The notes below the pieces were generated by a model that was not told the DNA's origin, did not search any database, and saw nothing but the letters and a program-made list of their open reading frames with translations. A program made the translations under genes and the position numbers. Source: Serratia sp. M24T3 (GTDB lineage Bacteria > Pseudomonadota > Gammaproteobacteria > Enterobacterales > Enterobacteriaceae). Taken from it: DNA of 64,000 bases. Position 1 is the stretch's first letter. Every line of letters starts with the position of its first letter. Location: NCBI RefSeq assembly GCF_000257645.1, contig NZ_AJHJ01000019.1:1-64000 (forward strand). The letters run 5' to 3'. Positions 1 to 64,000 of the stretch are shown piece after piece.

Positions 1-1152
1 ATCAGTCAACGAACGCAGTTTGATTTGGAGATGATGAACGAGCTGGGCTATTGCTCTGGCATCGAAAACTACTCGCGCTATCTGTCTGGCCGGGGCGAAG
101 GAGAGCCGCCTCCGACGTTGTTTGACTATTTACCGGCTGACGGCCTGCTGATTGTCGACGAATCTCACGTGACTATTCCGCAAATTGGCGGCATGTACAA
201 AGGTGACCGTTCACGTAAAGAAACGCTGGTCGAGTACGGATTCCGCCTGCCTTCGGCGCTGGATAACCGTCCCATGCGTTTTGAAGAGTTTGCTGCCGCG
301 GCGCCGCAGAGTATTTATGTGTCGGCAACGCCGGGCACTTACGAGCTGGAAAAATCCGGCGGCGATATCGTTGAACAGGTTGTTCGACCGACCGGACTGC
401 TGGATCCGCTGATTGAAGTTCGTCCGGTAACGACTCAGGTTGATGACCTGTTGTCCGAAATCCGCAAACGTGTGGCTGTCAACGAGCGCGTGCTGGTAAC
501 GACGCTGACCAAGCGTATGGCCGAAGACCTTACTGAATATCTCACCGAGCACGGTGAAAAGGTGCGTTATCTGCACTCGGATATCGATACCGTTGAACGC
601 GTCGAAATCATTCGCGATTTGCGTCTGGGCGAGTTTGATGTATTGGTCGGCATCAACTTACTGCGCGAGGGGCTGGACATGCCAGAAGTGTCGCTGGTGG
701 CGATTCTCGATGCCGATAAAGAGGGCTTCCTGCGTTCGGAACGTTCTCTTATCCAGACCATTGGCCGTGCGGCGCGTAACCTTAACGGCAAAGCCATTCT
801 TTACGGCGACAAGATAACCAAATCAATGGCCAAGGCGATTGAGGAGACCGAGCGCCGTCGCGCCAAGCAGGAGGCGTATAACCTTGAGCGTGGTATCACG
901 CCGCAGGGTCTGAACAAAAAGGTCGGCGATATCCTGCAGCTTGGGCAGCCGAAATTCAAAAAGAACAAGGAACTGCGCGACGCTCAGGCAGCTTCTACTG
1001 TCAAGGCGCTTACGCCAAAAGCGTTGGAACAGCGTATCAAGGAACTGGAGGCGCAGATGTATCAGCATGCGCAGAATCTTGAGTTCGAGGCTGCGGCCAA
1101 CACGCGAGATGAGTTGCATGCCCTGCGCGACCAGTTCATCGCTATGTCCTAA
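1..1152 (+). CDS. uvrB: UvrB, excinuclease ABC subunit B (3' part, truncated by window edge)
   Basis: This is the damage-verifying helicase-like subunit of the UvrABC nucleotide excision repair complex. The reading frame is open from base 1, so the true start lies outside the window; an internal ATG at 25 is not the start. About 383 residues of a protein that is about 670 residues in E. coli are present. Visible landmarks are the RTQFDLEMM and YSRYL segments of the middle of UvrB, the helicase motifs V and VI ([12 protein letters not shown], then QTIGRAARN), and a C-terminal UVR coiled coil that contacts UvrC ([18 protein letters not shown]). The stop at 1150 runs directly into a palindromic repeat. 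Identification is secure. Confidence 0.98.
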
Positions 1153-1512
1153 ATACCTATATCTTTCACGCCGCAGGTGCGTTGGCTTCCTTATTCGCCC
1201 CAGTCACTTACCTGTGTAAGCTCCTGGGGACTCATTCCTCGCCGCCTTCCTGCACCGTGAAATCTATAAGGTATTGAATACCTATATCTTTCACGCTCTA
1301 ACTTCGTACGCCGCCTTCGTTAACCCCGGTCACTTACCTGTGTAAGCTCCTGGGGATTAGCTCAGTTGCTGCCTTGTTACACCGCGAAATCTATAAGGTA
1401 TTGAATACCTATATCTTTCATGCTCTAACTTCGTACGCCGCCTTCGCTAACCCCGGTCACTTACTTGTGTAAGCTCCCGGGGATTAGCGTGGTGTGCCGT
1501 GAAAGGTATGGG
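1152..1512. repeat. Three tandem copies of a dispersed palindromic intergenic repeat
   Basis: Three copies of about 110-127 bases start near 1152, 1277 and 1404. Each begins with AATACCTATATCTTTCA and ends with the imperfect inverse of that segment (copies 1 and 2: AAATCTATAAGGTATT; copy 3: a shorter GTGAAAGGTAT). The centre is a palindrome in which CCCC(A/G)G pairs with C(T/C)(G/T)GGGG around CTTAC-N4-GTAAG. Related single or double copies lie at 6303-6510, 42030-42128 and 63675-63916. The unit has no open reading frame and could fold into a long hairpin in RNA. It fills most of the gap between uvrB and the next gene. Confidence 0.85.
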
Positions 1513-1568
1513 TAGAAGGGCCAAGAAGTGGTAGACTTCGCGCCCCGACTTAATCAGTGACTGCTTCT

Positions 1569-1949
1569 ATGACCGACATCAAACCAAAAGATCCCCTTCA
1601 CGGCGTTACGCTGGAAAAACTACTCACCGAGTTGGTGGAAAATTTTGGCTGGCTCGCGCTGGCGGGGCAGGTGAATATCAACTGTTTCAAGAGTGATCCC
1701 AGCATTAAGTCCAGCCTCAAGTTTTTACGCCGGACGCCGTGGGCACGCAAAGAAGTTGAAACGCTGTATCTGGATTTTGTCGAGGGATTGCTAAAGCCGG
1801 ATATGAGCCCGGTGAGTAAAAGACGCACCGCGCCTGCATCTGCGGGTAAGCCTGCTGCGGGTAAAAAAGTCAGCAGCGCCAAACCTGCTGCCGACAGTCC
1901 GTGGAACAATCATCCGCTGCTCAAAAAAGACGATGCTGATAAAGCGTAG
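1569..1949 (+). CDS. VF530-family (DUF2132) small DNA-binding protein
   Basis: The first 75 residues match the VF530/DUF2132 family: [16 protein letters not shown], then [19 protein letters not shown], then TPWARKEVE. This compact helical fold was first described in Vibrio fischeri and is annotated as DNA-binding; its cellular role is not known. The C-terminal 50 residues are a low-complexity Ala/Lys/Pro tail ending [14 protein letters not shown], a basic extension that could contact nucleic acid. The ATG at 1569 is used because it sits just before the family motif; an in-frame GTG at 1557 is possible. No strong ribosome binding site is visible. The gene is monocistronic, between repeats and the convergent ybhK. 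Confidence 0.8.
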
Positions 1950-2042
1950 GTTCTCATTAAATGCAGCCTGGGCGCGGTGGTGAAATCACCAAGGCGCCTG
2001 AAAAAATACCAGCCGCATCACTATTATTTTGTGTTTTTGACC

Positions 2043-2951
2043 TTACCCCATGCGCTGCAGCGCTTCTTCCAGCGCCATTCTCAGCAGCTCTCTGTCGTGA
2101 CGATAGGGCACGTCCAGTGCTTCAAGCGGTCGTTGGATAATCAATCTGCTGCTGGCCTCACCAAGATGAGTACCAGGCCCGACGATAGCGGCAGTGATTG
2201 CCGGTCGGCCAATCTGCTTTTCTATCATATTCAGCTTGTCTTGCAGATTCAGCGACGCGGCAGCCGGGCTTAACTCTTTGCCGAGATTGCTGACATAAAC
2301 TATGTGCGCTCGGCTGCGGCGCAGTTCGGTGGTCAAATCTTTCAGTAGCAGCAACGGCATAAGGCTGGTAAAGAAGCTGCCCGGTCCGATGACAATTAAA
2401 TCCGCCTCGGCAATTGCATCCAACGCCTCTTTTGTTGCGCTGACCTGCGGCTCAAGCATTAACTGACGCGGTATTGTGCAAAGCTTGTCGACCGCCACTT
2501 CGCCATGAATCAAATTACCTTCAATATCAATGGCCGCCAGATCCACCGGATCTTCCGACATCGGGATCAGTTCGGCGTCGACTTTAAGTAAACGACGAAC
2601 CAGATTCATCGCTTCAAGTGGGCGCACGCTGAGGCTATCGAGTGCGCGGAGGATAAGATTCCCCAGATTATGGCCATCCAGCTCGCCGCTGCCGCTAAAG
2701 CGGTATTCAAACATCGCCGACGCCACGCTGGGTTCGGTGATAAGCTGGTTAAGGCAGTTACGCATATCTCCCCAGGCGATACCGCCGACCGAGCGGCGAA
2801 TTCTTCCCGTCGATCCCCCATTATCAGTGGTGGTAACAATCCCGGTAAGCCGTGATCCCAATGTCGACAGCGAGGACATTACCCGCCCCAGTCCGTGGCC
2901 GCCGCCTAACGCGACTACCCTATCTAAATCAGCCAACGCCCTATTGCGCAT
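2043..2951 (-). CDS. ybhK: YbhK, YvcK/CofD-like gluconeogenesis factor family protein
   Basis: 302 residues, the same length as E. coli YbhK. The N-terminus carries a nucleotide-binding loop ([13 protein letters not shown]) and the family signatures [11 protein letters not shown] and [26 protein letters not shown] lies about two thirds along. The family resembles CofD (2-phospho-L-lactate transferase), but in bacteria YvcK proteins are linked to carbon metabolism and cell envelope morphology rather than F420 synthesis, and the reaction is unknown. It lies between uvrB and moaA, as in E. coli, and is transcribed divergently from the moa operon across a 630-base regulatory region. Confidence 0.93.
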
Positions 2952-3331
2952 AATTCCTCTTCATCCTTGACGCCAAAGCTGGGTTATTTTGCTTTATCTT
3001 CCCCGCTTACATACTGATGTAATTCACGGGAATGCTAAATCTTGCCGCTTTATGTGACGTCAATATTTCGGTAATTGTCATGGTCTGGCGTTTTAGACAC
3101 TAACGACAACAACGTGATAACTGATTCGACCGTTAAGGCCTTTGATTTGTTCCAACCTTTAAATACTGGAACCTAAGGCAATAAGATGCGTTATATGTAT
3201 CAATGTAAAAAATAGTTTCTGAAACAATTTTACCTAATTTTTCGTTAAGTTGTTATCAATCATATCGCTGAGATCGTTAAGTAAAAGGCGCTTGATTTTA
3301 TGGGTTATTTTGAAGCTATTTAACGAAAAAT
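2952..3331. other. Gene-free spacer between ybhK and the moa control region
   Basis: AT-rich, without an open frame of note. It should contain the ybhK promoter on the minus strand. A second weak ModE-like half (CGTTATAT followed by ATGTAA) is visible near 3188-3207. Nothing else is supportable. Confidence 0.5.
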
Positions 3332-3357
3332 TCGTTGTATATCCATATACATAGCGA
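3332..3357 (+). promoter_or_regulatory. ModE-like molybdate-responsive operator upstream of moaA
   Basis: The 26-base segment reads TCGTTGTATA-N6-TACATAGCGA. The E. coli ModE consensus is TCGCTATATA-N6-TATATAACGA, so each half matches at 8 of 10 positions with correct length and spacing. It is centred about 58 bases upstream of the start point predicted from the -35/-10 pair at 3367-3396. That suits activation of moaABCDE by molybdate-loaded ModE, as known in E. coli. Binding is inferred. Confidence 0.72.
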
Positions 3358-3366
3358 AGAAGATCC

Positions 3367-3396
3367 TTGGCGGTAAGGTTTTTACGGCGCTACAAT
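3367..3396 (+). promoter_or_regulatory. Putative sigma70 promoter of moaABCDE
   Basis: TTGGCG (3367-3372) and TACAAT (3391-3396) are separated by 18 bases. The predicted start near 3403 gives a leader of about 180 bases that contains the whole Moco riboswitch. Confidence 0.5.
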
Positions 3397-3494
3397 AGTG
3401 TTCAACCGCGTTCTTGTAGGCTTTGGCTGACAAGAATTGAACTCCTAGCCTTGGTACCTAAGTTTTTTGCCGCCGCGCTTTCTGTTGCCGGCAA

Positions 3495-3568
3495 TAAATA
3501 CGGTGCCCTGGCCGTGGCTTTACGTCACCAGGGTGCAGGGTAGAAATGCCCGCATCTTCCCGTATTTG
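3495..3568 (+). promoter_or_regulatory. Molybdenum cofactor (Moco) riboswitch, moaA leader
   Basis: The closing stem pairs AAATACGG (from 3496) with CCGTATTT (3560-3567). Inside are the conserved GCCCTGGCCGTG and CACCAGGGTGC strands that form the central helix, followed by GAAA. This matches the Moco RNA element known upstream of E. coli moaA. The 3' strand of the closing helix abuts the ribosome binding site of moaA (GGAAAGG, 3568-3574), so ligand binding could mask translation initiation. Confidence 0.88.
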
Positions 3569-3584
3569 GAAAGGTGTTAACAAG

Positions 3585-4571
3585 GTGCAACAACTAACTG
3601 ACGCATTTGCGCGCAAGTTCTATTACTTGCGCCTATCGATCACTGACGTGTGCAATTTCCGTTGCACGTATTGCCTGCCCGACGGCTATAAACCTCATGG
3701 TCACAACAATAAAAGCTTTCTGTCACTCGACGAAATTCGGCGGGTCAGCCGCGCTTTTGCCCATCTTGGCACTGAAAAAGTTCGTTTAACCGGCGGCGAA
3801 CCTTCGCTGCGTCGCGATTTTGCCGAAATCATCGCTGCCGTACGCGAAAATCCCCAGATTCGCCAACTTGCCGTGACCACCAACGGGTATCGCATGGCGC
3901 GTGACGTTAAAACCTGGCGTGACGCGGGGTTGACGGCAATCAATGTCAGTGTTGACAGTCTGGATGCGCGTCAGTTCCACGCCATCACCGGGCAAGACAA
4001 ATTTCGCGAAGTGATGAACGGTATTGATGCTGCCTTTGAGGCGGGTTTCGCCAAGGTGAAAGTCAACGCCGTACTGATGCGCGACGTCAATCATGCCAGC
4101 CTGCACACCTTCCTTCACTGGATCAGAGATCGTCCGATTCAGCTACGCTTTATCGAGCTGATGGAGACCGGCGAGGGCGGCAGTCTATTCCGCAAACATC
4201 ACATTTCCGGTGAAGTTATCCGCCAACAGCTGGTTCAACAGGGCTGGACATTAATGGGCCGCAGCCGCAGCGACGGCCCGGCGCAGGTCTTTACCCATCC
4301 TGATTATCTCGGTGAAATCGGCCTGATTATGCCTTACGAAAAAGATTTCTGCGCCAGTTGCAATCGCCTGCGGGTGTCTGCTCTGGGCAATCTGCACCTG
4401 TGCCTGTTCGGCGAGCAGGGGATTCCATTGCGAGATCTGTTGGCTGATGATTTGCAGCAGGATGAGTTGATGACGCGGATTCAGGGAGGGTTGAGCCTTA
4501 AAAAGCAGACTCACTTCCTGCATGATGGCAATACCGGTATCACCCAGAACCTTTCATTTATTGGCGGCTAA
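3585..4571 (+). CDS. moaA: MoaA, GTP 3',8-cyclase (radical SAM)
   Basis: First step of molybdenum cofactor synthesis: MoaA converts GTP to 3',8-cyclo-7,8-dihydro-GTP. The radical SAM cluster motif CX3CX2C is at residues 23-30 (CNFRCTYC). The second 4Fe-4S site is the C-terminal [11 protein letters not shown] with a later Cys in LHLCLFGE. The protein ends in the double glycine required for activity. Start choice: an upstream in-frame ATG at 3546 lies inside the riboswitch helix. The GTG at 3585 has GGAAAGG about 10 bases upstream and gives 328 residues starting [11 protein letters not shown], matching E. coli MoaA (329 residues). First gene of the moaABCDE operon. Confidence 0.96.
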
Positions 4572-4591
4572 ACGCCTAGGAAAACCCCGTT

Positions 4592-5104
4592 ATGAGCAAA
4601 GGTAGCAGCGAATTTATCGCCATTTCAGTCGCCATTTTGACCGTGTCCGACAGCCGTACCGAAGCGGAAGACAGTTCTGGGGAATACTTGCGAGAGGCGG
4701 CCATTGAAGCCGGGCATCATGTTGTCGACCGTCAGGTAACTAAAGATAATCTGTATCAGGTCCGCGCAATTGTATCGCAGTGGATCGCCGACGAGCAGAT
4801 TGGCGCGGTGCTGGTGAATGGAGGCACCGGATTCACTACCGGTGACCATACTCCGGAGGCGCTGAAACCCTTGTTCGATCGCGAAGTTGAAGGTTTTGGC
4901 GAGCTGTTCCGCATGGTTTCCTATGAAGATATCGGCACCGCAACGATTCAGTCACGCGCGCTGGCCGGCATGGCCAATCAGACAGTGATTTTTGCCGTGC
5001 CTGGCTCGACCAATGCCTGCAAGCTGGCTTGGGAACACATTATTTCGTCCCAGCTCGATGCGCGTAATCGTCCTTGCAACTTTATTTCTCACGTAAAAAA
5101 GTAA
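4592..5104 (+). CDS. moaB: MoaB, molybdopterin adenylyltransferase-like protein
   Basis: 170 residues, identical in length to E. coli MoaB. It belongs to the MoaB/Mog fold that binds molybdopterin; the NGGTGFTTGDHTPEAL segment is the family signature, and TVSDSRT near residue 20 is the N-terminal landmark. In E. coli MoaB is dispensable for cofactor synthesis and Mog does the adenylylation, so its role here is probably auxiliary. It starts 20 bases after moaA and is followed 9 bases later by moaC in the same operon. Confidence 0.95.
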   Translation: MSKGSSEFIAISVAILTVSDSRTEAEDSSGEYLREAAIEAGHHVVDRQVTKDNLYQVRAIVSQWIADEQIGAVLVNGGTGFTTGDHTPEALKPLFDREVEGFGELFRMVSYEDIGTATIQSRALAGMANQTVIFAVPGSTNACKLAWEHIISSQLDARNRPCNFISHVKK

Positions 5105-5113
5105 AACCAAATT

Positions 5114-5593
5114 ATGTCTACACTGACGCACATTAATGCCTCCGGCGACGCTCACATGGTCGACGTGTCCGGCAAAGCCGAAACTGTTCGCGAAGCGCGC
5201 GCCGAAGCGTTTGTCTCGATGGCAGCCAGCACGCTGGAGATGATTATCAAAGGCGATCACCACAAGGGTGACGTGTTTGCCACCGCGCGCATTGCCGGTA
5301 TCCAGGCTGCTAAAAAGACCTGGGATCTGATTCCGTTGTGCCATCCTCTGCTGTTGACCAAGGTTGAAGTCAAGCTGGAAGCGCAGCCGGAATTTCATCG
5401 CGTGCGCATCGAAAGCCTGTGTCGTCTGTCAGGCAAGACCGGCGTGGAAATGGAAGCCTTAACCGCCGCCTCTGTTGCCGCGTTGACTATCTATGACATG
5501 TGCAAAGCGGTGCAGAAAGATATGGTTCTCGGCCCTATCCGTCTGCTGGAAAAAAGCGGCGGTAAATCCGGCGACTTCAAGGCGGAACAATGA
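5114..5593 (+). CDS. moaC: MoaC, cyclic pyranopterin monophosphate synthase
   Basis: Converts the MoaA product 3',8-cyclo-7,8-dihydro-GTP to cyclic pyranopterin monophosphate. 159 residues (E. coli 161). Signatures: [18 protein letters not shown] near the N-terminus, the active-site segment [13 protein letters not shown], and [20 protein letters not shown] with KAVQKDM. The last four bases overlap the moaD start, which indicates translational coupling. Confidence 0.96.
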
Positions 5594-5835
5594 TCGATAT
5601 TTTGTTCTTTGCACAGGTTCGTGAGCTAATTGGCACTGGTAGCCTGCAGATTCATGCCGAATTTTCCAACGTGGAAACCTTGCGTCAGGCACTTTCGCAG
5701 CGCGGCGATCGCTGGGCGCTGGCGCTGGAGTCAGGCAAACTGCTGGTGGCAGTGAATCAGACTTTGGTTGAACCTAATCACCCGATTAAAGCGGGTGATG
5801 AAATTGCCTTTTTCCCACCGGTAACCGGAGGCTAA
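5590..5835 (+). CDS. moaD: MoaD, molybdopterin synthase small subunit (sulfur carrier)
   Basis: 81 residues with a beta-grasp, ubiquitin-like pattern. It ends in the Gly-Gly tail (PPVTGG) that is adenylated and thiocarboxylated and donates sulfur to the precursor in the MoaD2-MoaE2 synthase. It overlaps moaC by four bases and is followed three bases later by moaE, so the two synthase subunits are made together. Confidence 0.95.
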
Positions 5836-5838
5836 CTG

Positions 5839-6302
5839 ATGCAGGCAACACGAATCGTGGTTGATGCGGCGCCGTTTAGCGTCGGGGAAGAATACCAGTG
5901 GCTGGCTCAGTCAGACTCTGACGGCGCGGTGGTAACCTTTACCGGCAAAGTGCGAAATCACAATCTTGGCGACAGCGTTAGCGCGCTGACGTTAGAGCAT
6001 TATCCTGGAATGACGGAAAAAGCGTTGGCTGAAATTGTCGAAGAGGCGCGTCAGCGTTGGCCATTACAGCGGGTGAGTGTTTACCACCGTGTCGGCGCGT
6101 TATTTCCCGGTGATGAGATAGTATTTGTCGGCGTGACGAGTGCTCATCGCGGTATGGCGTTCGATGCCACAGAATTTATCATGGATTATCTCAAAACTCG
6201 CGCGCCGTTCTGGAAACGTGAAGCCACTGAGCAGGGCGATCGATGGGTTGAATCAAGAGAGTCTGATAAAACCGCCGCCAGTCGCTGGTCCTCTTCGTCC
6301 TA

Positions 6303-6303
<1 letters not shown>
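5839..6303 (+). CDS. moaE: MoaE, molybdopterin synthase catalytic subunit
   Basis: Large subunit that inserts two MoaD-borne sulfurs into cyclic pyranopterin monophosphate. 154 residues (E. coli 150). Visible family features: VVTFTGKVRNHN, the LEHYPGM segment, VYHRVGALFPGDEIVFVGV, and the near-C-terminal active-site region YLKTRAPFWKRE with its conserved lysines. The stop abuts a dispersed palindromic repeat, which probably lies at the 3' end of the moa transcript. Confidence 0.95.
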
Positions 6304-6510
<207 letters not shown>

Positions 6511-6629
6511 ACCAACTGTTTACTGGTAACAGCTGTAACACCCAGCGGCTGGAATTTATGATAGTCTTAGGTTACCGGTAGGCTGCATGTTCAGCCTTGT
6601 TTTTGCCCTCCATGTAAGAGGTAAGCATC

Positions 6630-7340
6630 ATGGATCGATATCCACGCTCTAATGGTTCAATCGTTGAACGCGCAAATAGCGGTATCCAGGCCTATATGGC
6701 TCAGGTATACGGCTGGATGACCTGTGGCTTGCTGCTGACGGCTTTCGTGGCCTGGTACGCGTCACGCTCACCTGCAATCCTCGGTTTTATTTTCTCAAGC
6801 CAAATTACTTTCTTCGGCCTGATTATTTTACAGCTAGGTTTGGTTTTCGTTATTTCCGGTATGGTCAATCGCCTGAACGGCACCGTCGCGACAGGGCTGT
6901 TTATGCTCTATTCCGCGCTGACCGGGCTAACCATCTCAAGTATTTTTATCGTTTATACCGGATCTTCGATTGCGGCGACCTTTGTGGTTGCTGGCGGTAT
7001 GTTCGGGGCGATGAGCCTTTATGGTTACACCACCAAACGCGATTTAAGCCGCATGGGCAGCCTGCTGTTTATGGCGCTGATCGGTATTGTGCTGGCGTCG
7101 GTGGTGAATATCTGGCTGAAAAGCTCGGCGTTGATGTGGGCAGTAACTTACATCGGTGTCGTGGTATTCGTGGGGCTGACCGCGTATGACACGCAGAAGC
7201 TGAAAAATATGGGTGAGCAGTTGTCGGTGAATGATAAAGACAACTTCCGCAAATATTCCATTGTTGGTGCGCTGACCCTGTATCTCGATTTTATCAACCT
7301 GTTCCTGATGCTGCTGCGTATTTTCGGCAACAGAAGATAA
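6630..7340 (+). CDS. ybhL: YbhL, Bax inhibitor-1 (UPF0005) family membrane protein
   Basis: 236 residues (E. coli YbhL 234) with seven predicted hydrophobic helices and the family motifs FVGLTAYDTQKLK and YLDFINLFLMLLRI at the C-terminus. BI-1 family proteins in other organisms form pH-sensitive calcium leak channels; the E. coli function is not settled. The N-terminus MDRYPRSNGSIVERA is cytoplasmic. A plausible SD (AAGAGG) precedes the ATG. The gene sits after moaE as in E. coli and is followed by a strong intrinsic terminator, so it is probably monocistronic. Confidence 0.95.
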   Translation: MDRYPRSNGSIVERANSGIQAYMAQVYGWMTCGLLLTAFVAWYASRSPAILGFIFSSQITFFGLIILQLGLVFVISGMVNRLNGTVATGLFMLYSALTGLTISSIFIVYTGSSIAATFVVAGGMFGAMSLYGYTTKRDLSRMGSLLFMALIGIVLASVVNIWLKSSALMWAVTYIGVVVFVGLTAYDTQKLKNMGEQLSVNDKDNFRKYSIVGALTLYLDFINLFLMLLRIFGNRR

Positions 7341-7390
7341 GTTGATTTTAAGCCCTAACCCTAGTTTTCATGGGTAAGGGTCCAGAAGAG

Positions 7391-7427
7391 GGAGCTGCAA
7401 GCACGATGCCTGCCGCTCCTTTTTTTG
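7391..7427 (+). terminator. Intrinsic terminator of ybhL
   Basis: GGAGCTGCAAGCA pairs with TGCCTGCCGCTCC (two mismatches) across a CGA loop, followed by seven T. Confidence 0.85.
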
Positions 7428-7460
7428 TCCCGTATTTTATACGCTAATTTTTAAAGCTAT

Positions 7461-9632
7461 TTATTTCACCAGATAGTCAAGCGCCAGCTCTACCGGCTGT
7501 GTTGCTCGGGTGTCCCATTGGCGAACCATCAATGGCAGCAGCCCGGTATAGCGGCCGGAAGGTAAGTGGGTGTTGTCTTGTCGTAAAGCATAAACGCTGC
7601 CGCTGGTGAAGTTATTCACCCCTGGTCGTGCTTTTTTACATGCCGAGCTGTTCATCGGCGTCCAATTTCCTCGTGCCGAGACCACAACGGTGCAGCTGTT
7701 GATCAACCCTGCGCGTAAATTAAGTACGAATTTTTTACCGGTTTTTTGATTGACGACCTCTGCCACCAGCGGGGTCATTCCCGCGTAATCCCCGTCCTGA
7801 AAAATATTATCAATCGGAGTCTCTGCCAGCGGGCCTTCACCAGGACGTACCGCGGTGATTCCGCTGCGGAAATTGTCCGTCTCGATGAGTTTCACCAGCG
7901 CGTTCTCGCCGGTTGATTTCAGCGTTTTTTTCACCACGGTATGCTTTTGATTGAACGGGGATTTCTGCGGTTGGTACTGGCTATATTGATAATGCAGCAT
8001 CTGATTGGCAATCAGCTTGCCATTGCTCTTGACCGCGATAGGCAACCAGCTGACCACGCTGTTGCCTTGAGGAACACTGGCGGCATTTTCCTGTGGGTCG
8101 ATCCAGATGCTCAACGTGGTTGGGCCAGACTTGCTACAGGTTTTTTCAAGATTACTGACACCGCAGGCGTTTTGCTGAGCCAGCCGGAAGATGACAGGGA
8201 CCTCTTTGCCCAGATTATCCTGCGCTACTGATTTCAGTAGCGAATATTCAGACTTATGGGTGAACTTGCGCCCTTCGACCAGAGGCGAAAAGCTGAGTTT
8301 GCTGGCTTTGAAACTGAAGGTTTGTGGCGAGGTGAATGCCGCAAAATCGCGGTAATCTTTTTTGACATGCCCGGTACCCATTACAGCTGTTTCAGGTTCG
8401 ATCACCATGTTTTGGACTTGAGACAGAATATAGTCGCCGCGAATGCCTTCAGATCCTCGATCTTCTCCAAGCCGAGCGTTCATTCCTACAACTTTGTCAT
8501 CCAGCATTGAGAATAATGGGGATCCAGAGTTACCCCCAGCTGATTCGCAGTTTGATGCATAGTTGTCAGGTCCAAAATCAGATGAGCGATTAATAGTACA
8601 ATCTTTCCCTTTATAATCGACAAGCATGGCCCTTTTTTCTCGTTGTACCGGGTCTGGAAGTGGATGGAAACGGTCATGTTTATACAAGCCGTGGCCAATC
8701 AGACTAACGCGTTCATTAATCGGGTGACGAGCCGATAGCGCCAGTCCGCCAAAAATCGGTTTAATGGCGGCTTCGCGATATTCCAGAGGATCAAGCCTCA
8801 ATAAAGACCAATCGTGTAACATGCCGGTAGCACTGGTTGCCAGCAGGCGGTCGAGTTTTATTTTGATAATCTCGGTCAATGTGGCAGCGGGGTCAGATTT
8901 AGGCTCACACTCTTTAGTTTGATAATTGAACCACATTGATTGACCTGGAATGAGCCCGACTTTCTCTTCAGGCTTCCCGCCTACAACGTGGTGATTGGTG
9001 ATCACTGCATTACCGGTACCCAGTAACCAGCCGGTTCCGCCATTAAACTTTTTGGTCACCAGCATGCCGATAGCATCACTGAGTTGATAGAGTTCAGGAT
9101 GACTGTTTTTGAGGCAGGAAACCGAGCGGCGGTGAGAAAAATCCATCTCGCTGTGAATTTTGGGGGGAAGGCTCACTGCATAACCGGCAAGAATGGCGCT
9201 GTCGCCTTTGCCGGGCGTTGCCCCCTGTGGGTAGACAACCCGGACTATCGCGGTGTCGCCATTAATCGCCACGGCATTGAAGAAGCCGTAACGTTTGAAT
9301 ATCGCAGCCAGTTCCTGTGAGGTATAGCGATGGGCCTCGCTGCGCGACGGGGAAGAGACTTCCAACACGGCGCCCTGACTCAATGAAATTTTACTAAAGG
9401 TCAGAGTTATCGTGGTGCCTTCCAGGTGCCTGACTGACGCCTGCGCCGCGTTATCGGCCGCCAGTTCTTTTACCAGATCGCGGGGTGCGAGCGGTTTATC
9501 TTCCACGGCATAAGCCGTTGTCTGCTTGCTGGCCGGGCTCGCTAAAGAGGGCGAGTGTGCGATCGCCTGACCCGAAGTCAGCGCCAATACAATAGCAGTG
9601 GGAACTGCCTTCATCATCCAGTTGTTATTCAT
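7461..9632 (-). CDS. Secreted trypsin-like serine protease, large form
   Basis: 723 residues with a Sec signal peptide (hydrophobic stretch to GQAIA near residue 25). A trypsin-like triad is visible: His215 in ITNHHVVGG, Asp274 in HDWSLLRLD and Ser369 in GGNSGSPLF. The arrangement is that of glutamyl or lysyl endopeptidase-like S1 enzymes. Eight or more cysteines suggest disulfides and a periplasmic or extracellular location. About 170 residues precede the catalytic domain (possible propeptide) and about 300 follow it, the latter without a recognised domain. The substrate is unknown. It is a single gene between ybhL and mdtG, absent from E. coli at this position, so probably accessory. ATG at 9632 is preceded on its strand by AAAAGGAG. 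Confidence 0.8.
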   Translation of the reverse strand: MNNNWMMKAVPTAIVLALTSGQAIAHSPSLASPASKQTTAYAVEDKPLAPRDLVKELAADNAAQASVRHLEGTTITLTFSKISLSQGAVLEVSSPSRSEAHRYTSQELAAIFKRYGFFNAVAINGDTAIVRVVYPQGATPGKGDSAILAGYAVSLPPKIHSEMDFSHRRSVSCLKNSHPELYQLSDAIGMLVTKKFNGGTGWLLGTGNAVITNHHVVGGKPEEKVGLIPGQSMWFNYQTKECEPKSDPAATLTEIIKIKLDRLLATSATGMLHDWSLLRLDPLEYREAAIKPIFGGLALSARHPINERVSLIGHGLYKHDRFHPLPDPVQREKRAMLVDYKGKDCTINRSSDFGPDNYASNCESAGGNSGSPLFSMLDDKVVGMNARLGEDRGSEGIRGDYILSQVQNMVIEPETAVMGTGHVKKDYRDFAAFTSPQTFSFKASKLSFSPLVEGRKFTHKSEYSLLKSVAQDNLGKEVPVIFRLAQQNACGVSNLEKTCSKSGPTTLSIWIDPQENAASVPQGNSVVSWLPIAVKSNGKLIANQMLHYQYSQYQPQKSPFNQKHTVVKKTLKSTGENALVKLIETDNFRSGITAVRPGEGPLAETPIDNIFQDGDYAGMTPLVAEVVNQKTGKKFVLNLRAGLINSCTVVVSARGNWTPMNSSACKKARPGVNNFTSGSVYALRQDNTHLPSGRYTGLLPLMVRQWDTRATQPVELALDYLVK

Positions 9633-9802
9633 CTTAAACTCCTTTTAAAAACAAGGTAATAGTCGTTATTCGGTTGCCCGGAACCTTGCCTGAGAACAAC
9701 GACTGTTTTTATGCTCGAGACCTGTTTTTGATAAAAGGGAGAAAAAGTTGTTTTTGATTCACTTCTGGCATTAAGAAAGGCGATAAAGATGACATTTATT
9801 AA

Positions 9803-9832
9803 GTATAAAAAAAGGGCCCGTCAGGCCCTTTA
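9803..9832 (-). terminator. Intrinsic terminator of the mdtG-like gene
   Basis: On the minus strand AAAGGGCC pairs with GGCCCTTT across a five-base loop and runs into seven T. It lies just after the stop of the transporter at 9852. Confidence 0.85.
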
Positions 9833-9851
9833 GAATTCACTATTATTGCTG

Positions 9852-11057
9852 TTACTTTATTCGCACGCCGGTGGTGGGCACTTTTCTAAAACTCCACCAA
9901 ACCTGCGCCGCATTTAACAGTACGAGAATGGCGGTGACCAGAAACACCCAGCGGAAACCGAGCATTGCCGAGACGCCGGAACCAATTAACGGACCCGCAA
10001 CGTTACCCAGATACATGAATGACTGGTTATATCCAAAGATGCGGCCTGTCACCTGATCGCTGCTGTATTTTACCAAAAGCGCCTGAACCGCGGGCATTAA
10101 TGCTCCATCGCCGAATCCTAGCAGGAAACGCAGAATGCCCAGCTGCACAGGGGTGGTGATGGTTGCCATAAAGCAGAACAGAATAAAACAGAACACCAGC
10201 GCGGCGATCAGCACCCGATGTGCGCCGATGCGATCGCCAAGTTTGCCGAGCTTGGGGGCAGCAAGCAGAGCAGAAATCCCCGGCACCGCCGCGATCACCC
10301 CGCTGATAAACGCGATGTTGTCGCTGTTGCCGGAAAGATTGCGAATAAACAGGGTCAGAATCGGGCTGATGGAACCATTCGCCAGCTGAATCATCATGGT
10401 GGTGACAAACAGACTTATCATTAGCATCGGATAAGGCAGCGAGCTGAATACTGCTTTTCCGCTGAGGCGATTGGCTTTAGATATCGGGACCACGCGTTCT
10501 TTAATCAGAAACAGAGTGATCAGGAAGCTGATAAACAGCAGCCCGGCGGTGACGAAAAATACCATCCGCAGTCCAAGATGATCGGCCATAAAACCGCCCA
10601 GTAACGGGCCGATAATCACCCCGGCAACTTGTCCGGTAGACAGTGTTCCCAGCGCCCATCCGCTTTTATCGCGCGGTACCTGTGAGGCGACCAGCGCCAT
10701 GGCATTGGGGATATATCCGGAGGTTAGACCCATCAGGGTGCGAAAGATAAACAACTGCCAGACGTTTTGCGCAAAGCCCTGTAAAACCATGACAATTGCC
10801 ATGCCCAACGCGGCGCGCAGCAGCATCAGCTTGCGGCCTTTACGATCGGCCAGGCTTCCCCACAGTGGTGCAACGCAGGCAGAAACCAGGAAAGTGCCGC
10901 TAAACACTACGCCAGACCAGATGCTCAGCGCTTCGTGGTCGTGGACGCCCAGTTGTTCAACATACAGCGGAAGAAAAGGGAGGATTTCACTCATCGCCAG
11001 ACCAGTAAAGAAGCAGCCAAGCCATACAGAGATTAAATTAAGTTTCCAGGTTTCCAT
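9852..11057 (-). CDS. mdtG: MdtG-like multidrug efflux MFS transporter
   Basis: 401 residues with 12 predicted helices. The sequence follows E. coli MdtG (YceE) throughout: [12 protein letters not shown], the motif-A loop [37 protein letters not shown] and [18 protein letters not shown]. MdtG is a drug:H+ antiporter of the DHA1 group whose overexpression raises fosfomycin and deoxycholate resistance in E. coli; the natural substrate is unknown. It is a monocistronic gene, divergent from rhlE, with its own terminator. Confidence 0.85.
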
Positions 11058-11416
11058 TTTGACGGCGATGCCTTAGGGATGAAATAGTTAACCATGGGAA
11101 TCATAGCAAGCTAATCCTTTCGACGACGTATTAAAAGTGGCGTGTTTTCATTGAAAAGCCAATTTTACGATGCTGTATCAGGCAGAGGCGATTATGCCGA
11201 ACAAAATATCGTGCTTATCGATTTACTCCGACTCATTTACAGCTTGAATCATATAAATGCGCGCGTTGACAGGTTATCTGTTAGAATCCTCGCAACTGGC
11301 GCACTGCAGTTTGTGCCGAATCCTCGTGGTAATGCCTCATTTGCCTCGTCTGATCATCCACTCTTGAAACTGCACCGAACCTGTTCGGGTTAGAGTGGAT
11401 TGGAGTTTTTCCCTAT
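11058..11416. other. Divergent mdtG/rhlE promoter region
   Basis: 359 bases without a supported gene. An extended -10-like element (TGTTAGAAT, 11279-11287) is a candidate rhlE promoter. A small palindrome CCGAAC-CT-GTTCGG lies in the rhlE leader near 11376. Cold-shock or autoregulatory elements cannot be judged by eye. Confidence 0.4.
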
Positions 11417-12826
11417 ATGTCATTTGATTCTCTCGGCCTGAGTGCCGACATTCTGCGTGCTGTTGAAGAGCAGGGCTATACCTCACCTACGCCTATTCAA
11501 CAGCAGGCAATTCCTGTTGTGCTGCAGGGCCGTGATTTGATGGCAAGCGCACAAACCGGTACTGGTAAGACCGCTGGTTTTACTCTGCCTGTTTTGCAAT
11601 TGCTTCTTAACACTAGCGTTCCGATTCAGGGACGTCGCCCGGTTCGTGCGCTGATCCTGACTCCAACCCGCGAATTGGCGGCACAGATCGGCGAAAACGT
11701 GACGGCTTACAGTAAACACCTGAAGCTGCGTTCGCTGGTGGTGTTTGGTGGTGTGAGCATCAATCCACAAATGATGAAACTGCGTGGTGGTGTCGATATT
11801 CTTATCGCGACACCAGGTCGCCTGCTGGATCTGGAACACCAGAGAGCCGTTGATTTATCTCAGGTTGAAATTCTGGTTCTGGACGAAGCCGACCGCATGC
11901 TCGACATGGGCTTTATTCACGATATCCGTCGCGTACTGGCTAAACTTCCGGCCAAGCGCCAGAACCTGCTGTTCTCCGCGACCTTCTCCGACGAAATCAA
12001 AGGGCTGGCCAGTAAATTGCTGACTAACCCGGCTTCTGTTGAAGTTGCGCGCCGTAACACCGCTTCTGCACAGATTGAACAAAGCGTGCATTTCGTTGAC
12101 AAGCGTCGTAAAAGAGAGCTGTTGTCACAAATGATTGGCACCGGCAACTGGCAACAGGTGTTGGTTTTCACCCGCACCAAGCACGGCGCCAACCATTTGG
12201 CTGAACTGCTGAACAAAGATGGCATCACTGCCGCTGCGATTCACGGTAACAAAAGCCAGGGCGCTCGTACTCGCGCATTGGCCGATTTCAAAGCCGGCGG
12301 CATCCGCGTATTGGTGGCGACCGATATCGCTGCTCGTGGTCTGGACATCGACCAACTGCCGCACGTTGTTAACTATGAGCTGCCAAACGTGCCGGAAGAT
12401 TATGTGCATCGCATCGGTCGTACCGGTCGTGCAGAATCTACCGGTGAAGCGATTTCACTGGTTTGCGTTGACGAACACAAACTGCTGCGTGATATCGAAC
12501 GTTTGCTGAAGCGCGAAATTCCACGTATTGCACTGCCAGGCTATGAGCCGGACCCTTCTATCAAAGCTGAGCCGATCGTTAACGGTCGTCAGGGCAGCGG
12601 TGGCGGTCGTGGTGCTCCACGTCAGGGCGGCGGCGGTCAACGTTCTGGCGCTCCGCGTCAGGGTGGCAACGGTCAGCGCAGCGGCAACGGCGGGAATGGC
12701 GGCAACGGTTCAGGTGAAAGCCGTCCAGCACGTCCAAGTCGTGGCAGCGCGGCCAATGCGGGCCAGCGTCGTTCAGGTGCCAGCGCATCTGCAGCGGGTC
12801 GCAGCCGTAAGCCTTCAGGCGAATAA
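11417..12826 (+). CDS. rhlE: RhlE, DEAD-box ATP-dependent RNA helicase
   Basis: 469 residues (E. coli 454). All helicase motifs are present: Q motif PTPIQQQ (24-30), Walker A AQTGTGKT (45-52), PTREL, VLDEAD, FSATF, ARGLDI and HRIGRTGR. RhlE remodels ribosomal RNA during ribosome assembly and can assist the RNA degradosome. After about residue 385 the tail is Gly/Arg/Gln-rich with repeats such as [16 protein letters not shown]. It is a disordered RNA-binding extension that differs from the E. coli tail. A strong terminator follows. Confidence 0.97.
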
Positions 12827-12884
12827 TTCAGCCTACCGATGATTGGGTTAACTTGATGCCCTATCTGGTGATCTGAAGATTGAA

Positions 12885-12909
12885 GCCCTCTCTCGAGAGG
12901 GCTTTTTTA
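12885..12909 (+). terminator. Intrinsic terminator of rhlE
   Basis: GCCCTCTC pairs with GAGAGGGC, followed by six T. Confidence 0.92.
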
Positions 12910-12931
12910 TGCCTGTGGATTTGCAAAATAA

Positions 12932-13582
12932 CTAGAGCCAAATCCGATAGGCGCAGCGCCTGGCGCCTTGCAGGATATGCTCGGTGCGCTCCACGTTGGC
13001 GTCCAGAGTTTGGCTAAATACTTCACGTTCCGCCCGACAAAATCCCTGACAGGTAGTTGCAGCCGCGCAAATCGGGCAGTGATTTTCTATCAGCAGATAG
13101 CTGTCGTCCTGCTGTTTTTCCCATCCTGCCATATAGCCTTCGCGCGTGCGGATCGCTGCCAGTCGGCCGAGTTTTTCCTCAAGCGAATCCGCACCCTGCA
13201 TCGCCTGCTGATAATTTTTCAATGTTTCAGCCTCTCGGGTTGAAATCAGCTGATTCAGTGCATCTTCGCCCAGCGAGGAGCGGATCATTCTGAGCAGTTG
13301 AACGGTTAAATCGGCATGCGTATCAGGAAAACGGGCATGTCCCGCGGCGGTGAGTACCCAGTACTGCGCGGGCCGTCCCACGCCTTGCGTTATTGCCTTA
13401 TTTTCGACCAGTCCTTCTTTTGCCAGCTTCACAAATTGCTGCCGCATGGCTTCGCCAGTGGTGCCGAGGATCTTGCCCGCGTCACTGGCCTGCAGTTCGC
13501 CACGGGTTTTAAGCAGCATCAATAGCCGCTCGGATACACTCTGTTTTACACTCTCTGAATTTTCCAAGTCTTTGCTTGACAT
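12932..13582 (-). CDS. SufR-like Fe-S-sensing HTH transcriptional regulator
   Basis: 216 residues. Residues 15-80 form a winged helix (VSERLLMLLKTRG, then EAMRQQFVKLAKEGLVE, then GRPAQYWVLTAAG wing). The C-terminal half carries a cysteine cluster: C169, C172, C178 and C182 in NHCPICAAATTCQGFC, plus C210. The N-x-CPI...CQGFC pattern resembles SufR-type repressors, which bind a 4Fe-4S cluster. The C169-x12-C182 spacing fits, but the remaining ligands differ from the cyanobacterial arrangement, so cluster binding is inferred. It is divergent from an MFS transporter; the 123-base gap with two adjacent inverted repeats suggests that it controls that transporter and itself. Confidence 0.78.
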   Translation of the reverse strand: MSSKDLENSESVKQSVSERLLMLLKTRGELQASDAGKILGTTGEAMRQQFVKLAKEGLVENKAITQGVGRPAQYWVLTAAGHARFPDTHADLTVQLLRMIRSSLGEDALNQLISTREAETLKNYQQAMQGADSLEEKLGRLAAIRTREGYMAGWEKQQDDSYLLIENHCPICAAATTCQGFCRAEREVFSQTLDANVERTEHILQGARRCAYRIWL

Positions 13583-13610
13583 ATTGGTTGTTCGGGTCCT
13601 AGATTAAGCA

Positions 13611-13637
13611 GGAATTATTATTCCAAGTGAAAACTTG
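13611..13637. promoter_or_regulatory. Two abutting inverted repeats, candidate operator
   Basis: GGAAT-N4-ATTCC (13611-13624) is followed without gap by CAAGT-N4-ACTTG (13624-13637), sharing one base. Both are perfect 5-base inverted repeats in the divergent gap between the SufR-like regulator and the MFS gene. Regulator binding is inferred from position. Confidence 0.5.
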
Positions 13638-13705
13638 TTTTAATGTAGGCTAATCACCCCGGGAGTGCAATCCCGCTGTGATGATCGATGAAAAGGATGC
13701 CAGCA

Positions 13706-15142
13706 ATGTCAGAAAGTCACAGTGGATGGGGCAGTTTATTTACTGCCGAGAATCGAGGCAGCGCAATTACCTTGAGCACCGGCGTCGCGCTTTATGCCAC
13801 CAACAGTTATATCGTGATCACAATCTTGCCGTCGGTGGTGCTGGATATCGGCGGAATGGCCTGGTACGCCTGGAATACTACGCTGTTTGTGATAAGTGCC
13901 ATTATGGGCTCGGCGTTGTCTGCGCGATTGCTGAATAAATCTGGGCCACGCTGGGCCTATCTCAACGCGACGGCAATTTTTATGCTTGGCGCAGCTATCT
14001 GCACCGTGGCGCCTTCGATGCCAATACTGCTGTTGGGCAGGGCGATACAGGGTCTAGGCGGAGGATTTTTGTTTGCACTTTCGTATGCAATGGTCAATCT
14101 GGTGTTTCGGGAAGAGCTTTGGCCGCGAGCGATGGCGCTGATATCGGCAATGTGGGGAGTTGCTACGCTGGTAGGGCCTGCGGTCGGTGGGATATTTGCC
14201 GAGCTGCACGCCTGGCGCTATGCCTTTGGCCTGTTGTTACCGGTTACCCTGCTGTTTGCGGTGTTGGTATGGAAAAGCCTGCCTGCTCGCCAGCATAAAC
14301 CAGCTCCAGCCGAACCTCTGCCGCGATTACAGCTGGTGCTGCTCGCAAGCGCAGTACTGGCAATCTCGGCGGGCAGCCTGTCGCCGCACGGGTGGGTCAA
14401 TTTTTCAGGGATTGCCGCGGCCATTGTGCTGGTGCTGTGGTTACGAAAAAGAGAATTCAGTCGCTCTGTACGCCTGTTGCCGCGCAACGCCCTGTCATTC
14501 ACATCTCCGCTGTGCGCGCTGTTTGCCACCATGTCATTGTTGATGATTGGCATGGGCTACGACATTTATGTGCCGTATTTGCTGCAACATCTGCATGGGC
14601 AAACGCCTTTATTGGCGGGTTACATCACAGCCGCTGCCGCCGCTGGATGGACTGTCGGCGAAATGTGGAGCGCCGCCTGGAGCGGTAAACGAGCTTCGGC
14701 AGCGATCAAGGCTGGACCGTTGATCATGTTGCTGAGCTTGCTTTGTCTGCTGGTTTCGCTGCCGCTAACGGTTGGCGCAGCCTGGCTGCACATGAGCGGT
14801 ATCGTGATAGGGCTGAGCTTGCTGGGCTTTGCGACCGGACTTGGCTGGCCGCACCTGCTGACTCGCGTTTTGCAGCAAGCCGAGGCACAGGATAAAGAAA
14901 AGGCCGGAGCATCGATTAGCGTGGTGCAATCCTTTTCTGCGGCAATGGGCACCGCGCTGGCGGGAACCGTCGCCAACCTTGCCGGAATCAACTCGGTGGG
15001 GGGAGTGCAGGGAGCAAGCCAGGCTGCATTGTGGCTGTCGCTAATGTTTTTACTCGCCCCTCTGGCTGCAATAATCACCGCGCGACGGGCCACGCGAGAA
15101 CAACCGGTGCGAACCCGGCAAGAAAGCCTCAACTATAAGTAA
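13706..15142 (+). CDS. MFS transporter, DHA2-like (14-helix) drug exporter family
   Basis: About 478 residues, largely hydrophobic with roughly 14 predicted helices, typical of DHA2-type proton antiporters. [15 protein letters not shown] is the motif-C-like segment; the motif-A loop after helix 2 is degenerate ([13 protein letters not shown]). The substrate is not evident. An upstream ATG at 13688 is possible, but AAGGA at 13693-13697 sits 8 bases before the ATG at 13706, which is preferred. The gene lies divergent from the SufR-like regulator, which suggests a response to iron-sulfur or redox stress. The dusC start is only 67 bases downstream, so they may be cotranscribed. Confidence 0.8.
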
Positions 15143-15209
15143 GCTGGCCATTGCCTTGGCAAGCCGTTCGCCCGTATCATTGCGCGTCATTTTTAAGGGT
15201 AGAACGGCT

Positions 15210-16142
15210 ATGCGAGTATTATTGGCTCCGATGGAAGGCGTATTAGATCCGTTGGTGCGCGAGCTTTTGAGCGAAGTAAACGATTACGACCTTTGTATCA
15301 CCGAGTTTTTAAGGGTGGTCGATATGCTGCTGCCGGTAAAATCGTTTTATCGCCTCTGCCCCGAACTGTTAAACAATAGCCGCACACCTTCGGGCACGCG
15401 GGTTCGAGTCCAACTGTTGGGGCAATATCCGCAGTGGCTGGCGGAAAACGCTGCCCGCGCTGTCGAGCTGGGTTCCTGGGGCGTTGACCTCAACTGTGGT
15501 TGCCCGTCAAAGACGGTTAACGGCAGCGGAGGAGGGGCAACTTTGTTGAAAGATCCCGAGCTTATTTACCAAGGTGCGAAGGCCATGCGCGAGGCAGTTC
15601 CTGCGGACTTACCCGTGACAGTTAAAATACGTCTGGGCTGGGACTCTCTGGCACAAACGCTGGAAATTGCCGACGCGGTGCAACAGGCAGGCGCTACCGA
15701 GCTTACCGTCCATGGGCGTACCAAGGAAGACGGTTATAAAGCCGAGCGAATTAACTGGCAGGCAATCGGAGAGATCCGCCAACGGCTAAGCATTCCGGTG
15801 ATCGCCAATGGTGAGATTTGGGATTATGCGAGTGCGCAAAACTGCATGCAGGTTACCGGCTGTGATTCAGTGATGATCGGGCGCGGTGCACTTAACGTAC
15901 CGAATTTGAGTCGAGTCGTGAAATATAACGAGCCGAAAATGCCTTGGCCCGACGTCATTACCTTACTCAAGAAATATACCTATCTGGAAAAGCAGGGTGA
16001 CACAGGTTTATATCACGTAGCCCGTATCAAACAGTGGCTAGGATATTTACGAAAAGAATATTCCGAGGCGACTGAGGTATTTACTCACGTTCGTGCACTC
16101 AATACTTCCAAAGATATTTCGTTAGCCATTCAGGCATTATAA
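15210..16142 (+). CDS. dusC: DusC, tRNA-dihydrouridine(16) synthase
   Basis: FMN-dependent reduction of U16 in tRNA. 310 residues, close to the E. coli length, starting [13 protein letters not shown]. Landmarks: the flavin-binding N-terminus, [18 protein letters not shown] with the catalytic Cys, [11 protein letters not shown], and [10 protein letters not shown] plus [13 protein letters not shown] for phosphate binding. The longer frame from 15156 adds 18 residues with no family counterpart, so the ATG at 15210 is chosen. An intrinsic terminator follows. Confidence 0.95.
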
Positions 16143-16147
16143 ATTTA

Positions 16148-16172
16148 GGCCACCCTCGGGTGGTCTTTTTAT
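16148..16172 (+). terminator. Intrinsic terminator of dusC
   Basis: GGCCACCC pairs with GGGTGGTC, followed by five T. It marks the left border of the accessory island. Confidence 0.88.
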
Positions 16173-16311
16173 TGGTGTTGTGAATATATAAAATACTAAT
16201 CAATTACAGTAAATATCAATATTTTAAATTCCTTAATATTTTAATCTCATCATGAGATTTTTATTTCACTCTGTTAACGTTTCGTCTTCGGATTAATAAC
16301 CCAAGGATGAG

Positions 16312-17526
16312 GTGATGACGCGACGTCTGGCAAAAATGGGCGATAAAACCACCCATGGACATATAATCAGCGCCTCCTCAAGCGTTTACGATGAAATGAA
16401 GGCGCTGGTCCGCACCGGAGATAAAGCCTGGTGCCAAGAATGCAAAGGCAGCTTTCAAATTGTCGGAACGTATTCCGGCTGGATAGATGAATACATGCTG
16501 GTAGGAAATGGGGATCGCGTTGCCTGTCGATGTAAAAGCAATCAAGTTTGGGCGACGTCTGGCTATAGAGGAGACAGTCAGGTCGCCGCTCGTGCTGTGC
16601 CTGTTCCACAAAAAGAAGCCGCGCCGCTGCAACATGCACAGGCGGCGAAAAAATCCCCGCAAGTTGTTGAGCAAGTTTCATCGCCACCGCAGCCAATGCC
16701 GCTCCCCGCGAGGATCTATGAAACTCAGCGCCAGATGGATGATTATGACGCGGACGATATGCGCTATGGTGATTTGACCGATGAACAACTAAAAAAAGAT
16801 TTTGGGTTAATTCACATCTCGCCGCATGTTGATCCGTTTGAAGGGGTGAAGTTTATTCCCTATGGTTCGCATCCTTCTCCCTATCCTATTGCATCGGCCA
16901 GGCAAAGTATCAGTCTGGAAACCAGCGCCGAAATGCTTTTTGACGAGTTTAGAAGTTTGTCTGATATGTTCTCGTGGACCGGTGAATATAAAGGATTGGT
17001 ACGGAAAATGATTACCCATATGCAGTATGGCGATGGGAAACCTTTTTCAGACCCGTTATTGGATAAGGCTATGAAGGAGCAGATTTTAAATGATAAATCG
17101 GAAGGGAGTACTTTATTAAAAATTAGGGAAGTGCTGTCAGAAAATATAACCGCTACCAATAATTACTACCCATTAACAGCCAGGTTTAAATTTAAAAAAG
17201 CAATTAATAGGGATGCTAAGCTTCCTAAGTTTGACGACATAATGGATCGTATTAATGGTTTGGGAATAAGCGTACATGACACGTGGGCAACACATATTAC
17301 TTTACTGTCTTTGCAAATTGACGGCAATGACTTTGAAGCCGAGATTCATTATCACATACAAGACCATTTTGGTTTGGATAATGATGATATAAGACATTGG
17401 CTTTATCAAAATGTGAGGGTTTTCTCAATATGGTTTGTTCTCCAGCGTTGGGATAGATATGCGTTCAAGCCTTTTACTACAGAAATAAATGTGATAGTAA
17501 AAATAAAAGGAACTAGAAGTGAGTAA
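16312..17526 (+). CDS. PAAR-DUF3289 protein, predicted type VI secretion effector (copy A)
   Basis: 404 residues. Residues 1-85 are a PAAR domain (AKMGDKTTHGHIIS, then TGDKAWCQECKGSF, then GDRVACRC), the conical tip of the type VI secretion spike. Residues 90-135 are a Pro/Ala/Gln linker. The rest matches DUF3289 (FSWTGEYKGLVRKMITHMQ, KPFSDPLLDKAMKEQILND, IQDHFGLDN, FKPF). DUF3289 activity is unknown to me. The first 269 residues are nearly identical to copy B (18487-19701); the last 135 diverge and become AT-rich, the layout of a polymorphic toxin with an exchangeable tip. The initiation site is GTG 16312 or ATG 16315, behind AAGGA. The 3' end overlaps the DUF943 gene by 8 bases. No secretion apparatus genes are in the window. 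Confidence 0.82.
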   Translation: MMTRRLAKMGDKTTHGHIISASSSVYDEMKALVRTGDKAWCQECKGSFQIVGTYSGWIDEYMLVGNGDRVACRCKSNQVWATSGYRGDSQVAARAVPVPQKEAAPLQHAQAAKKSPQVVEQVSSPPQPMPLPARIYETQRQMDDYDADDMRYGDLTDEQLKKDFGLIHISPHVDPFEGVKFIPYGSHPSPYPIASARQSISLETSAEMLFDEFRSLSDMFSWTGEYKGLVRKMITHMQYGDGKPFSDPLLDKAMKEQILNDKSEGSTLLKIREVLSENITATNNYYPLTARFKFKKAINRDAKLPKFDDIMDRINGLGISVHDTWATHITLLSLQIDGNDFEAEIHYHIQDHFGLDNDDIRHWLYQNVRVFSIWFVLQRWDRYAFKPFTTEINVIVKIKGTRSE

Positions 17527-17911
17527 AATAAAAAAACTCTTATTAATTTTTGTTATTGCTGTTACTTTCCTAATATGGAGCATGACTCGTCCGGTGGAAA
17601 TTATCGCTGTGCATGACGGAGATACTTTATTGGTTAAAAACTTCCCATTGTTTAAATACCAAAAAATTTCATGGTGGGAAAATAATAAAAAAAATATTCA
17701 CGAGAAATACAAAATACCTTCATTATACAATGATGGATCTTATATGGTATTTATCTTGAATTATGGAGAAGGGTATAGAGTTGATAGAAATACCGATCAG
17801 GATTCAGATCTACTTTGTTTCGAAGATATGAAAGTAGCTGCCAACTGTATTGAAAAAGATCCTCTTTTCATGGTTCATAGAGCATCTGCTTCAAGAGTCT
17901 ATTATCATTAA
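17519..17911 (+). CDS. DUF943 membrane protein 1, candidate immunity protein
   Basis: 130 residues. One N-terminal membrane helix (residues 5-22) is followed by a domain with the DUF943 signatures RPVEIIAVHDG, LLVKNFPLFKY, ISWWE, LLCFEDMKVAANCIEKDPLF and a YY near the end. The topology predicts an inner-membrane anchor with a periplasmic domain. GTG start at 17519 has AAGGA about 7 bases upstream and overlaps the stop of the PAAR-DUF3289 gene, so effector and DUF943 are translationally coupled. This placement, repeated at copy B, suggests immunity; that is inference, and DUF943 has no established function that I know of. Confidence 0.75.
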   Translation: MSKIKKLLLIFVIAVTFLIWSMTRPVEIIAVHDGDTLLVKNFPLFKYQKISWWENNKKNIHEKYKIPSLYNDGSYMVFILNYGEGYRVDRNTDQDSDLLCFEDMKVAANCIEKDPLFMVHRASASRVYYH

Positions 17912-18008
17912 GATTTCTAAAACGGGTTCACAGATAAAAAGCCCAGCTTTCTACAACAGCCCTTTCATTAGATAAATTAATTCAGTGATAAACGCACAAA
18001 AGGAAAAA

Positions 18009-18400
18009 ATGAATAAAATAAAATTTTTTGTTGTTATTGTTATGATCTCTTTTTCGTGTGTAATATGGAAATTGACTCGGCCGGTAGAAATTATTGCTGT
18101 GCACGATGGAAATACTTTGCTGGTTAAAAATTTCCCATTGTTTAAATATCAACAAATTTCGTGGTGGGAAGAAAACAAAAAAATATTTATGAAAAATATA
18201 AAATCCCTTCACCTGATGCCTATGGCCAATACATGGTGTTTGTTTTGAATTTTGGGAAAGGGTATAGAATTGACAGATGGGTTGATCAAGATTCGAATTT
18301 ACTTTGTTTTGAAGATATGAAAGTAGCGGCCAACTGTATCGAAAAAGATCCTCTTTTTAGGGTTGTTAGGACATATAACTCAAAGATCTATTACCGGTGA
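18009..18400 (+). pseudogene. DUF943 gene 2, interrupted by a one-base frameshift in an A tract
   Basis: The N-terminal 55 codons (MNKIKFFVVIVMISF, then RPVEIIAVHDGN, then QQISWWEENKK) and the C-terminal part (NIYEKYKIPS, then DRWVDQDSNLLCFEDMK, ending KIYYR) lie in different frames. The break falls at seven consecutive A at 18177-18183. Restoring an eighth A gives a complete protein aligned with the other copies. The cause could be true decay, phase variation by slippage, transcriptional slippage, or a sequencing error. The upstream 60 bases and N-terminal half are almost identical to DUF943 gene 5 (21263), so the two share a recent origin. Confidence 0.8.
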
Positions 18401-18486
18401 TTTCTACAAGTTGATTGATAACGTTAATAACCAGTAGAAAGGCTGCTTCTGAATGGAGTTTATTACAGCTTAATCAAAAGGAAAGG

Positions 18487-19701
18487 ATGATGACGCGACG
18501 TCTGGCAAAAATGGGTGATAAAACCACCCATGGACATATAATTAGCGCCTCCTCAAGCGTTTACGATGAAATGAAGGCGCTGGTCCGCACCGGAGATAAA
18601 GCCTGGTGCCAAGAATGCAAAGGCAGCTTTCAAATAGTCGGGACATATTCCGGCTGGATAGATGAATACATGCTGGTAGGAAATGGGGATCGCGTTGCCT
18701 GTCGATGTAAAAGCAATCAAGTTTGGGCGACGTCCGGCTATAGGGGTGAAAGTCAGGTCGCCGCTCGCGCTGTGCCTGTTCCACCAACAGCAGCCGGGCC
18801 GCAGCAACATGCGCAAGCAGCGAAAAAATCGCCGCAAGTTGTTGAGCCAGTTTCATCGCCACCGCAGCCACTGCCGCTTCCCGCGAGGATCTATGAAACT
18901 CAGCGCCAGATGGACGACTACGATGCGGACGATATGCGCTATGGTGATTTGACCGAGGAGCAACTAAAAAAAGATTTTGGGTTAATTAATATCTCGCTGC
19001 ATGTTGATCCGTTTGAAGGGGTGAAGTTTATTCCCTATGGTTCGCATCCTTCTCCCTATCCTATTGCATCGGCCAGGCAAAATATCAGTCTGGAAACCAG
19101 CGCCGAAATGCTTTTTGACGAGTTTAGAAGTTTATCTGACATGTTCTCGTGGACCGGTGAATATAAAGGATTGGTACGGAAAATGATTACCCATATGCAG
19201 TATGGCGATGGGAAACCTTTTTCAGACCCGTTACTGGATAAGGCTATGAAGGAGCAGATTTTAAATGATAAATCGGAAGGGAGTACATTATTACAGATTA
19301 AGGAAGTTTTAACCAACGGCATTGATTATAAAAAAGGTTTTTATCCAGCCGAAGCCAAATGGATATTTATAAAGAAAATAAATGAACAAACAAACCTGCC
19401 AAAATTTAACAATTATTTGAATTACATAAATGGATTAGTGATCAGTGTTCATGATATTTGGTCAGCTCATATTACGTTAGAATCATTGATAGTAACTGGA
19501 AAAAAATTCCATGCAGTAATTGATTATCGTATCCAAGATCATTTTGGTCTAGATAACACTGACATAAATCATTGGATTTATAATAAAGTAAATATTTTTA
19601 ATATTTGGTTTGTTTTACAACGCAGTAGCAAATTTGGCTTCAAGCCTTTCATTACTGAAATAAATATTAAAGTGGATGTTTATGGTGAAAAGGATGTTTA
19701 A
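18487..19701 (+). CDS. PAAR-DUF3289 protein, predicted type VI secretion effector (copy B)
   Basis: 404 residues. The first about 268 codons are nearly identical to copy A (PAAR, linker, first part of DUF3289). From STLLQIKEVL onwards the tail has its own sequence, converging only at short motifs (IQDHFGLDN, FKPF). The linker has a few substitutions (PTAAGPQQH against KEAAPLQHA). The ATG at 18487 follows AAAGG; an in-frame ATG at 18415 only adds 24 residues without counterpart in copy A. The C-terminal third is much richer in A and T than the 5' two thirds. The 3' end overlaps the next DUF943 gene. The sharp boundary near 19290 marks a recombination point. Confidence 0.82.
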   Translation: MMTRRLAKMGDKTTHGHIISASSSVYDEMKALVRTGDKAWCQECKGSFQIVGTYSGWIDEYMLVGNGDRVACRCKSNQVWATSGYRGESQVAARAVPVPPTAAGPQQHAQAAKKSPQVVEPVSSPPQPLPLPARIYETQRQMDDYDADDMRYGDLTEEQLKKDFGLINISLHVDPFEGVKFIPYGSHPSPYPIASARQNISLETSAEMLFDEFRSLSDMFSWTGEYKGLVRKMITHMQYGDGKPFSDPLLDKAMKEQILNDKSEGSTLLQIKEVLTNGIDYKKGFYPAEAKWIFIKKINEQTNLPKFNNYLNYINGLVISVHDIWSAHITLESLIVTGKKFHAVIDYRIQDHFGLDNTDINHWIYNKVNIFNIWFVLQRSSKFGFKPFITEINIKVDVYGEKDV

Positions 19702-20086
19702 ATTCAAGATTGTTGTAATTCTTATAGTTATACTGTTTTATTCTTTTATATGGAAGGTTGGACAACCTGTAGAAATTGTTGCTACCCATAATAAGAGTGT
19801 GATTTTAGTTAATAACTTCCCTTTCTTTAAAAGTTGGCAGATTAATTGGTGGGAAATTAATAAAGAAAAAATACATAAAAAATATGGAATTCCAGAAACC
19901 TACAGAGATGGAAGTTTTGGTGTTGTAATTCATGATTTCGGTAATGGCTACCGTGAAGATCGGTGGATTGATCAGGATTCTGACCTACTTTGTTTTGATG
20001 ATATGCAAATGAAAAAAAATTGCATTAAGAAAAAAATTCTTATGACCATAAATAAGTATAAAGAAAGTAAAATATATTACAGGTAA
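19682..20086 (+). CDS. DUF943 membrane protein 3, candidate immunity protein of copy B
   Basis: About 130-136 residues depending on start. N-terminal membrane helix (FKIVVILIVILFYSFIW), then QPVEIVATHN, INWWE, DLLCFDDMQMKKNCIKKK, ending KIYYR. It is the most divergent of the intact DUF943 copies (QPVEIVATHN where the others have RPVEIIAVHD), in line with the divergent tail of the effector it overlaps. Candidate starts are 19676, 19682 and 19694; the last aligns best with the family but lacks a spaced ribosome binding site. The co-variation of tail and partner is the main argument for a specific pair. Confidence 0.72.
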   Translation: MVKRMFKFKIVVILIVILFYSFIWKVGQPVEIVATHNKSVILVNNFPFFKSWQINWWEINKEKIHKKYGIPETYRDGSFGVVIHDFGNGYREDRWIDQDSDLLCFDDMQMKKNCIKKKILMTINKYKESKIYYR

Positions 20087-20213
20087 ATTTTGATATTTTA
20101 ATTAACCCCAGTAAATACACCAAATTCATCAGATTTAAGAGTGTAAAATAATACATGTAAAAACATCTTTGAAAAAAATCACCTTTTTATAAATGTTAAA
20201 TCGGAGGTAAATA

Positions 20214-20585
20214 GTGAAAATAAGATTGAGATTTTCGTTTATTTTACTATCGAACTATATAAATTAATTACATTACTTGACAGTTAGTTTGGCCTAGATA
20301 TATTTTTGCTATACATGAGTAATTACCTTGTTTTTTAAATGGTTCTCATTTTTAAAAATAGGAAAGAGCTTGATGGTAAAGAAATTATGGAATACCGGTT
20401 GTAAATAAAAACGGAAACTGTAGTTTTTTTATTTTTGTATTAGTGATGGGTTTAGGATTGATAGTGGCTAGGATCAAAACTTTAATCTGCTCAGCTTTGA
20501 GGAGTTGAAAGAAAAACATAATTGTATCGATCAAGTTTCTCTTCTTAATTTTTTGGTGCTCCAAATACAAAGCTGTATTATAGGT
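20214..20585 (+). pseudogene. Decayed DUF943 gene
   Basis: GGAGG at 20203-20207 precedes a GTG at 20214 and a hydrophobic start (VKIRLRFSFILLS). Fragments in shifting frames follow: RYIFAIH near 20294, FFKW near 20332, YGIPVVNKNGN near 20390, then GFRID, DQNFNLLSFEEL and HNCIDQVSLL up to about 20540, and YKAVL before a stop at 20580-20582. Order and spacing match intact DUF943 genes, with several frameshifts and stops. The gene is not functional. Confidence 0.7.
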
Positions 20586-20601
20586 GGTTTTTAACTAAAT
20601 C

Positions 20602-20787
20602 CATTATCATATCCAAGACCATTTCGGTCTCGATAACGATGATATAAGGCACTGGCTTTATAGCAAAGTAAATATATTTAATCTATGGTTTGTACTTCAA
20701 CGCTGAGATAAATATGTATTCATGCCTTTCATTACTGAAATTAACGTCGTTGTAAAAATACAAGGGGTAAGACATGAAAAAAATTAA
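20602..20787 (+). pseudogene. Orphan 3' tail of a third DUF3289 effector
   Basis: Translation from 20602 gives HYHIQDHFGLDNDDIRHWLY, then NIFNLWFVLQR, an in-frame stop at 20704, then KYVFMPFITEINVVV. This is the last about 60 residues of a DUF3289 protein, closest to the ends of copies A and B, without any PAAR or linker. It overlaps the start of the next DUF943 gene exactly as the intact pairs do. Orphan effector tails of this kind are typical leftovers of module exchange at polymorphic toxin loci. Confidence 0.8.
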
Positions 20788-21166
20788 AGTTGCTGCGGCA
20801 ATCAGTTTAATTGCTGTTTCTCTTATAGTATGGAGAATAAGTCGGCCGGTGGAAATTATCGCTGTGCATGATGGAATGACTTTACTGGTTAAAAACTTCC
20901 CATTATTAAAATATCAACAAATTTCATGGTGGGAAGAAAATAAAAAAAGGATTCATGATAAATATAATATTCCTTCAATTGATCGGCTTGGGCATTATAT
21001 GGTGTTTGTTTTAAACTTTGGGGAAGGGTATAGAGTTGATAGGAATACTGATCAGGATTCAGATCTACTTTGTTTTGAAGATATGAACGTGGCTGCCAAC
21101 TGTATTGAAAAGGATCCTCTTTTTATGGTTCATGGAGTTTCTTCCTCAAAGGTCTATTACGATTAA
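20774..21166 (+). CDS. DUF943 membrane protein 4, orphan candidate immunity protein
   Basis: 130 residues, intact. N-terminal helix (VAAAISLIAVSLIVW), then RPVEIIAVHDGM, QQISWWEENKKRIHDKY, DRNTDQDSDLLCFEDMNVAANC, ending KVYYD. ATG is preceded by AAGGGG. It overlaps the orphan DUF3289 tail and has no intact effector upstream, so it could give protection against effectors of other strains. Low GC, as in the rest of the island. Confidence 0.72.
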   Translation: MKKIKVAAAISLIAVSLIVWRISRPVEIIAVHDGMTLLVKNFPLLKYQQISWWEENKKRIHDKYNIPSIDRLGHYMVFVLNFGEGYRVDRNTDQDSDLLCFEDMNVAANCIEKDPLFMVHGVSSSKVYYD

Positions 21167-21262
21167 TTTTCATAAAAGGGGTAATATATAAAAGCCTGGA
21201 ATTTTATATCAGCCATTTCATTAGATAAATTAATTCAGTGATAAACGCATAAGAGGCAAAAA

Positions 21263-21655
21263 ATGAATAAAATAAAATTTTTTGTTGTTATTGTTATGAT
21301 CTCTTTTTCGTGTCTAATATGGAAATTGACACGGCCTGTGGAAATTATTGCTGTGCACGATGAGGATACTTTACTGGTTAAAAATTTCCCATTATTTAAA
21401 TTTCAACAAATTGCATGGTGGAATAAAAATAAAGAGATGGTTTATAATAAATACAAAATTCCATCACCAGATAGCGATGGGCATTATATGGTTTTTGTCT
21501 TGGGATATGGCGACGGATATAGAATTGACCGATGGGTTGATGAGGACTCCAATCTACTTTGTTTTGAAGATATGAAAGTAGCTGCCAACTGTATTGAAAA
21601 GGATCCTCTTTTCATGGTTCATAGAGCATCTGCTTCAAGAGTCTATTACCATTGA
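21263..21655 (+). CDS. DUF943 membrane protein 5, orphan candidate immunity protein
   Basis: 130 residues, intact. Its 5' flank (from about 21222) and first 25 codons are almost identical to DUF943 gene 2, whereas its last 20 codons (DPLFMVHRASASRVYYH) are identical in protein to DUF943 gene 1. The gene is therefore a mosaic of two paralogs, a sign of gene conversion in the cluster. Middle: QQIAWWNKNKEMVYNKY and DRWVDEDSNLLCFEDMK. It is the last gene of the island; the convergent FepA-like gene follows after about 100 bases. Confidence 0.72.
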   Translation: MNKIKFFVVIVMISFSCLIWKLTRPVEIIAVHDEDTLLVKNFPLFKFQQIAWWNKNKEMVYNKYKIPSPDSDGHYMVFVLGYGDGYRIDRWVDEDSNLLCFEDMKVAANCIEKDPLFMVHRASASRVYYH

Positions 21656-21759
21656 AGCATTTTCAATACCGCTCAAGACAAAAATGCCCAATGCTCAGCA
21701 CTAGGCTTTTAAGGTATAAATCTGACCGGCCCAATATTAGGCCAGTCATTCTACACGGT

Positions 21760-24045
21760 TTAGAAGTGCGTATTGATCGACATATAGGCTGTGCGACCGG
21801 ACTCGTTGTAAGTATATGCTCCAGCACCGTAAAGATATGCACCAGTAGTAGTGTTACCTGTTGTCTGCGCATTGCCTTCGCGGAAGTGGCGTTTATCCAG
21901 CAGGTTATCGATTCCCGCCGTGATATCGACGTACTTATTCACGGTATAAGTCGTGCTTAAACCAAATAGCGCATAAGGACTGACTGCCCAGGTTTCGGAA
22001 CCGGTAGCGTCGTCGCCTTTATAATTATATTTTTTAGGTTTTTGTTTACCGTACCAGGTCATGGTCCCGCTCACTGACCAATTTTCTCGAACCTGCCAAT
22101 CTACCGTCGAATTAATCGTGAATTTGGGGATTACCGACAAATAGTCATTGGTGGTCTTATTCTTGTTCTCAATATTATAGGTGAAGTTATTTTGCATGGT
22201 AATGGTCTGGCTAATCGGGAAATTAAATGTTCCCTCAATACCTTGCACCACCGATTTCGGCACGTTTTCCCATTTATATACATCTGAGGTCCCGTTGGAA
22301 TATTCCGCCGAATAACCCGCCTCAATCTTGTTGTGATAATCATTGCGATAGTAAGTCAGACCGGCCTGAACATCTTGGTGATGATATTCAATACCGATCT
22401 CCTTGTTGACGCTGGTCTCGGCTTTAAGATTTTTATTACCCTGTAGGTAACAAGAACCGGCGCTGGCGTAACAGCCTTGCCCGTTGCTGTAGAGTAAATA
22501 GTTAGGGTTAGTCTGATAAAGGTTAGGCGCTTTATAAGCTCGGGCAATACCCATTTTTAAGGTGAAATCACTGCCCAGACCTTGAGACAGGTTCAGTGAT
22601 GGACTGAAGTTTTTGCCAGTAATGCTTTGATAATCAAAACGTAGTCCCGGCGTCACGGTTGTGGAGTCGGTGACTTCAATATTGTCTTCGGTGAATAGTG
22701 AATAGATATTTGCAGATGAGTACGGGCTGCGGCCGGTGCTGCTCAGGCCTTCTACCGTTCCGCCTTGCGCGGTTTGTGTATCGGAGATCGGGTCTTTCAT
22801 CGTTTGATGATTCCACTCGGCCCCGAAGGTGGCAGTCTGGTGGAAATAAAGCTCAAGCGGGATATTAACCTCGGTGTGCGCGTTTACGTCACTGAGATCA
22901 ATGGTCGAATACCCTTGATTAGTCGTGCTAAAAATCCCCTCGGTGCCACCGGCAAGACCTTCATTTAGGCGTTTGTTACGGGTGCGCTCGTACTGGACAT
23001 AGTTGGAGGTGGTTACGCCATTGTCCCATGCACCGGTGTGCTTCAGATTCAGGGTTTGGCGATATAACACGTTGGTTTCTTTGCCATAGTTTGCGCTGAC
23101 CAGCGCATTGGTGTTGGTGTTCTGTGTATCTCCCGCGTAGAGATTTCCCTGACGGCTAAATCCGGCAGAAAGCTCTAAAGACTGCATGGGCATAAATTCC
23201 CAACGCAGGACGCCGTTAATGTCTTTATTAATTACGCCTTCACGACCCGCGGGGACACTGGAGGCATAAGTGCCGGTGCGCGGGGCTTCGTGGCTGGCAT
23301 TGATGTTTTGCGCATCGGCCTGAGTTTTAGACCAGCCGCCGTAAAGCTTAAAGGTCAGGTTGTCGGTGATACCGCCAGAGAGACTGGCGTTAGAACGCTT
23401 GGTTGCGCCTTCGCTTTTATGTTCTGGAGCATTGAAATAGGTATTGAACGAGCCGTGCAGGTCCTGGGTAGTCGGCTTGGTGATGATGTTGATTACACCG
23501 CCCGCGGCACCACTGCCATAACGCGCCGCTGCGGGCCCGCGGATCACCTGAATGCTTTGCACCATTTCTGGTGGAACCCAATCGGTGTCACCTCGGCTGT
23601 CACGCTCGCCGCGCCAGCCGTAGCGCACCGCATTTTTACTGCTTACCGGCATACCGTCGATCAACACCATGGTATTTTCCGGGCCCATGCCGCGAATATC
23701 AATCTGGCGATTGTTGCCGCGCTGGCCGCTGGTTGAGTTACCGGTCAGATTCACTCCCGGCATGGTACGGATAATCTCAGAAAGATCGCGTGCCGGTGGG
23801 TGCTTTTTGATTTCATCTTCAGTGATGACTGAAACACCTGGCGCCTGCAAGGTCTGCTGCTTCGCGGTTACAGTAATGGTATCGCCAGGCTCTTGATCTT
23901 GTTTATTTTTCTTGGCAGCTGCAGGTTTGGACTCATTGTCTTTGATGCTACTGATTTGTTCGGCTTGAGATATTGATGGTAAGAGCACGCTAAAAGAGGT
24001 CACTGAAAATAGCGTCACCTTGGTATAAAACAGGATATTTTTCAT
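21760..24045 (-). CDS. fepA: FepA-like TonB-dependent catecholate siderophore receptor
   Basis: 761 residues: signal peptide to about 28, TonB box DTITVTA near 54-60, plug domain with APGVSVITEDEIKK and IIRTMPGVNLTGNSTSGQRG, then a 22-strand barrel ending in the C-terminal aromatic signature YMSINTHF. The match to E. coli FepA runs throughout (PPEM, RGPAAARYG, GAGAYTYNESGRT). This predicts outer-membrane uptake of ferric enterobactin or related catecholates. PfeA, BfeA and PirA are close relatives, so the exact ligand is open. No enterobactin synthesis or permease genes are nearby. A Fur box lies about 96 bases upstream. Confidence 0.85.
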   Translation of the reverse strand: MKNILFYTKVTLFSVTSFSVLLPSISQAEQISSIKDNESKPAAAKKNKQDQEPGDTITVTAKQQTLQAPGVSVITEDEIKKHPPARDLSEIIRTMPGVNLTGNSTSGQRGNNRQIDIRGMGPENTMVLIDGMPVSSKNAVRYGWRGERDSRGDTDWVPPEMVQSIQVIRGPAAARYGSGAAGGVINIITKPTTQDLHGSFNTYFNAPEHKSEGATKRSNASLSGGITDNLTFKLYGGWSKTQADAQNINASHEAPRTGTYASSVPAGREGVINKDINGVLRWEFMPMQSLELSAGFSRQGNLYAGDTQNTNTNALVSANYGKETNVLYRQTLNLKHTGAWDNGVTTSNYVQYERTRNKRLNEGLAGGTEGIFSTTNQGYSTIDLSDVNAHTEVNIPLELYFHQTATFGAEWNHQTMKDPISDTQTAQGGTVEGLSSTGRSPYSSANIYSLFTEDNIEVTDSTTVTPGLRFDYQSITGKNFSPSLNLSQGLGSDFTLKMGIARAYKAPNLYQTNPNYLLYSNGQGCYASAGSCYLQGNKNLKAETSVNKEIGIEYHHQDVQAGLTYYRNDYHNKIEAGYSAEYSNGTSDVYKWENVPKSVVQGIEGTFNFPISQTITMQNNFTYNIENKNKTTNDYLSVIPKFTINSTVDWQVRENWSVSGTMTWYGKQKPKKYNYKGDDATGSETWAVSPYALFGLSTTYTVNKYVDITAGIDNLLDKRHFREGNAQTTGNTTTGAYLYGAGAYTYNESGRTAYMSINTHF

Positions 24046-24140
24046 AATAATAGCAGACCATTCCGTTGCTTATAATTAGTGCGGCTGTGTTAAAAATTAA
24101 ATTTATAGGGATGAATTTTTTTGCGCATGAGAATGCTATC

Positions 24141-24159
24141 AATAATGATTATCGTTATC
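24141..24159 (-). promoter_or_regulatory. Fur box upstream of the FepA-like gene
   Basis: AATAATGATTATCGTTATC matches the 19-base Fur consensus GATAATGATAATCATTATC at 16 positions. It lies in the leader region of the receptor gene, which predicts iron repression. Confidence 0.85.
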
Positions 24160-24332
24160 AATGCAATGTTGTGTAGAGTTTTGAGTGTTTTAGATACGAA
24201 ATGAGAAATCTAAATGAAAATTTGTGTAACTCGTTGTGTTTTTCTGAGGGCGTTGGTTTCTTTTTTAATAGAAATTTACAGCTAGGGCAGTGAAAATTAC
24301 ACTGCCCTAATTTTGCAACAAGAGGGGTGAGA

Positions 24333-25730
24333 TTAATGAGTGGAAGTTTGCGGTTCGATTGGGCTTTCTGAAACTGCGTTAATTTTTTCCAGTGATTTGC
24401 CTTTGGTTGTTGCGCCAAAGATAACCACGATCAACACGCCGGCCAGCAAAATCGTGGTCGTCATGGTAAATACGCCTGCAAAACCCAACGAGGCCGAAAA
24501 TACCCCGATGATAGTCGGTGCCATGATGCTGCCAATACGGCCAAAGGCGCTGGCAAAACCGCAGCCTGTTGCGCGAATAGCAGTAGGGAAGCTCTCTGGC
24601 GTGTAAGCATACAAGCCGGCATAGGCGCCATTCAGAAAGAATGACAACACCGCAGCGGATGTAATGATCGACACATGGCTGGCCGATTGGCTAAGAAACC
24701 AGGCGCTGATCGCACCGCCTATCAAATACAGCGCGATGGTGTGCTTGCGATCCAATCGATCGGAAAGCAATGCCGCCGAGAAATACCCCGGAATTTGTGC
24801 GATATAAATGATAATCGAAAATTCAAAACTCTTGGTTATCGTGAAGCCTTTGGCAATCAGTAGTGATGGGATCCAGGCAAAGAATCCGTAATAGCAGAAA
24901 GTCACCACAAACCAGATCAGCCAGATAACTATAGTTTGCTTGCGCATCGAGGCAGTAAACATCATGCCGACCGACTGTAAGAATCCTAGTGGCGCACTAC
25001 GCGTTTCAACCTCGGCGGCTGCCGTCGAGAAGGGGATGGCAGGCAGAGGTCGCCCGGTCGAACGTTCAACTTTTTTCTCCAGCGTGGCAATGACTTGCTC
25101 GGCTTCTTTGACTCGACCGCGATTAAGCAGAAAGCGCGGCGATTCCGGTAGACTACGACGCCACCAAAGCAGCATCAGGATCGGCAGTGCGGTCATGACC
25201 TGCGCCCAGCGCCAACCTTCATCAAATGAAGGCACAATAAAGCGACCAATCAGCGCCGCACCTACAAATCCAAACGAGAAAAAGCCCGCCAAAGCGCCGA
25301 TAAACCAGCCGCGTTTTTTAGGTGGGATAAATTCGCTCAGATAAGGGGCGATAATAACGCTTTCTGCGCCGACGCCGACCCCTGCCAATACGCGGGCAAT
25401 CAGGAAGCTCGGATAGTTAGGGGCTATGGCGGCAAATATCGTCATCACACAGTAAATGGCCAAAGCCCAGCACATCACGGATTTGCGGCCAATGCGGTCA
25501 CCGAGATATCCAGCCATTAGCGCGCCAAACAATACTCCAATTGGCGTGGCGGAGCCTACCAGGCCAAGCTCGGCGCTGCTAAGGCCCCAGACGGCGTGAA
25601 CGGCGGGCATTAAAAAGGCGATAATGGCGATATCCATGCCGTCAAAGGTGTAGCCGAGGCCGCCGATAAACAGCAGGAAATAATGGGGCGCGCTCAAGGG
25701 TAAGCGGTCTAAACGTTGTAACAATGACAT
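24333..25730 (-). CDS. MFS transporter, organic acid/metabolite:H+ symporter-like
   Basis: 465 residues from the ATG at 25730 (MSLLQRLDRLPLSAPHY); the longer frame to 25769 is less likely. Twelve predicted helices. Features of the sugar-porter/NiaP/AAHS-like branch: GYTFDGMDIAIIAFLMP in helix 1, motif-A loop GYLGDRIGRKSVM, RVLAGVGVGAESVIIAPYLSEF, PESPRFLLNRGR, and YTPESFPTAIRATGCGFA near helix 11. It follows the amidohydrolase by 77 bases on the same strand, so the pair is probably an operon for uptake and hydrolysis of one compound, whose identity is not evident. Confidence 0.82.
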   Translation of the reverse strand: MSLLQRLDRLPLSAPHYFLLFIGGLGYTFDGMDIAIIAFLMPAVHAVWGLSSAELGLVGSATPIGVLFGALMAGYLGDRIGRKSVMCWALAIYCVMTIFAAIAPNYPSFLIARVLAGVGVGAESVIIAPYLSEFIPPKKRGWFIGALAGFFSFGFVGAALIGRFIVPSFDEGWRWAQVMTALPILMLLWWRRSLPESPRFLLNRGRVKEAEQVIATLEKKVERSTGRPLPAIPFSTAAAEVETRSAPLGFLQSVGMMFTASMRKQTIVIWLIWFVVTFCYYGFFAWIPSLLIAKGFTITKSFEFSIIIYIAQIPGYFSAALLSDRLDRKHTIALYLIGGAISAWFLSQSASHVSIITSAAVLSFFLNGAYAGLYAYTPESFPTAIRATGCGFASAFGRIGSIMAPTIIGVFSASLGFAGVFTMTTTILLAGVLIVVIFGATTKGKSLEKINAVSESPIEPQTSTH

Positions 25731-25807
25731 AGTGGCGATCTCACGGGTAGGAGGGGACTGCCTGTACAAGGCAGCCGAAGCTGCCCTGATGCCTTAATTG
25801 CAAAAGA

Positions 25808-27064
25808 TTAGCGCGACAATAAACCGCTATCTTTAACCACTTCACCCTGACGAATAATCAGCGGCATATGTTTTCCCTGGCCGCTGAGTAAACGGATATC
25901 GCTGAGCGGACAGCCGTCGACCACAATCAGGTCTGCACTGGCACCCACTTCCAGACAGCCAATTTCACCCTCCATCCGCAGCAGTTTTGCCGCCAGACTG
26001 GTTGCGCTGCGGATCACTTCCTGAGTTGGCAGTACCCGAGATCGAATCTCGAACTCTTCTGACTGATGCACGTGCATATCACCCAGCAGATCACTGCCAT
26101 AGGCCATTGGCAGTCCAGCTTCATACATGATTTTCAGGCTATCAAGGCCTGCGAGACGGACGTCGTCGATTTTAGCGATCGAGTCAGGCTGTAAACCGTA
26201 CTGCGCGCCTTCAAGTTTTAACATTTCATAAGTGACCAGCGTCGGGCAGGCCATCGCGCCTTTCGCCGCTGCGTGGGCGGCGGTAGCCGGTGTGATCAAG
26301 TTGCAGTGTTCCAGTGAAAGCACCCCGGCATCTACCGCGCGACGAATGGCTTCATCGGTATAAAGGTGGGCGCTGACATAGGTCTTTGCGTTGCTGGCTT
26401 CTTCAACGACGGCCTCTAGCTCAGACACTGAGAAGCTCAAAAATTCAATAGGATCGCTAGGCGACGAGACGCCACCGTTTGCCATTATCTTGATGAACTG
26501 GGCGCCGCCTTTAATCTCTTCACGCGCGGCGCTGCGAACTTCATCGACGCCGTTACAGACACGTCCCAGGGCACCCAGTTTGTCGGCGTAGAAATCAACA
26601 TTGCGGCGGTCAAAGCGGCCACGATAGTCGGTGTGCCCGCCGGTTTGTGACAGTGCTTTGCCGCAGACCACCAAACGCGGGCCGTTGATCAGTCCCTCTT
26701 CCTGTGCCTGTTTCAGGCCATAGTCCGCGCCGCCGACGTCACGGACTGTGGTAAAACCGCGCATCAGCATTTCGTTCATCAGTTTTGAGGCACGAGCAGT
26801 GACCAGTGAATCAGGCAAAAGGGCATTGACGCCGAGGTTGGCGCTGCTGGCGACGACGTGCACGTGGCAGTCGATTAATCCTGGCATCAGCGTCTTGCCC
26901 GCCAGATCGATAACGATTGCGTCAGTGGCGTCGATAGTGTCTGCCGAGACCGCAGCAATGCGCCCGTCGCGGATCAACAATTGATGATTTTTTAAAGGCT
27001 GATCGGCATTGCCGTCGACCAGATTGGCATTGATAAAAAGGATTGCGTTAGTTGAGGATGTCAT
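25808..27064 (-). CDS. Metal-dependent amidohydrolase, prolidase/imidazolonepropionase-like
   Basis: 418 residues with the binuclear amidohydrolase pattern: HxH in GLIDCHVHV, a candidate carboxylated Lys in FIKIMANGG, His in SAHLYT, His in LEHCNLI and the catalytic Asp in AYGSDLLG. VRDVGG and SQTGGHTDYRGR are typical of the Xaa-Pro dipeptidase / N-acyl amino acid hydrolase group. Predicted cytoplasmic hydrolysis of an amide or dipeptide bond. It is upstream of, and probably cotranscribed with, the MFS transporter; divergent from the tannase-like gene. Specificity cannot be read from sequence. Confidence 0.82.
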   Translation of the reverse strand: MTSSTNAILFINANLVDGNADQPLKNHQLLIRDGRIAAVSADTIDATDAIVIDLAGKTLMPGLIDCHVHVVASSANLGVNALLPDSLVTARASKLMNEMLMRGFTTVRDVGGADYGLKQAQEEGLINGPRLVVCGKALSQTGGHTDYRGRFDRRNVDFYADKLGALGRVCNGVDEVRSAAREEIKGGAQFIKIMANGGVSSPSDPIEFLSFSVSELEAVVEEASNAKTYVSAHLYTDEAIRRAVDAGVLSLEHCNLITPATAAHAAAKGAMACPTLVTYEMLKLEGAQYGLQPDSIAKIDDVRLAGLDSLKIMYEAGLPMAYGSDLLGDMHVHQSEEFEIRSRVLPTQEVIRSATSLAAKLLRMEGEIGCLEVGASADLIVVDGCPLSDIRLLSGQGKHMPLIIRQGEVVKDSGLLSR

Positions 27065-27205
27065 AGTCTTAGCGCTCTCGCCTATCTTGGGGTTGTGATT
27101 AAATAACTGAAAAATAGCTAATATTATTTTTTTAATTGCCTGCTTATTCTATGAACAGGCTTTTGCAGCATCGGTTATCTGTTTGAAATAATGAAATGAA
27201 AAAGG

Positions 27206-27221
27206 CGCATGCCGCCATGCG
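27206..27221 (-). other. Hairpin with T-run in the amidohydrolase/tannase divergent region
   Basis: On the minus strand CGCATG-GCGG-CATGCG is followed by CC and five T. It looks like a terminator but no minus-strand gene lies upstream of it. It may be an attenuator in the amidohydrolase leader or the end of a small RNA. Confidence 0.35.
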
Positions 27222-27321
27222 TCAGAGGAATGAGGAGACACGGCAAAATTAAACATGCGTTATTGATATTATCGCTTGAGCATTTTTTGCTGATATAAAG
27301 GTGTCTGGACGCAATTTAACC

Positions 27322-29073
27322 ATGAGACGAGCAGTGACTATCGTTAACTATATCTCCCGTCGTTACCTGACAACATTTGCTTCGCTGTTGCTGATTGCCG
27401 TAAGCGGTTTATGGAATCCATTACCTGCGGCATTGGCTGCGATTCAACCGATTGCAGCCCCGGCAATGACCATCGTAAAGCCGGTAATCGACTGTGCCGA
27501 TCTGGCCAATGTTGACCTCTCGGCTATTGGCGGAGCAGGTAGCAAAATCATGTCAGTCAGGGAAGTGGTTAAAGGCGATATTTTTTGCGAAGTTAAAGGT
27601 TTGCTCAAGCCAACCATCAATTTCACCGTTTTATTGCCGATTAACAGCTGGAGTCAAAGATACTTGCAGGTGGGCTGCGGCGGGCTGTGTGGGCGAGTAT
27701 TGCTGCAGCTAGACGGCGCGGCAGGATGCAGGCCGCTTGAAACTAGCGGCTTTGTCATTGCCGCAACCGATATGGGCCACGTCACTGGCGAGGCAAACTT
27801 CGGCAATAATCCGCAAAAAAGACGCGACTTTGCCTATCGCAGCGTACATCTCACCAGCGTTGCGACCAAACAGCTTATTACGACTTACTATGGACGAGCA
27901 GCGGCTTACTCTTATTTCAGCGGGTGTTCTGACGGGGGGCGTGAAGCATTAGTCGAGGCACAACGTTATCCCCACGATTTCAACGGGATTATCGCGGGTG
28001 CGCCGGTTAACAACTTTCAGGTGCACAAAGCGTTGGATCACGGCTGGGAAGCGGTTTCCAATACCGATGCCAGCGGTAATGCCATCATTACCGCGCAACT
28101 TTTGCCGCTGATTCACCAGGCAGTCTTGCAGCAGTGTGATGCACAGGATGGTCAAAAAGACGGCCTGATTGCTGACCCGCAAAGCTGTCATTTTGATCCG
28201 TCGGTATTGAGCTGTGCCGATCTCAGCGCGGATAATATTGCCGGGGAAGATTGTCTGTCGGAACTGCAAATTAGTGTGCTGCGCAAAATTTATGGCGGCC
28301 CGCGCGATAGTGTTACTGGTCAGCGCTTGACGGCGGGCGGCCCATTGCCGGGCTCAGAGCTTGGATGGGCAGGACTCTTTGTGCCGAGGAAAACTGGCGA
28401 TCTGAATTACAGTCAGGGGGTGGCGCTGTCGACGTTGAAATATCTAAATTATGAGAAAAATCCACCGGCTAGTTTTACGCTGAAAGATTTGAAGTTCAAT
28501 CAGCAGACGCTGGCCGAGCTGATTAAGCTGCATCCGTTGTACGATTCCAGCAACTCCAGCCTGCAGGCGTTTTATGCCGCGGGCGGCAAACTGATTTTAT
28601 GGCACGGCTGGGCCGACCCAAGTATCACTCCACTTAACACGTTGGCCTATCACCTCGCAATCGGGCAAACCATGGGCACAGTCGAGCGTGATAAATTCGA
28701 ACGTCTTTATATGCTACCCGGTGTATATCATTGCTCCACCGGGCCTGGGCCTAGCCAGATTGATTTCCTGACGCCGATGCTTGAATGGGTTGAACAGGGC
28801 AAGGCACCTGATGCGCTGGTTTCCTATCAAACGGTGCCGGGGCAGAAAAGCAAAATTGTCACCAAGGCTTTGCAAGGGGATATGCGTCTCGAATACGTTG
28901 CCGAAGGTGCGCCTTCAAGACCGGTTTTCCCCTATCCAGACTACGCGGTTTACAGTGGTAGAGGAGATGAGGGGCAGGCGGCGAGCTATTTGCGAAAACG
29001 ACTGGCGACCGTGCCGACCCGCTATCCGTGGTTGGGTGATAAAATGTTTACGCCATATCAGGTGATGAATTAA
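27322..29073 (+). CDS. Tannase/feruloyl esterase family protein, exported
   Basis: 583 residues (590 from an alternative GTG at 27301). A hydrophobic segment near residues 20-40 followed by PAALAA indicates export. The alpha/beta-hydrolase triad of the family is visible: nucleophile Ser near residue 203 in FSGCSDGGREA, Asp in HGWADPSITP and His in GVYHCSTGPGP. The Cys next to Ser and the Cys after His form the CS-D-HC disulfide typical of tannases and feruloyl esterases. Predicted to hydrolyse gallate or hydroxycinnamate esters from plant material in the periplasm or outside. Its 3' end overlaps the convergent LysR gene by 26 bases. Confidence 0.88.
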   Translation: MRRAVTIVNYISRRYLTTFASLLLIAVSGLWNPLPAALAAIQPIAAPAMTIVKPVIDCADLANVDLSAIGGAGSKIMSVREVVKGDIFCEVKGLLKPTINFTVLLPINSWSQRYLQVGCGGLCGRVLLQLDGAAGCRPLETSGFVIAATDMGHVTGEANFGNNPQKRRDFAYRSVHLTSVATKQLITTYYGRAAAYSYFSGCSDGGREALVEAQRYPHDFNGIIAGAPVNNFQVHKALDHGWEAVSNTDASGNAIITAQLLPLIHQAVLQQCDAQDGQKDGLIADPQSCHFDPSVLSCADLSADNIAGEDCLSELQISVLRKIYGGPRDSVTGQRLTAGGPLPGSELGWAGLFVPRKTGDLNYSQGVALSTLKYLNYEKNPPASFTLKDLKFNQQTLAELIKLHPLYDSSNSSLQAFYAAGGKLILWHGWADPSITPLNTLAYHLAIGQTMGTVERDKFERLYMLPGVYHCSTGPGPSQIDFLTPMLEWVEQGKAPDALVSYQTVPGQKSKIVTKALQGDMRLEYVAEGAPSRPVFPYPDYAVYSGRGDEGQAASYLRKRLATVPTRYPWLGDKMFTPYQVMN

Positions 29074-29986
29074 GGGGCTGAAAAGGTAATAGGCCCTCGT
29101 ATTCCAGCAACCAACGTTTAAACAGTTTTGTGGCGCGGTTTTCGTGGCGTTGCTGCGGCGTAACCAGATAAAATCCGCCGCCCTGTTGTGCCGATGCAGC
29201 ACAGGCGCGTACCAGACTGCCCTGTTTCAAGGGGCGATCGATAATGCGTTTCCAGGCCAACGCAATGCCAACCCCTTGAATTGCCAGCTCAATCAGCGGA
29301 GGGTAATGATTAACGCGTAAGGTGTTGCTTAGGTTAATGGGCGGCAATCCGTTGAGGTCCAGCCATTCCTGCCAGCCAATCCACTGGCGCTGTGCATCTT
29401 CAAGAACCAGCAAGGTTTCCTGCGCTAACTCCTGCGGTGAAAAGGCTTCTTTACCTGCAAGATATTCTGGTGAACACACCGGGAATATCTCCTCGTCAAA
29501 CAGACGAATAGTATCAAAATGAATAATATTGCTTTGCTTGAGGTAATACATTCCAACGTCAAATTCAAAGCTGGAGAGGGTGCTAATACCGTCGCGCATA
29601 ATCAGGTTAAAACGAATATCGGGATAAGCCTGACGAAAAGCGCTAAGCCGCTCGGGGATCCAAAATTGCGCAATGCCGGATGAGCAGGCGAGATTAATCT
29701 CATTCTCTCCAGCGTGCTTCATCACTCTGGCAGTGGCGTCTGCGCACTCTTCCAGCAGGTAGCGCACCCGATGCAGATAACGTTCACCGGCGGTGGTCAA
29801 AACCAGTCCGTTGTGTTGCCGCAGCATCAGGGTTCGCCCCAGAGACTGTTCGAGTGTGGCTATCTGCCTGCTGACTGCGCTTTGAGTCAGGTTGAGTTCT
29901 TCGCCGGCACGGGTAAAACTTCCCAGTCGAACGGTGGCTTCGAAGGCGACCAGAGTATGTAAAGGAGGAAGGGGGGATAACGCCAT
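29048..29986 (-). CDS. LysR-family transcriptional regulator, GcvA-like
   Basis: 312 residues. N-terminal winged helix (LHTLVAFEATVRLGSFTRAGEEL, then TQSAVSRQIATLEQSLGRTLM), then a periplasmic-binding-like effector domain. The ATG at 29986 is preferred to a TTG at 30010. The N-terminal pattern PPLHTLVAFEA is that of the GcvA subgroup. It is convergent with the tannase gene, with overlapping ends, and is the nearest regulator to the tannase, amidohydrolase and MFS genes; control of them is possible but not shown. Confidence 0.85.
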   Translation of the reverse strand: MALSPLPPLHTLVAFEATVRLGSFTRAGEELNLTQSAVSRQIATLEQSLGRTLMLRQHNGLVLTTAGERYLHRVRYLLEECADATARVMKHAGENEINLACSSGIAQFWIPERLSAFRQAYPDIRFNLIMRDGISTLSSFEFDVGMYYLKQSNIIHFDTIRLFDEEIFPVCSPEYLAGKEAFSPQELAQETLLVLEDAQRQWIGWQEWLDLNGLPPINLSNTLRVNHYPPLIELAIQGVGIALAWKRIIDRPLKQGSLVRACAASAQQGGGFYLVTPQQRHENRATKLFKRWLLEYEGLLPFQPLNSSPDMA

Positions 29987-30304
29987 ATTACTGTTCTTTT
30001 TATTGTGCAAACATGATTGGTAATATGAGCAAGATGATTTAACCGGTCAATCTCTCTGGCTGTTCCTGCCAGTAGATTTTCTTATACTTGCGTGTGGAGT
30101 CTACGTTGTTGAGGTTGGTGCAGTCGCTATGAAAGTGTTCACTTACCCGCAAACGCAGGGCACATCTGATGCAATAACTATCTTGTGACAGACTTTGTCA
30201 CAAATGCGCCCAGTAAATCCGAGTGCGCGGAGCATTTTACTCCCTTATAATTCGCCAGCAGTATTCGCCGTTATATTAATGACAACTTTTTTAAATACAG
30301 AGCA
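29987..30304. other. Divergent lysR/pbpG spacer
   Basis: 318 bases without a gene. A TATAAT at 30246-30251 is a candidate -10 of pbpG, without a convincing -35. GTGACAGACTTTGTCAC near 30185-30201 is an imperfect inverted repeat that could be an operator. Confidence 0.4.
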
Positions 30305-31243
30305 ATGCATGTGAAAATCCGTCTTTTGGTACTGAGCTTTTTAGCCCTCAATGCAAGCATGATGATGCCTGTCGATGCCATGGCTGGCAGCAAGACGCCG
30401 GTTGTCGCTCCTTTAGTTCAAATCGCTTCTGGCAGTGCCATGGTGGTTGATCTCAAAACCCATGAAGTGATTTATTCGCGCGATCCCGATCAGGTCAGGC
30501 CGATTGCCTCCCTGACAAAACTGATGACGGCGATGGTGACTCTTGATGCCAAGCAGCCGCTCGATGAAGTGATCTCGGTTGATATCCATAATACTCCCGA
30601 GATGCGCGGCGTGTTTTCCCGCGTCAAAGTAAACAGTGAAATTACTCGCCGCCAGATGATCCAGTTGGCTTTAATGTCTTCTGAAAACCGTGCCGCGGCC
30701 AGTCTGGCTGCGCACTATCCGGGTGGCTACGACGCGTTTATTCGTGCGATGAATGCCAAGGCGAAAGCGTTGGGGATGACGCACACTCATTACGTTGAGC
30801 CGACCGGTCTTTCCATTAATAACGTATCTACGGCGCGTGATTTGACTCGCCTGCTGATGGCAACCCGAATGTATCCGCTGATCGGTGAGCTGAGTACCAC
30901 TCAGGAAAAAACGGCAGTGTTTAGCCATCCGGCCTACGCGCTACCGTTTCGCAATACCAATCATCTGATCATGAATAATAAGTGGGATATTCAGGTGACC
31001 AAGACCGGTTATACCGATGAGGCGGGGCATTGTCTCGCGATGCGTACCGTAATTAACGGTAAGCCGGTAACGCTGGTGGTATTGGACGCGTTCGGCAAGT
31101 TTACCGCTTTTGCCGATGCTTCAAGGCTGCGTACCTGGATGGAAACGGGTAAGAGCGTGCCGGTGCCGCAAATAGCTAAAGTTTATCGCAAAGAGAAAGA
31201 CCAGCGCCGCACTGAGCCCACAGTAGAGCAGGCCACCGACTAA
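30305..31243 (+). CDS. pbpG: PbpG, D-alanyl-D-alanine endopeptidase (PBP7)
   Basis: 312 residues with a signal peptide (to about MAGS, residue 28). The penicillin-binding motifs are SxxK at 69-72 (SLTK), SxN at 126-128 (SEN) and KTG at 233-235. It cleaves D-Ala-meso-DAP cross-links of peptidoglycan in the periplasm. Sequence follows E. coli PbpG along its length ([53 protein letters not shown]). pbpG, yohC and dld are also neighbours in E. coli; here they are separated by inserted genes. Confidence 0.95.
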
Positions 31244-31259
31244 TAGAAGACAGGTCGAA

Positions 31260-31296
31260 ATATCCACCCGGCAGAGTCCAACGCCGGGTGGATATT
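31260..31296. terminator. Strong stem-loop between pbpG and yohP
   Basis: A perfect 13-base stem ATATCCACCCGGC / GCCGGGTGGATAT around a 10-base loop. T-runs are short on both sides. It separates convergent pbpG and yohP and probably serves both as a 3' end. Confidence 0.7.
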
Positions 31297-31335
31297 ATCT
31301 GAGAAAATCAGGTAGAGGTAATCAGAGAGGAAACG

Positions 31336-31419
31336 TTAGAAGATAAGTTTAAATACGCCCGTTATGGTCAGCAGACCAACGATAAAGATAATGGCAATAA
31401 TCCATAGAAAGATTTTCAT
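31336..31419 (-). CDS. yohP: YohP, 27-residue inner membrane protein
   Basis: Short gene. Translation from the ATG at 31419 gives a 27-residue peptide, MKIFLWIIAIIFIV followed by GLLTITGVFKLIF. This closely matches E. coli YohP (27 residues, same GVFK-IF end), a small membrane protein studied as a model for post-translational membrane insertion. AAGGAG lies 5-6 bases upstream of the start. Nearly the whole peptide is one membrane helix with Lys at both ends. Confidence 0.9.
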   Translation of the reverse strand: MKIFLWIIAIIFIVGLLTITGVFKLIF

Positions 31420-31540
31420 ATTTTCTCCTTGAGTAGGTACGCCGCAGAATAAGCATCGCTAATTCAATGATATTCATTACTCAAGTATAGTTCCTGTCTG
31501 TAAAAATTCCTTTCAAGCCACAAATTTACGCGACATCACT

Positions 31541-32182
31541 TCAGGCAGTTTCAGGTGACATTGCCGCGCGCAGCCCACACAGCGGGCTGGTCAACGGGAT
31601 CCCAAATTGCGTGAGATTCGCCGCTCCTGCCATCGAAGCCTGGGCTAGCACTACCACTTCGGCACCATTTTGATAAGCCTTGTCTGCGGCAGCGGCAATC
31701 AGCTGCAAATATCCGGCGCTGTTCCCCTGTTTGAAACGCTCCCAGGCCTCGGCGACCCATGAAAAACTGATATCAGCCTCTCTCTCGCCCTGAACGTCAG
31801 CAAACAGCTTTAAGGTGGGGCCTTTTGTCGTCTCAACGGCATACAGCACGGTAATGTGCCCCTCTGCGGCCAGCGCGGTTTCAGCCAATGCCCGGTCGAC
31901 GCGCAGCATACGCACCGACGTCTGTTTTGCCGCATCTTCCGCCGCCGGGCCTAACGTCGAGCAGGTCAACAAAACGACCTCTGCGTCTTCGGCAAGCTGC
32001 AAGAGAGTCTCAACCGTTTGCTGACGGATACTTTGTGTCAAACCTCCCGCCATCTCGCAAGCCTGCAATAAATCCTCTCTGACATGATGGCGAAGATACT
32101 GTGCAGGAATATTCAGTTCGACTGCCGCAGCTTTAAATACGGCAATATTGCTTTCGGCGGTGTGCAGTAAATGGATCCTCAT
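31541..32182 (-). CDS. Asp/Glu racemase superfamily protein
   Basis: 213 residues. LLTCSTLGPAAEDA near residue 72 carries the conserved catalytic-type Cys of the Asp/Glu/hydantoin racemase fold. The second site reads VVLAQASMAGAA, with Ala where two-base racemases have Cys, so simple racemization is uncertain. Arylmalonate decarboxylase and maleate isomerase relatives also vary there. Cytoplasmic. Its ATG follows GGGAG. Divergent from the gluconate dehydrogenase operon with 434 bases between. The substrate is not recognisable. Confidence 0.75.
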   Translation of the reverse strand: MRIHLLHTAESNIAVFKAAAVELNIPAQYLRHHVREDLLQACEMAGGLTQSIRQQTVETLLQLAEDAEVVLLTCSTLGPAAEDAAKQTSVRMLRVDRALAETALAAEGHITVLYAVETTKGPTLKLFADVQGEREADISFSWVAEAWERFKQGNSAGYLQLIAAAADKAYQNGAEVVVLAQASMAGAANLTQFGIPLTSPLCGLRAAMSPETA

Positions 32183-32488
32183 GAGCGCTCCCTGAAAGTC
32201 GTTTTATTAAATGTAATGTGCCTCACAAAGGTAATCGATTTTTCCCCGTGGAAGTGGTTTTTTTGTCAGTTAATGCTATCCCTTTTTATAGGGGTTTAAG
32301 ACCGCTCAAGTCAGATGTATTATTTGGTTCGTTTAATGACGCAGTAAAATAAAGGTCTTTTGTTTAAGTGTCGTTTAAACACCCCGATATTGCCTGTTTT
32401 GTGCACTTCCGAGCTGTAAATAAATGTTATTTACTATGAGCGCATTTTTCGTGGTTATTAATTAATTGAATTTAAAGTGTTTTTTAAT
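32183..32488. other. Gene-free part of the racemase/gluconate dehydrogenase divergent region
   Basis: AT-rich, no open frame worth calling. It should hold the minus-strand racemase promoter. Nothing else is supportable. Confidence 0.4.
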
Positions 32489-32538
32489 GTACCGCTTGGT
32501 ACGAAATTGATTACTTTCAGCTAACATCTCCGTATAAT
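32489..32538 (+). promoter_or_regulatory. Palindrome and -10 box of the gluconate dehydrogenase operon
   Basis: GTACC-N4-GGTAC (32489-32502) is a perfect inverted repeat just upstream of a possible -35 (TTACTT, 32511-32516) and a consensus -10 TATAAT (32533-32538), spacer 16. The position suits an operator. The regulator is unknown. Confidence 0.5.
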
Positions 32539-32616
32539 CTTTTTCACATTTTTCGGGCCCTTTTTTAGGTCCCGGCATTTACTCGTCATGTAATGTGCGT
32601 AACCAGGAGAAATATC

Positions 32617-33336
32617 GTGAAACGCAGACATTTTCTGACTTCCCTCGGTGTGTTGTTAGTCAGCACAGCCCTGAAAGTCAAAGCAAAAATCATCTCAGGC
32701 GGAATGCCATGGGTTGTCCATGCCGTCAGGCCACCTAAGCCGGTTGTTGCCGGTGGCTGGTTGTTCTTCAATCCGCTGGAGGTCACGACGATAGAAGCTA
32801 TCGCCGATCGCATAATTCCTGCAGATGAGCTGAGCATTGGCGGTAAAGAGGCTGGATGTGCGGTGTTTCTTGACCGCCAGTTAGCCGGTGATTACGGCAG
32901 CGCGGTTAGCGTTTATCGCCTTGGCCGTTTTGTTGAGGATGGTTTACCGCAGGCGGGCCCACAGTATAAAGACGTCCCTTCAGAACGTTATCGCCTGGGT
33001 CTGGCATCAATCAATGAAGCTTCCAAAGCACGTTACAGCGGCAAAACATTCAGTGAGCTGACCGCAGAGCAGCAGGATGATTTACTCAGCAAAATAGAAA
33101 CCGGTGACGTTCCTCTGGCTGGTGTCAACGGCAAATTCTTCTTTGCCCAGCTGATCCAGAACATGCGTGAAGGCTTCTTTGCCGACCCGATTTATGGCGG
33201 CAACAAAGATATGGCGAGCTGGAAAATGCTTGGCTTCCCGGGTGCGCAATATGACTTCCGAGACGTGATCGACCGTCGTGGTGAAGACCTGCACATCATC
33301 CCTGTGAGCATGGTCAGTAACTACAAAAAATCATAA
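32617..33336 (+). CDS. Gluconate 2-dehydrogenase subunit 3 (gamma, Tat-exported)
   Basis: 239 residues from the GTG at 32617, which has AGGAGA 7 bases upstream; the ATG at 32593 has none. The N-terminus KRRHFLTSLGVLLVSTA is a twin-arginine signal, and LEVTTIEAIADRIIPADE is the family signature of gluconate 2-dehydrogenase subunit 3. This small subunit escorts the flavoprotein through the Tat pathway. First gene of a three-gene operon whose complex oxidises a sugar acid or sugar in the periplasm and passes electrons to quinone. Confidence 0.88.
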   Translation: MKRRHFLTSLGVLLVSTALKVKAKIISGGMPWVVHAVRPPKPVVAGGWLFFNPLEVTTIEAIADRIIPADELSIGGKEAGCAVFLDRQLAGDYGSAVSVYRLGRFVEDGLPQAGPQYKDVPSERYRLGLASINEASKARYSGKTFSELTAEQQDDLLSKIETGDVPLAGVNGKFFFAQLIQNMREGFFADPIYGGNKDMASWKMLGFPGAQYDFRDVIDRRGEDLHIIPVSMVSNYKKS

Positions 33337-33381
33337 AAAGCCGGTCATCGAGCGGGCATTAGATTCACCTGGAGAGAATTT

Positions 33382-35154
33382 ATGAGCAAAGTAAGAGAGA
33401 AGGTCGACGCGGTTATCGTCGGTCTCGGTTGGGCAGGTTCGTTGATGGCTAACGAACTGACACAGGCTGGTTTAAACGTTGTCGCAATTGAGCGTGGCTC
33501 CTGGCGCGATACCAGCACCGATTTCCCAACCACTATCGATACCGACGAACTCCGTTTCATCAGCCGTCGTGCAATTTTGCAGCCGACCGCTGTCGAAACC
33601 ATGACCTTCCGTAATAACCCGATTCAACAAGCATTGCCGCTGCGTGAGTTCAATACTTATCAGTTCGGTATGAACGTTGGCGGTGCGGGTACGCACTGGA
33701 ATGCCATGACCTGGCGCTTCCTGCCGAACGACTTCCAGACCTATTCCAATACTGTAGAACGTTACGGTAAGCACAAGTTCCTGGAAGGCATGCAGGTGCA
33801 GGACTGGGGCGTCACCTATAACGATCTCGAACCGTTCTATGACAAATTCGAACGTTTTGCCGGTACTTCAGGCAAAGCCGGTAATATCAAAGGCGAGAAA
33901 ATCGACGGTGGTAACGTCTTCGAAGGTCCGCGCAGCCGTGATTATCCCCTGCCTGCACTGAAGCGTACTCAGCTGTCGATGATTTTCGACAAGGCGACCC
34001 GCGAGATGGGCCTGCACCCATTTGCAGTGCCGGCCGGCAACACTTCTGGCGCGTATACCAATACGCTGGGCATCAACATGGCGCCGTGCACCTACTGCGG
34101 TTATTGCGAATTCTTCGGCTGTGGTAACTGGTCCAAGAGCAGCCCAAATGCCTGTATCTTGCCTGCGGTAATGCAGCGTCCAAACTTCTCGGTGATCACT
34201 GATTCTGAAGTACTGCGCGTTAACAAAGCGGCAGACGGTAAAACCGCGACCGGCGTAACCTTTATCGGCAGCGACGGCGTAGAATGGGAACAACCGGCAG
34301 ATATCGTGGTTATCTCGGCTTATCAATTCGATAACGTCCGCCTGATGTTGCTTTCCGGCATTGGCCAACCTTACAACCATGCAACCGGTGAAGGTGTGGT
34401 AGGCCGTAACTACGCCTATCAAACGATTTCGGGTGCTGGCGTATTCTTCGAAAACGAAAATCTTAACCCATTCATCGGCGCGGGCGCTTTGGCGCAGGCG
34501 GTTGATGATTACAACAGTGATAACTTTGACCACACCAACCACGATTTCATCGGCGGCGGCGTGGCACTGGTTCACTCCACCAACGGTCGTCCAATCACCT
34601 TGTCAGGCGCTGTCCCTCCGGGCACCCCAAAGTGGGGTTCCAAGTGGAAGCAGGCAGCCAAAGACAGCTACCAGAACTACAACTCTGTTTATGTGATGGG
34701 CAACAGCTATCCACATCGCGACGTGTTCCTCGATCTGGATCCAGAATATAAAGACCGTCACGGCCAGCCTCTGCTGCGTGTGACCTTTGACTGGATTGAA
34801 AACGACAAGCGTTCCGGTAAATTCATGGCCGACCGTTCAGTTGAAATCGGTCACGCAATGGGCGCTAAAACCGTGGTTCGTCAAGAACCTACCGCTGCAC
34901 CATTCTCGCCGATGGATAACCTGTCATCGCACACAACCGGCGGTGCATGTATGGGCGATGATCCGAAAACCAGCGCGGTTAACCGTTATCTGCAAAGCTG
35001 GGATGTGCACAATGTCTTCGTATGTGGCGCATCGGCATTTGCCAACAACGGCGGTTACAATCCGACCGGTACCGTTGGCGCACTGACCCTGTGGGCGGCT
35101 GAGGCTATCAAGACTCAGTATCTGAAATCTCCTGGTCCATTGGTGAGGGTGTAA
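33382..35154 (+). CDS. Gluconate 2-dehydrogenase flavoprotein subunit (GMC oxidoreductase)
   Basis: 590 residues. FAD-binding loop VIVGLGWAGSLMANEL at 10-25, NVGGAGTHWNAMTWR as in the GMC family, a cluster-type Cys motif CTYCGYCEFFGCGNW, and the C-terminal active-site block SHTTGGACMGDDP and NNGGYNPTGTVGALTL. The catalytic subunit of membrane-bound gluconate (or 2-ketogluconate, sorbitol) dehydrogenase. Subunit order and lack of its own signal fit co-export with subunit 3. It is followed two bases later by the cytochrome gene. Exact substrate cannot be fixed because the paralogous complexes look alike. Confidence 0.9.
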   Translation: MSKVREKVDAVIVGLGWAGSLMANELTQAGLNVVAIERGSWRDTSTDFPTTIDTDELRFISRRAILQPTAVETMTFRNNPIQQALPLREFNTYQFGMNVGGAGTHWNAMTWRFLPNDFQTYSNTVERYGKHKFLEGMQVQDWGVTYNDLEPFYDKFERFAGTSGKAGNIKGEKIDGGNVFEGPRSRDYPLPALKRTQLSMIFDKATREMGLHPFAVPAGNTSGAYTNTLGINMAPCTYCGYCEFFGCGNWSKSSPNACILPAVMQRPNFSVITDSEVLRVNKAADGKTATGVTFIGSDGVEWEQPADIVVISAYQFDNVRLMLLSGIGQPYNHATGEGVVGRNYAYQTISGAGVFFENENLNPFIGAGALAQAVDDYNSDNFDHTNHDFIGGGVALVHSTNGRPITLSGAVPPGTPKWGSKWKQAAKDSYQNYNSVYVMGNSYPHRDVFLDLDPEYKDRHGQPLLRVTFDWIENDKRSGKFMADRSVEIGHAMGAKTVVRQEPTAAPFSPMDNLSSHTTGGACMGDDPKTSAVNRYLQSWDVHNVFVCGASAFANNGGYNPTGTVGALTLWAAEAIKTQYLKSPGPLVRV

Positions 35155-35156
35155 GC

Positions 35157-36467
35157 ATGGGCGTTAAGAAGACGATAGCTTCGGTAGTTGGCGTTGTTGC
35201 TGTGGTTGGACTGGGATTTGTCGGTTATAAAACCTGGCACAACGCCCATCAGACTTACTCTTTCCAGGCACCGGTTTCTACCGGCATGACGGGTCAAACG
35301 GCTATCGAACGCGGTAAGTATCTGGCGCAGGCCGGTGACTGTGTGGCCTGTCATACGGCACCGGGCGGCAAACCGTTCGCTGGTGGATTGGGGCTGAGCA
35401 CGCCGTTTGGTGTGATTTATGCAACCAATATTACTCCGGATAAAGATACCGGGATTGGTGGCTGGACCGATCAGCAGTTTATGGATGCAGTGCGAAAAGG
35501 TAAGGGCGTTCACGGAGAGAATCTGTATCCGGCGATGCCTTACAACGTTTATACCCAGGTAAGCGATGCCGATCTGAAAGATCTGAAAGCCTATCTGGAT
35601 AGCGTGCCTGCGGTGCATTACGACGGTCCTAAAACCGACCTGCCATTCCCGTATAACATCCGCCTGATGATGTTTGGCTGGAACCTGCTGTTCCTGGATA
35701 ACGCACCGTTCAAAGCCGATCCTAAACAGTCGGATCAGTGGAATCGCGGCGCATATCTGGTTGAAGGACTGGGTCACTGTACTTCGTGTCACACCGCTAA
35801 AAACCTGCTGGGCGCTGATAACTTTGGTGTTCACCTGCAAGGGTCGCAGCTCGAAGGCTGGCTGGCTCCGGAAATCACCGGTAATACCCGTCAGGGCGTT
35901 GGCGCGTGGAGTAACGATGAGTTGGTAGATTACCTGAAAACCGGTGCTAACGACAAAACTGTGGCAGCTGGCCCAATGGCTGAAGCGGTACACAACTCTC
36001 TACAACACCTGAACAAGCAGGATCTGACGGCAATTGCGGTTTATCTGAAGAGCTTGCCGGGCAGCAAAGACGAGACCCAGACGCTGGTTAACACTCAGGA
36101 CGTAATGGCGCGAGGTAAAGACATCTACCTGAGCAACTGCGCGGCCTGCCACCAGTCTAACGGTGAAGGCGTGCGCAACATGGTGCCAGCACTGAAGGGA
36201 AATAACGCATTGCAGGCCGAAGCTCCAACCAACGTGTTGCACGTTATTATGGTTGGCGCGCAGGGCGCAGCAACGGACAGCAACCCAACCAGCGCAGCAA
36301 TGCCTGAGTTTGGCTGGAAGCTGACCGACCAGCAGGCGGCGGATGTCAGCACCTACGTGCGTAATAGCTGGGGCAACGCGGCTCCATTGGTTACTGCAGA
36401 GCAGGCGGCGGACGCGCGCAAACTGCTTAAAGGTGATGCAGCACTGCAAAATCCAGCAACTAAGTAA
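35157..36467 (+). CDS. Gluconate 2-dehydrogenase cytochrome c subunit
   Basis: 436 residues. N-terminal membrane segment (5-24) and three CxxCH haem c sites at 62-66 (CVACH), 208-212 (CTSCH) and 328-332 (CAACH). This tri-haem layout is that of the cytochrome subunit of gluconate, sorbitol and alcohol dehydrogenases of acetic acid bacteria and enterobacteria. It transfers electrons from the flavoprotein to ubiquinone at the periplasmic face. Last gene of the operon, followed by a strong terminator. Confidence 0.93.
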   Translation: MGVKKTIASVVGVVAVVGLGFVGYKTWHNAHQTYSFQAPVSTGMTGQTAIERGKYLAQAGDCVACHTAPGGKPFAGGLGLSTPFGVIYATNITPDKDTGIGGWTDQQFMDAVRKGKGVHGENLYPAMPYNVYTQVSDADLKDLKAYLDSVPAVHYDGPKTDLPFPYNIRLMMFGWNLLFLDNAPFKADPKQSDQWNRGAYLVEGLGHCTSCHTAKNLLGADNFGVHLQGSQLEGWLAPEITGNTRQGVGAWSNDELVDYLKTGANDKTVAAGPMAEAVHNSLQHLNKQDLTAIAVYLKSLPGSKDETQTLVNTQDVMARGKDIYLSNCAACHQSNGEGVRNMVPALKGNNALQAEAPTNVLHVIMVGAQGAATDSNPTSAAMPEFGWKLTDQQAADVSTYVRNSWGNAAPLVTAEQAADARKLLKGDAALQNPATK

Positions 36468-36484
36468 ACGCTGGAACATAATGG

Positions 36485-36511
36485 AAAGGCTCCCGAGGGA
36501 GCCTTTTTTAT
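36485..36511 (+). terminator. Intrinsic terminator of the gluconate dehydrogenase operon
   Basis: AAGGCTCCC pairs with GGGAGCCTT, followed by a T-run. Confidence 0.92.
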
Positions 36512-36587
36512 TGAAAAAAACGGGTGCTTAAGAATCTACGCCAACAACGTTCAACAGACGGGAGCGAACCCCCGCCGTTGAGTCGCA

Positions 36588-36746
36588 TTATCTCATAGTA
36601 TCGCAAGATAATAATGCCGCAACCTCCCACAATCCATTCTTGATACTTATTTCACAAAGCGATTTCTCGGTTATTGCCGCGTGCAATATCCATGAAGTAC
36701 AAATTGCGATAACTATCAGAACAGCTGCTATAGGTTTATAAGGCAT
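36588..36746 (-). CDS. Hok/Gef-family type I toxin-like small membrane protein
   Basis: Small gene of 52 codons. Translation from the ATG at 36746 starts MPYKPIAAVLIVIAIC and continues with a membrane helix, then TEKSLCEISIKNG and WEVAALLS. This is the Hok/Gef pattern: short N-terminus, one helix with Cys, then SLCE-(I/L)-x-I-x-x-G-x-x-EVAA. Hok proteins depolarise the inner membrane and are held off by an antisense RNA. GGAGG lies 6 bases before the start. The C-terminus SCDTMR replaces the usual AYE ending. The 250 bases upstream contain strong hairpins, as in hok leader mRNA. Confidence 0.8.
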   Translation of the reverse strand: MPYKPIAAVLIVIAICTSWILHAAITEKSLCEISIKNGLWEVAALLSCDTMR

Positions 36747-36960
36747 TAGTGCCTCCTTCTACTTGTTTTTAAGTAAAAAAGGCGCTACCTTTACGTTCTT
36801 CGGTGTAAAAGATGGCGCCCCGAATTAACTAATAATTAATCGGGGCTCTTCTCTTTCTGGTCTTTACAAACTCATCCATTCTTGCAACAGATAATCCGTT
36901 ATTAGAATAGTTAATAAAACATGCTCAGACCTGATCGATTCTGAGCACCCGCACGAAGTG
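36747..36960 (-). ncRNA. Structured leader of the Hok-like gene, possible Sok-like antisense region
   Basis: Three hairpins precede the Hok-like gene on the minus strand. One pairs GGCGC with GCGCC around CTTTTAC/GTAAAG and ends in six T (about 36776-36823). One pairs GCCCCGA with TCGGGGC (about 36816-36846). One pairs TGCTCAGA with TCTGAGCA (36922-36947). In hok/sok loci the toxin mRNA leader is highly folded and an antisense RNA is made from the opposite strand. The exact antisense promoter is not clear here. Confidence 0.4.
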
Positions 36961-37612
36961 TATCAGCCTTTTTAAAATACACCCATAAAAAATATCAACA
37001 AAATCATAAGTTTATTTTTAATTAATGTTATTTTTTATATATTTTAATTTTGAGGTTAAAAAATAGGATTTAAAAAAATAAAAATCCTTCATTCAAGTTA
37101 AAAGATGTTTTTGAATTCCATAAATATAATTATCGATTTAAGTAGTTCATCAACCTTAATGACTCGTCTAGTTTTTTTGCTCCATAAGTCAATTATCTTA
37201 GATAAATTTTGGTCTTGATGTTTTAATAATTAGAAAAGTGTCAGCCTCATGGCTTGAAGCCAAGCTTCCAAAATTTTTAATCTGCTTTATAAATAGATTA
37301 AGTATAAAATTAGTAAAATAACTCATTAAGCTTAGTTGGAGTTTGGAGTTTGAACGGGCAAGCCATTAATTGATGTTGAGTCATGCGGTTTTTTTGTCTG
37401 ACTTGGCGTAAACCGCCTAAATGATTAGTATTTTCCCACTCAGCTTTCACTTTTAGAAAACATTTTTCCCATAGCTCGCACCTATACCATGACAGGCTAT
37501 ACTTGTTTATAAGGTCGCCACCTTTTTATCTCTGTCGCAAGTGAGAATTTACAGAGCGAAAGGATTTAAACGGGCCGCTGTAGGCGACTGGCAGCCGGCA
37601 AGGGGGTGTATC
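36961..37612. other. AT-rich gene-free region upstream of yohC
   Basis: About 650 bases with very low GC, no supported gene, no clear repeat. The frame from 37541 extends YohC artificially. It could be a remnant of inserted DNA together with the Hok-like locus. Confidence 0.4.
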
Positions 37613-38203
37613 ATGGTAAATCATGTCTGGGGACTAATGTCTCATCCAGGTCCCGAACTGCAACGCATTCAACGTGAACATGAAACGGTTTCGCACGTCT
37701 ATTCTCATCATGTCCTGCTGATGGCAGCCATTCCCGTGGTGTGTTCATTTATAGGCACAACGCAGATCGGATGGAATTTAGGTGATGGGCAAAATATGCA
37801 AATCTCCTTGCTCACATCAGCTTCTATCGCCGTAGCTTTTTATGTATTAATCCTTTGTGCCGTAGCGCTAATGGGCCGAATCATCTATTGGATGGCGCGT
37901 AGGTACGAAAGTCGGCCCAGTCTGAACAGCTGTATTGTGTTCGCGGGCTATGTGGCAACACCGATGTTTCTCAGCGGACTCGTCGCGTTGTATCCACTGG
38001 TCTGGCTGTGCCTGTTTGTCGGGCTGATAGGCCTGTGTTACAGCGGTTATCTGCTGTATCTCGGGATCCCCAACTTTCTGGAAATTGACCATCGCGAAGG
38101 CTTCCTGTTCTCCAGCTCAACGCTGGCTATGGGGGTTCTGGTGCTAGAGTTTCTACTGGCACTGACGGTTATCATGTGGGGATATGGTTCACGGCTTTTC
38201 TAA
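37613..38203 (+). CDS. yohC: YohC, Yip1-domain inner membrane protein
   Basis: 196 residues from the ATG at 37613, matching E. coli YohC (195) from NHVWGLMSHPG. Five predicted helices; landmarks HHVLLMAAIPVVCSFIGTTQIGWN, VFAGYVATPMFLSGLVALYPL and the C-terminal WGYGSRLF. The ORF extends upstream to 37541, but those 24 codons have no counterpart in YohC. GGGGG precedes the start. Function unknown; Yip1 domains occur in membrane traffic proteins of eukaryotes and in many bacterial membrane proteins. Confidence 0.93.
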   Translation: MVNHVWGLMSHPGPELQRIQREHETVSHVYSHHVLLMAAIPVVCSFIGTTQIGWNLGDGQNMQISLLTSASIAVAFYVLILCAVALMGRIIYWMARRYESRPSLNSCIVFAGYVATPMFLSGLVALYPLVWLCLFVGLIGLCYSGYLLYLGIPNFLEIDHREGFLFSSSTLAMGVLVLEFLLALTVIMWGYGSRLF

Positions 38204-38242
38204 ATGAGGACAAATTATTAACGCATTAACTGAAGCTCTATA

Positions 38243-38278
38243 AATCCCCGTCCGGTACACGCCAGTCGGGGATTTTTT
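38243..38278. terminator. Terminator between convergent yohC and dld
   Basis: AATCCCCG pairs with CGGGGATT and runs into seven T on the plus strand; AAAT on the other side gives a weaker minus-strand signal. Confidence 0.85.
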
Positions 38279-38289
38279 TATCCTGCGAT

Positions 38290-40008
38290 TTAGCCCTGCC
38301 AATCTTTTAGCTTGCTGGTTTTACCAATTCCAGGATTAAAACTGTTGGTGGGATCGGCCTGCTGATAAAACTCTCGCAGATGCGGTTTGGCCATATAAAG
38401 ATGGCCGACATTGTGTTCTGCCGGATACTCGGCCCCTTTGGCATCAAGGATTTCCAGCATTTTGTGCTTCAGAGCCTTGCTGTCTGCACCTTTCTTGACA
38501 ATATAATCCTGATGGAAAACGTGACACATAAAATGCCCGTAATAGAGTTTTGCCACCAGTTGCTGGTCAATCTCTGGCGGAAGAACCTCAAACCAGTCGC
38601 GATCGTTGCGGCGCAGGGCAATATCCAGCGCCAGAATATCCTCTACCTCTTTATCATGAACCGCGTGATAACGAACCGCTGCTCCTGCCGCCGCAAAGCG
38701 ATGCAGAAATGCTTTCTTGCCTTCGTCTGCACTACAGACAAAAAAGTCGCCGTCGCGGTCGGCAAAAAAGTGGGTCAAAAAGTTTTGTGCTTCTTCGATA
38801 CCCGCACCAGACATTTTCAACAACAGGTGGTGTTCATAGCGATCACGGTATTTTTTCATTCGCGGCGGCAGATGATTGGGCAAGGCCCGGCTCAGGCACT
38901 GCATCACGCGATCGCTAAAGTTTGACGGCAAAAACGGCACTTTATTGGCTTTAGCGTCAAACTTTCCTTTAGCCGTGAACATGTCCGGCATTTTATCGGT
39001 GCCGAGTTTATCGATCATGATAAAAGTGTCTTTCCCGTAAACCTCGGTGATATCAAAGATATCGCGATGCATATATTCACCGGCAACCGGCAGGTTATTG
39101 AATTCAGAAAGAATACTGCGGCGCAAATCGGTCAATACTGCAGTATTGTCGGTTCCGATATAGAAAACCTGCTGCTGTGCTTCCGCCTCGAAGGTATCTA
39201 GCCTGACGGCAAAGATCGCGCGTTTTCCTGCGCAGCCCGAAGCCTCATACAAGCGGCGATGGTCAGCATTAAAGCGCGAGGGGGTATCGGCATCAACGTC
39301 GCGCACCCTCTCGGCATATTCATGGTCAGAGGCCTTCAACTCACCGTATTCGATATCAGCCTCTGCATATTCTGCATTCTCAAGACGAGTCAGGATCTCC
39401 TGTGGAGAATTGCCAAGGTGAATACCTAGATGATTAATAAGCTCGAGATTGCCCTGCAGGTTTATTTGCGCGTAGAGCGCCATTTCAGTGTAGGCCGGAC
39501 CACGTTTTATCAGCGAACCGCCAGAGTTATTACAGACTCCGCCAACTACCGATGCGCCAATGCACGAGGAGCCAATCACGGAATGCGGTTCTCGTCCCAA
39601 CGGTTTCAGACGTTTTTCCAGCTCATATAAAGTACTGCCCGGGAAACCGATTATCTGCTTGCCCTCATTAATTAGCTGAATACCATTTAGCTTAAGGGTG
39701 CTGAAAATAACGATGTCACGGTCATAACCCTCCCCGCTGGGTGTCGAGCCTTCAGTCAGCCCAGTATTGGCTGCCTGCATAATAACGATTTTATCGGCCT
39801 CGACGCAGGCCTGCAGTAATTGCCATTGTTGCAGCAACGTTTGCGGAAATACCACGGCCAATGCTTTTCCACCACCAGAACGGAATCCTTTACGGTAGCG
39901 TTCGGTTTGACTTTCCGAGGTCAGGACATGGCGATTACCTACAATCGACTTGAGTTTTTCCAGAAATGCGCTGTTATCGGCTGGCGTTGACTGTTGCTGA
40001 AATTTCAT
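38290..40008 (-). CDS. dld: Dld, quinone-dependent D-lactate dehydrogenase
   Basis: 572 residues (E. coli 571). FAD-linked peripheral membrane enzyme that oxidises D-lactate to pyruvate and reduces ubiquinone. Landmarks: RYRKGFRSGGGKALAVVFP, MQAANTGLTEGSTPSG in the FAD domain, SVIGSSCIGASVVGGVCNNSGG, and the C-terminal membrane-binding part with LPPRMKKYRDRYEHHLLLKM, ALDIALRRNDRDWFE and NPGIGKTSKLKDW. Monocistronic. Confidence 0.97.
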   Translation of the reverse strand: MKFQQQSTPADNSAFLEKLKSIVGNRHVLTSESQTERYRKGFRSGGGKALAVVFPQTLLQQWQLLQACVEADKIVIMQAANTGLTEGSTPSGEGYDRDIVIFSTLKLNGIQLINEGKQIIGFPGSTLYELEKRLKPLGREPHSVIGSSCIGASVVGGVCNNSGGSLIKRGPAYTEMALYAQINLQGNLELINHLGIHLGNSPQEILTRLENAEYAEADIEYGELKASDHEYAERVRDVDADTPSRFNADHRRLYEASGCAGKRAIFAVRLDTFEAEAQQQVFYIGTDNTAVLTDLRRSILSEFNNLPVAGEYMHRDIFDITEVYGKDTFIMIDKLGTDKMPDMFTAKGKFDAKANKVPFLPSNFSDRVMQCLSRALPNHLPPRMKKYRDRYEHHLLLKMSGAGIEEAQNFLTHFFADRDGDFFVCSADEGKKAFLHRFAAAGAAVRYHAVHDKEVEDILALDIALRRNDRDWFEVLPPEIDQQLVAKLYYGHFMCHVFHQDYIVKKGADSKALKHKMLEILDAKGAEYPAEHNVGHLYMAKPHLREFYQQADPTNSFNPGIGKTSKLKDWQG

Positions 40009-40124
40009 TCTGCCTCCCTGTCATTATTGTCGGCACTATTGTCGGCACTCAGGCCGTTATCTGCCATTAATCATAGGCGTTGTTTCTACATTAGGCAGTA
40101 AGCATGCCCGATATCAATATTTGA

Positions 40125-40164
40125 AGGTCATCTTTCAGCCATCAAAACATCATTAATCTGTCAC
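40125..40164 (+). promoter_or_regulatory. Pho-box-like array upstream of phnC
   Basis: Four 7-base units at exact 11-base spacing: AGGTCAT, CAGCCAT, ACATCAT and CTGTCAC, each separated by four bases. The PhoB half-site consensus is CTGTCAT with 4-base spacers. Individual matches are 5, 5, 4 and 6 of 7. Spacing and position 50-90 bases before phnC support phosphate control. Binding is inferred. Confidence 0.6.
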
Positions 40165-40216
40165 AGAAGTCGCGCTTAATGGACGACAGAATCTGTAAGC
40201 AACCGGAGACAGCATA

Positions 40217-41053
40217 ATGGCGCAAGCTCAACTTAAGCTGGCACAGGCTGAATATCCTCAGGCCCAGCCACAGCATCAGAATAAAGTGTTAGACGTGAAA
40301 GGTCTGGTTAAGTCCTACAAATCCGGGACGCGCGTACTTAATGATATTAATTTCGAACTGCATGCCGGCGAATTTGTTGCGGTAATTGGTCGCTCGGGCG
40401 CGGGTAAATCAACTTTATTACACGTGCTTAATGGAACCATTCCTCTGAGTGAGGGCAGTGTTGTTTGCCATTATGACGGCGGAGACAAACAAGAGCTGGC
40501 AGGTTTGACCGGCAAGGCCCTGCGGCGTTGGCGGGCTGGTTGTGGCATGATTTTTCAGGATTTCTGTCTGGTACCTCGTCTAGACGTTTTAACTAACGTG
40601 CTTCTGGGTCGTCTGAGCCAGACATCAACCCTGAAGTCTTTTTTTAACCAGTTTGATGACGAAGATCGTGCTCGCGCCATTTCTTTGCTCGAATGGCTCA
40701 ACATGCTGCCGCACGCTCTGCAACGCGCCGAGAATCTGTCGGGTGGACAGATGCAGCGCGTGGCTATCTGCCGTGCGTTGATGCAAAACCCGAGAATTTT
40801 ACTGGCCGATGAGCCGGTTGCCTCGCTGGATCCGAAAAATACTCAGCGAATTATGAATGCTCTGAAAAAAGTTAGCGAAGATAACATTGCCGTGATGGTG
40901 AATTTGCACTCGGTTGAGCTAGTAAAAGATTTCTGTACCCGAGTGATTGGTATTGCCCACGGCGAAATTATTTATGACGGACATCCAGATTATCTAACCG
41001 ATTCTATTTTACACAAACTCTATGGCGAAGAAAGTGAAGCGGTAAACGCATAA
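40217..41053 (+). CDS. phnC: PhnC, phosphonate ABC transporter ATP-binding protein
   Basis: 278 residues. Walker [10 protein letters not shown] at 58-66, Q-loop in [22 protein letters not shown], signature LSGGQMQR, Walker B ILLADEP followed by VASLDP, and the H-loop VNLHSVEL. The NVLLGRL and ASLDP patterns are those of phosphonate importers. An N-terminal Gln-rich extension of about 20 residues precedes the domain. It is the first gene of phnC-D-E-E; no C-P lyase genes are in the window, so the operon encodes transport only. Confidence 0.93.
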
Positions 41054-41082
41054 TTCACCCAACTATAAAAGGTTAATAATAA

Positions 41083-42015
41083 ATGAAGAAGCTATTACGT
41101 CTGGCGGTATTTGTTGCAGGGTCAATGGCAGCAATGAATAGTATGGCCGCAGATGCACCAAAAGAATTAAATCTGGGGATTCTTGGTGGCCAGAATGCCA
41201 CACAGCAAATCGGCGATAATATGTGTGTAAAGCAGTTCTTTGATAAAGAGCTGAATGTCGATACCAAATTACGTAATTCGTCTGACTACTCTGGAGTTAT
41301 TCAAGGGCTGCTGGGTGGGAAAGTCGATATGGTATTAAGCATGTCACCTTCTTCTTATGCCTCGGTTTATTTGAATAATCCAAAAGCGGTGAGCATTGAA
41401 GGTATTCTGGTCGATGATACCGACCAGTCACGCGGTTACCACTCGGTAGTGCTGGTTAAAGCTGACAGTAAGTATAAAAAAGTTGAAGACCTTAAAGGCA
41501 CCGCATTTGGCTTTGCCGATCCGGATTCAACGTCGGGTTACCTTATCCCGAATGCCGCCTTCAAGAAAATGTTTGGCGGCACGACTGACGATCAGTACAA
41601 CCATTTCTTCTCAAGTACCACGTTCTCTGGCGGCCACGAGCAAGATATTCTTGGCGTGCTGAATGGTCAGTTTGCCGGTGCAGTCGCCTGGTCATCAATG
41701 ATTGGCGATCCGTCAACGGGTTATACCTCGGGTGCTTTTGGCCGCATGATGCGCATGGACCATCCAGACCTGATGAAGCAAATCCGCATCATTTGGGAGT
41801 CACCATTGATCCCGAACGGTCCAATTCTGGTCAGCAACTCTTTACCCGCCGATTTTAAAGCTAAAGTCGTGGCGGCTATCAATAAGCTGGATAAAGAAGA
41901 TCACGCCTGCTTTGTCAAAGCCGTGGGTGGCAACCAGCACATTGGCCCTGCGAGTATCGCTGATTATCAACAGATCATCGATATGAAAAGAGAGCTTACT
42001 CAAGGTAGTCGCTAA
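41083..42015 (+). CDS. phnD: PhnD, phosphonate ABC transporter substrate-binding protein
   Basis: 310 residues with a signal peptide (to MAADA near residue 24). Periplasmic binding protein of the PhnD/PtxB family: LNLGILGGQNATQQ, VDMVLSMSPSSYASV, and the fold-specific segment FGFADPDSTSGYLIPNAAFKK. Captures phosphonates, or possibly phosphite or phosphate esters, and delivers them to PhnE. AAGGTTAATAATA precedes the ATG. Confidence 0.93.
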   Translation: MKKLLRLAVFVAGSMAAMNSMAADAPKELNLGILGGQNATQQIGDNMCVKQFFDKELNVDTKLRNSSDYSGVIQGLLGGKVDMVLSMSPSSYASVYLNNPKAVSIEGILVDDTDQSRGYHSVVLVKADSKYKKVEDLKGTAFGFADPDSTSGYLIPNAAFKKMFGGTTDDQYNHFFSSTTFSGGHEQDILGVLNGQFAGAVAWSSMIGDPSTGYTSGAFGRMMRMDHPDLMKQIRIIWESPLIPNGPILVSNSLPADFKAKVVAAINKLDKEDHACFVKAVGGNQHIGPASIADYQQIIDMKRELTQGSR

Positions 42016-42029
42016 TATCCTTTATCTTT

Positions 42030-42128
42030 AAGCCGCTAAGGTGTTGGCTGCTTTATTCGCCCCGGTCACTTATTTAATGTAGTTACCGGGGACTTGTTTA
42101 GTCGCCGCCTTCTGGCTACCTGTAATCC
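42030..42128. repeat. Dispersed palindromic repeat inside the phn operon
   Basis: One copy of the family seen at 1152-1512, between phnD and the first phnE. Core: GCCCCGGTCACTTA, then TAGTTACCGGGGA, and CGCCGCCTT. Lying inside an operon, it could adjust relative expression of the abundant binding protein against the permeases, as REP elements do. Confidence 0.75.
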
Positions 42129-42226
42129 ATGGGATATAGGCAATAACTTATCTTCTCACGTCCTAATAAGATTAACTTAAGCACTGATAATAACTTTCTC
42201 CGCCATTAACTTGTGGAAGCCTTATT

Positions 42227-43090
42227 TTGAATACAGAATTTCACCATTATTACCAGCAAATACGCAGCAAGCAAAAACGTGAGGCGCTGATATGGTCTGG
42301 CTTGATGTTGGTCCTTTATTTATGGGCGGGGAGTATTTCTGAACTCAATCTAAAAACTATTATTGTCAACGCGCCGCATTTCTTCGACTATATCGGTCAG
42401 ACTGTGCCGACATTACACTGGGACGTTCTGTTTGCCGATGGTCATACTAAAGGCTCTTTTGCTTACTGGGGCTATCGCCTTAATATTCAGTTACCGCTGA
42501 TTTGGGAAACCATCCAGCTGGCTTTTTCTTCGACAATTCTGTCGACCTTATTATCCGTGGTACTGGCATTTATCGCCGCTAACAATACGGATTCGCCAAA
42601 ATGGCTTAAATTTAGCGTGCGAACCTTTGTTGCTTTCTTGCGTACCATGCCAGAGCTTGCCTGGGCGGTGATGTGTGTAATGGCGTTTGGGATTGGTGCG
42701 ATTCCCGGTTTTATTGCCCTGACTCTGCACACTGTTGGCAGTCTGACTAAACTGTTTTATGAATCGATTGAAACTGCTTCAGACAAACCGGTGCGTGGTT
42801 TAAAAGCCTGCGGTGCGGGCCGTTTGCAAAGAATGCGCTATGCGCTTTGGCCACAGGTGCAGCCAATATTTCTCTCTTACAGCTTTATGCGTCTTGAAAT
42901 CAACTTCCGCCAGTCAACTATCCTTGGTCTGGTCGGGGCCGGTGGAATAGGGCAGGAACTGATGACCTCAATCAAGCTGGACCGGTACGATCAGGTTAGC
43001 ATGACCTTATTGCTGATTATTCTGGTGGTGTCGATTATGGATTACGCCTCCGGCAAACTGCGCAAGCGCGTCGTAGAAGGAACATTCTGA
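42227..43090 (+). CDS. phnE: PhnE, phosphonate ABC transporter permease (first)
   Basis: 287 residues with about six membrane helices and the ABC permease EAA loop (VRGLKACGAGRLQRMRYALWPQ, then GLVGAGGIGQEL). The start is TTG at 42227, with GGAA about 9 bases upstream; the next ATG would remove part of the first helix. Its stop overlaps the start of the second permease by one base, so the two are probably a heterodimer. Confidence 0.9.
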   Translation: MNTEFHHYYQQIRSKQKREALIWSGLMLVLYLWAGSISELNLKTIIVNAPHFFDYIGQTVPTLHWDVLFADGHTKGSFAYWGYRLNIQLPLIWETIQLAFSSTILSTLLSVVLAFIAANNTDSPKWLKFSVRTFVAFLRTMPELAWAVMCVMAFGIGAIPGFIALTLHTVGSLTKLFYESIETASDKPVRGLKACGAGRLQRMRYALWPQVQPIFLSYSFMRLEINFRQSTILGLVGAGGIGQELMTSIKLDRYDQVSMTLLLIILVVSIMDYASGKLRKRVVEGTF

Positions 43091-44019
43091 TGCTGACAGG
43101 TTCGTTGAATACCGCAGCGGTGGAAAGCATGAAACAGCAACATCCGCATCTTTTTGCTGCCCAGCGGCGTTATCTGCGTTCTCTGGCGATTGCAGTTGCC
43201 GCTATCGTGCTTTATTACCTGTTTTTCTTCCACTTTTACGGCATTGCCTTGCCACAGTTTGCTCGAGGCTGTGCAGATATTGGCCAATACTTCTTGCGGA
43301 TGTTTGTCTGGCAGAACTTCTCCCAGTGGCCACTGATGTATTACTTCACGCAAATCGCTATCACCTTGGCAATTGTATTTGCCGGCACTGTCACCGCCTC
43401 ATTTTTGGCACTGCCACTGTCTTTCCTGGCGGCTCGCAATGTGATGTCGACTCCAGTGTTACGACCTATCTCACTGATAATTCGCCGTATTATGGATGTT
43501 CTTCGCGGGCTGGACATGGCTATATGGGGCTTGATTTTTGTTCGTGCGGTAGGCATGGGGCCGCTGGCGGGTGTGCTGGCTATTATCATGCAGGACTTGG
43601 GTTTACTGGGTAAGCTGTTTGCCGAAGGGCATGAAGCGGTTGAGCGATCTCCAAGTCGAGGATTACGCGCGCTGGGGGCCAATCCATTGCAAACTCATCG
43701 TTTTGGGATTTTTACTCAATCTTTTCCCACCTTTTTGGCGTTGTCGTTGTATCAGATTGAATCTAATACCCGTTCTGCGGCGGTGCTGGGATTTGTCGGC
43801 GCGGGTGGGGTAGGCCTGGTGTATGCCGAGAATATGCGCCTGTGGAACTGGGACGTAGTGATGTTCATCACACTGATTCTGGTGGTTATCGTGATGGCCA
43901 TGGATAAAATATCATCGATGCTGCGGGCAAAATATATTGTTGGCAAAGAGATTGATTTATACAAATCCGAGGAAACAAAGCGCCCAAAAATGGAGTTGTT
44001 TCGCGGTGAGCAGGATTAG
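43090..44019 (+). CDS. phnE: PhnE-like phosphonate ABC transporter permease (second)
   Basis: 309 residues, related to the preceding permease. LPLSFLAARNVM, MDVLRGLDMAIWGLIFVRAVG, the EAA loop PSRGLRALGANPLQTHRFGI and GFVGAGGVGLVYAENMR are visible. Overlaps the first phnE by one base. Last gene of the operon. Confidence 0.9.
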   Translation: MLTGSLNTAAVESMKQQHPHLFAAQRRYLRSLAIAVAAIVLYYLFFFHFYGIALPQFARGCADIGQYFLRMFVWQNFSQWPLMYYFTQIAITLAIVFAGTVTASFLALPLSFLAARNVMSTPVLRPISLIIRRIMDVLRGLDMAIWGLIFVRAVGMGPLAGVLAIIMQDLGLLGKLFAEGHEAVERSPSRGLRALGANPLQTHRFGIFTQSFPTFLALSLYQIESNTRSAAVLGFVGAGGVGLVYAENMRLWNWDVVMFITLILVVIVMAMDKISSMLRAKYIVGKEIDLYKSEETKRPKMELFRGEQD

Positions 44020-44090
44020 AATTTTATAAAAGAGATGCTGCTGATAAAAGGGATTTTGGATGGGGGAGTTACTAAAAAATGCAGTCTTTC

Positions 44091-44122
44091 ACTCCCCCGG
44101 AACTCCCCGACCGAGGGGGAGT
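44091..44122. terminator. Stem-loop between the phn operon and the convergent aldehyde dehydrogenase
   Basis: ACTCCCCC pairs with GGGGGAGT across a 16-base loop; a second GGGGGAGT at 44062-44069 offers an alternative pairing. No long T-run, so the strength is uncertain. Confidence 0.5.
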
Positions 44123-44136
44123 TAATCAGATAAATA

Positions 44137-45516
44137 TTAAGATTTTTCGGCCAGTACGACCAATTTTTGGTTCACAAATTCTTTAATACCCAGATCGGAA
44201 AGCTCGCGGCCAAAACCTGAACGTTTAACTCCACCAAACGGAAGCTCGGGGGCGGTGTTAGTCAGCGAGTTGACATAAACCATCCCGGTTTCAATCTGCG
44301 TTGCCAGTTTGCGCGCGCGTTTTAAGTCACGAGTAAACAGGGCACCCCCCAGGCCGTAGTGTGAATCGTTGGCCAGTTTCACCAACTCCTCATCATTTTT
44401 AACCACGTAGAACTGCGCGACCGGTCCGAAAAACTCTTCGAAATATGCCGGATTATCACGAGTGATGCCGGTCAAAATGGTCGCAGGATAGAAATTACCC
44501 GGATTGTTGCCGATAGGCTCGCCACCAAGATGCAGCTTGGCACCGTGTTTAACCGCCTCTTTCACCTGCTTGGTCAGGGTCTTCAGCGCGTCAGCAGAAG
44601 AAAGCGGACCCAGCGTAGTTTTGCTATCCAACGGGTCGCCAATTTTCAGCTCACTTAAATGCTGGGTGAACTTTCTGAGAAATTCATCCGCCACTTTTTC
44701 ATTGACGATAAAGCGTTTCGCCGCGGTACAAACCTGGCCCGCGTTGGCAACGCGCGCTTGCGCACCCACTTTGGCCGCCAGGTCGATATCGGCATCTTCC
44801 AACACGGCGAAAATATCGTTACCGCCCAACTCGAGCGTGGATTTTTTAAGCTTGCCTGCTGCTCTTGATGCCACAGCAGCACCGGCTTTTTCAGAACCGG
44901 TCAAAGCCACACCCTGTACGCGGTCGTCATCAATGATTTCTGATACCTGATCGGAAGAGATAAACAGGTTGGTATAAGCCCCTTTTGGCGCGCCTGCTTC
45001 AATAATCAGTTTCTCAAAGGTTTCTGCGCTATGAGGGACGATGCTGGCGTGCTTGACCAATACACTGTTACCCGCTGCGAGATTAGGTGCCAGTACGCGG
45101 ATCAACTGATAGAACGGGAAGTTCCAGGGTTCAACCGCCATAATCACCCCTATCGGTGAATTTTCGACCCACGCTTCACCCAGGCTAGATTTGTACGGCA
45201 CGGGTTTCAGAAACTCTTCGGCGTTTTCCGCATAGTATTTGGCAATGTCGGCAGTCAGTTGAACCTCGGCACGGCTTTGCTCGATCAGTTTACCCATTTC
45301 GGTACTGATACCTTGAGCCAGTTCTTCAACTCGCGAGGAAATAATCTGCGACAGTTTATGCAAGACTTGCAGACGAGGCTGGATATCGCCCTGAGCCCAT
45401 GTGGATTTATACAACTGGTGAGCCGTTTCCAAAGCCTGTTCAACCTGCTGATCATTATGAGTTTGATATTCTTTGATGAGCTTGTTGTTGAAAGGATTGA
45501 TAGTTTGATAAGGCAT
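44137..45516 (-). CDS. NAD(P)-dependent succinate-semialdehyde dehydrogenase-like enzyme
   Basis: 459 residues from the ATG at 45516, which has AAGGAG 6-7 bases upstream; the open frame runs to 45627 without support. Aldehyde dehydrogenase fold: EPWNFPFYQ for cofactor binding, catalytic base Glu229 in LELGGND, nucleophile Cys263 in GQVCTAAKR, and FGGVKRSGFGRE near the end. Length and the QVCTAAKRFIV pattern match the Sad/GabD2-type succinate-semialdehyde dehydrogenases (E. coli Sad has 462). Oxidises succinate semialdehyde or related aldehydes in the cytoplasm. Monocistronic. Confidence 0.83.
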   Translation of the reverse strand: MPYQTINPFNNKLIKEYQTHNDQQVEQALETAHQLYKSTWAQGDIQPRLQVLHKLSQIISSRVEELAQGISTEMGKLIEQSRAEVQLTADIAKYYAENAEEFLKPVPYKSSLGEAWVENSPIGVIMAVEPWNFPFYQLIRVLAPNLAAGNSVLVKHASIVPHSAETFEKLIIEAGAPKGAYTNLFISSDQVSEIIDDDRVQGVALTGSEKAGAAVASRAAGKLKKSTLELGGNDIFAVLEDADIDLAAKVGAQARVANAGQVCTAAKRFIVNEKVADEFLRKFTQHLSELKIGDPLDSKTTLGPLSSADALKTLTKQVKEAVKHGAKLHLGGEPIGNNPGNFYPATILTGITRDNPAYFEEFFGPVAQFYVVKNDEELVKLANDSHYGLGGALFTRDLKRARKLATQIETGMVYVNSLTNTAPELPFGGVKRSGFGRELSDLGIKEFVNQKLVVLAEKS

Positions 45517-45794
45517 GAATTGCTCCTTGTTTTGCTGCTCGGAGACACAGAAAAAGGTTAACTCTCCGAACATGAATTGAGGTGCGTTATTCAGCATTTG
45601 CTGCGGCTGAACATTAAGCATAGTCAAACGACTGCGTATTTTTGAGCTTTAGCTGCGGTTTACATAACTTTTCGTTATTAAAATTCCTCTTTCTAACCGT
45701 TTGCCCGCTTTCTTAATCTACGGAACGCATTAGGCAATTGATCGCCAAGCCATTCACTTCTATTCTGGAATCCCCCGTTTTGCACGAGACTAAG

Positions 45795-46136
45795 ATGAAA
45801 TTATCAGCTATTCCGTTTTGTACTACCGATTGGAGCACGATTGAGCCGACTCGACACGCGGGTGAAAATGGCGAAGCCCTGTGGCGTACTCAGCATTTTG
45901 GCGACGAAACCCAACCTATTCGGGTGCGTATTGTCGAATATTCGGCGGGCTATCTGGCCGATCACTGGTGTGAGAAAGGGCATGTCCTGTTCTGCCTCGA
46001 AGGTGAATTGCATACCGTGCTCGACGATGGCCGCAAATTTGTTTTAACGCCGGGCACGAGCTATCAGGTCGCGGATCACGCCGAAGCGCATCAATCATCA
46101 ACCCCAATCGGCGCAAAATTGTTCATCGTTGATTAA
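45795..46136 (+). CDS. DHCW-motif cupin-fold protein
   Basis: 113 residues from the ATG at 45795; the longer frame from 45738 adds 19 residues without family match. A single small cupin barrel: ADHWCEKGHVLFCLEGEL carries the His/Cys/Glu/His pattern that names the family, followed by VLTPGTSYQVADHAEAH. Probably metal-binding; function unknown. Ends 24 bases before ddlA on the same strand, so the two may share a transcript. Confidence 0.78.
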   Translation: MKLSAIPFCTTDWSTIEPTRHAGENGEALWRTQHFGDETQPIRVRIVEYSAGYLADHWCEKGHVLFCLEGELHTVLDDGRKFVLTPGTSYQVADHAEAHQSSTPIGAKLFIVD

Positions 46137-46159
46137 AAGCAGTCTGTGAGGAGTAGAAA

Positions 46160-47257
46160 TTGAGTAAATTACGCGTGGGTATCATTTTTGGCGGCAAATC
46201 ATCAGAACATGAGGTGTCATTGCAATCCGCCCGCAATATCGTTGATGCCTTAGATCAGCAACGTTTCGACGTCACTCTGCTGGGAATCGATAAACAGGGT
46301 GAATGGCATATTAACGATGCCAGTAATTATCTGCTCAACGCTGAAGATCCTGCGCTGATTGCCCTGAATCGCTCAAACCAGCAGGTAGCGCTGGTGCCCG
46401 GTCTGGAAAAAAATCAGCTGATTGATACTCAGGATGCGCATGCCATGTCGCAGCTTGATGTCATTTTCCCGATTGTTCACGGCACGCTGGGTGAAGACGG
46501 TTCATTGCAGGGACTGCTGAGGATGGCCAATATCCCTTATGTCGGTTCCGGGGTACTTGGCTCGGCGGTGTGTATGGATAAGGACGTGACGAAACGGCTG
46601 CTGCGTGATGCCGGACTTAACGTTGCGCCTTTTGTTACCCTCACTCGCCGCACGCGGGCGCAAACCAGTTTTGACTATGTGGTGGAACAACTCGGGCTGC
46701 CGCTGTTTATAAAACCGGCTAATCAGGGGTCGTCAGTAGGCGTTAGTAAGGTCAAGAGCCGTGATTCTTACGAACAGGCCTTAGACAGCGCGTTTAGTTA
46801 TGATCACAAAGTATTGGTCGAATCGGCGATTAAAGGTCGAGAGATCGAATGTGCGGTATTAGGTAATGATTTTCCTAAGGCCAGTACCTGCGGTGAGGTG
46901 ATCCTGCACGATGAATTTTATTCCTACGACACTAAGTATATAAATGAGCAAGGCGCGTCAGTTGCTATTCCTGCCAATATTGCTGCTGAAATTAACGACA
47001 AAATTCGCGCTATCGCCATTCAGGCTTATCAGGCACTGGAATGTCGCGGTATGGCGCGGGTAGACATTTTCCTCACCGAAGAGGGAGAGGTGGTAATAAA
47101 TGAAATCAACACATTGCCTGGCTTTACCAATATCAGCATGTATCCCAAGCTTTGGGCAGCCAGCGGTCTGGATTATACCGCGCTGATTACTGAATTAATT
47201 GAGCTGGCGATTGAACAGCATCAGTTAGACAGTGGCTTAAAAAGCTCGTCTAGCTAA
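46160..47257 (+). CDS. ddlA: DdlA, D-alanine--D-alanine ligase A
   Basis: 365 residues (E. coli DdlA 364). ATP-grasp ligase that joins two D-alanines for peptidoglycan. Landmarks: [54 protein letters not shown] and [21 protein letters not shown] start at 46160 with GAGGAG 6-7 bases upstream. Followed by a terminator-like hairpin that works better for the opposite strand. Confidence 0.96.
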
Positions 47258-47312
47258 GGTATTTAAACCTCTTGACCGGCATGAATTAAAGCTGGGATTG
47301 TAAATTGCAGAC

Positions 47313-47338
47313 ACGAAAAAGGCGGCAAACGCCGCCTC
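47313..47338 (-). terminator. Terminator of the first BhsA-like gene (and ddlA end)
   Basis: GGCGGC-N4-GCCGCC, followed by five T on the minus strand. The plus-strand side has no T-run but may still end ddlA. Confidence 0.82.
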
Positions 47339-47375
47339 TTCAGCTTTATTACTTGTGGTACTAAAACTGTATAAC

Positions 47376-47636
47376 TTATTTATAAATTTCTGCGGTACCA
47401 AACAGGTGATTATCACCACCGGCAGCTACGATGCGGTAAGAACTTGCACCTTCCTGAGCGGCTTTGGCAGCCAATTTACCCTGCAGAGAACTTAAATCAT
47501 TACCGTTAGTTGTAGCACTTACTGTACCGATACTTTGTGCGTTAACGGGAGCAGAGGTTACTTCAGTAGCAGCAAAAGTTGCGAATGAAGCGGTAGTCAG
47601 TGCGATCACTGCAAAAGCTTTTGTCAGGTTTTTCAT
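47376..47636 (-). CDS. BhsA/YhcN-like DUF1471 periplasmic protein, array member 1
   Basis: 86 residues: signal peptide MKNLTKAFAVIALTTASFATFA, then TEVTSAPVNAQSIGTVSA, LSSLQGKLAAKAAQEGASSYRI and the family end HLFGTAEIYK. DUF1471 proteins such as E. coli BhsA are small envelope proteins made under stress that affect biofilm and outer-membrane permeability. The promoter is of the second class (with member 4), lacking a clear copy of the TTAWCGNNCGWTAA palindrome. Single gene with its own terminator. Confidence 0.9.
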   Translation of the reverse strand: MKNLTKAFAVIALTTASFATFAATEVTSAPVNAQSIGTVSATTNGNDLSSLQGKLAAKAAQEGASSYRIVAAGGDNHLFGTAEIYK

Positions 47637-47785
47637 AATATTTGTCCTATATGTCGTTGTTGTCTAATTTCAGTGACGGTATTTTTTACCGCTCGCTTGA
47701 GAAATTAGAACCTTAATACTGTCCGATTTATCAGGTCTCGCACTAACGTGTAATGACCTTGATAGTTACCCTTACTTCCTACAAC

Positions 47786-47820
47786 TCACTTCAGTCACTT
47801 CAGTCACTTCAGTCACTTCA
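47786..47820. repeat. Tandem 9-base microsatellite between array members 1 and 2
   Basis: TCACTTCAG is repeated 3.9 times without mismatch. It lies upstream of member 1 and just past the stop of member 2. Copy number could vary by slippage. Confidence 0.85.
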
Positions 47821-47853
47821 AATCATTCAAATGTATTGGCGATAACGTCAACC

Positions 47854-48114
47854 TTATTTGTAGATTTCAGCGGTACCGTACATGTGATTTTCACCACCGG
47901 CAGAGATGATGCGGTAAGAACTTGCACCTTCCTGAGCGGCTTTGGCAGCCAATTTACCCTGCAATGCACTCAGGTTGCTGTCGTTAGTTGAAGCACTAAC
48001 AGTACCTAAAGTTTGCGAATCATTTGGCGCCATATTCACTTCGGTAGCGGCGAAAGTCGCGAATGAAGCGGTAGTGAGTGCGATAACAGCAAATGCTTTA
48101 GTCAGGTTTTTCAT
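47854..48114 (-). CDS. BhsA/YhcN-like DUF1471 periplasmic protein, array member 2
   Basis: 86 residues with the same signal peptide as member 1 and a mature part TEVNMAPNDSQTLGTVSAS, LSALQGKLAAKAAQEGASSYRI, ending HMYGTAEIYK. Variation between members is concentrated in mature residues 4-25. Its promoter (48171-48257) is of the shared operator class. Confidence 0.9.
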   Translation of the reverse strand: MKNLTKAFAVIALTTASFATFAATEVNMAPNDSQTLGTVSASTNDSNLSALQGKLAAKAAQEGASSYRIISAGGENHMYGTAEIYK

Positions 48115-48170
48115 GGTCTTATTTCCTATTCTTGTTTATTTCAGTCTTAATATTCAGGAGGACGATATTT

Positions 48171-48257
48171 GTTATCGTTCGTTAACTAAATACTAAGCCT
48201 TGAGACTGTTTGATGCAAGATGTTTATTTAATAATCGTTAACTAATTGTGCTGATCG
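48171..48257 (-). promoter_or_regulatory. Shared-class promoter/operator of array member 2
   Basis: On the minus strand, in order: half-site TTAGTTAACGATTAT with flanking CAGCACAA; -35 TTGCAT; 17 bases; -10 TAGTAT; then the palindrome GTTAACGAACGATAAC (48171-48186) directly after the -10, where it would cover the transcription start. Confidence 0.78.
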
Positions 48258-48272
48258 ATTTATTGCTAACGC

Positions 48273-48533
48273 TTATTTGTAGATTTCTGCAGTACCGTAA
48301 AGATGGTTTTCACCACCGGCAGAGATGATGCGGTATGAACTTGCACCTTCCTGCGAGGCTTTGGCAGCCAGTTTGCCTTGCAGCGAGCTGAGGTCACCGC
48401 CGTTCACAGAGGCGCTAACAACACCGACACTCTGTGAACCCGCTGGCGCCATGTTGACTTCAGTAGCAGCGAAAGTAGCGAATGAAGCGGTAGTCAGGGC
48501 GATAACGGCAAATGCTTTAGTCAGGTTTTTCAT
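48273..48533 (-). CDS. BhsA/YhcN-like DUF1471 periplasmic protein, array member 3
   Basis: 86 residues, same signal peptide; mature TEVNMAPAGSQSVGVVSAS, LSSLQGKLAAKASQEGASSYRI, ending HLYGTAEIYK. GAGGAAG precedes the ATG. The leader near the start is almost identical to that of member 6, showing a duplication that included the promoter. Confidence 0.9.
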   Translation of the reverse strand: MKNLTKAFAVIALTTASFATFAATEVNMAPAGSQSVGVVSASVNGGDLSSLQGKLAAKASQEGASSYRIISAGGENHLYGTAEIYK

Positions 48534-48612
48534 GATTGCTTCCTCATTAATTTGTTTTCCGAAATCATCACTTATCGACTTCGGTGATTAATTCTTGTTC
48601 GTCGTTATTAAT

Positions 48613-48697
48613 TAACGTTCGATAAGTTAATGATAGAGGCAGATCAGTTTCTGTGCAATCTGTTTTTATATTAATCGTTAACTAATTGTGCTGATCG
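48613..48697 (-). promoter_or_regulatory. Shared-class promoter/operator of array member 3
   Basis: Minus strand: half-site TTAGTTAACGATTAA, -35 TTGCAC, 17 bases, -10 TATCAT, then palindrome TTATCGAACGTTAA (48613-48626). Confidence 0.78.
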
Positions 48698-48733
48698 TTA
48701 AAACGAGGATCTGAAAGGGGGCATTTTAGAAAT

Positions 48734-48758
48734 GAAAAAGGCGACCAAAGTCGCCTCT
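48734..48758 (-). terminator. Terminator of array member 4
   Basis: AGGCGAC-N4-GTCGCCT followed by a T-run on the minus strand, between the stop of member 4 and the promoter of member 3. It shows that the array is a series of separate transcription units. Confidence 0.8.
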
Positions 48759-48827
48759 TCTTCACACTACTTATATCGATGACACAACACATATTATCTA
48801 TATAACAACATAAATTTGTTCAGAGAA

Positions 48828-49088
48828 TTATTTATAGATTTCTGCGGTACCGTAAACATGGTCTTCACCACCGGTAGAGATGATGCGATATGAACTTGCA
48901 CCTTCCTGTTCGGCTTTAGCCGCCAATTTATCCTGCATGGTACCTAAGTCACCGTTATTTGCCGATGCGCTTACCATACCCACGCTGTGTTGGCCTGCGG
49001 GAGCTGCATCAACTTCTGTAGCTGCAAAAGTGGCAAATGAAGCGGTAGTCAGTGCGATCACTGCAAAAGCTTTAGTCAGGTTTTTCAT
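48828..49088 (-). CDS. BhsA/YhcN-like DUF1471 periplasmic protein, array member 4
   Basis: 86 residues, same signal peptide; mature TEVDAAPAGQHSVGMVSAS, LGTMQDKLAAKAEQEGASSYRI, ending HVYGTAEIYK. The upstream region resembles that of member 1 (shared CGGACAGTA; here CGGACA-N17-CATAAT fits a promoter) and carries only a degenerate operator, so regulation probably differs from members 2, 3, 5, 6 and 7. Confidence 0.9.
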   Translation of the reverse strand: MKNLTKAFAVIALTTASFATFAATEVDAAPAGQHSVGMVSASANNGDLGTMQDKLAAKAEQEGASSYRIISTGGEDHVYGTAEIYK

Positions 49089-49282
49089 GATTTAGTCCTA
49101 TTAGTCGTTGTTGCTTAATTTTCAGTGACGACATGAGTGCCGTTCGCATTATGAAATTAAGCGAATTTACTGTCCGATGCCTATCGTCGGGGCTTTTGCC
49201 TCTACGAAAGGTCTTAACCCTTACTACTTAACTTATGTCACTAATTTCTACGCCAGATGTGTCTTAAACTGTAGCGCCAAGC

Positions 49283-49543
49283 TTATTTATAGATTTCTGC
49301 AGTACCGTACATGTGGTTTTCACCGCCGGCAGAAATAATACGATAAGAACTTGCACCTTCTTTAGCCGCTTTTGCAGCCAGTTTGTCTTGCAAAGTACCC
49401 AGGTCACTATTGTTGGTTGAAGCACTCACCATACCTGCGCTTTGTTGACCTACTGGTGCAGAATTAACTTCTGTGGCAGCAAAGGTAGCGAATGAAGCAG
49501 TAGTCAGTGCGATAACGGCAAAAGCTTTAGTCAGGTTTTTCAT
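49283..49543 (-). CDS. BhsA/YhcN-like DUF1471 periplasmic protein, array member 5
   Basis: 86 residues, same signal peptide; mature TEVNSAPVGQQSAGMVSAS, LGTLQDKLAAKAAKEGASSYRI, ending HMYGTAEIYK. The leader is a near copy of that of member 2 (GACGATATTTGTTATCGTTC). Confidence 0.9.
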   Translation of the reverse strand: MKNLTKAFAVIALTTASFATFAATEVNSAPVGQQSAGMVSASTNNSDLGTLQDKLAAKAAKEGASSYRIISAGGENHMYGTAEIYK

Positions 49544-49597
49544 GATTTTTACTCCTACTCTTTTAAGTTCACTGTAATTTTCAAGGGGACGATATTT

Positions 49598-49680
49598 GTT
49601 ATCGTTCGTTAACTAAATAGTAGTCCCTGATTCCGTATGCTGCAAGTTGTTTATTTAATAATCGTTAACTAATTGTGCTG
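49598..49680 (-). promoter_or_regulatory. Shared-class promoter/operator of array member 5
   Basis: Minus strand: CAGCACAATTAGTTAACGAT half-site, -35 TTGCAG (49640-49645), 17 bases, -10 TACTAT (49617-49622), then palindrome GTTAACGAACGATAAC (49598-49613). Confidence 0.8.
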
Positions 49681-49689
49681 GCTGAGCTG

Positions 49690-49950
49690 TTATTTATAAA
49701 TTTCTGCGGTGCCATAAAGATGATTTTCACCACCGGCAGAAATGATGCGATAAGAACTTGCACCTTCTTTAGCCGCTTTTGCAGCCAGTTTGCCTTGCAG
49801 CGTAGTCAGGTCATCGCCGTTTGTGGATGCGCTTACTACACCAACGCTTTGTGCGCCTGCCGGAGCAGAGTTCACTTCAGTTGCTGCGAAAGTAGCAAAT
49901 GACGCGGTGGTCAAGGCGATAACAGCAAATGCTTTAGTCAGGTTTTTCAT
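49690..49950 (-). CDS. BhsA/YhcN-like DUF1471 periplasmic protein, array member 6
   Basis: 86 residues from the ATG at 49950; the open frame to 49995 adds 15 codons that lie in the leader. Same signal peptide; mature TEVNSAPAGAQSVGVVSAS, LTTLQGKLAAKAAKEGASSYRI, ending HLYGTAEIYK. GAGGAAG precedes the start, as in member 3. Confidence 0.9.
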   Translation of the reverse strand: MKNLTKAFAVIALTTASFATFAATEVNSAPAGAQSVGVVSASTNGDDLTTLQGKLAAKAAKEGASSYRIISAGGENHLYGTAEIYK

Positions 49951-50041
49951 GATTGCTTCCTCATTATCTTGTTTGCCGAATTTGATGCTTATCAAACCCG
50001 GATAAATTTTCTTGTTCGTCGTTAACCTGAAATGTTTATTA

Positions 50042-50128
50042 GTTAACGTTCGATAAGTAAATGATAGGAGCTGTTCGCAATCTGTGCAATATGTTTTTAT
50101 ATTAATCGTTAACTAATTGTGCGGATCG
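50042..50128 (-). promoter_or_regulatory. Shared-class promoter/operator of array member 6
   Basis: Minus strand: half-site TTAGTTAACGATTAA, -35 TTGCAC, 17 bases, -10 TATCAT, then palindrome CTTATCGAACGTTAAC (50042-50057). Confidence 0.78.
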
Positions 50129-50161
50129 CTGATTGAGCAGGGAAAGTGAGTAGATCAAAAC

Positions 50162-50419
50162 TTATTTATACAGCTCGGCGGTACCATGAAGCTGGTTGGC
50201 TCCTGTGGCAGAAATAATACGAAAAGACGTGGCTCCGGCTTCCTCTGCTTTGGCATTGAGATTACGTTCAAGGTTTGAAAGGTCATTGCTCGCGGTTGCG
50301 GACACTTCGCCGATTTTCTGCGCGTGAGTCGGTGCTTGAATAACTTCAGTTGCAGCCAGGCTAGAAAATGATGAGGTAGCCAGCGCTAATGCGGTAAAAA
50401 TCATGCTTAAGATTTTCAT
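50162..50419 (-). CDS. BhsA-like DUF1471 periplasmic protein, array member 7
   Basis: 85 residues from the ATG at 50419. The signal peptide (MKILSMIFTALALATSSFSSLA) differs from members 1-6. The mature part TEVIQAPTHAQKIGEVSATA, LSNLERNLNAKAEEAGATSFRI, ending ANQLHGTAELYK is closer to E. coli BhsA than the other members. It may be the ancestral copy from which the others were amplified. Confidence 0.9.
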   Translation of the reverse strand: MKILSMIFTALALATSSFSSLAATEVIQAPTHAQKIGEVSATASNDLSNLERNLNAKAEEAGATSFRIISATGANQLHGTAELYK

Positions 50420-50474
50420 GTTCGGTATTCCTGATAATGGATAAATGCGAATTAAATGGTGATTCACAAATAAA

Positions 50475-50556
50475 TTAACACTCGATAATTAAATGTTATT
50501 CATATCCGATCGCTATAGCAATTTATTTTTATATCGATTGTTAACTAAATGTGCTG
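50475..50556 (-). promoter_or_regulatory. Shared-class promoter/operator of array member 7
   Basis: Minus strand: CAGCACATTTAGTTAACAAT half-site, -35 TTGCTA, 17 bases, -10 TAACAT, then TTATCGAGTGTTAA (50475-50488), which departs from the palindrome by one base. Confidence 0.72.
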
Positions 50557-50841
50557 TAGCACGCTAACTCCCAGAAGTAGTGGGAGATTTCCGCAGGTTA
50601 GCCACCAGAAGATGTTCACCAATAATGCTGGGTGATCTGTAATTTCAAGTGATTCTAAAGATTGCACTCTGAATGAGTGAAGAAGAGTAAAATCTGACAG
50701 GCATGTTTGTAAGATATTAAATCACATTGCTTTTTTCATTAATCTGCAATGGTTATCCAATATAGTCATTCGGAAATGTTTCAATAAAAGTTTATTTTAA
50801 TACCTACTAATAAATTCTTGAGCTATGGGGGGGAGGGTGTT
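50557..50841. other. Gene-free spacer between array member 7 and the diverged relative
   Basis: About 285 AT-rich bases. A short inverted repeat of CTCCCAGAAGTAGTGGGAG lies at 50569-50587. No gene is supported. Confidence 0.4.
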
Positions 50842-50881
50842 AAAAAAGAAGGCAGCCCAAATGCACTGCCTTTGCTTTTTT
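50842..50881. terminator. Bidirectional terminator after the diverged array relative
   Basis: AAGGCAG pairs with CTGCCTT across a 10-base loop, with T-rich runs on both strands. On the minus strand it lies 72 bases past the stop at 50953. Confidence 0.8.
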
Positions 50882-50952
50882 AAAGCCTGTTCATCTTCAG
50901 AAAGGCTTACCGCCAGCTAGCGGTGGCTTTGACGGGATGCATTTACCAAGGA

Positions 50953-51213
50953 TTAATAGTAAATGGCTGATGGCGCGTTACGAGCCGCATTGGGGGCTGG
51001 TGGAATGGTCGGTGAACTCGTAATACCAGGTTGTAGCGGTTTACGATTCAAGGTGCCCTGTGGCGGTTGGACAACATTGCTGTCGCCAGTCACATTGACC
51101 ATTGCGATTTCCTGAGTCTGCGCAGGCATCATGTAAGTCTGCTGTGCGGCAACATTAGCAACCGGCACAGCGGTCAATGCCAGTACTGCAAGAACTAATT
51201 TGATGTTTCTCAT
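50953..51213 (-). CDS. Small exported protein, diverged relative of the DUF1471 array
   Basis: 86 residues with a signal peptide (MRNIKLVLAVLALTAVPVANVAA). The next part, YMMPAQTQEIAMVNVTG then VVQPPQGTLNRKPLQPG, follows the spacing of the array proteins (NMAPAGSQSVGVVSA, LSSLQGKLAAKASQEG), but the C-terminus is Pro/Ala/Asn-rich and lacks the GTAEIYK end. Same length as members 1-6. I infer descent from the array; the alternative is an unrelated small secreted protein. It has the shared promoter class and is divergent from the TetR gene. Confidence 0.65.
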   Translation of the reverse strand: MRNIKLVLAVLALTAVPVANVAAQQTYMMPAQTQEIAMVNVTGDSNVVQPPQGTLNRKPLQPGITSSPTIPPAPNAARNAPSAIYY

Positions 51214-51273
51214 GATGTTATGTCCTGGGTGACTATTTTATAGCTGGGTCGATATCCGTAGGGAGTGATTTAT

Positions 51274-51348
51274 TTATCGCTCGATAATTAAATATTAATC
51301 TCTACTGGACTTCTTCGCAACTATTTTTAATAATGATCGTTAAGATAT
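51274..51348. promoter_or_regulatory. Operator region between the diverged array relative and tetR
   Basis: Perfect palindrome TTATCGCTCGATAA (51274-51287). For the minus-strand gene, TTGCGA-N17-TAATAT precedes it in the same order as at the array promoters. The distal half-site (GATCGTTAAGAT, 51335-51346) lies about 43-54 bases before the tetR start, where it could also act on tetR. This layout predicts autoregulation. Confidence 0.75.
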
Positions 51349-51388
51349 TTTGACAACCATAATCACAATGGTGATGAAAGGAGGGTGT

Positions 51389-52048
51389 ATGAGCACTGAA
51401 CAGACGGCACTAGTCCGTAAAAGTCGTGGTCGCCCAAAACAGTTCGATCGTGGAACTGCTCTGAGTAAAGCGCTAAATCTGTTCTGGCGTCACGGCTATG
51501 AAGCAACATCGTTAGCAGACTTGGTTGAAGCAACTGGCGCCAAAGCCCCTACCTTGTATGCTGAATTTGGCAACAAAGAGGGTTTGTTTCGTGCGGCTGT
51601 AGAGCATTATCTGGCAACCTTTTATGAAAAAAGTTTGTGTTTGCTGAGTCGGTCAGACCTGTCTGTCGAACAGACTATCGAGCAGTATCTGCGTACCACG
51701 GCAGAGATGTTCACTGACTGCGACACCCCGAACGGCTGCTTTATTATTAGCGCTGCCTCAGGAATGTCTGCCGCATCGCAGGAAATATCCGAGATGTTGC
51801 GTTCGCGCCACTTGTCTCAGGAACGCACGCTGTTTGAATTTTTCGAGAAGAAAAAACTCACGGGTGAATTCCCTGGCGATACTGACAGTTCGCTGCTGGC
51901 AAAATATGTTGCCACCACCGTTCAGGGAATGTCTGTGCAGGCTCGTGATGGGGCCAGCAATGAACAGCTGGATGCCGTTATTGATATGTTGATGTATGTA
52001 TGGCCACAGCTACGTACTGTTCCAATGGCTAAGACCGTTGCACACTAA
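51389..52048 (+). CDS. TetR/AcrR-family regulator, candidate repressor of the DUF1471 array
   Basis: 219 residues from the ATG at 51389, which has AAAGGAGG 5 bases upstream; the frame from 51350 is longer by 13 codons without support. N-terminal GRPKQFDRGTALSKALNLFWRHGYEATSLADLV and PTLYAEFGNKEGLFRAAVEHY form the TetR DNA-binding domain. The ligand domain contains two Cys (CDTPNGC) near residue 110. E. coli bhsA is next to and repressed by a TetR-family protein (ComR), which supports a similar role here. Operator copies before six minus-strand genes and before tetR are the main evidence. Confidence 0.85.
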   Translation: MSTEQTALVRKSRGRPKQFDRGTALSKALNLFWRHGYEATSLADLVEATGAKAPTLYAEFGNKEGLFRAAVEHYLATFYEKSLCLLSRSDLSVEQTIEQYLRTTAEMFTDCDTPNGCFIISAASGMSAASQEISEMLRSRHLSQERTLFEFFEKKKLTGEFPGDTDSSLLAKYVATTVQGMSVQARDGASNEQLDAVIDMLMYVWPQLRTVPMAKTVAH

Positions 52049-52071
52049 AAACTCTTTGAGAATCAGGTGCC

Positions 52072-52953
52072 ATGGCATTAGCCGACGTGGTTAGAAATAA
52101 GATTGAGCGCCAGGTGTTAAGCATTTCTGGCCTGGCGCTGGGAGGAATAGACTTTGAACAGCCTCTTGGTGATGTCGGGCTTTTTGGCCCTGACAGCGTA
52201 GTGTGGCGCGTTCATGGCGATTTCTCGAGCATGCTGTGTGGTGGCGTCAGTGCCTTGCTGCTACAAATGCTCCATCCTCTTGCTCTGGCGGGCGTGTGGG
52301 ACCATTCGAACTTTCGCCAGGACATGCTTGGACGTTTACGACGTACCAGCCAATTCGTTTCAGGAACCACCTTTGCCTCGTTGGCCGATGCCGAAAAGCT
52401 TATCGAGCGCGTAAAATCCATTCATTTAAACGTCACTGGCCAGGATGCCCGCGGGCAGCCTTATGCAGCCAGCGATCCAGAATTGCTGGTCTGGGTACAC
52501 GTCGCTGAATCCTATAGTTTTCTCCAATCCTATCTTCGCTATCGCAACCCCAGTTTAAGTCTGGCCGAACAGGATCAATACTACCTTGAAGTTGCTCGCG
52601 TTGTTGAAGGTTTGGGCGGCGAAAACGTGCCCACCAACGTACAGCAGATCAACGCCTATTTAGAAAATATTCGCCCTTTATTACGCTGCGACGAAAGAAC
52701 TCTAGAAGTGGTGAGACTGCTGAAAAATGCCCCGGCACCCAGTAAAATTGCGGTGCCGGTCGGCAAACTGATGGTCTGGGCAGGCATCGAACTCTTACCG
52801 CAGTGGGCGCAAGATCAGTTGGGGATTAAAATCTCGCCATTGACCCGTAAGGGGATTGAGTTTTCCATGCATCGGGTGGCTAAAGTACTGCGCTGGGCAG
52901 TGCGCAATGGTTCCTGGAGCAGGGCGATGCGGCGCGTAGGACGATTGCCCTAG
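52072..52953 (+). CDS. DUF2236 / MpaB-family oxygenase-like protein
   Basis: 293 residues. LFGPDSVVWRVHGDFSSMLCG and LLQMLHPLALAGVWDHSNF are the N-terminal signatures of DUF2236, the haem-type oxygenase fold shared with latex-clearing protein and MpaB; the His residues in LHPLALAG and WDHS and WVHVAES are candidate haem or substrate contacts. No signal peptide. It starts 23 bases after tetR and is probably cotranscribed with it. The substrate is unknown; TetR-DUF2236 pairs are common in Proteobacteria. Confidence 0.8.
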   Translation: MALADVVRNKIERQVLSISGLALGGIDFEQPLGDVGLFGPDSVVWRVHGDFSSMLCGGVSALLLQMLHPLALAGVWDHSNFRQDMLGRLRRTSQFVSGTTFASLADAEKLIERVKSIHLNVTGQDARGQPYAASDPELLVWVHVAESYSFLQSYLRYRNPSLSLAEQDQYYLEVARVVEGLGGENVPTNVQQINAYLENIRPLLRCDERTLEVVRLLKNAPAPSKIAVPVGKLMVWAGIELLPQWAQDQLGIKISPLTRKGIEFSMHRVAKVLRWAVRNGSWSRAMRRVGRLP

Positions 52954-52970
52954 CGCCGCAGGTGTCCGCT

Positions 52971-54500
52971 TTAAGACGGCATGTGCGGATAGACGCCCGG
53001 ACCAATCGGCAGCCCCAACAGATACCAGACCACCAGCATTAACAGCCAAACGATGAAAAATACCACCGGATACGGCAGCACCAGCGAGTAGTAGGTGCCA
53101 AGCTGCGCATTCTTGTTGTAACGTTGCAGGAATCCCAGGAACAGCGGCAAAAACGGTGACATCGGGGCCAACGGCAGCACAGAAGAATCGGCGATACGGA
53201 ACACGATTTGTGCAAAGGCCGGATGAAAGCCGAGTAGCATAAACATTGGAATGAAGATCGGTGCCAGTATTGACCAGATAGCCGATCCGCTGGCGATAAA
53301 CATGCACAGCAGTGCCGACAGGAAAATCAGCCCGACGAACGCCGGTATGCCAGTCATCCCCAGTTTTTCAAGCACATCGGTCAAGCCGATCGCCATAAAT
53401 TTGCCCATATTGCTCCAGTTAAAAAACGCCACAAACTGGGACAGCGGGAAAACCATCACGATAAAACCTGCCATGCCTTTCATTGGGTCGACTAACAGAT
53501 TCGGAATGTCACTTTGCGATTTGATCTGTTTAGTTACCAATCCATAAGGGATCGAGACCACGAAGAAAAATAAAATAATCAGCGGCACGATACCCATAAT
53601 GAACGGCGACGGAACAATGCCGTGAGTATGCGGATTGCGCAGCGGTGCAGATTCCGGCACCACCAGCAAAGCCACCAGCGCGATAAAGATTACAGCCGCA
53701 ATCCCGCTGGCCGCCAAACCACGATTCTGCTGCGGGCTCAACTTCTTCATCTGCTCGTTGCGTTCGCCCTCATAGGCTGGCAGCCGCGGTTCAACAAACT
53801 TGTCGGTAAGAATACCACCGACCAAAGTCAGTAAAATCACCGAGGCGGCCATAAAGTACCAGTTATCCACCACGCTGACTTGTACCGCCGGGTTAATCAC
53901 TTTTGCGGCTTCCGAGCTAAGGCCGGAAAGCAATACGTCAGTGGTCACTATCAGCAAGTTAGCCGTAAATCCGCAACCGACACCGGCGATAGCAGCCAGC
54001 AAACCGGCAACCGGGTGGCGTCCTACGGCAAGAAAAATCAGCGCGCCCAACGGTGGCATCACCACAAGTGCCGCATCGGAAGAAATATGGCTAAAGAAAG
54101 CGATAAAGATAACCAGATAGCTGGCATAGCGAGCGCTAACACCGGCCGCCATTTTATACATCAGGCTCTGCAACAGGCCGACGCGCTCGGCAAGGCCCGC
54201 GCCTAGCACCAGTGCCAGAATGGATCCCAGTGGTGCAAAGCCGCTAAAATTCTTTACTACGTTGGGCAAAATCCACTGTATTCCCTCGACGCTGAGTAGA
54301 TTTTTAACGTGGATAATCTCGCCATTGGTCGGATTGACCGCGGTAATATTGAGCCAGGATATCGCGGCGCTGCTTAACATCAGCAGCACTATTAGATAGA
54401 CAAACAGTAAAAATGGATTGGGGATTTTATTCCCTACGCGCTCAACCCAGCCGAAGAAGCCGCCTGGGCTGTGATGATGTTCCTGTGCTTCAATACTCAT
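52971..54500 (-). CDS. abgT: AbgT, p-aminobenzoyl-glutamate transporter
   Basis: 509 residues (E. coli 508) with about 12 helices. Landmarks: GWVERVGNKIPNPFLLFVYL, FSGFAPLGSILALVLGAGLAERVG, SHISSDAALVVMPPLGA, and ASGSAIWSILAPIFIPMFMLLG. It imports p-aminobenzoyl-glutamate, a folate breakdown product, for cleavage by AbgAB. It lies 128 bases after abgB on the same strand, completing an abgABT operon as in E. coli. Confidence 0.95.
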   Translation of the reverse strand: MSIEAQEHHHSPGGFFGWVERVGNKIPNPFLLFVYLIVLLMLSSAAISWLNITAVNPTNGEIIHVKNLLSVEGIQWILPNVVKNFSGFAPLGSILALVLGAGLAERVGLLQSLMYKMAAGVSARYASYLVIFIAFFSHISSDAALVVMPPLGALIFLAVGRHPVAGLLAAIAGVGCGFTANLLIVTTDVLLSGLSSEAAKVINPAVQVSVVDNWYFMAASVILLTLVGGILTDKFVEPRLPAYEGERNEQMKKLSPQQNRGLAASGIAAVIFIALVALLVVPESAPLRNPHTHGIVPSPFIMGIVPLIILFFFVVSIPYGLVTKQIKSQSDIPNLLVDPMKGMAGFIVMVFPLSQFVAFFNWSNMGKFMAIGLTDVLEKLGMTGIPAFVGLIFLSALLCMFIASGSAIWSILAPIFIPMFMLLGFHPAFAQIVFRIADSSVLPLAPMSPFLPLFLGFLQRYNKNAQLGTYYSLVLPYPVVFFIVWLLMLVVWYLLGLPIGPGVYPHMPS

Positions 54501-54628
54501 AAAACCCCTCGTCGAAAATAGTCGTCATTGAATTCCGCCGGTCATGCCGTGCGGTTTTATTATTTTTTATACCCAGCGGCGAGATTGAACGAAGCTCGGC
54601 GCTGGGTAGTCGATCTTTTTAACGTGTT

Positions 54629-56083
54629 TTACTTTAAAGGTGAAGGTTTAATCCCCTCCGGGATTGGGCAATGATAAGGACGACGGTTTCGAGCGGCGCG
54701 ATGCTCCTGTTGACAGGCTTCCAGCAGCGCCGGTTCACTGAGCAGGGCAATCGCGGTTGAACCCATCACTTTTGCGGCCAGACACATACCCTTGTGTGCC
54801 AGAGAAGTTCTGCCCTGCGAGACGATTTGCCAGGTGTGCAGCGGCGAGCCAACCACGAAGCACGGGCTGAAACACTGCGCGGTGGGCACCAGCCAACTGA
54901 CGTCGCCGACGTCGGTGGAACCATAAAGAATATTGTCGTTGGCGCAATAGGGCGCGACAGAATCGGTCAACGGTGACTTGCGCAGCGTTTCTGCAAACTC
55001 ACGCCCCGCAGTGCCGCCCGTTTTTGCCATACTGTTCAGGCTATTATCAATATCCTGATCGTTCAAGGTAGCATAAATTGATTGCGCAAAGGCTCGCTCT
55101 TCTGCCGTGTAGTCTGGCGTGCCAAAGGCTTGCACGTACTGGTACATCAGGGATTCAAGCTCGCGGTTCGGCGCGTAGTTAGAGCAGGCTTTATCGAAAC
55201 GCAGGGTCATTTTGGTGCCCGTCATCAGCGCCGCGCCTTTGGCAATATCAATCACCCGCTCAAAAATAGCCTGTGCCTGATCCAGCTGCGGCGCGCGAAC
55301 CAGATAAAGGACTTCTGCATCGGCCTGCACCACATTTGGCGAAATACCTCCGGCATTGGTTACCGCATAATGGACTCGCGCTTCCTGAATAATGTGCTCG
55401 CGCAGGAAATTGGCGCCAGTGTTCATCAGGGTTAACGCATCCAGCGCGCTGCGGCCCAGATGCGGCGCGGCAGCAGCGTGAGAAGCCGCGCCTTTAAAAT
55501 GAAACGCCGCCTGAATATTGGCAAGTGTCGGGTTGCTGAACATGCCGCTAAAGGTTTCCGGATGCCAGGTTAGTGCCGCGTCAACGTCGTCGAACAGGCC
55601 CTCGCGCGCCATAAAGGTTTTACCCGAGCCGCCTTCCTCGCCGGGACAGCCATAAAATCTTACCGTACCTGCGATGCCTTCTCTTTCCAGCCAGGCTTTC
55701 ACTGCCAGCGCGCCGCCCAAAGCCGCCGTGCCCAGCAGATTATGGCCGCAGCCGTGGCCATTACCGTTTTCTTCCAGCGGCTCGGCATAGTCACAACCAG
55801 CCTGTTGACTCAGGCCTGCCAGCGCGTCGAATTCTCCCAGCAGGGCGATCACCGGTTTACCCGCACCCGTGCTGGCGATAAATGCCGTTTCCATGCCGCC
55901 GACGCCGCGTTGCACCTGAAAACCGCTGGCTTGCAGTTTGTCGGCCAACAGGGCTGAGGAATGAGACTCTTCAAAACGCGTTTCCGGATGATCCCAGATT
56001 TCGTCACTGATCGCCGAAAGTGCGTCTCGCTGGTTGTCGATAAAATCATTGATAAAACTGATCACAGGTTTTGAGGCAGACAT
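54629..56083 (-). CDS. abgB: AbgB, p-aminobenzoyl-glutamate hydrolase subunit B
   Basis: 484 residues from the ATG at 56083, with AAGGAG 6 bases upstream (E. coli 481). M20-family metallopeptidase: NGHGCGHNLLGTAA carries metal ligands, PGEEGGSGKTFM the catalytic Glu region, and DVGDVSWLVP a later metal site. With AbgA it forms the heterodimer that splits p-aminobenzoyl-glutamate to p-aminobenzoate and glutamate. It begins two bases after the abgA stop. Confidence 0.95.
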   Translation of the reverse strand: MSASKPVISFINDFIDNQRDALSAISDEIWDHPETRFEESHSSALLADKLQASGFQVQRGVGGMETAFIASTGAGKPVIALLGEFDALAGLSQQAGCDYAEPLEENGNGHGCGHNLLGTAALGGALAVKAWLEREGIAGTVRFYGCPGEEGGSGKTFMAREGLFDDVDAALTWHPETFSGMFSNPTLANIQAAFHFKGAASHAAAAPHLGRSALDALTLMNTGANFLREHIIQEARVHYAVTNAGGISPNVVQADAEVLYLVRAPQLDQAQAIFERVIDIAKGAALMTGTKMTLRFDKACSNYAPNRELESLMYQYVQAFGTPDYTAEERAFAQSIYATLNDQDIDNSLNSMAKTGGTAGREFAETLRKSPLTDSVAPYCANDNILYGSTDVGDVSWLVPTAQCFSPCFVVGSPLHTWQIVSQGRTSLAHKGMCLAAKVMGSTAIALLSEPALLEACQQEHRAARNRRPYHCPIPEGIKPSPLK

Positions 56084-56085
56084 AT

Positions 56086-57435
56086 TCACTCCTTGTTGAA
56101 AGAGGCAATGTTAAGCGCCAGCGCGGCCAGCGTTTTAATCCCCTGAGTCATGACTTGTTCGTCAAAATCGAATTTTTCGTTGTGGTGACCCGCGCTGAGA
56201 TCGGTGCCGAAAATAACATAAGACGCCTCACCGCCCAGCGATTTCACCCGTTCCATCATGTAAGTGGCATCTTCCGAACCGGCTGCGCCTTCCTGACGGT
56301 CAATAATTTCCTCAAACAGACCCAGTTTTTGTGCCTGTTGATGAATGTAATTGACCCATGCGGCAGTAGGTTTGCTGCTTTGCGCCGCACCCATCAGTTT
56401 GGTTTCAAACTGCACCTGATACATTTCTGCCGCGCCGGAAATCACCTTCAGCGCCTGCTGGTAGATAAATTCGTTAACCTCGTTAGTCGCGCCGCGCGTT
56501 TCAACCTTCATCATGGCGCTGGACGGCACCACGTTACGACCCGTGCCCGCCTGCAACACGCCAACATTGATCCTCGAGCTGCCCGCGCTGTGTCGTGGCA
56601 AGGCATGCAGGCCGAGAGTTGCCTGGGCCGCAGCCAGCAAAGCATTGCGACCCTGTTCTGGATTGCCGCCTGCATGGGCCGCGACGCCGGTGAAAGTCAC
56701 GTCGAGTTTGGTGGTCGCCATAAATGTATCATTGCCACAAACGATATGATTGGCGGGAACGCCGGTGCCGATGTGCACGGCGGTGAAGAAGTCGACGTCG
56801 TCTACCACACCCGCGGCGACCATTGATTTCGCGCCGCGCGTGCCTTCTTCGGCAGGCTGGAAAATGATTTTAACGGTGCCGCAAAGCTGGTCGCGGATTT
56901 CCATTAGTAGCTGCGCCAGACCTAATCCAATCGTGGTGTGGCCGTCGTGGCCGCAGGCGTGCATCATGCCGCCGTTCAAAGAGGCAAAACCTTCGCGGAA
57001 TGGGCGATGCTGGTCGTTAAGTACTTCATTAAGGTCCAGTGCATCCATATCAACGCGATAACCTATCACCGGCCCCGGTTTACCGGTCACCAGCGTGGCT
57101 ACTACACCGGTAAAACCGCCTGAAAAATGCGGCATCCAGCGGGCAATGGCTCCTTGTTCCAATGCACGCTTTTCGTGCTGCTTCAAAACTTCGGCAGACG
57201 GCAAGCCCATGCGCGAATCCGCATCGATCACTTCACGGCCTAATTGCAGCTGATAACCCAATTCACAAAGGCGTTCGGCGACCAGCGTCGAGGTACGAAA
57301 CTCCAGCCAGCCTGACTCCGCGTACTTATGCAGGTCGCGGCGGCGCTGTTGCAGCGCGGGAAAAATGTGGTCAACGCGCTCGGCAAGCTTGTGCAATGAG
57401 GAAATTTCGCCTGCTTCTGATGTCTTTAAAGCCAT
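56086..57435 (-). CDS. abgA: AbgA, p-aminobenzoyl-glutamate hydrolase subunit A
   Basis: 449 residues from the ATG at 57435, preceded by AAAAGGA; the frame to 57570 would run into the abgR promoter region. M20 fold: GYRVDMDALDLNE, MMHACGHDGHTTIGLGL for metal binding, FQPAEEGTRGAKSM with catalytic Glu, and SEDATYMMERV. First gene of abgABT, divergent from its regulator abgR with 142 bases between, where the AbgR operator should lie. Confidence 0.95.
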   Translation of the reverse strand: MALKTSEAGEISSLHKLAERVDHIFPALQQRRRDLHKYAESGWLEFRTSTLVAERLCELGYQLQLGREVIDADSRMGLPSAEVLKQHEKRALEQGAIARWMPHFSGGFTGVVATLVTGKPGPVIGYRVDMDALDLNEVLNDQHRPFREGFASLNGGMMHACGHDGHTTIGLGLAQLLMEIRDQLCGTVKIIFQPAEEGTRGAKSMVAAGVVDDVDFFTAVHIGTGVPANHIVCGNDTFMATTKLDVTFTGVAAHAGGNPEQGRNALLAAAQATLGLHALPRHSAGSSRINVGVLQAGTGRNVVPSSAMMKVETRGATNEVNEFIYQQALKVISGAAEMYQVQFETKLMGAAQSSKPTAAWVNYIHQQAQKLGLFEEIIDRQEGAAGSEDATYMMERVKSLGGEASYVIFGTDLSAGHHNEKFDFDEQVMTQGIKTLAALALNIASFNKE

Positions 57436-57577
57436 GATGAGATCCTTTTTTCTCGCGGTAATAGCGGTTTTTTTCAAAGGTGAGATTTGACACTTTGATT
57501 TCAATGTACACAAAGCAACCATGGCGTATAAGATGCCAAAATCTTTTTGGTGATAATCAGGGGTTATCAATCAGAGC

Positions 57578-58474
57578 ATGTCTTCATCAATAAAAATGCA
57601 TCAGCTACGCGCCTTCGTGGCCGTTAGCCGCCAGGGCAGCATTCGTGCCGCAAGCCGATTTTTAAGTTTGTCGCAGCCAGCCTTGACCAAGTCGATAAAA
57701 GAGCTGGAAGACAGCCTTGGCGCACAGCTGTTTATCCGCCGGCGTCAAGGGGTAACGTTGACCGAATGCGGTGAGATTTTTTTCAAGCGTGCCAGCCTGA
57801 TACTCGAGGAATTACGGGTCGCGCAGGACGATATAGCTCAACGTTTGGGCGCCACCAGTGGACAGGTAAATATCGGCATTGGTGCCAGTATCGCGCGGAC
57901 TATCATGCCTGAGGTGATCGATCGTTTTCATCGCGAGTTCCCGGATGTCAAAGTCAGGATCGCCGAAGGGCAGCTGGTGTCGATGATCCCTGAATTGAGG
58001 CAGGGTGAATTGGACTTTACTATCAATACTTATTATCAAAGTGCCTATGATAACGAACTGTTATACGAAAAACTTATGGATAAGGAGTATCGCGTGGTGT
58101 GTCGGCGCGGCCATCCGCTGGAAAAGGCGCGCACCATAAAAGAGTTGCTGCACTGTGACTGGACCTTGCCGACGCCGCGTGGCAGCTATTACAAACTACT
58201 CGGCGAGATGTTTAGCGAGCTGGAGGTGGAGCCGAAAATCAGCGTGGTCTGTGAAACCTTTATGTCATGCACCAGCCTGCTGGCCAAAACCAATTTTCTG
58301 TCGGTGCTGTCGGTCGATATCATCAATGATCCGCTGATGGGGCAGAGTCTGGTTGCACTGGATTTAGATCTGCCATTGCCAAAAGCGACCTTCCACCTTA
58401 TTCAGAGAAAGGATTCGACGCTGTCGCCGATGGCTGCCCAATTGGCGCAACTATTCCGGCTCTATTGTCGTTAA
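57578..58474 (+). CDS. abgR: AbgR, LysR-family regulator of abgABT
   Basis: 298 residues (E. coli 302). Winged helix KMHQLRAFVAVSRQGSIRAASRFLSL with SQPALTKSIKELEDSLGAQLF, and an effector domain that follows E. coli AbgR closely (NIGIGASIARTIMPEVI, EGQLVSMIPELRQGELDFTI, TPRGSYYKLL). Divergent from abgA, the classical LysR arrangement. Confidence 0.92.
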   Translation: MSSSIKMHQLRAFVAVSRQGSIRAASRFLSLSQPALTKSIKELEDSLGAQLFIRRRQGVTLTECGEIFFKRASLILEELRVAQDDIAQRLGATSGQVNIGIGASIARTIMPEVIDRFHREFPDVKVRIAEGQLVSMIPELRQGELDFTINTYYQSAYDNELLYEKLMDKEYRVVCRRGHPLEKARTIKELLHCDWTLPTPRGSYYKLLGEMFSELEVEPKISVVCETFMSCTSLLAKTNFLSVLSVDIINDPLMGQSLVALDLDLPLPKATFHLIQRKDSTLSPMAAQLAQLFRLYCR

Positions 58475-58624
58475 TCAACCTCGGCCCGGTAAAATGGCTA
58501 TAAATCGTGGTATTAACCGCGTATTCCCTGAGTTTTGGGATTTTTGCCCGTTATGTTAGCGCACAAGACGTTCTACACTTTATCTCAAAGAGAATAAGAA
58601 GCGGCTTAATCCTATTGAGGTAAC

Positions 58625-59731
58625 ATGCGCCAGTCAGAAATACTCGCCAAAGTCAGCAACGATAAACAGACTCTGATTGCGATGGTCGAACAGGACGATC
58701 GCGTCGTTTATCTTTATATTTATGCGCGTGAAGATCTGCGCGATCGTTTCCCAAGGATGCGCGGATGTTGGGTCAGAAATCTTTCTCCGGCCCCGACACA
58801 GGACGATAATCAGGCGCTGGAACAAGGCCTGCCTCCGATGCTCGCCGCACAGTATTGCCGCAGCCTGGAGGCCGAGGCACCGCTGGATCCCGCCGGGATT
58901 CAGATTCTATGGAATGAAAGCGATGACGGCGCGGCGCTGTGGTATCACGGGCTGTTGCTGGCGGTTATCCCTGGCTGGAGCCTGTATATCGATCACTCCG
59001 TCAGCTATTCGGCTGGCTGTATTCAGCAAAACTCTCTGACTTTTCCGCTGGGCTCCGCTTCAACCAACACCCAGTACGCACTGGCGGATAAAACTCGTCA
59101 ATTCTGGCGCGATTGGGCACAGGAAGAGCATAATCCGTGGCCGAAAATCCAGCGTAACTTCACAACCTGCTATGAGCAGCGCTTTGGTCCGGCGGTAAAA
59201 TATTACGCCATCGATCAAGGGACCTGGCCACCGATGGCGATTTCCCAGCATGAGGATGATCACAATTATTATTTCTTTACCCTAGGCATGAGCATTCGAC
59301 CGATGCCGCAGATTGAGCTGATTTTTAACGACGAAGCCGAGCATCATCGTCGTATCGAGCTGGCGTTTGCGGTAGGCAAGGAATATGTCGATGAAGCCAA
59401 TGCGGTGCAGATGGCCAGCGCGATGTCTAACTATGCGCAGCTACCATGGACCACGCTGAGCTGGCTGGGGGAAGGGCACACGCTGCTTTCGCCGGTGGCA
59501 CCGCTGGGTTATGAGGGGCATGTGATCTCCACCGCGCTTGGCGATTCGCTGGGTAAATTTCAGCTGCCGCGCTGTTATGGTGACCCGGTTAATCTGCTGT
59601 GGATTAGCCCGATTGTCGCCACCGAAGTTGAATTTGCCCAAAGCCGCCCTAACGGGGGCAATGAGCTGGTGGCTCTGCTAAGGGAAGCGGGCATCGGGCC
59701 TGTTTTCGCACCACGCGCGACGGTGGTTTAA
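58625..59731 (+). CDS. SUFU-domain (suppressor of fused-like) protein
   Basis: 368 residues. The N-terminal half has no recognised motif (RQSEILAKVSNDKQTLIAMVEQ). The C-terminal half (about 165-365) matches the suppressor-of-fused domain, with the segment LPWTTLSWLGEGHTLLSP and NLLWISPIVATEVEFAQ. SUFU is known from animal Hedgehog signalling. Stand-alone bacterial SUFU proteins are common, and many lie at toxin loci as predicted immunity proteins. No toxin gene is next to this one. Cytoplasmic, monocistronic. Confidence 0.68.
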   Translation: MRQSEILAKVSNDKQTLIAMVEQDDRVVYLYIYAREDLRDRFPRMRGCWVRNLSPAPTQDDNQALEQGLPPMLAAQYCRSLEAEAPLDPAGIQILWNESDDGAALWYHGLLLAVIPGWSLYIDHSVSYSAGCIQQNSLTFPLGSASTNTQYALADKTRQFWRDWAQEEHNPWPKIQRNFTTCYEQRFGPAVKYYAIDQGTWPPMAISQHEDDHNYYFFTLGMSIRPMPQIELIFNDEAEHHRRIELAFAVGKEYVDEANAVQMASAMSNYAQLPWTTLSWLGEGHTLLSPVAPLGYEGHVISTALGDSLGKFQLPRCYGDPVNLLWISPIVATEVEFAQSRPNGGNELVALLREAGIGPVFAPRATVV

Positions 59732-59797
59732 GCCGCGAAACGAAAATTGCAGGACGCCAATGCCTTGCCTGATAGCTGATATTCTGTGAGTCAGCGT

Positions 59798-61282
59798 TTA
59801 GACTGTTTTTTCAAAATCTTCGGCGTCCACGTCATAACCAGACGGTTCCCAACGGATAGCCAGCAGGATAAGAACGCCCACCAGCGGTGCCAGGCCGATC
59901 GCCCAAAACACTTTGGTACCCAACGCGGCGGTCAGTACCGGGAACAGAAACAGTGAAGCCGTCGAGCTGACACGCGAAACAACCTGGCTCAGGCCGACAC
60001 CGGTCCCACGCAGCGAAGTTGGGTAGCTCAGCGAAGCGTAAGTCATTGAGTGTGAACCCGGTCCGATACCCTGACCAAACAGGAACAATGCCAGCATCGA
60101 AATTGAGATAGCGGCCTCTGCGCTGTCTGCTGGACGGCCAACCAGCGCTAGGCCAATCATCGCAATCAGCTGGAAGGCGTACCCGACGACAGTCATATTC
60201 CATGCGCCAATCTTCGAGACAAAACGTACCGCCAGCAGGCCGCCGACAAATGCGAAGCACAGATTAAGGCCCAGCGAGAACAGAATAGTGCTAATCACCG
60301 ACTGTTTCAGGAAGGTCGAAAGGATAACCGGCAAGCCAAAAGCCACGGCGTTGTAAGCAAACGGCGAAGCGACGGACATCACGCTGACCAGCAGAGTTCG
60401 CTTGAAATAAACGCCTTTCCACAGTTGGCCATAGTTGCTCCATGCCGCTTTGCGCACTGCTGGCTGAGCTTGTTGGTCGGCGTCAGCTGCCACTTCAACG
60501 TTAATATTGTATGAACGACGCAGGATAGCGGCAGCGCCTTTCAAATCACCCTGATTGGCGGTCCAAACCGGTGATTCATTCATATAACGATGGCGGATAG
60601 CAATGATTAATATTGCCGGAACGGCACCGAAGCCGAGAATCAAACGCCACAACAGGCCGGTATCTTCCGCAGGTAACACGGCATAAAGTAGCAGCACCAA
60701 CAGGTAGGAAATACTGATTGCGGCATACCAGGTCGGGCACCACATCGCCACCCGCGACGCTTTGTTACCGCGCCCGGAAAGCTTGGAAAACTCGGCCAGG
60801 AAGGCCATCGCCACCGGCAGGTCAATGCCTACGCCGACGCCCATCACAAATCTTGAGCCGCCAAGTACCCATGCATTCGGGGCAAAGGCACAGGCCAGCG
60901 CGGCGATAACAAAGAAGAACATATCGGCCATAAAGACCCGATAACGACCAATTTTGTCAGTCAGATAGCCGCCAAACAGCGCGCCAACGATTGCGCCAAG
61001 TGTAATCGCCGAAGCGACCAGACCGGCACCCGAAGGAGTCAGGCCAAATTGGCGAGTGATGTCTTTCATGCCGAAAGCTAAACCACCGAGATCATAGGCG
61101 TCGAGGAAAACGCCACCCAGTGCAATAGCGACGACAATGCGAGCGTCGCTGAGTTTGGTTGCGCCCTGATTAACCAGACGAGTGATATCCGACGCAGAAC
61201 GGATGAGCGTCGGTTGGTCACCGGCGCTTGACGTGTTGTACCCTGATGAGGCGGCGGTAGAAGCCGCAATAGTGTCAGACAT
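59798..61282 (-). CDS. MFS transporter, metabolite:H+ symporter-like
   Basis: 494 residues from the ATG at 61282; the open frame to 61336 is not supported by a ribosome binding site. Twelve helices. ALGGVFLDAYDLGGLAFGM in helix 1, GGYLTDKIGRYRVFMADM as motif A, RFVMGVGVGIDLPVAMAFLAEF, and SLSYPTSLRGTGVGLSQ point to the sugar/organic acid porter group. It precedes a zinc alcohol dehydrogenase on the same strand, 134 bases apart, so both may serve catabolism of one aromatic or alcohol compound. Substrate unknown. Confidence 0.8.
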   Translation of the reverse strand: MSDTIAASTAASSGYNTSSAGDQPTLIRSASDITRLVNQGATKLSDARIVVAIALGGVFLDAYDLGGLAFGMKDITRQFGLTPSGAGLVASAITLGAIVGALFGGYLTDKIGRYRVFMADMFFFVIAALACAFAPNAWVLGGSRFVMGVGVGIDLPVAMAFLAEFSKLSGRGNKASRVAMWCPTWYAAISISYLLVLLLYAVLPAEDTGLLWRLILGFGAVPAILIIAIRHRYMNESPVWTANQGDLKGAAAILRRSYNINVEVAADADQQAQPAVRKAAWSNYGQLWKGVYFKRTLLVSVMSVASPFAYNAVAFGLPVILSTFLKQSVISTILFSLGLNLCFAFVGGLLAVRFVSKIGAWNMTVVGYAFQLIAMIGLALVGRPADSAEAAISISMLALFLFGQGIGPGSHSMTYASLSYPTSLRGTGVGLSQVVSRVSSTASLFLFPVLTAALGTKVFWAIGLAPLVGVLILLAIRWEPSGYDVDAEDFEKTV

Positions 61283-61416
61283 TTTTTTAATTACGCTTTT
61301 TAATAAAAAAAGCAGTATAGACGTCCAGACAGCCAAGCTTCAAGCGCAAATTAGTTATTGTTCAAAATAAAAAACTTTAAATGTTGCAACCAAAAACAAC
61401 ACCCATTGCCGAAGAG

Positions 61417-62469
61417 TTACTCCCAAATCAGCACTGCCTTGATTACGTTACCGTTATGAGCATCCTTCACGGCGCGATTGATGTCGTCGAAATCGTAATA
61501 AGTTATCAACTGTTCAATGGGGAACCGCCCCTGTTGCCAGTATTCGACAAGTTTGGGGATAAAGTCCTGCGCAACGGAATCTCCCTGGATAACGCTGATA
61601 GCTTTACGACCACGGGTAAAAGTTTCCCCGGCTGAACCGGTCAAACGCACCAGCGTGCCGCCTTCTTTCAACACTTCCTGAGCCAACTCGTCGAGATGCC
61701 TGATCCCGGTGGTATCAATCACGTAATCAAGATGCGGGCATAAAGTCTCAAGATAGTTTTCCTGATCTGAATTGATGCTTTCAGTCGCTCCCAATCTTAC
61801 CGCCAGAGCAAGACGGGCTGGGTCGCGATCGACTGCGATAATGGTTTTAGCTCCGGCGATTTTAGCGGCCATAATCGCAGCTAGCCCAACTGCGCCAGTC
61901 CCCATCACCATTAGGCTCTCACCCGGTTGAACGTTTAAAGTATTTAATACTGTTCCCGCACCGGTTTGCAGACCACATCCCAAAGGGGCCAGCAGGTTAA
62001 GCGGCAGGCCAGGATCGACCTTTACCAGATTCTGCTCTGTTACCAGGCAGTAATCTGCAAACGCGGACTGACCAAAAAAGTGACCATCAATGCCTTCAGG
62101 GTAAGCGCTGCTACCGTCAAGGCGTTGAAAGCCAAAGTTTAACTGTGAGAAATGTTCGCAGTTATAGGGATGATGTTCTTCGCAAGGGGAGCATTTACCG
62201 CAGGACTGATAAGACAACACCACGTGGTCGCCGGGTTTGACGCGAGTTACCGCGCTGCCGACCTGTTCGACGATGCCAGCGCCTTCGTGTCCCAAAACTG
62301 CGCCTTCAGTCATAAATCCCAAATCAGTATGGCAAATACCGCAGGCCACAATTCTCACCCCGACTTCGTATTCAAGCGGGGCTTTGAGCTCGAATTCTCT
62401 AAAATTTAAGTGATGATGGCCGTTAACCACAGCGGCGTGAGTGATTCTTGGTTGGGTGATATTGCTCAT
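61417..62469 (-). CDS. Zinc-dependent alcohol dehydrogenase, aryl-alcohol type
   Basis: 350 residues, medium-chain dehydrogenase fold. Catalytic zinc: Cys43 in ACGICHTDL, with GHEGAG at 60-65. Structural zinc: Cys90, 93, 96 and 104. Rossmann loop GTGAVGLAA followed by Asp in VDRDPARLALA, which favours NAD. The pattern with NFGFQRLDGSSAY and LGCGLQTGAGTVLN is typical of aryl-alcohol/benzyl-alcohol dehydrogenases. It lies upstream of the MFS transporter on the same strand. Confidence 0.85.
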   Translation of the reverse strand: MSNITQPRITHAAVVNGHHHLNFREFELKAPLEYEVGVRIVACGICHTDLGFMTEGAVLGHEGAGIVEQVGSAVTRVKPGDHVVLSYQSCGKCSPCEEHHPYNCEHFSQLNFGFQRLDGSSAYPEGIDGHFFGQSAFADYCLVTEQNLVKVDPGLPLNLLAPLGCGLQTGAGTVLNTLNVQPGESLMVMGTGAVGLAAIMAAKIAGAKTIIAVDRDPARLALAVRLGATESINSDQENYLETLCPHLDYVIDTTGIRHLDELAQEVLKEGGTLVRLTGSAGETFTRGRKAISVIQGDSVAQDFIPKLVEYWQQGRFPIEQLITYYDFDDINRAVKDAHNGNVIKAVLIWE

Positions 62470-62722
62470 ATCTGCCTCTCTTCACGATTAAAAGCCGCAT
62501 TATTGCGGCGTGATTATCAATGCGGAACAATTCAGCGAAGTTTTAGTAAAGCTAAGCACTTAAAGTAATTTCACTCCCTGCCTGGCGACTGGTTTTATGG
62601 CTGGCACATTTTGTGCTCTCTGCAAAAATTGAACTATCCTTGTAACACTCTCATTTTATGAACAGATTCTGCTTTTTTTACATTGATCTCAGCCGATCTT
62701 TACCCAAATAAGAGGAAAAAAC

Positions 62723-63679
62723 ATGGCGCGCCCAACAGGAAATGCTCGTTTAAGAAGTATAGCTGCCGCAACGGCGTTGGCCGTGGTAACTACCTTCAGT
62801 TTATCCGCTCACGCAGCCGACAGCGTGAAGGTTGGCTCAAAAATCGATACTGAAGGGTCGTTATTGGGAAATATTATTGTTCAGGTACTGGAGGCAAACG
62901 GCATCAAGACCACCAATAAACTTCAGTTGGGCAATACCAAAGTGTTGCGCGGGGCAATCACCGCCGGAGAAATTGATATCTACCCGGAATATACCGGCAA
63001 CGGCGCGTTTTTCTTCTCGGATGAGAAAGATCCCGCGTGGAAAAATGCCCGACAGGGCTATGAGAAAGTCAAAAAGCTCGATTACGATCAGAATAAAATT
63101 GTTTGGCTAGACCCATCACCGGCCAACAACACTTGGACTATTGCGGTACGCCAGGATGTTGCCAAAGCCAATCATCTGCAAACTCTGGCCGATCTCGGCA
63201 AGTGGATTAATGGCGGCGGAGATTTCAAACTGGCCGCCTCGGCTGAATTTATCGAGCGCCCCGATGCTCTCCCTGCGTTTGAAAACGCCTATGGCTTCAA
63301 GTTAAATCAAAACCAGCTGCTGTCGTTGGCCGGTGGTGACACTGCCGTAACGATTAAAGCCGCTGCCGAGAAAACCTCGGGCGTCAATGCGGCAATGGCA
63401 TACGGCACCGATGGTCCGGTCGCAGCATTAGGTCTGCAAACTTTGCAGGATCCGCAAGGCGTACAGCCGATTTACGCCCCAACGCCGATTATTCGTGAAG
63501 CAGTTTTGAAAGAATATCCGCAGATCCCTGCGCTGCTAAAACCAGTATTTGCCTCTCTGGACGGGCCGACGCTGCAAAAACTCAATGCGCAGATTGCCGT
63601 AGGGGGTGCCGATGCCAAGAAGGTTGCTGCCAAGTATTTGCAGAGCAAGAATTTTATCAAAAATACTCGTCGTCCTTGA
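62723..63679 (+). CDS. osmF: OsmF (YehZ), glycine betaine ABC transporter binding protein
   Basis: 318 residues with a signal peptide ending near HAADS, residue 33. The mature part follows E. coli OsmF closely: VKVGSKIDTEGSLLGNI, YPEYTGNGAFFFSDEKD, PANNTWTIAVRQDVA, FKLAASAEFIERPDALPAFE and MAYGTDGPVAALGLQTL. Periplasmic binding protein of the YehZYXW osmoprotectant importer. The rest of the importer is not in the window. AGAGGAAA precedes the ATG. In E. coli it is also near dld and pbpG. Confidence 0.94.
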   Translation: MARPTGNARLRSIAAATALAVVTTFSLSAHAADSVKVGSKIDTEGSLLGNIIVQVLEANGIKTTNKLQLGNTKVLRGAITAGEIDIYPEYTGNGAFFFSDEKDPAWKNARQGYEKVKKLDYDQNKIVWLDPSPANNTWTIAVRQDVAKANHLQTLADLGKWINGGGDFKLAASAEFIERPDALPAFENAYGFKLNQNQLLSLAGGDTAVTIKAAAEKTSGVNAAMAYGTDGPVAALGLQTLQDPQGVQPIYAPTPIIREAVLKEYPQIPALLKPVFASLDGPTLQKLNAQIAVGGADAKKVAAKYLQSKNFIKNTRRP

Positions 63680-63916
63680 AGCTGCAACATCGTTGGCTGC
63701 GCTCACACACCCAAATCACTGACTTGAGTCAGCTCATTGGGATGCATTTACTGGCCGCCTTGTTGCAACGTCAATGACCTAGAGTATTTGGAGGAGTGGC
63801 CTTGAAGCTGCAACATCGTTGGCTGCGCTCACACACCCAAATCACTGACTTGAGTCAGCTCATTGGGATTCATTTACTGGCCGCCTTGTTGCAACGTCAA
63901 TGACCTAGAGTATTTG
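63675..63916. repeat. Direct duplication of the dispersed palindromic repeat after osmF
   Basis: Two almost identical copies of about 116 bases (63675-63790 and 63801-63916) at a 126-base period, differing at few positions (GATGC against GATTC). Core GACTTGAGTCAGCTCATTGGGA and CCGCCTTGTTGCAACG. The stop codon of osmF falls inside the first copy. The ends GCTGCAAC and GTTGCAAC make each unit a long imperfect palindrome. Confidence 0.88.
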
Positions 63917-64000
63917 CATGGATGGTTCTTGAATCGAATATTTCCATTGGGGGAGTGGTTTGAGCCGGGTAGTTAAAACCAAGTTAATTAAAAATCGCGT
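63917..64000. other. Window end, no feature
   Basis: 84 bases with no recognised gene or repeat. Confidence 0.5.

What the first reader, a model, noticed from the sequence alone, without database searches (positions are those of the whole stretch)
36588..36960. Chromosomal Hok-like toxin with a structured leader
A 52-codon gene on the minus strand has the Hok/Gef signature and a good ribosome binding site. Its leader has three strong hairpins. It sits in an AT-rich gap between pbpG-region genes that are adjacent in E. coli. An intact type I toxin on a chromosome would need an active antisense RNA.
Basis: partly seen in the sequence, partly recalled or inferred. Interest (0 to 1): 0.6.

Follow-up and report, generated by a model that had tools for sequence, protein, structure and literature searches.

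The report
Chromosomal hok/sok locus lacking mok start
The window holds a genuine chromosomal copy of the well-known hok/sok toxin and antisense-RNA module, ordinary in kind but missing the usual start codon of its coupling gene, and comparing it with relatives suggests that neighbouring copies differ most at the short stretch where each antisense RNA recognises its own toxin message.

Summary
Real and mostly ordinary. The 52-codon ORF at 36588-36746(-) is a Hok/Gef toxin (Pfam 37.5 bits, cut-off 22). Its leader matches Rfam RF01794 and folds far better than shuffles (z -5.9). The locus has a plausible hok promoter, a predicted Sok gene on the + strand and complementary mRNA ends. The genome is a Rouxiella species; RF01794 leaders occur in 69 of 197 genomes sampled from the family.

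'Intact' needs a caveat. mok, whose translation is reported as required for hok, has no ATG, GTG or TTG start in either genome of the species examined. A Sok-target stem is still possible but is not the preferred fold of the window's own sequence.

Side result: in tandem hok/sok arrays of other genera, near-identical copies differ chiefly in about 10 nt matching Sok's 5' tail (9 of 9 external arrays with at most 8% divergence; 20 differences, against a mean of 2.3 and maximum of 8 in 292 other windows). This suggests, but does not prove, private antitoxin-toxin pairing, as shown by experiment for zor/orz.

The parts
36588..36746 (-). hok: 52-aa Hok/Gef toxin reading frame
   Evidence: Pfam HOK_GEF 37.5 bits, cut-off 22; one amino-acid difference from the same-species copy
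36752..36758 (-). hok ribosome binding site AAGGAGG
   Evidence: sequence
36747..36950 (-). structured hok leader (matches Rfam RF01794, whose model lies on the hok-sense strand and ends at the hok ATG)
   Evidence: 42 bits, below cut-off, for a shorter match
36957..36965 (-). extended -10 promoter element TGATACACT of the hok mRNA; predicted start at 36950
   Evidence: spacing and similarity to paralogues; no experiment. The generic promoter scan did not list it
36944..36950 (-). 5' end GGGTGCT of the predicted mRNA, pairs with the 3' end in the full-length fold
36522..36528 (-). 3' element AGCACCC (fbi-like; the name is recalled), complementary to the 5' end
   Evidence: located by searching for this motif
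36759..36806 (-). mok remnant: frame TPKNVKVAPFLLKNK* with ACA where paralogues have ATG, ending just before the hok ribosome site
36790..36809 (-). possible Sok-target hairpin TTTACA-CCGAAGAA-CGTAAA (5 of 6 pairs), placed by comparison with other copies
   Evidence: not in the minimum-energy fold of the window's 32-nt segment, leader or transcript
36763..36768 (+). -35 element of the predicted sok promoter (TTGTTT), 17 nt before the -10
   Evidence: same spacing seen in paralogues, by eye; not listed by the generic scan
36786..36791 (+). -10 element of the predicted sok promoter (TACCTT)
   Evidence: not listed by the generic scan
36798..36857 (+). predicted Sok antisense RNA, about 60 nt, with about 10 unpaired 5' nucleotides followed by a terminator-like hairpin; ends are estimates
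   Evidence: z -3.41; 1 of 200 shuffles as stable
36817..36846 (+). terminator-like hairpin of Sok (GCCCCGAATTAA / TTAATCGGGGC), followed by a pyrimidine-rich tail
   Evidence: not listed by the generic terminator scan
36796..36805 (.). 10-nt block matching the 5' tail of Sok and the target loop; variable among hok/sok copies and between the two genomes of the species
36512..37495 (.). segment present in both genomes of this species and absent from the same gene interval in R. badensis

Best explanation
A chromosomal hok/sok type I toxin-antitoxin locus. Inferred working, step by step, after the R1 model: an approximately 429-nt hok mRNA is made from the promoter at 36957-36965; its 5' and 3' ends pair and keep it inert; slow 3' trimming lets it refold and exposes the Sok target; Sok, made from the opposite strand, starts pairing there with its unpaired 5' tail and the duplex is destroyed; if Sok is missing, a small membrane-damaging Hok peptide is made. 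What sets this copy apart is that mok, the leader reading frame normally coupled to hok, has no standard start codon, although the sequence can still form a Sok-target stem. Hok is therefore probably translated weakly, by direct entry at its strong ribosome site or from a non-standard mok start. Shown by computation: the Hok family match, the leader family match, end complementarity, the missing start, few differences between the two genomes. Inferred: transcription, Sok activity, processing, toxicity.
For: Hok family. Leader family. Pieces across about 36516-36975 match other Rouxiella hok loci. Folding: leader z -5.94, 429-nt transcript z -7.77, predicted Sok z -3.41. 5'/3' pairing probability 0.99 in the full-length fold, with the 5' end forming a local hairpin when the last 45 nt are removed. 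In 19 Rouxiella copies with both ends located, window included, the end run is 6-9 pairs, G-U allowed; 5 of the 24 copies were left out for lack of a usable end, and 3' ends were found by searching for GCACCC or GCGCCC within 160 nt of the stop, so part of this pairing is built in. In shuffles of the window's own 160 nt that motif appears in 4.8% and AGCACCC in 0.39%. Target stem in the family: 56 of 75 distinct segments have at least 5 of 6 pairs, against a mean of 25.9 and maximum of 35 in 500 arm swaps. Few changes: G000 against G060 has 3 substitutions in 429 nt of the transcript and 27 in 545 nt of the DNA upstream (Fisher p 1e-4). mok start: 22 of 24 Rouxiella copies have an ATG that opens at least 12 codons, the window and its orthologue have none.
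Against: No transcript, antisense RNA or toxicity data. The reported need for mok translation (PMC4147584, PMC5668327) predicts that a mok-less hok is silent. The target hairpin is not the preferred fold of the window's own 32-nt segment, where a competing hairpin wins (it is preferred in the G060 orthologue), nor of the leader or whole transcript. 3' truncation did not free the hok ribosome site (mean unpaired probability 0.25 full length, 0.16 truncated); of 8 copies from other lineages only two rose clearly (C55, C121), so this test says little. RF01794 is above cut-off in one run and below in two. The two-genome comparison rests on four differences, and the upstream DNA may diverge by recombination rather than relaxed constraint. 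The generic scan listed neither promoter nor the Sok terminator. NCBIfam Hok models match below their cut-offs.
Confidence: 0.66

Rival explanations
1. A decayed remnant: loss of the mok start has made hok untranslatable, and the locus survives only because it is harmless or too recent to have been erased.
For: mok has no standard start in both genomes; the target hairpin is not the preferred fold of the window's own segment; several other copies in the genus are visibly damaged: truncated or stop-containing hok genes in G060_7423, G003_C2a, G003_C1, and a displaced start in R. badensis.
Against: The hok frame is full length and scores better than two of the three other HOK_GEF matches of the genome (36.5 against 64.5, 22.9 and 20.7 bits); the transcript differs at 0.70% of sites against 4.95% in the adjacent DNA; another lineage without a standard mok start, G029, keeps two full-length hok genes.
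Confidence: 0.27
2. Normal hok/sok function with mok started at a non-standard codon.
For: The mok frame downstream of the missing start is open in both genomes (TPKNVKVAPFLLKNK in the window); two other lineages have ACG in the corresponding place (L238 and L196).
Against: ACA differs from AUG at two positions and is not a usual near-cognate start (general knowledge); the one-base difference at 36807 between the two genomes shifts any start further upstream out of a shared frame.
Confidence: 0.15
3. The locus is kept for its Sok RNA rather than for Hok, for example as an antitoxin against incoming hok modules.
For: Antitoxin-only orz loci exist in E. coli (abstract of PMC11264685); Sok promoter and terminator elements resemble those of paralogues.
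Against: The recognition block of this copy is identical to none of 81 other copies; only its orthologue is one base away, the next nearest two, so it would be expected to recognise few other hok mRNAs; the Hok frame is kept.
Confidence: 0.05
4. A chance open reading frame.
For: Short ORFs are common in the region.
Against: Pfam, Rfam, folding and the shared layout of relatives all agree.
Confidence: 0.01

Closest known systems
hok/sok of plasmid R1 and its five chromosomal homologues in E. coli K-12 (number from PMC5668327; the names HokA to HokE are recalled)
   Same: Hok-family toxin, long structured leader, antisense gene within the leader, complementary mRNA ends, leader target for the Sok 5' tail
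   Different: No standard mok start; Hok only 38.5% identical over 75% to the three PLSDB plasmid records found; chromosomal, between a cytochrome c gene and yohC. R1 itself was not fetched or aligned
Chromosomal hok-sok of Erwinia amylovora (PMC7821729, passages read)
   Same: Chromosomal hok-sok in an enterobacterium; high-level induction reported lethal there
   Different: Function tested there, not here; its leader was not compared
Other Rouxiella hok/sok copies (e.g. G000:C3, R. silvae C55 and C121, R. aceris tandem triplets)
   Same: Same transcript layout
   Different: 22 of the 24 copies compared, all but the window and its orthologue, have an ATG near the mok position
zorO/orzO and zorP/orzP of E. 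coli O157:H7 (PMC3919570, passages read; PMC11264685, section 8 read)
   Same: Tandem type I loci in which a 3-nt difference in the pairing region decides which antitoxin represses zorO; variation suggested to prevent crosstalk
   Different: Unrelated toxin family and arrangement; there shown by experiment, in hok/sok here only by sequence

Membership tests
Hok/Gef toxin protein family | Sequence match to the curated family model above its cut-off | tested here: met
   Pfam PF01848, 37.5 bits, cut-off 22. NCBIfam Hok models match below their stricter cut-offs (33.8 against 73, 31.1 against 89)
Hok/Gef toxin protein family | Toxic membrane peptide | not testable with these tools
   needs expression
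hok/sok type I toxin-antitoxin system | hok-type leader RNA | tested here: met
   RF01794 63.3 bits, gathering 59; 42 bits for a shorter match in two whole-genome runs
hok/sok type I toxin-antitoxin system | Antisense Sok gene with promoter and terminator inside the leader | tested here: inconclusive
   Elements present by sequence and similar in paralogues; no transcript evidence; generic promoter and terminator scan did not list them
hok/sok type I toxin-antitoxin system | Complementary 5' and 3' mRNA ends | tested here: met
   mRNA ends are predicted, the 3' end by its motif
hok/sok type I toxin-antitoxin system | mok reading frame with a start codon, coupled to hok | tested here: not met
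   No ATG, GTG or TTG opening 12 or more codons in the 95 nt before hok, in the window or its orthologue
hok/sok type I toxin-antitoxin system | Sok-target stem-loop in the leader | tested here: inconclusive
   5 of 6 stem pairs possible, but not the minimum-energy fold of the window's segment, leader or transcript
hok/sok type I toxin-antitoxin system | 3' processing and RNase III decay of the Sok duplex | not testable with these tools
   needs RNA experiments

The most novel reading that the evidence does not exclude
In genomes with several hok/sok copies, the few nucleotides through which each Sok recognises its own hok mRNA are driven apart so that every antitoxin is private to its toxin. 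The window copy is one of these: its block is identical to none of 81 other copies and differs even between two genomes of the species, and change in its target stem has cost it the mok start codon, so that the Sok target rather than mok is the element that selection keeps.
Probability: 0.4. Interest if true: 0.6.

Novelty: new variant of a known kind. Interest (0 to 1): 0.38.

Why it matters
As a chromosomal hok/sok locus it is one of many. It is useful in two ways. First, it is a natural test of the rule that mok must be translated for hok to be made, because both genomes of the species examined lack a standard mok start but keep a full-length hok and most of the rest. Second, following it up showed that near-identical tandem hok/sok copies in several genera differ chiefly where Sok is expected first to touch its target, which makes the question of how many related toxin-antitoxin pairs coexist without cross-silencing directly testable.

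Tried and rejected
Plasmid origin: the window Hok matched only 3 of 72,556 PLSDB records (E 0.01), at 38.5% identity over 75%, so a recent capture from a common plasmid is not supported. Close relatives in named genomes by Hok: none found. The second scan used yohC; it found 102 relatives, kept 80, and named the genus. None of those 80 loci, with up to 3 kb on each side, had a Hok match (three Hok queries, tblastn E 0.01), and the only DNA match to 36480-37500 was 30 nt at the terminator in R. badensis. A very divergent copy could be missed.

E. coli-type adjacency: rejected. Release of the hok ribosome site by 3' truncation: not seen in the window, and clearly in only 2 of 8 copies from other lineages. 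Origin of the 984-bp segment, insertion here or loss in R. badensis, was not resolved; no search for insertion-sequence ends was run, and the tandem-repeat scan found only a 7-bp repeat.

Variable block, points against: (a) it was noticed in Rouxiella, but its exact bounds were set after the sixteen further arrays had been printed, so the test was not blind; those arrays were picked by eye from the listed part of a longer list. (b) The binomial test on the first pair of each array reached p < 0.05 in 10 of 21 arrays; exceptions are mostly arrays with more divergence overall. (c) Two of the 14 arrays with at most 8% divergence were left out of the synonymous-site test because hok could not be compared, and gap columns were counted as block differences over a fixed length of 10. 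(d) Drift was not excluded: in three triple arrays the DNA upstream of internal copies differed at 17 of 210 positions, against 5 of 32 block columns for the same pairs, too few to separate. (e) Synonymous sites of hok lie in structured RNA and may be constrained. (f) Between genomes 16 of 21 similar pairs also differ in the block.

Papers: ten searches were run; 58, 59, 63, 74 and 75 bear on recognition-block divergence, and none listed a report of it in hok/sok arrays by title or abstract start. Most subscription papers are not held. Le Rhun et al. 2023, Thisted et al. 1994 and Fozo et al. 2010 were not held and are known here only from reference lists.

Full report
What was checked. The 52-codon ORF is at 36588-36746 on the minus strand and matches Pfam HOK_GEF at 37.5 bits against a cut-off of 22. 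The NCBIfam Hok models match only below their own cut-offs (33.8 against 73), so it is a divergent member. A strong ribosome site, AAGGAGG, lies at 36752-36758. The leader matches Rfam RF01794 at 63.3 bits, gathering score 59. The model's alignment ends at the hok ATG and lies on the hok strand, so the match is to the hok leader although the family is named sok. In two whole-genome runs the same place scored 42 bits over a shorter stretch, below the cut-off.

Setting. The neighbours are a GMC oxidoreductase and a cytochrome c on the left and a Yip1-domain protein (yohC) then dld on the right. E. coli K-12 has dld, pbpG, yohC; the ORFs after dld in the window look like transporter genes (by eye). 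One more genome of the same species, G060, has the same locus. In R. badensis the cytochrome c to yohC interval is continuous, with about 47 bp where the window has 984 bp (36512-37495). In G003 and G002 the DNA to the left of yohC does not match the window's, and in G004 it is off the contig. R. badensis and R. silvae each have a hok copy about 10-13 kb from yohC. None of the 80 yohC loci kept held a Hok match within 3 kb.

How common. RF01794 matches at E 1e-6 or better occur in 69 of 197 genomes sampled from the family, 51 of 149 genera, and at E 0.01 in 6 of 6 Rouxiella genomes. The own genome gave 6 leader matches, of which the one at the end of contig C42 and the one at the start of C69 probably are halves of one copy (inference); HOK_GEF gave 4 matches.

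Anatomy. An alignment of Rouxiella copies shows a shared layout: an extended -10-like element, a start at GGGTGCT, the Sok region, the mok start region, hok, and an end at GCACCC. In the window the predicted mRNA runs from 36950 to 36522, 429 nt. The ends pair with probability 0.99 in the full-length fold, and the 5' end folds into a local hairpin when 45 nt are removed from the 3' side. In 19 copies with both ends located the run is 6-9 pairs, G-U allowed; 5 of 24 copies were dropped, and the 3' ends were found by their motif, so part of the pairing is built in. That motif appears in 4.8% of shuffles of the window's own 160 nt, and AGCACCC in 0.39%; a 7-bp run between fixed ends arises in 0.48% of random draws. 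The neighbouring bases also vary in step: GAATC with GATTC in the window, GGATC with GATCC in the C3 copy (by eye). The leader and transcript fold with z -5.94 and -7.77. R1 hok mRNA is described as a 398-nt inert form trimmed to 361 nt, with Sok binding at a target loop (PMC5668327, passages read).

Sok. On the plus strand TTGTTT (36763-36768) and TACCTT (36786-36791) are 17 nt apart, as in paralogues (by eye). The predicted RNA, 36798-36857, folds into about 10 unpaired 5' nucleotides and a terminator-like hairpin. The generic scan listed neither promoter nor this terminator, and the ends are estimates.

mok. In 22 of 24 Rouxiella copies an ATG opens a frame of at least 12 codons in the 95 nt before hok; the window copy and its orthologue have no such ATG, GTG or TTG. 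At the ATG column they have ACA; the rest of the frame, TPKNVKVAPFLLKNK, is open and stops just before the hok ribosome site. A stem around the ATG is common in the family: across 75 distinct segments, 56 have at least 5 of 6 pairs, against a mean of 25.9 and maximum of 35 in 500 swaps of arms between copies. In C3 it is TTTATG/CATAAA, in R. silvae C121 and R. badensis CTTATG/CGTAAA, here TTTACA/CGTAAA, which reads like a U-A to U-G to C-G change at one pair and the loss of another; this order is inference. Against this, the window's own 32-nt segment prefers a competing hairpin, while the G060 segment prefers the expected stem, and neither the leader nor the transcript fold of the window shows it. 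The window is not alone without a start: 4 of 88 other rows also lack one in the scanned stretch (two G029 copies, L196, L213). That call had a misplaced anchor for the window pair, for which one search is the evidence, and 7 of its rows repeat copies already present.

Is the window copy maintained? Between G000 and G060 the transcript has 3 substitutions in 429 nt and one 1-nt gap, the DNA upstream (36951-37495) 27 substitutions in 545, flanking genes 0.4-1.0%; 3 of 429 against 27 of 545 gives Fisher p 1e-4. Two of the four transcript differences fall in or next to the Sok recognition block (36801 and 36807), one in the Sok hairpin (36839), one changes hok residue 51. This agrees with recent constraint, but recombination in the AT-rich DNA is an alternative.

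A pattern noticed on the way. Among tandem copies in Rouxiella, differences seemed concentrated at the mok start. Sixteen further arrays were taken from other genera of the family by their spacing, picked by eye from the listed matches. A 10-nt block was then fixed as positions -18 to -9 before the TAGC that is complementary to the Sok -10 region; since the arrays had been printed by then, this was not blind. Taking the most similar pair of each array, 13 of 14 arrays with at most 8% divergence differ in the block, with 31 differences, against a mean of 3.1 and maximum of 10 over 292 windows away from it; for all 21 arrays it is 19 of 21, 44 differences, mean 10.8, maximum 22. For the 9 external arrays at most 8% divergent it is 9 of 9, 20 differences, mean 2.3, maximum 8. 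Counting gap columns, block differences are 27 of 120, synonymous hok sites 17 of 416 and other hok sites 11 of 1390 in the 12 comparable arrays; external arrays alone 22 of 90 against 15 of 317. Among within-genome pairs at most 10% divergent outside the block, 30 of 32 differ in it; the two exceptions are a pair with one truncated hok and a pair 0.5% apart. The window block is identical to none of 81 other copies, and the five copies of its genome have five different blocks.

Limits of that pattern. Between genomes 16 of 21 similar pairs also differ, so difference is not confined to copies sharing a cell. The binomial test on the first pair was below 0.05 in 10 of 21 arrays, and the comparison with upstream spacer DNA was too small to exclude drift (17 of 210 against 5 of 32). 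For zorO/orzO and zorP/orzP a 3-nt difference decides specificity by experiment (PMC3919570, passages) and variation is suggested to prevent crosstalk (PMC11264685, section 8). [quoted passage not shown] the paper itself was not held.

Verdict. The finding is a genuine, mostly ordinary hok/sok locus, filed as a variant because the mok start, a defining part of the system, was tested and not met. Whether it is active is open. On checking, the odds of the best explanation and of the novel case were lowered slightly, because the target hairpin is not the preferred fold in the window and the block was not fixed blind.

Noticed in passing
36796-36805 in the window; L223-L238; R. aceris, G003 and G060 tandem copies: Near-identical tandem hok/sok copies differ chiefly in a 10-nt block matching the Sok 5' tail and its target loop. 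Suggests private antitoxin pairing; drift not excluded.
   Followed up: partly
L238 (both copies), L196, L213: Other hok/sok copies without ATG, GTG or TTG in the scanned mok stretch; ACG at the corresponding place in L238 and L196.
   Followed up: partly
36744-36950: Rfam RF01794 'sok' is modelled on the hok-sense strand and ends at the hok ATG, so automatic annotation would place 'sok' on the wrong strand.
   Followed up: no
37336-37352: A 7-bp repeat TTGGAGT with 2.4 copies here; the same-species genome has 35 more bases there, about five more units.
   Followed up: no
3430-3592: Molybdenum cofactor riboswitch, 87.2 bits.
   Followed up: no
G000:C69 and C42; G060:C1:741989-743251: A tandem hok/sok array elsewhere in the species with divergent (20.7-22.1 bits, cut-off 22) or truncated Hok proteins.
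   Followed up: partly
L057 (R. badensis): The ATG next to the leader opens only 6 codons, while the mok frame runs on through the Hok-like region as one 72-codon frame.
   Followed up: no
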